Of a stretch of DNA of 23,030 nucleotides, positions 1 through 23,030 are shown in pieces (position 1 is the stretch's first letter; every line of letters starts with the position of its first letter). The DNA is taken from IMG/VR virus record IMGVR_UViG_3300032241_000787, positions 1-23,030 of that record; one strand, given 5' to 3'. The notes beneath the pieces are model-generated. The model was not told where the DNA came from and did no database searches. It saw only the letters and a list, made by a program, of their open reading frames with translations. The position numbers and the translations under genes were made by a program. Source of the stretch: a virus.

Positions 1-86
1 CCAGAACCTAAAACTGTGCTGACCTTCGATTCAGATACTCAAGTGTGCCTAATGGGCCATCCGTGTCTACGATTCCTGGACAGGGA

Positions 87-239
87 CTATTGATGATACT
101 GAATATTTCTTTCAGTAATAGGGATGTACCCTTTGTTAGGCCCACGAAATTTAAAGTTAGCTAGTTTATCTTCTCTACTTTTGTACCCTTGTGACTTAGC
201 TAACTCTTCTAGGTTTAATCTTTGTTTTTCTTTCTTCAT
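87..239 (-). CDS. Small basic protein (50 aa), possibly frameshifted
   Basis: This 50-residue frame starts MKKEKQRLNLEELAKSQGYK and ends at TAG (87-89). It starts 5 bases after the 74-aa gene, in the same close spacing as other genes here, so it is probably real. It is highly charged and unrecognised. A second open frame overlaps its end and continues to a TAG at 8-10. If one base were removed in the GGG run at 129-131, the two would form a single 76-residue protein whose C-terminus contains a PCPGIVDTDGPLGTLEYL segment. Which form is correct cannot be decided from this sequence alone. Confidence 0.5.
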   Translation of the reverse strand: MKKEKQRLNLEELAKSQGYKSREDKLANFKFRGPNKGYIPITERNIQYHQ

Positions 240-244
240 TTTGA

Positions 245-469
245 TTACAATTTATAGACTTGTTCAAGTATTTTCGTCCTGATCACTAATGTTTGTTCGG
301 CACTAAATCCAAGTCTGTTTTGATATAAACCTGTTCTGTAGTCAGTCTCTACATAAAGTAAGTCGGCAAGAGATCTTATTATTTGAAGAGCTTGGTCTAC
401 TTTCATTCTTTCTTGCTCAATCTTGAATGATTCCTGAATAGTTACTGGGGATTGTTGTGTGTTTGTCAT
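245..469 (-). CDS. Hypothetical small helical protein (74 aa)
   Basis: This 74-residue protein is not recognised. It appears almost entirely helical and amphipathic, with no cysteine and no membrane segment (for example KVDQALQIIRSLADLLYVET at 23-42). It lies after the hairpin that follows the gp32-like gene and 5 bases before the next small frame. In T4 a small late-transcription factor (gp33) lies next to gene 32; that is a positional analogy only, with no sequence match seen. ATG start within an A-rich leader and no Shine-Dalgarno sequence, as elsewhere in this window. Confidence 0.68.
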   Translation of the reverse strand: MTNTQQSPVTIQESFKIEQERMKVDQALQIIRSLADLLYVETDYRTGLYQNRLGFSAEQTLVIRTKILEQVYKL

Positions 470-496
470 TTTTATTTGTTTTTAATTTAAGTTAAA

Positions 497-553
497 ACCA
501 AGGTCACAGGAAGCTAATCACTCACTCGAAGTTTAAAGCTATGTGACCTTGGT
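497..553 (-). terminator. Long hairpin after the SSB gene
   Basis: A perfect 12-bp inverted repeat, ACCAAGGTCACA (497-508) and TGTGACCTTGGT (542-553), with an inner AGCT/AGCT pairing (512-515, 537-540), lies 11 bases after the SSB stop. In the transcript the stem is followed by UUUUAAC. The U tract is short and the loop long, so this is either a modest terminator or a 3'-end stabiliser. Confidence 0.6.
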
Positions 554-563
554 GAAGTGTTAA

Positions 564-1592
564 TTAGTCTTCTTCATCAAATACATCATTCCAAGACTTC
601 TTATTAGAAGTAGGGGCTGAGGTTTTTGTTGAAGACTTTCCCTTAGGGATTATGTGAGATAATTCGTCTTCCTCTTCATCTTCTTCTTCTGGTTCAAGTA
701 CCACTGTCTTTTTAACAGTAGATTTCTTTTTAGCAGGAGGTGGTGGTGGTGTTTCTTCCTCCTCTTCTTCCTCATCCTCTTCTTCAATAGGTTCTGGAGA
801 CCTTTTAATAGGAGCTTTTGCAGGTTGAAGTGGTGCAGCTTTCTTAACAGGAGCTTCGTCTTCATCCTCGTCACCTGGCTCTAGGTATTCTCTTAACATT
901 TGCTTCAACTCATCATAAGACATTGTCTTGTAGAGTATTTCTGCTGGATTCTTTTGCTCTTCAAGCCACTTTTCAACGGTGTCAGCATCAGCAGATAATG
1001 GTGTACTTTTCCTCTTAGGAGTGATAGTCACGTCAGTGTACTTACCACCATTCTGCATAGAAGCTTCAAATCCTTTTATGGTAAGGTCTACACCATCTTG
1101 GATGTCAGCCATAGTCTCATAATCTTCTGTAGCTAACAATCCGTCTAGTTGTTGAGCAACTGTAGTACCAAATTCCCAAATCAATGGTCCTTTTGCTTCG
1201 TCTCCTCTTACAATTACCTGTACAAAGAAACGTTTGTTAGGTCTCAAAGCCTTGGCAATAGATCCATTCTCTTTAGTGATTGTAGCTAGGTTAGGGTCAT
1301 TAGACGCTTTTGCTTTGTTAACCTCTTCCCAAAGACTCTTTGTGAACTTAACGATTGGATCTGTCTCTCCAAATGATGTAAGGCATATAGGTGCCTTCTT
1401 AAAGGTGTCGTACTTGTGTACTTCCAATTCATGGATTGGATACTCAGAGTACTTGTTGGGTAAAATCCTGATCTGATACTCCTTGTCAGTTTCAGGTTTA
1501 AACTTAATTTTACTGTAGTCTGTCTTTTCGTAACTACCTGTTTGAGCTTTCTTCAGTCTTTGTGCTGCTAGCTCGCGGATGCTTAACGCCAT
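564..1592 (-). CDS. Single-stranded DNA-binding protein (T4 gp32-like)
   Basis: This 342-residue protein is a gp32-type ssDNA-binding protein coating replication intermediates. The N-terminal basic segment (RELAAQRLKKAQTGSY) fits the cooperativity region. The core (about 30-200) shows gp32-like pieces: YQIRILPNKYSEYPIHELEV, RPNKRFFVQVIVRG (117-130), PLIWEFGTTVAQQLDGLL (136-153) and DGVDLTIKGF. T4 gp32 binds zinc through one His and three Cys; here only Cys70 is present, so the zinc site appears lost. The C-terminal third is a long acidic and Pro-rich tail (strings of Glu at 270-280 and 302-310) ending WNDVFDEED, as expected for partner recruitment, and longer than in T4 gp32 (301 residues). 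It is the last gene before a long inverted repeat. ATG start, no Shine-Dalgarno sequence. Confidence 0.9.
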   Translation of the reverse strand: MALSIRELAAQRLKKAQTGSYEKTDYSKIKFKPETDKEYQIRILPNKYSEYPIHELEVHKYDTFKKAPICLTSFGETDPIVKFTKSLWEEVNKAKASNDPNLATITKENGSIAKALRPNKRFFVQVIVRGDEAKGPLIWEFGTTVAQQLDGLLATEDYETMADIQDGVDLTIKGFEASMQNGGKYTDVTITPKRKSTPLSADADTVEKWLEEQKNPAEILYKTMSYDELKQMLREYLEPGDEDEDEAPVKKAAPLQPAKAPIKRSPEPIEEEDEEEEEEETPPPPPAKKKSTVKKTVVLEPEEEDEEEDELSHIIPKGKSSTKTSAPTSNKKSWNDVFDEED

Positions 1593-1620
1593 AATTGATG
1601 TTTTTTGAAATTAAAAAATA

Positions 1621-1635
1621 AACGGTTATAAAAAA
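1621..1635 (-). promoter_or_regulatory. Possible degenerate late box before the SSB gene
   Basis: The coding strand reads TTTTTTATAACCGTT; TTTATAACCG is identical to the sequence spanning the box before the tape measure gene. The ATATTT half is degraded. It could give extra SSB transcription late in infection. Confidence 0.3.
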
Positions 1636-1646
1636 TGTTTAATCTT

Positions 1647-2126
1647 TTAGATATTAAAATTATTCTCTGTGTTAGGAGTTGTATCTATAATCTTATACAA
1701 TTCTGTGTTCAGTTGAGTAAACACCCCCTTTCTAGTAAGTAATATACTCTTTTGGTACTTTTCCCATGGAACTTCATAATAAGTGTTAGTGGTTCCATTC
1801 TCCATTTGGTTAAGGGTATTTATTGCGTTGATTGAAAAAAGAGTCTTAGAATCTTTGTTTCGGTGTAGCAATACTGTGTTACCTATCACTTGTACCTCTA
1901 ATAGATTACCTGGCTCTACATTGTAGGTTAAGATATATTCCTCAGTCTGTTTAGATGTGAATACCAATATCTTATTGTTAGCAATAGTGTAGGTAGACTT
2001 TATCTGGTCTATCATATCTTGCAACTGCTCCTTTTTACAAAAGGTAGTAAAAATCTTGTTAGCAATCTTACTGCTTTGTCTAGGGGGATTGTCGTCAATT
2101 CTGTTGTAATTCGTTTCTTCTGTCAT
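1647..2126 (-). CDS. Hypothetical replication-cluster protein (159 aa)
   Basis: This 159-residue protein is not firmly recognised. The central part (about 45-110) appears to be a small beta-rich domain (KILVFTSKQTEEYILTYNV, then VIGNTVLLHRNKDSKTLFSI), followed by a C-terminal segment with KSILLTRKGVFTQLNTELYK. The style recalls conserved uncharacterised proteins of T4-like phages, but I cannot name a family. It starts one base after the polymerase stop (TGAAATG), which implies coupled translation, and lies directly upstream of the gp32-like gene. A role in replication, such as helicase loading or translational control, would fit the place but is not shown by sequence. Confidence 0.82.
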   Translation of the reverse strand: MTEETNYNRIDDNPPRQSSKIANKIFTTFCKKEQLQDMIDQIKSTYTIANNKILVFTSKQTEEYILTYNVEPGNLLEVQVIGNTVLLHRNKDSKTLFSINAINTLNQMENGTTNTYYEVPWEKYQKSILLTRKGVFTQLNTELYKIIDTTPNTENNFNI

Positions 2127-2127
2127 T

Positions 2128-3450
2128 TCAATTAATTATTTGCATAGTGTTATAATCATCCCCATACTTAACCTGGGTCACAAAACCATCTTGGTCTGTT
2201 ATTTCTTTTATTTTATTTATCAACTGTTTACCATCTTTCTTATTGTAGTCTATCAAGAATGAATCGTAAGTGTAAAGAACTAATTTACTTCTATAATCTT
2301 TCAATAGTTGTTGTAAATCTTTCATTACAATTATGTTCCTGTCTGTTTCATAAGCCTGTAATAGATAAGGTAACACCTGTGTCTTACTCTTTATCCCTTT
2401 GATAGGTCTTTTTGTTATTATTGACTTGATATAACCATTCTCATTATACTCAGTCCACAAACTGTTTCTTAATTCGTGAACCTTATTGAAGAATGCAAAG
2501 TTAGTGTATTTATTTGAATCATTGTATAAAATTTTAAAAGTTATTTTTTTACTCTCATTATGTTGATCTTCCGTAATCTGATCAACCTCAAAATACATCT
2601 TACCTAGGTGAGTGTGGATATCCTCACCATTGAAGTCATACCCTATTAAATTAGCAAGAATCCTAGGGTGATAGCTGCTGTAATCAAACTCCAATATAAA
2701 ATCATTGTTAGGTACAATCATTTCACGAGTACCATCAGTCTTATTCAATGCTCCGAAGTTAACATTATTAAAAGCGTTAGAGGGCCTACCTGTAGCAGTG
2801 TACTGATTGTAGTGTGTATACACCTTATCCCCATCGTGCATGTAGAGTAGGTTAGGTACATCAAACCCCTTAACCTTTATACCCTCTCTCTCTATGTTAT
2901 ACAAGACAGTGTTTAAAGCTTCATTGTAGAATGAAAAGTACTTCTTGGAATAAACATTGCTATTCAGTAATGACTTTTGGTCGATAATAAAGTTGTCATA
3001 CTTCTCTGCTAATTTAGATATAGGTACTATCCTGTTGATACAGGGATTTGAACCATTCTGTGAATATAGCCAAGTTTGGATTGGTTGATTATAGGATTCT
3101 AAGTCTAGTATCTCCCCTGTCTCTAGGAATTTAGCCGTTTTAAGGCAGATTAAGGGCATTTCTAGGTTTAAATTATACATAACCCTCTTTGCGTCATAAA
3201 CGTAAGCCTTGAGCACCTTATGCTTAAATAAGGCTAAAATGGACTCATGGTCTAGTGATAATGTTTCGGAGTGATTTACAGGCAATATAAAACCGGTTCT
3301 TGATTGGGTAGGTTTAATATAATAGGCGCACACATCCGTTAAGATGGGGTGATAGTTATCGTTGTATACTATCGGCTCAATAAAAGAATGCTCCAAATTA
3401 TATTCGGAGAACTTTTTTAGTTGCTCGGGTGTCTCTATTATGTAAAACAA
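2128..3450 (-). CDS. Compact, divergent family A DNA polymerase
   Basis: This 440-residue protein has the family A (Pol I) polymerase core. Visible motifs are TATGRPSNAFNNVNFG (218-233), TREMIVP (241-247), motif A FILEFDYSSYHPRI (251-264; catalytic Asp256), motif B KKITFKILYN (301-310; Lys301, Phe305 and Tyr309, matching E. coli Lys758, Phe762, Tyr766) and motif C LYTYDSFLIDY (392-402; Asp396). Motif C lacks the usual HDE: His is Tyr395 and Glu is Ser397. The expected motif B Arg is His297. The N-terminal 130 residues resemble the 3'-5' exonuclease fold but lack the DxE and NxxxD acidic residues, so proofreading is probably lost. Start is TTG; no ATG lies between the upstream stop and this codon. 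It follows the zinc-ribbon gene and overlaps closely with the next gene (TGAAATG). It is the likely replicative polymerase, though a repair or accessory role is possible. Confidence 0.88.
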   Translation of the reverse strand: MFYIIETPEQLKKFSEYNLEHSFIEPIVYNDNYHPILTDVCAYYIKPTQSRTGFILPVNHSETLSLDHESILALFKHKVLKAYVYDAKRVMYNLNLEMPLICLKTAKFLETGEILDLESYNQPIQTWLYSQNGSNPCINRIVPISKLAEKYDNFIIDQKSLLNSNVYSKKYFSFYNEALNTVLYNIEREGIKVKGFDVPNLLYMHDGDKVYTHYNQYTATGRPSNAFNNVNFGALNKTDGTREMIVPNNDFILEFDYSSYHPRILANLIGYDFNGEDIHTHLGKMYFEVDQITEDQHNESKKITFKILYNDSNKYTNFAFFNKVHELRNSLWTEYNENGYIKSIITKRPIKGIKSKTQVLPYLLQAYETDRNIIVMKDLQQLLKDYRSKLVLYTYDSFLIDYNKKDGKQLINKIKEITDQDGFVTQVKYGDDYNTMQIIN

Positions 3451-3475
3451 TTTTTTATAATTTTTCTTTCTATAA

Positions 3476-3628
3476 CTAAATTTCTTCTTCTAACTCTTCT
3501 TGGTATATTATTTCAGGGTAGAAGCACTCTGAACATTCATAGATATTAGGGTGATCAGGTAATCGATACCAAGAATCACTATTACACTCTTTACAAGGTG
3601 TTCCTGTTTTTATCACTTCTAAAATCAT
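3476..3628 (-). CDS. Small zinc-ribbon protein (50 aa)
   Basis: This 50-residue reading frame starts MILEVIKTGTPCKECNSDSW and ends with an acidic tail (EELEEEI, then TAG). Two CxxC pairs, Cys12/Cys15 (CKEC) and Cys32/Cys35 (CSEC), are 16 residues apart, the layout of a single zinc ribbon. It follows a good host-type promoter by 19 bases and precedes the DNA polymerase by 25 bases, so it leads the replication cluster. Small phage zinc-ribbon proteins can bind nucleic acid or host polymerase; which applies here cannot be seen. The paired cysteines, promoter and spacing all argue that this short frame is real. Confidence 0.75.
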   Translation of the reverse strand: MILEVIKTGTPCKECNSDSWYRLPDHPNIYECSECFYPEIIYQEELEEEI

Positions 3629-3647
3629 ATATCGTATCTTTAGAATG

Positions 3648-3678
3648 CAAATATAGATGTTATTTTAGTATCACCAAA
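3648..3678 (-). promoter_or_regulatory. Bacteroidota-type promoter for the replication cluster
   Basis: The coding strand has TTTG (3675-3678), a 19-base spacer and TATATTTG (3648-3655), matching TTTG-N19-21-TAnnTTTG. The bases after the -7 box (CAT) match the copy at 13713. The start codon of the zinc-ribbon gene is 19 bases downstream of the -7 box. It lies in the 51-base gap after the 192-aa gene. Confidence 0.78.
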
Positions 3679-3679
3679 A

Positions 3680-4258
3680 TTAATTTTTATAGTACTGAGT
3701 AGGGTTGGTGAGATACTGGTTTAGGTAAAGCATCTGCCTTGATGCCTGGTTTATGGATTTCAGGTTTCTGTTTATTACTCCTAATACTAGCATCCCTGAC
3801 ATGTACTGGTCTTCTAGTGGTCCTGTGAGCATCCATTGTATTTGCACAGTATTATATAGTGGGTTTGAGGCTAAAGCATCATAATTATCTTTACCTATCT
3901 CAGTGATGGTGGATAAATCTCCATTTACTCTTTTGGAAAAGTACCTGTAGTAGTATCCATTCTTGTAGTCTTGTTGTGTAGGTACAGAGGTGTATTGTAC
4001 GGGTGTCACGGGTGTACTAGTTTTAAGGGGTATTAAATTATCATAAGCCATGGTGGCTAGGCTTAACGTAGGATTTTTGGTGCTAGATATCTTTATTAGC
4101 TCTATTGAGTCCGGGGTAACTGTTTTGTTGGTGTAGTACTTACCATCATAAGTACTACAATAGTATCCTTTGTAGCTCTTATTAGTCGTAGAGAGTATAT
4201 ACTCATCACCAGAGGTGAACAGATTAGTGGTTATCTTATTGAGCGGATAGTAAGGCAT
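3680..4258 (-). CDS. Hypothetical baseplate-module protein (192 aa)
   Basis: This 192-residue protein is not recognised. It is unusually rich in Tyr, Thr and Asn, with YKGYYCSTYDGKYYTNKTV near residues 29-47 and a C-terminal half that looks helical (MLVLGVINRNLKSINQASRQ). There is no membrane segment and no clear catalytic motif. It starts 10 bases after the hub gene and is the last gene of the baseplate run, so it is probably co-expressed with the hub and could be a wedge or hub accessory. The host-type promoter of the next unit lies immediately after, and overlaps with, its end region. No terminator is seen. Confidence 0.75.
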   Translation of the reverse strand: MPYYPLNKITTNLFTSGDEYILSTTNKSYKGYYCSTYDGKYYTNKTVTPDSIELIKISSTKNPTLSLATMAYDNLIPLKTSTPVTPVQYTSVPTQQDYKNGYYYRYFSKRVNGDLSTITEIGKDNYDALASNPLYNTVQIQWMLTGPLEDQYMSGMLVLGVINRNLKSINQASRQMLYLNQYLTNPTQYYKN

Positions 4259-4268
4259 GTGTTATTAA

Positions 4269-7200
4269 TTAGCTATTGTAATCTTTTATTATTCTCATAG
4301 AGCCTATAGATGGATCATCTACATATTTTATATCACCAGCTGTGTCTTGTATTGGTTTTATACCATATACGTTTATAGGTCCCACAGTTGCATTTGCTTT
4401 ATTTTCTATCAATTTTAAATAAAAATCAACTTTATTTTTAAGTACATCAGGAAGTCCTGTATAGTCTGGCAAATTGTTTTTTATAAGATTTATAAAATCA
4501 CCTCCACTGCTAAGTGATTGACCCATTTTATACAAATTCACATTTACTGTTATCAATTCTTTACATTGGTAAGTAGTACCTGTATTTTTTATTACTATAT
4601 CCGAAGGCACCGAAACTCCGTTTAATGAGTAAGTGGCAGTTACACTTGTAAATGGTTGATCTATCAAATATTTTGACAATACATCATTAGCGATAATAGT
4701 ACTAGATGGGTTTTGAAATTCTTGACCCAAACCTCTTAACCCTGATACACCCTGTACAGATATCAAATTACCTGTTTTACTATTGAAAAGTACTGTATTT
4801 GGTGTTACATTAGGTTTAATAGATATCTGACCTATTTTGACTGTATTATTTGTACTTCCTGTTAAAGATTCTCGTACTAATACAGACGACATAATCAGAT
4901 TATTTTCATAGTACATTTTAACCAAGCACATTATGTTTATATATGCTTTTACAAATTCTTGTGCTGTAGCTAAATTTTGGGCTAGTACACCAGCTATCGA
5001 TTTAGATAAATCATTTCTGAGCTGATTTGTACCACCTAATTTTTCTTGGTTAAGGAGAACTACTTTAGTTCCTATAACAGTTGTCCAATCAGACCCTTTT
5101 AGATGTTGTTGTAACGCTGTTACTACAAATCCTAGATGCTTTCCTTCGTACTCTTGAGGAAGTGTGTCTTTGTTTACTGTAAATATCTGTCCTTGTACTA
5201 TACCACCTATACCATCTAAAGTAACTTCAAGAGATAACGGAATAAACCCTCTGAAACTATTGTCTGTATTAATCTCTAATAGGATTGTCTTTAGGTATGT
5301 GTTACAAGAGCTTATTAGAGATTGGTCCGGAAATGTAGGTTTAGGGTTTTTTGGGTCAACGAATGCTTGCAGGGCTTTTCTCAAATCCAATACGTTATTT
5401 GCTACGTTTTTTAAAGCATCTTGGTACTTATCTTGAGGATTGGTTTTATTTGGTGTTTGCTGGCTTTGTGCATACTGTGTTTGTTTTGGGTCTCCCGCCT
5501 GTAGACTTTGACCTTCCCCTATTTCTTCGTGGGTGTGTAAATCGTAGTATATTCTATTTGTAAGGCCTTCATTGAATTGTTTTTGAGTTGCTGTATACAC
5601 AGAACCTAAGTTTGCTCTAGCCTGTGCTGCAATTCCTATCTCGGTTGCTTGTGATTGGAATATCTTTGAATAAATCTTAAATGCTCTAGTCAAAGCATTA
5701 TTTCCTAGGATATTTAACTTAAACTTGTTTTCAACTTTAGTATCCTTGGTCCTTTCGCAGTAATTTTTGTCTATTATTGTTACTACATTATTGTCTACAA
5801 AAATGCCAAAGTCGTTTATACTACCAAGCGCATAAGACATGTCCTTCAATACAGAATTTAAGAATGTATTTATACTAACAGCCCCTTTTCCATCACTGCT
5901 ATTATTACCTGTCAACTGTTCAAATAAATCTTTTAGGCGAGAAGTACTGACATATACATTACCTATATAGCCTAAAGAATGGCCTTTAGGCTCATTTTCT
6001 ACCAAGAATGGCTGCATATTAATACTGTTATTAAACAGAGGGTTTGGATTATAACCCCCAGGTAAACCAGTCGCAAAAGTGGCCTTATCGTTATAAATGA
6101 GAACATTCACAGGATCAATCGATACACTATCCACAGATGCCAGACATAGCCCTATGTTAGCATCACCTTTAGTTGGAAGTGGAATCTGTATGTTTAGGTA
6201 TTTGTTTGGATTACTACCATTGTCATACAGATTAAACATTATGTTTATTATATGAACTAGGTATCCAAACTGGATGTAAGAGTAACTATTATCCTTCTGA
6301 GCATTGGCACCTGCCTTAGGGTTATTAGGTATCCCTAATGGATTTGATATAGTGTAGGTATTAGTATTATCTACTTTGGTATTAGAGTCGTATGGATTAG
6401 GTATTTTATCACTTTTTAATATTTGGCCTGCAAAATCATAAGGTGGTAAATTAACAAAACTATCCATTATACTAGAAAAATTAGTTTTAACGGCAGTTTC
6501 CTCTCCTTTTTTGCCTACGTTATTCTGTGGTCTGTTCATCTTCAATGTATCTAGTACATCTCCAATACTGATTAAAATAGTGGTGCAATCATAGCTACCA
6601 TCCGGCATAAGCTCAAAGGTAAAGTTTTCGACCATCCCTATTAAAGCATCGTAGTTTCCAGAGAATCTATGGTTGTAAACCATAATATTGTTATAGATAT
6701 TCTCTAAAGATAATTGTACATTAAAGGCATCTAATGAAGGATCACTAAACTGCCTCATTGGATTGTCAATGAACTTTTGTAAGTCAGTGGGGTTTTGTTT
6801 AATATTACCGGGGTTAGGCTCAGACTTATCATGATCTTTATCTAAACCACTATTAGTGTCTATGTAAAGAGACCACCCCCATTCAAGCATTACCCAAAAA
6901 CCTGTACGTAAGAATAGTATCTCTAAATCGTCTAGTTGTGGTTTATCCCATGCCTTGAACTTAATGGTGGCTTGTCTCAGAGACCCATAAGCACTTTTGT
7001 TGACTATATCAATAGAGGTTATACCTGGCATGGGTCTTATACCCAGTGGTCTGGCAGTCGGTGTAGTGGTAGTACTGTAGTTCCCTCCATAAGAACCTCT
7101 ATTGTTACCTACTCCACTTCGAAGAGCAAATTGATTATTGTCAGAAGCATTAGGGTATAAAGTACCAGCTTCTAATACATACTTACGTGCTAGCTCATCA

Positions 7201-7373
7201 CTGCCATTATAATTAACCAATGAGGTCATCTTAGCCCAAGCTGCTTTACCTGAAGTGTACTCTTGTACGTTTCTACTACGGGTAGCACTAGAGCCTCCGT
7301 CTTGTAAGAGGTATTGTCTAGCTAATAACTGTCTAGCTACAAAAGGTGGGAAAGTGGACTTAAAAATACTCAT
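4269..7373 (-). CDS. Large baseplate hub protein (gp27/GpD-like)
   Basis: This 1034-residue protein probably forms the central hub under the tail tube. Residues about 115-170 hold a distinctive pattern, PGITSIDIVNKSAYGSLRQA then LEILFLRTGFWVMLEWGWSL. Residues 708-774 match the final domain of late-control-D-type hubs: FIPLSLEVTLDGIGGIVQGQ, FTVNKDTLPQEY, GFVVTALQQHL and WTTVIGTKVVLL. Residues about 275-480 look like an Asn/Pro-rich insertion, and about 260 residues follow the hub domain (775-1034). T4 gp27 is only 391 residues, so this is a much expanded version. No lysozyme or OB-fold spike motif was recognised. ATG start overlapping the LysM stop; the 192-aa gene starts 10 bases after its end. 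Confidence in a hub role is good; the domain limits are approximate. Confidence 0.82.
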   Translation of the reverse strand: MSIFKSTFPPFVARQLLARQYLLQDGGSSATRSRNVQEYTSGKAAWAKMTSLVNYNGSDELARKYVLEAGTLYPNASDNNQFALRSGVGNNRGSYGGNYSTTTTPTARPLGIRPMPGITSIDIVNKSAYGSLRQATIKFKAWDKPQLDDLEILFLRTGFWVMLEWGWSLYIDTNSGLDKDHDKSEPNPGNIKQNPTDLQKFIDNPMRQFSDPSLDAFNVQLSLENIYNNIMVYNHRFSGNYDALIGMVENFTFELMPDGSYDCTTILISIGDVLDTLKMNRPQNNVGKKGEETAVKTNFSSIMDSFVNLPPYDFAGQILKSDKIPNPYDSNTKVDNTNTYTISNPLGIPNNPKAGANAQKDNSYSYIQFGYLVHIINIMFNLYDNGSNPNKYLNIQIPLPTKGDANIGLCLASVDSVSIDPVNVLIYNDKATFATGLPGGYNPNPLFNNSINMQPFLVENEPKGHSLGYIGNVYVSTSRLKDLFEQLTGNNSSDGKGAVSINTFLNSVLKDMSYALGSINDFGIFVDNNVVTIIDKNYCERTKDTKVENKFKLNILGNNALTRAFKIYSKIFQSQATEIGIAAQARANLGSVYTATQKQFNEGLTNRIYYDLHTHEEIGEGQSLQAGDPKQTQYAQSQQTPNKTNPQDKYQDALKNVANNVLDLRKALQAFVDPKNPKPTFPDQSLISSCNTYLKTILLEINTDNSFRGFIPLSLEVTLDGIGGIVQGQIFTVNKDTLPQEYEGKHLGFVVTALQQHLKGSDWTTVIGTKVVLLNQEKLGGTNQLRNDLSKSIAGVLAQNLATAQEFVKAYINIMCLVKMYYENNLIMSSVLVRESLTGSTNNTVKIGQISIKPNVTPNTVLFNSKTGNLISVQGVSGLRGLGQEFQNPSSTIIANDVLSKYLIDQPFTSVTATYSLNGVSVPSDIVIKNTGTTYQCKELITVNVNLYKMGQSLSSGGDFINLIKNNLPDYTGLPDVLKNKVDFYLKLIENKANATVGPINVYGIKPIQDTAGDIKYVDDPSIGSMRIIKDYNS

Positions 7374-7675
7374 TAACTTAAACCGTTTAGTTTATTGTAA
7401 TTCTGTTTTATGGTTACTGTATCCTGTGGGATTCTTACCTGGGTACCGGGCTCTATAAATAAGCTGTCACCTAGGAATCCATTGGCTACATTGATAATCC
7501 AATAGTCATCTGTGTTTCCATAATAGTCTGAAGAATACTGGTCTACCCTGTCTCCAAATACACTCATGATGTATATATCGTTAGCTGATAGTGGTATCTC
7601 AGGGTATTTAGCAGGCTTGTAGTATCTGCGACCTTGGTCATCTAATAATATTGGGAATCCTTGATATCTTTGCAT
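7373..7675 (-). CDS. LysM-domain baseplate protein (gp53 / P2 gpX-like)
   Basis: This 100-residue protein is a small baseplate component of the LysM type. Residues about 30-83 fit a LysM fold: DIYIMSVFGDRVDQYSSDYY, then DDYWIINVANGF and a closing IEPGTQVRIP, with the PGxxxxIP turn typical of the domain. Related domains occur in T4 gp53 (196 residues) and in P2-type tail protein X, where they join the tube end or the wedges to the hub; the short length here is closer to gpX. The gene order tape measure, tube initiator, LysM, hub is common in contractile tails. Its TAA stop overlaps the next ATG by one base (TAATG), so translation is coupled to the hub. Confidence 0.85.
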   Translation of the reverse strand: MQRYQGFPILLDDQGRRYYKPAKYPEIPLSANDIYIMSVFGDRVDQYSSDYYGNTDDYWIINVANGFLGDSLFIEPGTQVRIPQDTVTIKQNYNKLNGLS

Positions 7676-7677
7676 GT

Positions 7678-7687
7678 ATATAAATAG
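7678..7687 (-). promoter_or_regulatory. Weak late-type box before the LysM gene
   Basis: The coding strand reads CTATTTATAT, sharing TATTTATA with the recurring box. It ends only a few bases before the ATG, so a transcript from it would be leaderless. The 77-base gap around it shows only a weak 5-bp stem (AAGTG/CACTT, about 7731-7752) and no clear terminator. Confidence 0.3.
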
Positions 7688-7752
7688 TTAACAAACAAAA
7701 TTAAGAAATTTAACTCAATAAGCCAAATATGAAGTGGTTAAAAATAAATCAC

Positions 7753-9588
7753 TTACTTTTTTACAGGTATTTTATTAACAACTGTGCTCCATTCATTATC
7801 TCTATTATCCATAGTTTTATCTATTCCAATGAATGGTGTGATACCCCATGTTTCAGTAGTTCCATTGGCATCATTGTCTGTACTGTGAACAGATCGTTTA
7901 GGTAAGAAGTTCCAAATAGGGATAAATTCCATATCTACCTTAAGCATCATAGGAAGCTCGTGCATATCCTTGTCTAAATTCTGTCCAGTCTGGTCTGGTG
8001 AATTAAGGGCTATCTCCCAAGGAGACTCCTCTGGGATGGTTATGGTAAGTGAATTGATAATACCCGGCTGGTATTTTATGTAGTCACCGATTGTCAGTTC
8101 TACTATTGTACCGCGCATCTTATTAGCCTTGTAGTCGGGATACATAATCGATTTTAGGTAAGTGAGCTTTTGATATAAAGGCTTCATTTCCTGCCTTGAA
8201 AAAGCCGCTACGGTAAAGCTTAAATTTATGTTACTAGTTACACCATCATAAGAATAAAAAGTCTCACCTCTCCCTACATATTTGATTGGGTTCCAAGTAG
8301 GCGTTATGGAGTCTGTAATTGAACCATTTAAGAATGCTCTAAATACCATAAATACACCATTACTTGTATTATTATGGTCTAATGCTTTTATCCTGAACTT
8401 AATTAAATCACGAACACCGTCGGCAGTAACAACCTGTGCATTCATGTCTTGGGTGTTTGCACCTATACCTATAGCACCTTCTCCATAATAAAGACTGATG
8501 GCATTTATTCTATCTTGATAGTTTGTACCAAACCCGTCATAGTTATTAGTATTAATAATACCTAACCGACTATATATGTTATACTTTTTGGTATTCTCAG
8601 GAGTATCTAGTGTTATTCTTACACCGGTGTATGCTCCAGGCAAAGCACCTACTTCTGTATTAGGTGCATAATCAGGAAAGGCATTAGGGTTTATGGCTCT
8701 TTTATATGCCCTGAAGTCTTGTGTAGAGAAGTCAAAAGAGTCTCCTACCGATGTCTCTGATGGTATGCTTAGGATAGAAGTCTGAGGATCAATCAGTAAC
8801 ATATCCTGCTCTGATATAGTCACTACATTAGCGTCTACAGTCGCAGGTTCGTAGGCGGCATTAAAAGTACTTACATAGGACTTTATGGATGTTTTACCAA
8901 TCCCATAAAAAGAATTAGCCCCTCCAGAGTAACTGAATAGTTCTTTTTGTGTTACGTACAGGTCATTGACATTCAAGTTAGGGAATACATTGTTACCTCC
9001 CATAGTCATACCTTTCAACAGGTTGACTAATCTATTGTTACCGTTCTTATTATTCTCTGTCGCAATATAAGTGTACTTAGCATGCTCATCTATATGCAAT
9101 CCAAATCCAGCACGTGCATAGTGTTGCCCAATAAAACTTCCTGCAACATTTGCAAGAAGGTTTTGATTTAATGGATTGTACTTTCTAGTAGGATCCGTAG
9201 TAATATAATCAGAAATAAAGCTCTTGACTTGATTGAATAGATTTCCTTTATTACCTTTTTGATTACTTACAGGGGGTGCCACAACTAGCTTCTCAGGAGC
9301 CGCAGTCATTTGCTGCAGGCCCATCTGTTTAGCTGTAAACAATAACCCCTTAGGTGTAACTAGAAACTTTGTAGTTCTTATAACATCCCTAGCAGCCTCG
9401 GCAACAGTGTTGAGTATACCTGGCATTACATCGTTTGCAGTTGTGGTTACAAAAGGTTGCCCACTATCACCACCTCCAACTTGATCTTTACCAAATGGTA
9501 GTTTATTCTGAACGAAATTACCCTTACCTGAATAATAGGTAAAGGTACTTACGTTGTTGACTAATTGGGCTAAAGTAGGATTAGGCAA
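7753..9588 (-). CDS. Baseplate tail tube initiator/cap-like protein (gp48/gp54-like)
   Basis: This 611-residue protein probably caps the baseplate and starts tube polymerisation. The C-terminal third carries a tube-like pattern found in T4-like phage baseplate proteins: LIKFRIKALD, then FRAFLNGSITDSITPTWNPI, KYVGRGETFYSYDG, a FTVAAFSRQEMKPLYQKLTY helix, RGTIVELTIGDYI and SLTITIPEESPWEI. The N-terminal part (1-150) is extended and includes a GGGDSGQPF turn. Position fits too: after the tape measure and before the LysM protein and hub. The only usable start is TTG, four bases past the upstream stop; the next in-frame ATG would remove about 54 residues. I see no Shine-Dalgarno sequence, so coupling to the 72-aa gene is likely. 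The exact T4 equivalent (gp48 or gp54) cannot be settled by eye. Confidence 0.8.
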   Translation of the reverse strand: MPNPTLAQLVNNVSTFTYYSGKGNFVQNKLPFGKDQVGGGDSGQPFVTTTANDVMPGILNTVAEAARDVIRTTKFLVTPKGLLFTAKQMGLQQMTAAPEKLVVAPPVSNQKGNKGNLFNQVKSFISDYITTDPTRKYNPLNQNLLANVAGSFIGQHYARAGFGLHIDEHAKYTYIATENNKNGNNRLVNLLKGMTMGGNNVFPNLNVNDLYVTQKELFSYSGGANSFYGIGKTSIKSYVSTFNAAYEPATVDANVVTISEQDMLLIDPQTSILSIPSETSVGDSFDFSTQDFRAYKRAINPNAFPDYAPNTEVGALPGAYTGVRITLDTPENTKKYNIYSRLGIINTNNYDGFGTNYQDRINAISLYYGEGAIGIGANTQDMNAQVVTADGVRDLIKFRIKALDHNNTSNGVFMVFRAFLNGSITDSITPTWNPIKYVGRGETFYSYDGVTSNINLSFTVAAFSRQEMKPLYQKLTYLKSIMYPDYKANKMRGTIVELTIGDYIKYQPGIINSLTITIPEESPWEIALNSPDQTGQNLDKDMHELPMMLKVDMEFIPIWNFLPKRSVHSTDNDANGTTETWGITPFIGIDKTMDNRDNEWSTVVNKIPVKK

Positions 9589-9591
9589 AGC

Positions 9592-9810
9592 TTAATTAGG
9601 TTTGTTGTCTAAATACTTTGTTGGATTACGTGGTGCAGCAAGTTTAGTAGGCTTGAGCTTTCTTAGCCAAGCTGCCGCATAAGTTCCGAAGCCTGGGGTA
9701 CCCCATATACTAGATTGATTGTTAAGGGTATCTGGTACAATAGCTTGACTAGGAGGTTGGTTTCCTTGATAATTTAAGCTTGACTGCTTTATGGTATCTT
9801 TTATACTCAT
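9592..9810 (-). CDS. Small hypothetical tail-module protein (72 aa)
   Basis: This 72-residue protein is basic and rich in Pro, Asn and Gln, with a small central aromatic segment (SIWGTPGFGTYAAAWLRKLK). It is not recognised. It starts at an ATG with its own late-type box. Its TAA stop is followed by a single GCT codon and then the TTG start of the 611-aa gene in the same reading frame. It could therefore be a separate small protein translationally coupled to that gene, or an N-terminal extension of it if the stop is read through. Confidence 0.65.
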   Translation of the reverse strand: MSIKDTIKQSSLNYQGNQPPSQAIVPDTLNNQSSIWGTPGFGTYAAAWLRKLKPTKLAAPRNPTKYLDNKPN

Positions 9811-9825
9811 TTTAATAATGTTTTC

Positions 9826-9837
9826 TTATAAATATCA
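9826..9837 (-). promoter_or_regulatory. Candidate late promoter box before the 72-aa gene
   Basis: The coding strand reads TGATATTTATAA, identical to the boxes before the tape measure and 584-aa genes. The core ends 17 bases before the ATG and lies in the 51-base gap after the tape measure stop. Confidence 0.5.
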
Positions 9838-9861
9838 GATTGTAAGAAATGTACGTTAGGG

Positions 9862-12183
9862 TTAAGCATAAGCACTGCGAGACATACCTAAGCTAGTACC
9901 TACTCTCATTGAATCCATGTATACGCCTGAAGGTTTAGAAACAGATTCTAATATGGCTGCCAATAAAGACTCTGCTCTGGAATTACCTGAATTGTTATTA
10001 CCTCCTCCGTTTAGTAATCCACCAGGATTAGTCGTAGCAATTATACTATCGTTTCTGTTAGGTTTAACTAGATCTCCTGCCGGAGTCTGAATTACCATCT
10101 CTCCGGTAGGGGCTATTAACCCGTCATTCATTGTTTTTACAGATGGGGTGGGTACAGGCTTAGGGTCAGTGTTTAATGCAACTAATGCTGAAACAACTGC
10201 AACACCCGCTGCTGCAGCCCCTACCCAGTTGCCTATAGCCGCAGCTGTTGCTTCTGATGCAAATGCTGTAGCTACAGCTCTAGCTGCCATAAAGCCCATA
10301 TATCCGGCACCTAGTGCTACTGCGGTAGTTATCCCCCCTGTAGTATTAAGTATTGAAATTAGGCCTGACAATAATTGACCCATAGGTCCATTAACTAAAC
10401 TCATGAACCCGTCTTTTACTCTATCCATAGAAGCTTCGTACTCCATCTGTTTATCTACTAAACTTTGCTTTGCTAGAAGCTCTGCACCATTAGTGACAGC
10501 GTTCAATTCAGCTCGGTACTTAGCTTCATCTGCAGAACCTTTTATGTTCTTTAAGATTTCTTCTTGAGCTTTTCTAGTTTCTACAGTAGAAGTCCTTAAT
10601 ACCTCTTGTTGCCTTAAAGCATCTGACAGCTGATCTACTGTCATTCCTATAGCCTTAGCTTCCGCTTCTTTAGTTACTGTGTTTTGCTCAGCGAATTCAG
10701 CTAAGGAACCTACGTTCTTTAATTCTTCTTCTAATGCACCGGCAGTATCACCTGATAGAGCTAAGGCTCTGGCTTTCTCTAAGTTCCAAGCTTTACCTGT
10801 TAAGAGTTCGGCTTCTAATTCATTCTCAATAGATGATTCAAAATCAAGAAGAGACCTTGAAGCTGCTGCAGCATCTTGTAAAGATACTCCCAATGCTTTG
10901 GCTTGGGAAACTGCTTGAGCTATAGCTTTAGGGTCGTTCTTGTAATTAGCTGATATAACTCCCCCTACTTTAGCTACATCCTTTAATACATCTCGGATGT
11001 TTAAGTTAAGCCCCTTGGCTTTATTGAATCCAGCTACTTGGTCAGCTATATTATCTGTGACTTTGTCGGTAGACTTACTGTTTATTAGACCTAACTGACC
11101 TATCTTAGCTGCTTCTTCTGCACTTAATCCTAATTGTTTGGTTAGGTATATTTGAGATTGAAGGCTTTGTTGTGTGTATAAAGCAGATTGACCTGTAGCA
11201 GCTTGTAATTGTTGTTGAGCTTCTGCTTGCGCTTTTACAGTAAGTAGTGCCTTATCTGTTCTGTCATTTATTACAGCTGCATATAGAGAGGTGGCTTGAT
11301 AAGATTTAGTTATTTCCTCTGCGAACCCTTTAGTTACCCCAGAACTATTAGCTATTTTAGTAGTATTCTTATCTATCTCAAAAGTAGCTTCTAATATTTG
11401 CTTAAATGCTGATGCTAATGTTAAATTAGTAATTGCGCTAAATGGGTTTACTTTACCCATCTTCTCCCAAAGAATTTGCATCTTACCAAGTCCTTTAACT
11501 TGGTCTATCACCTCTTTGGTTAATTCCTCAGCATCTTTTACAGCCTTCTCTTCTGCTTCTATTAATTCAAGCTTGATTAAGGCTTGTTCAGTAAGAAGTT
11601 TTTTTTGTTTACTCTGCTCAGAATTTAACTCAGCTGCCAATAAAAGTGCCTCCCTCCCAAGCTCCACAACTTTATTATTAGCTTGAATTTGACTCTCAGG
11701 TAATGCAGCAGTGTCTCTTAGCTTCTCTTGTAAAGCTATATCTTCCCTTAGCTTAGCTAGTTTTTCTTCCTGTTTCTTAACACTAGTTAATTGGGTTTGC
11801 AGTTCATCCTTTGTTGTAACACCAGCTTCCTTATACAGCTTGTTTATAAAAGCTTGCTTTTGGGCTTCTATTATTCTACCTTGAATCTGTATCCTTTGCA
11901 AGTTCTCTACTAACTTACCATAATTCTTATATGTTGAAGTAAGACCTGAAGTTAGTTCTAGAGTTCTTTCTACAGAATTATTGATATCTGTAGCTTTGGA
12001 TGCTATATTGGCATACTCTTTACCAAGCCTACCACCAGTCTGTATTAGTTTGTTGTGAGACTCATCTAAATCTTGTGATAACCCCAATGAAATTTGTTGG
12101 GATTTAATTAATATGTCATTAATCCCTTTTATATCATTCAAGACGTCTGTCTTAGGTCCTTGTGGTGTTTGTGATGTTGCCAT
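9862..12183 (-). CDS. Tail tape measure protein
   Basis: This 773-residue protein sets tail length and is packed in the tube lumen until injection. Residues about 55-235 are a long Gln/Lys/Glu/Ala-rich coiled coil. Residues 245-600 remain mostly helical and Ala-rich. A hydrophobic Ala/Gly block covers about 597-670 (for example GAGYMGFMAARAVATAFA and GVAVVSALVAL), typical of tape measures that interact with the host membrane. The C-terminus has NDGLIAPTGEMVIQTPAGDL (686-705) followed by a Gly/Asn-rich linker. Its place directly after the chaperone pair and before the tube-initiator-like gene fits the usual order. At about 1.5 angstrom per residue, a helical ruler of this length would give a tail of about 115 nm; that is a rough inference. 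ATG start, no Shine-Dalgarno sequence. Confidence 0.9.
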   Translation of the reverse strand: MATSQTPQGPKTDVLNDIKGINDILIKSQQISLGLSQDLDESHNKLIQTGGRLGKEYANIASKATDINNSVERTLELTSGLTSTYKNYGKLVENLQRIQIQGRIIEAQKQAFINKLYKEAGVTTKDELQTQLTSVKKQEEKLAKLREDIALQEKLRDTAALPESQIQANNKVVELGREALLLAAELNSEQSKQKKLLTEQALIKLELIEAEEKAVKDAEELTKEVIDQVKGLGKMQILWEKMGKVNPFSAITNLTLASAFKQILEATFEIDKNTTKIANSSGVTKGFAEEITKSYQATSLYAAVINDRTDKALLTVKAQAEAQQQLQAATGQSALYTQQSLQSQIYLTKQLGLSAEEAAKIGQLGLINSKSTDKVTDNIADQVAGFNKAKGLNLNIRDVLKDVAKVGGVISANYKNDPKAIAQAVSQAKALGVSLQDAAAASRSLLDFESSIENELEAELLTGKAWNLEKARALALSGDTAGALEEELKNVGSLAEFAEQNTVTKEAEAKAIGMTVDQLSDALRQQEVLRTSTVETRKAQEEILKNIKGSADEAKYRAELNAVTNGAELLAKQSLVDKQMEYEASMDRVKDGFMSLVNGPMGQLLSGLISILNTTGGITTAVALGAGYMGFMAARAVATAFASEATAAAIGNWVGAAAAGVAVVSALVALNTDPKPVPTPSVKTMNDGLIAPTGEMVIQTPAGDLVKPNRNDSIIATTNPGGLLNGGGNNNSGNSRAESLLAAILESVSKPSGVYMDSMRVGTSLGMSRSAYA

Positions 12184-12189
12184 AATCGG

Positions 12190-12201
12190 TTATAAATATC
12201 A
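12190..12201 (-). promoter_or_regulatory. Candidate late promoter box before the tape measure gene
   Basis: The coding strand reads TGATATTTATAA and continues CCGATTATG into the start codon. It sits between a strong terminator and the ATG, so some promoter is needed here. The core ends only 8 bases before the ATG, predicting a leaderless or nearly leaderless mRNA. Confidence 0.6.
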
Positions 12202-12210
12202 GCCGAAATG

Positions 12211-12250
12211 AAAAACCCCCCTTTACTTTTTTAAGGTGCCGGGGGGTTTT
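12211..12250 (-). terminator. Strong intrinsic terminator before the tape measure gene
   Basis: In the transcript, AAAACCCCCC pairs with GGGGGGUUUU across a 19-base loop, and the 3' arm ends in five U. It closes the gp26-like/109-aa unit and isolates the tape measure gene, which has its own box. Confidence 0.9.
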
Positions 12251-12259
12251 GTTTTGGTT

Positions 12260-12589
12260 TTATACAGGTTTGGGTGGTTTTCCAGGATTTTTGGGCGGGG
12301 CGTTATAATCTGGGTTAAGTTTATCTGCACCTTTACCTGTTATCATATCGTTCATTGAGAACTGAGTTCCAGGTTTGGTAGATTTAGAGTTCTCGGCTCT
12401 TTGTTCGTTCTCCGCTTTAATCTCTGAGCTTAGTTTCTTTACCATCCACTGCCTAGTCTTAATAGGCATTGAGTAACAATCTCTGTAGTTAAAGCCTCCT
12501 CCTCCATGTCGCATAAGGTAGAATATCTCATTTTTGAATACATCCTTCCTTTTTACTATGTAAAAGAGTAGTTCGTCAGGTATTGACAT
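12260..12589 (-). CDS. Probable tail-assembly chaperone partner (109 aa)
   Basis: This 109-residue protein has a helical N-terminal half (DELLFYIVKRKDVFKNEIFY, then MPIKTRQWMVKKLSSEIKAE) and a disordered, Pro/Lys-rich tail ending NPGKPPKPV. The pattern of a short helical protein just upstream of a tape measure gene resembles the second member of tail-assembly chaperone pairs, and the T4 equivalent by position would be gp51. The assignment rests mainly on position and general appearance. AGGAG lies 8 bases before the ATG, one of the few Shine-Dalgarno-like sites here, so it may be translated independently. Its frame is also open upstream to 12641, overlapping the end of the gp26-like gene and its T7 run, so a fused product is possible. 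A strong terminator follows. Confidence 0.8.
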   Translation of the reverse strand: MSIPDELLFYIVKRKDVFKNEIFYLMRHGGGGFNYRDCYSMPIKTRQWMVKKLSSEIKAENEQRAENSKSTKPGTQFSMNDMITGKGADKLNPDYNAPPKNPGKPPKPV

Positions 12590-12614
12590 CTTGGCTACTC
12601 CTAGCAGTTCTATC

Positions 12615-13358
12615 TTATGGCCAAAAAAATGTAGTGGTTATTGGAATGGTGAGACCCTCCACTTTCTCTTGTTTACCGTCCTTAATATAAGTTCCGGTAC
12701 CTTTCCAAGTGTATCCAGGTGTTATAGATTCGATATAAGCTTTGAGTTTCTTTGAATCAATCATTAGAATCCTATCACAGAACTCTCTGATAGACCCTAG
12801 GTCTTTTCTACCGTTTACCTCTGTGATAGTGTGCTTGTAGATAAGTCTTGTGTCGATAGTAGCTTCAGGGCTGATTTTCTTAAGTCCTTCTACTTCTTTC
12901 TTCATTGCAATCATATCATGGCCGGTAGGTACCTTAAACTTGACTACAGTGTCTTTAATCTTGTATTCAAACTCATTACCGCCTGTGAATAGTTCCCACT
13001 TAACTTCTTTCTCTTCTAGTTCTGATAGATTGAAAGTGATAGGGTTAGATAAGCCTTCACTGATGGTGTAATCAGAGCCTATTCCTAGGATTCTTCCTGC
13101 AACCATTAGGGCATCTTTATCACATAGGACTAAATCATTGATGTCTATGTCTGTAACAAGGATACTTTCGATGAATCTGTCGATAGCAGTATCGTTCTTG
13201 ATGTAGTTAGGGTTTGTTAGAATATCCTCTTCCTTTGCGGTAGGATACAGTACTTCTACATACCCTTGTGAAAGAGGGCTTTCGGCTGGGTATAATTTAC
13301 CCTTTGAAGGTAAATCTATCTTCTCCGTTGGGAGGTTGAAGGGATTTTTGTTTTTCAT
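12615..13358 (-). CDS. T4 gp26-like baseplate hub / tail-assembly protein
   Basis: This 247-residue protein matches the T4 gp26 'base plate' family. The best markers are IDLPSKGKLYP (14-24), GYVEVLYPTAKEEDILTNP (32-50) and the following IDRFIESIL helix, with a C-terminal FCDRILMID region. In T4, gene 26 is followed by gene 51 and lies upstream of the tape measure gene 29. Here it is followed 25 bases later by a 109-aa gene and then the tape measure, the position held by paired tail-assembly chaperones in many long-tailed phages. Its last codons read ACA TTT TTT TGG CCA TAA. The T7 run is a possible +1 slip site into the 109-aa frame. It belongs to the unit started by the host-type promoter at 13713-13744. 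ATG start, no Shine-Dalgarno sequence. Confidence 0.85.
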   Translation of the reverse strand: MKNKNPFNLPTEKIDLPSKGKLYPAESPLSQGYVEVLYPTAKEEDILTNPNYIKNDTAIDRFIESILVTDIDINDLVLCDKDALMVAGRILGIGSDYTISEGLSNPITFNLSELEEKEVKWELFTGGNEFEYKIKDTVVKFKVPTGHDMIAMKKEVEGLKKISPEATIDTRLIYKHTITEVNGRKDLGSIREFCDRILMIDSKKLKAYIESITPGYTWKGTGTYIKDGKQEKVEGLTIPITTTFFWP

Positions 13359-13369
13359 ATTTTATGCTT

Positions 13370-13397
13370 AATTAGTTTGTAAAAGTTTATACTAATT
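13370..13397 (-). repeat. Short inverted repeat at the end of the 102-aa gene
   Basis: AATTAGT (13370-13376) and ACTAATT (13391-13397) form a 7-bp AT-rich stem with a 14-base loop spanning the 102-aa stop codon. No U run follows, so it is at best a weak terminator or mRNA-processing element. Confidence 0.35.
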
Positions 13398-13695
13398 GAG
13401 AATTAGGTTTATGAGCTGTGTATAAAGATAAATTATCAATAATTTCAATGTCTGTGTATCTAATTATTAAATCCTTAACCTTATCTTTAAGTAAATCATT
13501 TTCACCTAAAACAGTTAAATGCTCATCAAATAAATCATAATCTATTTGTAATGCTACATTATTGGTGTCTGGGATATGATGTAAAAGATAGTTTTTATCC
13601 AATAAACAATAGACTGTCGTTAAATGTTTTGCAGCAGAAATATTTTGCTTTTGCAATGTAGATTCTATCCATTCTAGAAATTGTTCTTGAATCAT
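13387..13695 (-). CDS. Hypothetical 102-aa protein
   Basis: This small acidic protein is not recognised. It looks mainly helical, with no membrane segment; single cysteine at about residue 30 and no metal-binding pattern. It is the first gene of a unit that begins at a host-type promoter and continues into the gp26-like gene 28 bases downstream. That promoter suggests it is made earlier than the surrounding structural genes. It could be an assembly helper for the tail or an unrelated early protein. ATG start, no Shine-Dalgarno sequence. Confidence 0.75.
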   Translation of the reverse strand: MIQEQFLEWIESTLQKQNISAAKHLTTVYCLLDKNYLLHHIPDTNNVALQIDYDLFDEHLTVLGENDLLKDKVKDLIIRYTDIEIIDNLSLYTAHKPNSQLV

Positions 13696-13712
13696 ATCTT
13701 AATAATAAGATG

Positions 13713-13744
13713 CAAATATATTAACAATTATTGATATGACCAAA
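13713..13744 (-). promoter_or_regulatory. Bacteroidota-type promoter before the 102-aa gene
   Basis: The coding strand has TTTG (13741-13744), a 20-base spacer, then TATATTTG (13713-13720), matching the Bacteroidota housekeeping promoter consensus TTTG-N19-21-TAnnTTTG. It lies between a strong terminator and a start codon 17 bases further on, giving a leader of about ten bases. Confidence 0.75.
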
Positions 13745-13752
13745 AAGTATTT

Positions 13753-13795
13753 AAAAAAAGTAGTCCCCCTTGCAATCCTGTTGAACAAGGGGACT
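13753..13795 (-). terminator. Strong intrinsic terminator after the 584-aa gene
   Basis: In the transcript, AGUCCCCUUG pairs with CAAGGGG(G)ACU (one bulged base) around a 13-base loop. After one or two bases comes a run of seven U (13753-13759). This is a textbook Rho-independent terminator that closes the unit before the 102-aa gene. Confidence 0.88.
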
Positions 13796-13813
13796 CAGAT
13801 AGGCCTACGAATT

Positions 13814-15568
13814 TTAATTTACTTTTTCTTTAGCTAAGTTACTTAACCATTTTTGTCCAGGTGTTCCTATATCTTTTTTTTCACCTGGCGCAACTGTAAT
13901 CTTATACTTATTGTCTGGAGTTTTCTCTATTGTGTATATACTTTTAGCTTGGAGTGCCCCTAAAGCATCTGTAGGTAACTCTTGAGGTTTACCATCAACT
14001 GTATAGGTAAGTACAAGATTCTTTCCGTTTCTAACTATATCAATGTCTTTTTCGATAATTCTAAACTTAGAGTTGGATATAGGACCTCTTACAAAGTCAG
14101 TTAGGTTGTCTAGGTCTTGGTCTCCTGTGGCCATTTCTGTAAGAACCACACCGGCTTTCTTCTGAACACCCTCATGAAGAGTGAAGTGTTTCCACACCTG
14201 TTCTGTCATCTTCTCTGCCGGTACATTCTTATCGTGTGATTTCTCAATTACAGACTTGTAAATCTTGATTATTTTCTGGATTAAGGCTTCATCCTTAATA
14301 ACCTTTTTTAGCCTCTTCTTGAAGACGGTAATGTACTTTTCCATAGACTTGTCACGCTCTATACCAGCTTCTTCTGCTAGTTTAGTTTCACGTTCCTTAA
14401 CTGCTGCAAGAGCAGCTTGAGCCATGGTTAAGTTCTTGATTACTTTTCCAAGAGCTGTTTCGTATCTTTTATCATCTATTGATTTGATGAATTCTGCTGC
14501 TGAATCTACTGCTTGTTTGATTTGTTGCTCTAATTCTGCTGAGATAGTGTCAGGAGTAGATGTAGATTGTTCTCCTTCTACATTCTCTGGTTGTTCTTCT
14601 GTTTCTTCTGCAGGAGCTTCTTCTGAAGGTTGTTCTTTCTTTTTCTTTTCTTGTAAGGTAGTTCCAGGTTTTACAATCCTGACTCTATCACCTCTTTTAA
14701 TTGCATCTTGTGCAGCTGATTTTATCATAGGATTCTTAGGGTCACCTTGTATTATCTCCTCTCCTCCGGCCTCTTTTAAGGAAGATACTTTTCTTTTAGA
14801 CACTTCATCAACTCCACCTCTATATGCCTTATCCATAGTGGCGTGAGTGTCTTCTAGTTTCTTGTAAAGTTCAGGGTTCTTTTTCTTGATATAATCTTGT
14901 ATCTTAGCTATCGCTAGTCCTCCTAATCCGAGGCTACCGATACCTGCAATGATGTTTATAAGCTCTTGAGTTGAGGGTGCATCTTCGTTTAGGGTAGAAC
15001 TTCCTTCTGTCTTCCTCCAATTGTTCCAATTAAAAGGGTCTATACCTTGTTTAATTAAGGCATTTTTTGATAATAGCTTATAGTCAGAAGGATTTAAGTC
15101 CATATCTTTTAAATCGCTTTTAGCGTGGTATTTAAGACTTTCTACATCATCTACTATTTCCCATCCAGTTACTATCTTGTTGTCAGATTTACCTACTGCA
15201 AAATAAGCATACTTAGGATTTACTTTGAATGTTCTAGCTTCTCCTAGCTTCTTCTTACTTGTTATTTGACTTCTCCAGGTACTTACCTTTTGAATATCTG
15301 ATGCATCTTCGTCAGCTACATCAAAAGAGTTCTTCCAATTCTTATCTTTTAAGATTGCATTTACAGCTTCGCCTTCTGTATCAAACCCTAAGTTATCCCA
15401 TTTTTGAAGGATTTTAGATATTTCTGGATTTGAATATTCATCGGCTATTTCATTGTACTTATCAAGCTCGCCTGTAGCGTATTCTTTTAGGTTTATTTTA
15501 CCTGATTCAATGTCTGCAATGAGCTCTGTTTTTGCTTGCTCAAGAAGTTGTAGGAAATTTGTTGGCAT
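13814..15568 (-). CDS. Uncharacterised 584-aa protein, putative virion or assembly protein
   Basis: I do not recognise this protein. The N-terminal part (1-195) is mixed and charged, with an aromatic patch near FNWNNWRK (179-186). A hydrophobic, Gly-rich stretch at 202-223 (ELINIIAGIGSLGLGGLAIA) could be a membrane helix. A low-complexity acidic linker, rich in Glu, Pro and Lys, spans about 305-345. A long Ala/Lys/Glu-rich helical or coiled-coil region covers about 345-445, and a compact C-terminal domain follows (about 480-584). It begins with ATG, has its own late-type box, and ends at a strong terminator, so it is probably made alone. A location among tail genes suggests a virion protein, perhaps one delivered with the DNA given the hydrophobic helix, but this is inference. 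Portal and protease roles were considered and not supported. Confidence 0.8.
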   Translation of the reverse strand: MPTNFLQLLEQAKTELIADIESGKINLKEYATGELDKYNEIADEYSNPEISKILQKWDNLGFDTEGEAVNAILKDKNWKNSFDVADEDASDIQKVSTWRSQITSKKKLGEARTFKVNPKYAYFAVGKSDNKIVTGWEIVDDVESLKYHAKSDLKDMDLNPSDYKLLSKNALIKQGIDPFNWNNWRKTEGSSTLNEDAPSTQELINIIAGIGSLGLGGLAIAKIQDYIKKKNPELYKKLEDTHATMDKAYRGGVDEVSKRKVSSLKEAGGEEIIQGDPKNPMIKSAAQDAIKRGDRVRIVKPGTTLQEKKKKEQPSEEAPAEETEEQPENVEGEQSTSTPDTISAELEQQIKQAVDSAAEFIKSIDDKRYETALGKVIKNLTMAQAALAAVKERETKLAEEAGIERDKSMEKYITVFKKRLKKVIKDEALIQKIIKIYKSVIEKSHDKNVPAEKMTEQVWKHFTLHEGVQKKAGVVLTEMATGDQDLDNLTDFVRGPISNSKFRIIEKDIDIVRNGKNLVLTYTVDGKPQELPTDALGALQAKSIYTIEKTPDNKYKITVAPGEKKDIGTPGQKWLSNLAKEKVN

Positions 15569-15588
15569 GTTTTTGTTTAGTTATGTTA

Positions 15589-15600
15589 TTATAAATATCA
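15589..15600 (-). promoter_or_regulatory. Candidate late promoter box before the 584-aa gene
   Basis: The coding strand reads TGATATTTATAA, a full match to the recurring box. Its TGA is also the stop codon of the HNH gene. The core ends 22 bases before the next ATG. Confidence 0.5.
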
Positions 15601-16719
15601 ATTGGTTATGATTGGGCTACTTATTTCTTTTATATGTTTATCCCCTTTGTTAAGGTTACCAAGGTACTCTACACCATCTATCACGCGAGTAGTTGCAAAA
15701 AGAGGTTGTAAATTGGTATGGTGAAAGCATTCTTTTTGTTGGTTAGGGTTAGATAGATCAAAACTGGATACTGGTATTATATGGTCTATGTGCCATTCTG
15801 GCCCATAGTTATCCCAGGTCATGGTAGGTAGGAATCTGGCTTCAAGGTATTCTTTTAAATATCCAATGGTGCATCCTATTAATTCCATAGTCTTTGCAGA
15901 CTTCTTAGCTTTACCTCTCAAAGCATCTATAACCCTACCTCTTAGCCTCAGGGATAATCTATATTGTATATCTGTTTTATACCTCTCTACTTGCTTTTTT
16001 AGTATAGTACCCCTATTAATTTTAATGTATTCTCTATTATATTCTTTCTTCCTAGATAATATCTTAGGTGTTTTTGTACGCTCTCTTAATATATCTTTGT
16101 ACTTCTCTCTGTAGGCCTTCTTCTCTTCGCTGTTACAAGATTTACAGTTATAATCACGTCCATCTGCATTGACTCTTACTACACCAAAAGAGGTTATGCC
16201 TTTTTCCATCTTGCATTTACTACAAGATTTAATTTCCGGAGTAGAAACAAATTCTCTTTCTATATATTTTTTATCTTTTTTCTTCTTTTCTAAATATTTA
16301 CAAAATTTGCAAGATGATGTTAGCCCATCTATTTTGTAAGAATTCTTATAGTATTCAGATTTAGGTTTTAATATACCGCAGCTAGTGCACACTTTTTCTT
16401 CTACTTGTATATGAGTAGTCTTGGGTTTATCATACTTTTTCAAACGTTCTCTGTTACAGGTCTTACAATTACTATCTATACCTTTAGGTTTTCTTTTATC
16501 TTTGATAAATTCTTTGAAAGGTAGTGTCTGTTTACATTTAATGCAAAAAGATGTTTCACATTCTATATACCCTTCTTTTTGAATTTTTTGATGATACTTT
16601 TTTGAATCCTCATTTTGGCATTGTTTACATCTAGGCCTATAACTACCCCTTCTCTTTTCTAGGTTAAAGTTATCTAAACTCTTACCTATTTTACATTTAG
16701 TGCATATCTTAAGATCCAT
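15598..16719 (-). CDS. HNH endonuclease with four zinc-ribbon modules (likely homing)
   Basis: This 373-residue protein is probably a free-standing homing-type DNA endonuclease. The N-terminal half has four CxxC...CxxC modules, each with 21-22 residues between the pairs and about 53 residues apart: Cys 6/9-31/34, 59/62-85/88, 111/114-137/140 and 166/169-192/195. These should bind zinc and probably DNA. A basic linker follows (about 200-275). The C-terminus has the HNH nuclease core: WHIDHIIPVSSFDL (309-322; His310, Asp312, His313), HHTNLQPLFATT (333-344) and NLNKGDKH (355-362). About ten residues lie between the last two blocks, which are usually closer. It is wedged between the tail tube and a 584-aa gene, both probably virion genes, as expected of a mobile endonuclease. 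Its TGA stop overlaps the next gene's promoter box. Confidence 0.9.
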   Translation of the reverse strand: MDLKICTKCKIGKSLDNFNLEKRRGSYRPRCKQCQNEDSKKYHQKIQKEGYIECETSFCIKCKQTLPFKEFIKDKRKPKGIDSNCKTCNRERLKKYDKPKTTHIQVEEKVCTSCGILKPKSEYYKNSYKIDGLTSSCKFCKYLEKKKKDKKYIEREFVSTPEIKSCSKCKMEKGITSFGVVRVNADGRDYNCKSCNSEEKKAYREKYKDILRERTKTPKILSRKKEYNREYIKINRGTILKKQVERYKTDIQYRLSLRLRGRVIDALRGKAKKSAKTMELIGCTIGYLKEYLEARFLPTMTWDNYGPEWHIDHIIPVSSFDLSNPNQQKECFHHTNLQPLFATTRVIDGVEYLGNLNKGDKHIKEISSPIITN

Positions 16720-16740
16720 TCGTAATCTATTTTAAATTAA

Positions 16741-16767
16741 AAATCCGTACCACAAAGATACGGATTT
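16741..16767 (-). terminator. Hairpin between tail tube and HNH genes
   Basis: A perfect 9-bp stem (AAATCCGTA with TACGGATTT) encloses a 9-base loop. In the transcript the 3' arm runs into UUUUUAAUUU, which fits an intrinsic terminator for the sheath-tube transcript. It ends 21 bases before the HNH start, so it could instead be a leader hairpin limiting HNH expression. Confidence 0.65.
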
Positions 16768-16781
16768 ATTTTTAACTTTTT

Positions 16782-16795
16782 TATATAAATATATA
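16782..16795 (-). promoter_or_regulatory. AT-rich late-type box just after the tube gene
   Basis: The coding strand reads TATATATTTATATA, containing the ATATTTATA core. It lies right after the tube stop codon and before the hairpin. It may be a promoter for the HNH gene with the hairpin in its leader, or a chance match in AT-rich spacer. Confidence 0.3.
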
Positions 16796-16798
16796 AAA

Positions 16799-17284
16799 TC
16801 AATAATTTAAAACTAGTCCCGAGTGCTTGAGAGTAAGGTCAATTGTAGTATATGCCTCTCCCGAATAATCGTAAGAGCCATATTTTACATTTAGAGGAAA
16901 TGCTCTTTTAATAACCCACTCTCTTACAATATCATCTGCTGGACCTAGGATTTGTAAGTTAATGTCTTTGGTGTAAAAATCCTGATACCCGGCTCTGCCC
17001 GACAACAACTCGTATGACAATAAACTCCATTGTTCTACTGCAGCTGCTCCAGAAGGTGCAACAGGATCATACAATGACAAGGTGATGTCAGAGTATTTTC
17101 TTTTAGACCTTAGTGAGAAGTAGCTATTGATATAGTGAATATCAACGCTTGAGTCTTCCCAGCCTATACCATCTACTGTTTTGATTTGGTATGCAGGTAT
17201 ACCATCTATAATCATTATGAACCTGTGTTGCAATATCGGTTCAAATACAACTGGAAGGGTTTGAGTACTATCAAGAATAGGCAT
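16799..17284 (-). CDS. Tail tube protein (gp19-like)
   Basis: This 161-residue protein forms the inner tail tube through which DNA passes. Its size is close to T4 gp19 (163 residues). The layout matches the T4-type tube family: an N-terminal segment leading to HRFIMIIDGIPAYQIKTVDG, a central SDITLSLYDP strand followed by a loop, and a C-terminal part with WVIKRAFPLNVKYGSYDYSG and a closing TIDLTLKHSG strand. It follows the sheath gene by 44 bases with no box or terminator between, so the two are probably co-transcribed. ATG start without a Shine-Dalgarno sequence. A hairpin follows the stop codon. Confidence 0.93.
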   Translation of the reverse strand: MPILDSTQTLPVVFEPILQHRFIMIIDGIPAYQIKTVDGIGWEDSSVDIHYINSYFSLRSKRKYSDITLSLYDPVAPSGAAAVEQWSLLSYELLSGRAGYQDFYTKDINLQILGPADDIVREWVIKRAFPLNVKYGSYDYSGEAYTTIDLTLKHSGLVLNY

Positions 17285-17328
17285 GTTTTGTAATTTATTT
17301 AGTTGTTATTTTTTTTATTTATTAGTTA

Positions 17329-20300
17329 TTAGCTGAATGTTACTCCTTGTGGTGTGATATCAAACTCAAGTAAGATAAACTCTATGCTCATTGTTGGTAC
17401 AATCTGAATCTTACAGTTCAAGATGTGGTTAGCAATATCGCTATCTGTGTTGTTAGTTGCATCACAAGTAGTTTTGAATGCTGTGATACCTTGATTTTGT
17501 TGTACGTTCTGTAAGTAAGGGTTGATCTTATTTAAGAAAGAAGCTCTGGTTGCATTAGAGTTTTGTTCGAACACGAAGTCGTTAGCAATGTTAGAGATGT
17601 AATCTTTCAATGCGATTAACAATCTTCTTACGTTCAATCTGTTCAAGGCAGTGTTTTGCTTAGACAATGTCTTTTGGCCCCAGATTACTACACCTGTGTT
17701 AGGAGTCTTAATGATTGGGTTGATATTAGCATTGTAAAGAAGACCTTGCTCAGTAGTTGAAAGTCTGTTCTTGGTATCGATTGCTCCACCTAGAGTACCT
17801 CTACCTGTACCTGCTACAGCAAACCATGGTGCAGCGTTAGTATCGGTGTAAGCTATTGCTTGAGGAACCAATACGGTTGGAGGTACGTAGATGTTCTTAG
17901 ATGATCCGATGTCTCTTACTTTAACCCAAGGGTAGTAAGTTGCTCCGTATGTACTATTTAATCCTGAAGCTACTTCTACAGCTGTGTTAACACCTTCGTT
18001 TACACCTGTCAAATCGCTTAAGTATACAGCATCTCCTCTTTGTTCTACCATTGATTGTGCGTATTCAGTAACTGCTCCGTGGTATTGGTTGATGATACCT
18101 GGCATTACTAAGATACCGTATTTGTATAGTTGAGTATTAGACAAGATGTTGATTGCTTGTGCAAATGCTGCATATCCTGCTGTTTGGTTAGATGATAGGT
18201 CAAATCCGAATACGTTAGTACCATCTGTAGAGATGTTAGCTCCTATATTCTTGATGGTTTGATAAGACATACCATCTGTACCACCTTGGAAAGGAAGTAT
18301 GAATTTGTTATCCCCTGCAGGTATAGTGAATGGTATGTTATTACCATATGCAGCTTCCAAAGGAATTGGGTTAAGGTAGTTCGCATTATCTGGATTAGTG
18401 AAATCAAATCCAGAATAGATGTAAGAACCTGAGTTAGAACTTACGTATGTTGCTTGAGGTAAGTGGTATAGTGAACCAAATCCAGCGAATGTTTCGAATA
18501 AAGGTTCGTTACCATTTATGACTACATTGTTAGGTATGTTTTCACTTATTACCGCATCTCCTATTATTACTCTGATGTAATTAGATACATTATCAAAATC
18601 TCCTTCTGATACTACCTTATTACTTACACTGTCATAGTAGTTGTATCTGTCACCGATTGCAGTTCCGATGTAATTAGCATCGTTAGGGTTAAGAGTTACC
18701 CCTGTGTATTGTTCTAAGATTACAGGTGTTTTATCTGTATCGCTGTATTGTCTTACTAATACATCGAACTTAGTGTATACAGTAGAATCAGGATTTACAG
18801 TTATGTTTGCAATTGCAACTTTAACGTCTGTATTTCCAGAGAATCCTTGAGCTCTATGTGCGAATTGGAATAATCTGTTGCTGTTGTTATCAACTACCCA
18901 TGGTGTTTCAGCATAGTCGTACCCTTCTGCATTTGAAGATGTGAAGGTACATTTACCACTTTGAAGTATTAGGCTTACTGGTGTAGTAGTACTCAAAGAT
19001 GCGCTTTGGAAACTCAAATAAGCGAAAGCACCTCCTGTAGAAGCAGCAGCATTTGTTCCTAACACATTTGCATAGTAGTTAGGGTCTGTGTTGTACATAG
19101 ATACATTTGCTGTTTGGTTTACTTGGTTACCAGCTATAATAAGGCCTAAGCTACTGTTTGATGAACCAGCTATTTTAGAGTTGTTTAAACTTGCTAGTTT
19201 AGGGTATTTATTCAATGAAGGGTGTAATACTGCAATTACACTTCCAGGTACTGCTGTAACTGGGTCTACACCCCCTACAAGTACTGATTGAGATACTGAA
19301 GCAACTACACCTGTTGAAGTTGGTGCAGGGCCTGCATAGTATCCATTGTAGATTGAACCTGTATAGATTGAAGTTAATATTACGTTGCTTCCTGACAAAG
19401 AACCTGTAATGCCTGTAAGGGTTGAGTATCCATTTATCAAGCTTACCAAGTTATTGAATTGGGATAATTGACTTCCTGTGTTAACAAAGTAGTTAGCATC
19501 TAAAGCTTGTGTCCCAGAGTTACCGTATATAATTTGATATGAACCAGTATTTCCAGTTACTCCCCCTGTAAAAGGTATAGTAGTAACAGGTAATTGAGGA
19601 GCTGCATCTAGACCATATTTAAAATTATATGCACCTTGACTACTCCACCCATTAGAATTCCCACTAGAATCGTACATTTGGAAAGTAAGGATAGGAGTGT
19701 AATTATTTCCTGATGCACCCGATCCTGCGGGAAACTGCACATTTATGGTGTAACCATTATCGAATGTACTTAAAGTGAATCCTTGATTACCATTTGAATT
19801 TACATTTGCAATAAAATTAGTGACAGCTGTTGCTATGTCAGTATCTGAAGATTGTACCCTGTAAGATCCTAAAGTAGCGAATTGGTTGTTGCCGTCTGCT
19901 ATAACTAAGGATGCTATAGCGTAGTTGCCCCAACTATCTGGAACAAAGGTTGGGAAGTTAACGCCCCAAGTATAACCTACTGCTTGTGTTTCTCCGTAAG
20001 TACCATCACTGCCACCAGATAATGTTGTTGAGGTATTTTCTGCAGAGTAATAAATGGATATAGAATTACCACTCGACCCTTTACCTTTAGGTGCAAATAA
20101 AGTCAGAGTTCCAGCACTATATGATGCACTGTATGCACTTGTGACATTCGCACTAGTGGCAGCCGTTGCTCCAACTTGTGCTTGAGTTAATCCTGCCATA
20201 TCAAACACAACACTAAGTTCTAGATTAGTAGCATCATATAAACTTATAGTTCCGTTTGGACTAGACGGTATGGCAAATGATGCTGAAGCTCTTGTTTCTG

Positions 20301-21069
20301 CTACAGACGAGAAAGTGATTGTAGTACCGTTTAAAGCAGCACCTTTTCCGGCAGGAGCAGTAACTGTCAGTGAATTAGTTCCTGTTATAGAGCTTGTGTA
20401 AGCTAGTGAATTGCTAGCTAAAGTTGTATTGATTGCAGAAACTAAATCAGTTGTGGCTAAAGCTGTAGTTTGTGTGTATGAACCTAGTACTGTGCTTCCT
20501 GATTGAGGATCGTTAAGTGTCAAGGTGATGTTGCTACCTATGTTACCTGTACCATTTACATACAAGGTTGTGCTTGCAGGAACATCTACTACTACAGAAC
20601 CTGAAACAACTACAGGAGTTGGATTGTATCCGTAGAAGTATTGAGTACTAGCACCTGCTATTGTAATCACTTGTTGACCAGAGCCTGACAAAGATGATAC
20701 TAATGATGCTGTAGGGATAGCTGTGTAAGCTTTAAGGCCTACAGATGCAGATACTGCAGGCTGTACAATCGCAGCTAAAGATTTAGCCGGAGTGAAACCC
20801 CAACCTCCATTACCTAATACCCTCGTTACATTGATTGAGGTACCAGCTTGCAGGTAGTTATACACAGTTTGTGGTACATACGAATTTGAAGTGTCTGTTC
20901 CAAACACTGCACTAAATTGTCCTGGAGACTGGATACTTGTTGGAACATAAGCCTCTCCTTTCTGTGTAGGCCCTATGATGGCACATCCATCAGGGATTTG
21001 GATTGGGGCTATGAACGACTGGTTTACCTCGCTGGTATATACTCCTGGGGTTGAGATTGTTTCGGTCAT
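17329..21069 (-). CDS. Tail sheath protein (gp18-like) with large repeat insertion
   Basis: This is the contractile tail sheath subunit that surrounds the tube and shortens during injection. The N-terminus (about 1-100) has the family pattern: TPGVYTSEVNQSFIAP, then AIIGPTQKGEAYVPTSI, then a VTRVLG strand. The C-terminal half (about 920-1246) carries the conserved sheath domain, including GILVMPGI (985-992), APWFAVAGTGRGTL (1080-1093), VVIWGQKTL (1127-1135), LNVRRLLIALKDYI (1145-1158), FVFEQN, and the final strand near IEFILLEFDITPQG. At 1246 residues it is about twice T4 gp18 (659). The excess is mainly residues about 155-603, which look like four tandem beta-rich domains. It is followed 44 bases later by the tail tube gene, the usual order. 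ATG start, no Shine-Dalgarno sequence, late-type box upstream. The identification is secure; the insertion's function is unknown. Confidence 0.96.
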   Translation of the reverse strand: MTETISTPGVYTSEVNQSFIAPIQIPDGCAIIGPTQKGEAYVPTSIQSPGQFSAVFGTDTSNSYVPQTVYNYLQAGTSINVTRVLGNGGWGFTPAKSLAAIVQPAVSASVGLKAYTAIPTASLVSSLSGSGQQVITIAGASTQYFYGYNPTPVVVSGSVVVDVPASTTLYVNGTGNIGSNITLTLNDPQSGSTVLGSYTQTTALATTDLVSAINTTLASNSLAYTSSITGTNSLTVTAPAGKGAALNGTTITFSSVAETRASASFAIPSSPNGTISLYDATNLELSVVFDMAGLTQAQVGATAATSANVTSAYSASYSAGTLTLFAPKGKGSSGNSISIYYSAENTSTTLSGGSDGTYGETQAVGYTWGVNFPTFVPDSWGNYAIASLVIADGNNQFATLGSYRVQSSDTDIATAVTNFIANVNSNGNQGFTLSTFDNGYTINVQFPAGSGASGNNYTPILTFQMYDSSGNSNGWSSQGAYNFKYGLDAAPQLPVTTIPFTGGVTGNTGSYQIIYGNSGTQALDANYFVNTGSQLSQFNNLVSLINGYSTLTGITGSLSGSNVILTSIYTGSIYNGYYAGPAPTSTGVVASVSQSVLVGGVDPVTAVPGSVIAVLHPSLNKYPKLASLNNSKIAGSSNSSLGLIIAGNQVNQTANVSMYNTDPNYYANVLGTNAAASTGGAFAYLSFQSASLSTTTPVSLILQSGKCTFTSSNAEGYDYAETPWVVDNNSNRLFQFAHRAQGFSGNTDVKVAIANITVNPDSTVYTKFDVLVRQYSDTDKTPVILEQYTGVTLNPNDANYIGTAIGDRYNYYDSVSNKVVSEGDFDNVSNYIRVIIGDAVISENIPNNVVINGNEPLFETFAGFGSLYHLPQATYVSSNSGSYIYSGFDFTNPDNANYLNPIPLEAAYGNNIPFTIPAGDNKFILPFQGGTDGMSYQTIKNIGANISTDGTNVFGFDLSSNQTAGYAAFAQAINILSNTQLYKYGILVMPGIINQYHGAVTEYAQSMVEQRGDAVYLSDLTGVNEGVNTAVEVASGLNSTYGATYYPWVKVRDIGSSKNIYVPPTVLVPQAIAYTDTNAAPWFAVAGTGRGTLGGAIDTKNRLSTTEQGLLYNANINPIIKTPNTGVVIWGQKTLSKQNTALNRLNVRRLLIALKDYISNIANDFVFEQNSNATRASFLNKINPYLQNVQQNQGITAFKTTCDATNNTDSDIANHILNCKIQIVPTMSIEFILLEFDITPQGVTFS
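19261..20607 (-). repeat. Tandem beta-rich domain repeats inserted in the sheath
   Basis: Sheath residues about 155-603 appear to hold four divergent copies of one domain. Three share a glycine turn: TAPAGKGAALNGTTITF (237-253), FAPKGKGSSGNSISIYY (325-341) and QFPAGSGASGNNYTPILTF (445-463). The fourth is weaker (around 566-580). Copies two to four end in a GG motif: TTLSGGSDG (348-356), IPFTGGVTG (498-506) and VLVGGVDP (596-603). A similar aGxxGN...GG pattern occurs in some other phage sheath proteins. Boundaries are by eye. Confidence 0.65.
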
Positions 21070-21110
21070 TTGTTTTAAGTTAGTTATTTACGGGTGTTTT
21101 TGCCCTATAA

Positions 21111-21122
21111 TAATAAATATCA
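21111..21122 (-). promoter_or_regulatory. Candidate late promoter box before the tail sheath
   Basis: The coding strand reads TGATATTTATTA, a full match to the recurring box. The core ends 43 bases before the sheath ATG, giving the longest leader of the group. The leader carries a small GGG/CCC inverted repeat (GGGCAAAAACACCC). Confidence 0.5.
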
Positions 21123-21145
21123 AAGTTCTTGTGGGTAATTGTTAA

Positions 21146-21682
21146 TTAAGCTCCATTTCCATACTGACCATTAAGATACTGTTGGTCTATAGATGAAAGT
21201 GGAGATATAGAACCTAAATTTACAGTTACAGATCCATATAAAGGATACAATACAGTTACAGGTGATATTCTAGCCCCATTCTGTATTGTTAAATATTGTG
21301 TAGACGTTACAGGTTTTCCCTCAAGTGTGGTAGAGTTTATGTAAACATACGCAGATACATCTGTATCGACAAAATAATCACTTCCTATTATTGAAATAGT
21401 TATATCATATTGATAGTCAGTCCCTTCTTCAGAGTATGCACTAGCAATTATATAAATAGGTGTAATGGTTGGCCGAGAGGTATATATTTGACCCCAGGTA
21501 GGGCATTGGTTAGATGTTATCGGTAAACTATTAATGTTCATATACTTCATTGCATCACCTGCAGTTATAGCATAGTTGGTTTGTGGGATGCCGGGACTAC
21601 GTAATGAAAACGTACCATTAGATATGCTTTGTGATGCTTCTAAGTATGTGGTTAGATAGTTAGTGAATGCTGACCCAGTCAA
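21146..21682 (-). CDS. Putative virion protein of unknown function, TTG start
   Basis: This 178-residue protein is not recognised. It is rich in Thr, Ser, Ile and Tyr, appears mostly beta-stranded, and has no membrane segment or cysteine pair, which fits a structural or fibre-associated protein. The first usable start is a TTG five bases after the fibre stop codon. The frame is closed just upstream and the first internal ATG comes about 45 residues later, after sequence that looks coding. Translation is therefore probably coupled to the fibre gene. Position between the fibre and the sheath suggests a tail-completion, fibre-connecting or neck role, but that is inference from context only. Confidence 0.72.
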   Translation of the reverse strand: MTGSAFTNYLTTYLEASQSISNGTFSLRSPGIPQTNYAITAGDAMKYMNINSLPITSNQCPTWGQIYTSRPTITPIYIIASAYSEEGTDYQYDITISIIGSDYFVDTDVSAYVYINSTTLEGKPVTSTQYLTIQNGARISPVTVLYPLYGSVTVNLGSISPLSSIDQQYLNGQYGNGA

Positions 21683-21687
21683 AATTA

Positions 21688-22740
21688 TTATTTTTTAAGT
21701 TCTTCTATTTGGGATTGGAGTTCTTGTATTGCTTTAAGTAGTATTCCAACTGTGTTACCGGTATCCATTACATTGTGATTCTTGGTAGAAAATACTTCAT
21801 TGGTATCATCAGCTATAAATCCTACCTTTTGTGTACCTGGGTCTGACTTATAGGTATATGCTACAACCTCTACTGTTTTTATTAAATCTAATGCACTACT
21901 TGTGAATGGTACTATGTTATCTTTAAGACTTCTTAAAGAAGATTGTATGAATCCTGCAGAGGTAATTGTTCCTGTGGTTGTTTGTGATCCACTTACTATA
22001 AATTGCGTAGTGGACGGATTACTTCCTGATACTATGACTGAGCTTCCGGACACAAAGCAATATGTAGTTCCGGTTGTTATGAATGAATAGTTAGGTGTAG
22101 GTACGCTGTTTATTCTATTGGCAAAAGAACTAGAATCCGTTTTGTATGAGGATGTGAACGAATTGAATGAAGCTACAGTGTTGAAACCACTTGTGCTTAT
22201 TGCTGTCCATCCTCCGGTTCCATTCATAAAAGTATTTGCATCTGCATTTAGATTTACAGCTGCAGCTGTTCCTATGTTAGATGCTGTAACTGCCCCTGTT
22301 AGCCATAGAGTAGGCCCATAGATAGTCCCTGTAAAGGTTGAAAAACTTGAGTTAACGTAAATATTATCTAATAAACCCCCTCCCTCCACTGCAAATTGTA
22401 AATTTTTAAACCCTGTTACATTTGGTCTTAAAATGTAAGCATATGCCGTATCGGTCCTAGTTAAATGTAAATCTTGAGAAGTATTGATTATGCCATACAC
22501 ATTTGTGCCGGTAATTGTAGCTGCAGTAACATTCCCTCCTACAGTTATGTTACCTGAGCCACTTATACTACCTGACACATACAGACTTGCTGGAGAAGTG
22601 GTTTTTATCCCTATACCGAGAGAGCCACTTATAAGTAAGTTATAACTTCCTGATGCAGTTAATGCGTCTACTAGTTGGGTTACATCAGCTGGTTGGACTA
22701 TATTACCAGTTATTATGTTTGCTTTGGATAATTGTGCCAT
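21688..22740 (-). CDS. Tail fibre/spike with C-terminal S74 intramolecular chaperone
   Basis: This 350-residue protein is a trimeric tail-fibre-type protein. Residues 30-260 are rich in Gly, Ser, Thr and short beta repeats such as ISGSLGIGIKTTSPASLYVS, a pattern common in fibre shafts. Residues about 264-350 match the Peptidase_S74 intramolecular chaperone. The SSLRSLKDNI segment (267-276) fits the family motif SDxRLKxNI, with Ser268 as the likely self-cleavage residue and Lys273 as its partner. The family's Asp and Arg are replaced by Leu269 and Ser271. A terminal helix (about 331-350) should form the usual three-stranded coiled coil. In this family the chaperone drives trimer folding and is then cleaved off. 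The gene starts with ATG, preceded by a late-type box, and is followed 5 bases after its stop by a TTG-started gene. It could equally be a baseplate decoration rather than a receptor-binding fibre. Confidence 0.87.
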   Translation of the reverse strand: MAQLSKANIITGNIVQPADVTQLVDALTASGSYNLLISGSLGIGIKTTSPASLYVSGSISGSGNITVGGNVTAATITGTNVYGIINTSQDLHLTRTDTAYAYILRPNVTGFKNLQFAVEGGGLLDNIYVNSSFSTFTGTIYGPTLWLTGAVTASNIGTAAAVNLNADANTFMNGTGGWTAISTSGFNTVASFNSFTSSYKTDSSSFANRINSVPTPNYSFITTGTTYCFVSGSSVIVSGSNPSTTQFIVSGSQTTTGTITSAGFIQSSLRSLKDNIVPFTSSALDLIKTVEVVAYTYKSDPGTQKVGFIADDTNEVFSTKNHNVMDTGNTVGILLKAIQELQSQIEELKK

Positions 22741-22745
22741 ATACT

Positions 22746-22757
22746 ATAATAAATATA
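22746..22757 (-). promoter_or_regulatory. Candidate late promoter box before the S74 fibre gene
   Basis: The coding strand reads TATATTTATTATA, a copy of the recurring box. The core ends 8 bases before the ATG, so a transcript starting from it would have almost no leader. Confidence 0.45.
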
Positions 22758-22767
22758 AAGAGTGGGA

Positions 22768-23001
22768 TTAAATATTCTTAGATGCTTGTTTAGCTATTCT
22801 CATAGCCTCTCTTGTTTCATCTGCAAATGTTTTCATTGACGTAGCAATTCTATCTTTTTCTGCTTGTATAGCAGCTTCTTCTTTTTTTACTTCAGTTACT
22901 ACGTCAATTTCTAATTCATCTATATCACCATCTTTTACTGCTTTATAGATATAAACTCCAGCTACAATTAAAATTGTAAATAAAATGATTAGTCCTAACA
23001 T
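22768..23001 (-). CDS. Small membrane-anchored coiled-coil protein
   Basis: This 77-residue protein is not recognised as a named family. Residues 2-23 form one strongly hydrophobic stretch that should be a single membrane-spanning helix, with no obvious signal-peptidase site. The rest (about 30-77) is highly charged, rich in Glu, Lys and Ala, and likely helical or coiled coil. Such a small inner-membrane protein could act in lysis (spanin- or holin-like accessory) or be a host-interaction factor, but nothing in the sequence decides between these. It starts at an ATG with no Shine-Dalgarno sequence. An ATATTTATTA box lies 20 bases upstream at the right edge of the window, so it probably begins a late transcript. 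The next gene downstream is the tail fibre. The reading frame is convincing; the function is unknown. Confidence 0.75.
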   Translation of the reverse strand: MLGLIILFTILIVAGVYIYKAVKDGDIDELEIDVVTEVKKEEAAIQAEKDRIATSMKTFADETREAMRIAKQASKNI

Positions 23002-23019
23002 AGTATATAGTTTTTATAC

Positions 23020-23030
23020 TAATAAATATA
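23020..23030 (-). promoter_or_regulatory. Candidate late promoter box before the 77-aa gene
   Basis: The coding strand reads TATATTTATTA, matching the recurring ATATTTAT(A/T)A box of this window. The core ends 20 bases before the ATG. It sits at the window edge, so what lies upstream cannot be judged. Confidence 0.4.

Follow-up and report, generated by a model that had tools for sequence, protein, structure and literature searches.

Large phages commonly carry extra domains in their tail sheaths, and the origin and purpose of these domains are unsettled. The window analyzed here, a 23,030-nucleotide stretch of viral DNA (IMG/VR record IMGVR_UViG_3300032241_000787, positions 1 to 23,030), raises this question through a single gene, for which the initial annotation had described a tail sheath doubled in size by tandem beta-rich domains. 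What is the additional sequence, how is it distributed among related sheaths, and what could it do on the tail?

A conserved sheath gene with a large insert

The sheath was said to have 1246 residues against 659 in T4, and both lengths were borne out. Judged by its sequence matches, the open reading frame is a contractile tail sheath of the T4 superfamily: it contains PF04984 (residues 972-1134, E = 1e-13, 51.5 bits versus a curated cut-off of 31.4) and PF17482 (residues 1138-1239, E = 2e-12, 47.6 bits versus 26.9), and it matches the tail sheath family phrog_23 in PHROG (E = 2e-60). Both Pfam domains fall within the final ~280 residues, while the sheath profile of the clade aligns with residues 3-83 of T4 gp18. 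The tail tube gene comes after the sheath gene, with baseplate-type genes farther downstream (Table 1).

The conserved core is interrupted by an insert of ~505 residues (residues ~102-607), beginning at ~20766 in the window. The span first assigned to the extra domains, 19261-20607, corresponds to residues ~155-603; it captured the insert but placed its start too late.

Two other genes in the window deserve mention. An endonuclease VII / HNH-family gene (15598-16719, minus strand) separates the tube gene from the tail gene that comes next; it is absent at the equivalent place in the related contig L003 and is probably a homing-type insertion. Beyond the tail genes, a 440-aa protein (2128-3450, minus strand) matches a DNA polymerase PHROG in its C-terminal half only and appears to represent a short or split polymerase gene.

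Table 1 Features of the sheath gene and its neighbor in the window, ordered from the start of the sheath protein
Feature	Residues	Window position	Strand	Evidence
Tail sheath gene	1-1246	17329..21069	-	Pfam PF04984 and PF17482; phrog_23
N-terminal sheath core	1-101	20767..21069	-	Profile alignment to T4 gp18 residues 3-83
Copy D, first part (putative)	102-150	20620..20766	-	First third of single-domain profile, 0/1000 shuffles; hhalign E 4e-4
Copy A (putative)	157-262	20284..20601	-	Resembles copy B (hhalign E 2e-4) and single-domain profile (2/1000)
Copy B (putative)	261-358	19996..20289	-	AlphaFold pLDDT 70.9, pTM 0.65; flagellin and Milano sheath fold matches
Exchanged block, copies B and C	~266-495	19585..20274	-	59-71% DNA identity to L002/L003 inside, 90-100% outside
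Copy C (putative)	371-506	19552..19959	-	Shared strand-helix-strand order, G-x-x-G-N turn; weakest by profile
Copy D, second part (putative)	507-605	19255..19551	-	Remainder of single-domain profile, 0/1000 shuffles; hhalign E 5e-5
Mid-sheath, resuming past the insert	608-960	18190..19248	-	Aligned in no-insert relatives
Conserved sheath domains	972-1239	17353..18156	-	PF04984, PF17482
Tail tube gene		16799..17284	-	phrog_4542, E 1.5e-18; PF06841 under its cut-off

Distribution of the insert among related sheaths

Using the insert to scan IMG/VR, we recovered just two other contigs that have it, L002 and L003, at 90% and 89% identity. A tblastn search with the insert alone against 50,697 phage records gave no match, and a scan of the genome contigs database gave no relatives. 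Because three contigs carry the insert, two of them from other metagenomes, we ruled out an assembly accident as its source.

For comparison we used sheaths with the same flanks, obtained from a clade scan. In 13 of them (L014, L093-L100, L104, L106, L110 and L121; 742-787 aa), the first flank joins the second directly; the nearest of these is L014, with 742 aa and 56% identity, and the other 12 span 748-787 aa. A single domain of ~140 residues occupies the insert site in four more (L020, L107, L108 and L109; sheaths of 883-885 aa), and scans with L107, L108 and L020 as queries returned no additional one-domain sheaths. The initial annotation had taken sheaths of equal length throughout the related phages as evidence against its reading; the close relatives are instead ~500 aa shorter. 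In a tree of the sheath core, the window, L002 and L003 together form the sister group of L014, which has no insert (support 100/100). The one-domain sheaths, all four, sit in a separate branch, and this topology requires three copy-number changes. The sheaths of L016, L019, L022 and L028 carry extra beta-rich-looking sequence elsewhere in the outer region, apparently as separate insertions.

Divergent copies of one domain within the insert

We compared four candidate copies within the insert, A to D, with D divided into two parts (Table 1). Against 500 shuffles, pairwise similarity reached p = 0.004 for A-B, 0.006 for A-C, 0.042 for B-C and 0.068 for C-D, with none above shuffles for A-D and B-D; hhalign gave E = 2e-4 for A-B, 0.034 for A-C and 0.043 for B-C. 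The repeat signal is therefore above chance, though weak for each pair.

A profile built from the one-domain relatives only (L020, L107, L108 and L109, where the domain lies at the same site) matched the insert in two pieces: its first third aligned with residues 102-149 and most of the remainder with residues 516-590, and no shuffle did as well when the pieces were shuffled apart (0/1000 for each). The same profile matched A, B and C more weakly (2/1000, 4/1000 and 1/1000 shuffles as good, respectively), and a control stretch of the core was no match (91/1000). When the whole insert was shuffled together, one shuffle in 1000 scored 26.0 bits, exceeding the best real match of 24.5 bits, so we regard the evidence for the repeat and its split copy as good rather than overwhelming. 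An earlier profile, from seven supposed single-domain relatives, was dropped; the sites differed, the sequences were misaligned and it matched nothing. Weak Pfam matches encountered in the analysis (Protein L B1, DuffyBP_N and Poly_export) and weak PDB sequence matches were judged to be chance.

GG motifs end three copies (B, C and D), as had been noted from the sequence. A G-x-G-x-x-G-N type turn had been described as clear in three copies; the G-x-x-G-N type turn is clear in B and C but degenerate in A and D. By these comparisons A, B and the split D appear alike beyond chance, with C marginal and the least certain. The proposal of four divergent copies of one beta-rich domain therefore holds for several divergent copies but not for four simple tandem ones, since the fourth seems to consist of two parts that enclose the other three. 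Read most simply, an ancestral single domain would have been opened mid-way and would now hold three more copies inside it. The copies are mutually just 15-27% identical, which rules out the recent duplication that had been suggested.

Predicted fold of the copies

An AlphaFold model of the whole insert, from three sequences, was poor (pLDDT 38.6) and for this reason lends no support to the idea that A, C and D have equal folds. The matches it gave in the PDB (antibody chains, rmsd >15) were set aside as meaningless given such a model. Its secondary structure has strands-helix-strands repeats in A, B and C. All copies were aligned together with the relatives (A7), and within the turn a single G and a single N are strictly conserved in each of the 15 rows. 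Copy B modeled alone from this alignment, an input that presupposes homology of the copies, had three strands, one helix and three strands (scores in Table 1). Its top PDB match was flagellin FliC (4nx9, prob 0.99, TMq 0.59), followed by the Milano sheath (8fqc/8fop, prob 0.72-0.82, E 0.13), and the second match in a viral structure library was the 7-7-1 tail sheath; in neither the PDB nor the viral library did a match reach E 0.001.

Sequence profiles gave related results. The single domain of L107 exceeds the cut-off of Pfam Flagellin_IN (PF07196; 26.0 versus 22.7 bits) and that of L108 nearly does, and none of the window's own copies passed the curated cut-off. The 15-row profile scored 12.7 bits against the sheath extension domain (SED) of Milano, with 2/500 shuffles as good; a PDB sequence search for similarity to this SED gave no match up to E 10. 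In the sheath of Flavobacterium phage immuto, which is outside the alignment, the profile found a single copy at 33.2 bits versus a shuffle maximum of 12.1. It had no match in the no-insert sheaths tested, and no sequence similarity to domain I of T4 gp18 was detectable (167/500 shuffles as good). From the copy-B model and these matches, we propose that the copies share a flagellin-IN-like beta-alpha-beta fold.

A different account would dispense with true repeats altogether: the insert would be one large S/T/G/N-rich beta region in which composition and common beta-turn motifs create apparent copies. The weak pairwise similarities, including the lack of any between D and either A or B, and the poor whole-insert model agree with this account. 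We nevertheless consider it very unlikely, given that profiles from other phages match each copy beyond same-composition shuffles while the core and no-insert controls do not match, and that the order of helix and strands recurs in A, B and C.

Exchange of a two-copy block

Between the window and L002 or L003, sheath DNA identity drops sharply at the boundaries of the B-C pair, and inside this block L002 and L003 match each other. Here the window differs from both by dN 0.36-0.46 and dS 0.84-1.05, compared with dS of 0.01-0.23 elsewhere in the gene. The dN/dS of ~0.43 inside the block gives no direct sign of positive selection; with the high dS and the sharp edges, it indicates at the sequence level that an old allele of B-C was brought in whole. 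The exchange was recent: the contigs are 90-100% identical in the remainder of the sheath gene and differ by 30-40% across B-C. Diversification of B-C by point changes was ruled out by the same ratio and edges. Between L108 and L109, divergence within the gene is likewise highest in the single domain, at 9.9% versus 0-4.7%.

Could the insert be functionless, an outer loop of the sheath that tolerates insertions and has passively gained and exchanged modules? Several relatives do have extra sequence at differing places in the outer region, and the additional domains of T4 were considered nonessential for sheath formation (PMC9230969). However, ~500 extra residues would be costly in a protein that ranks among the most abundant of the tail, and dN/dS across the insert ranges from 0.09 to 0.44, which argues that it is kept under constraint; we regard neutral carriage as distinctly unlikely.

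Position on the tail and possible roles

With its start at residue ~102, the insert interrupts the outer body domain where Milano has its SED, which is external (residues 91-203; PMC10811340), and T4 gp18 its domain I, which protrudes and is outside the subunit contacts (residues 98-188; PMC3004832). From the homology of this site we infer that the insert faces outward. The T4 tail has 138 sheath subunits (PMC3004832), and the modules are almost certainly on the outside of the tail in hundreds of copies, in keeping with the initial annotation. By the same analogy they most likely take no part in contraction and are dispensable for it.

The modules have an S/T/G/N-rich, charge-poor composition and are free of cysteines. 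Next to the sheath gene, an S74-chaperone fibre-like gene (21688-22740, minus strand) and the 178-aa gene between the two (21146-21682, minus strand) are mosaic among the same three contigs, some blocks being 99% identical to L002 and 55-71% to L003, with one block reversed. The composition, the mosaicism of the fibre-like gene and the exchange of B-C all fit surface modules that would contact the exterior.

Two other roles on the tail surface have to be weighed. The extra modules might instead cement the sheath, with contacts to neighboring subunits that stabilize the virion or its extended sheath in place of contacts with the host. Such a role has been proposed for additional sheath domains, domain II of phage 812 being a contact between neighboring subunits (PMC9230969), and the Milano sheath is cross-linked for strength (PMC10811340). 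Cementing nonetheless seems unlikely here: the modules have no cysteines for cross-links of the Milano type, T4 domain I makes no subunit contacts at the equivalent site, relatives do without the modules, and wholesale exchange of B-C in a nearly constant sheath fits poorly with precise contacts.

Alternatively, the phage's own fibres may dock on the modules, which would then co-evolve with the fibre-like gene and its mosaic blocks. T4 domain I binds the retracted long tail fibres and the baseplate (PMC3004832), the Milano tailspike binds the sheath (PMC10811340), and the fibre-like gene and B-C are both mosaic. Their blocks do not co-vary, as L002 agrees with the window over most of the fibre-like gene yet has a different B-C, although this counter-evidence is weak because it comes from three contigs only. 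To us docking appears improbable, on a par with neutral carriage.

The best overall explanation, and one we hold to be reasonably probable, is a multiplied outer domain, its fourth copy split, that provides exchangeable surface modules. An otherwise ordinary T4-superfamily sheath would have had its outermost inserted domain, at the position of T4 domain I and the Milano SED, multiplied; one ancestral flagellin-IN-like domain, interrupted mid-way by three more copies, would yield about four modules per subunit. The sequence comparisons above show the insert and where it lies, that close relatives lack it or have one copy, a split fourth copy matched by profile and the replacement of the B-C block. 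The conserved core would drive contraction while the modules project from the tail wall and decorate the tail. There they may touch the host surface or polymers around it weakly but many times over, glycan binding as suggested in the initial annotation being one possibility, or alter the outer face of the tail, a role we liken to that of flagellin's variable outer domains. The shaft of the tail is itself likely to bear an outer coat that can change. A stronger version, in which the shaft and not just the fibres bears a recombination-swapped nested domain array that acts as an adhesion or shielding coat and evolves alongside the adjacent fibre genes, is possible but rather doubtful.

Comparison with known sheath systems

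Multidomain sheaths as large as this one are already known, up to 1283 aa. The 'Type 3' multidomain sheaths include those of LacPavin_0818_WC45 (1283 aa), Mad1_20_16 (1248 aa) and Atu_ph07 (1086 aa) (Evseev et al. 2022, PMC9230969); like the window's, they are very large, with several added beta domains that lie away from the tube and in some cases combine two regions of the chain. Adhesion or stability was proposed there for additional sheath domains, with no mention of domain repeats within a sheath or of exchange between near-identical phages. We found no report of the multiplication of one sheath domain in open-licence papers. As far as we searched, what is new is a copy number that varies by grades at one site within a single clade, together with a split copy and a block of two domains that has been swapped. 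With none, one or about four copies at one site and a natural exchange of two copies, the clade makes the role of outer domains, be it adsorption, stability or nothing, testable.

Milano and 7-7-1, whose sheaths are among the best fold matches of copy B, carry an external domain at the same insertion point, with a strand-helix-strand motif and G..GN. Milano has one SED copy and a disulfide network, whereas the window has about four copies, one of them split and all cysteine-free. T4 domain I shares the insertion point within the outer body domain but is single, binds retracted tail fibres and is not detectably similar in sequence. The outer region of flagellin FliC gave the top fold match and Flagellin_IN a match above cut-off in L107; flagellin forms a different polymer, however, and the window copies have no direct match to PF07196.

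Two contigs (L026:5001-10176 and L074:688-6114) have two adjacent tandem sheath genes, of 812 + 881 aa and 853 + 944 aa; some phages are known to have such pairs (PMC9230969). A tandem array clearer than the window's occurs at another place in the sheath of the Pseudomonas putida phage vB_PpuM-Peetri (947 aa; L009:2147-4990), in which four domains of 88-108 aa (pairwise z 6-14) precede the conserved sheath domain, unlike in the window, and show borderline similarity to the window copies. Flavobacterium phage vB_FspM_immuto, an isolated relative whose 709-aa sheath has the same domain in the same region in one copy only, offers a possible laboratory system.
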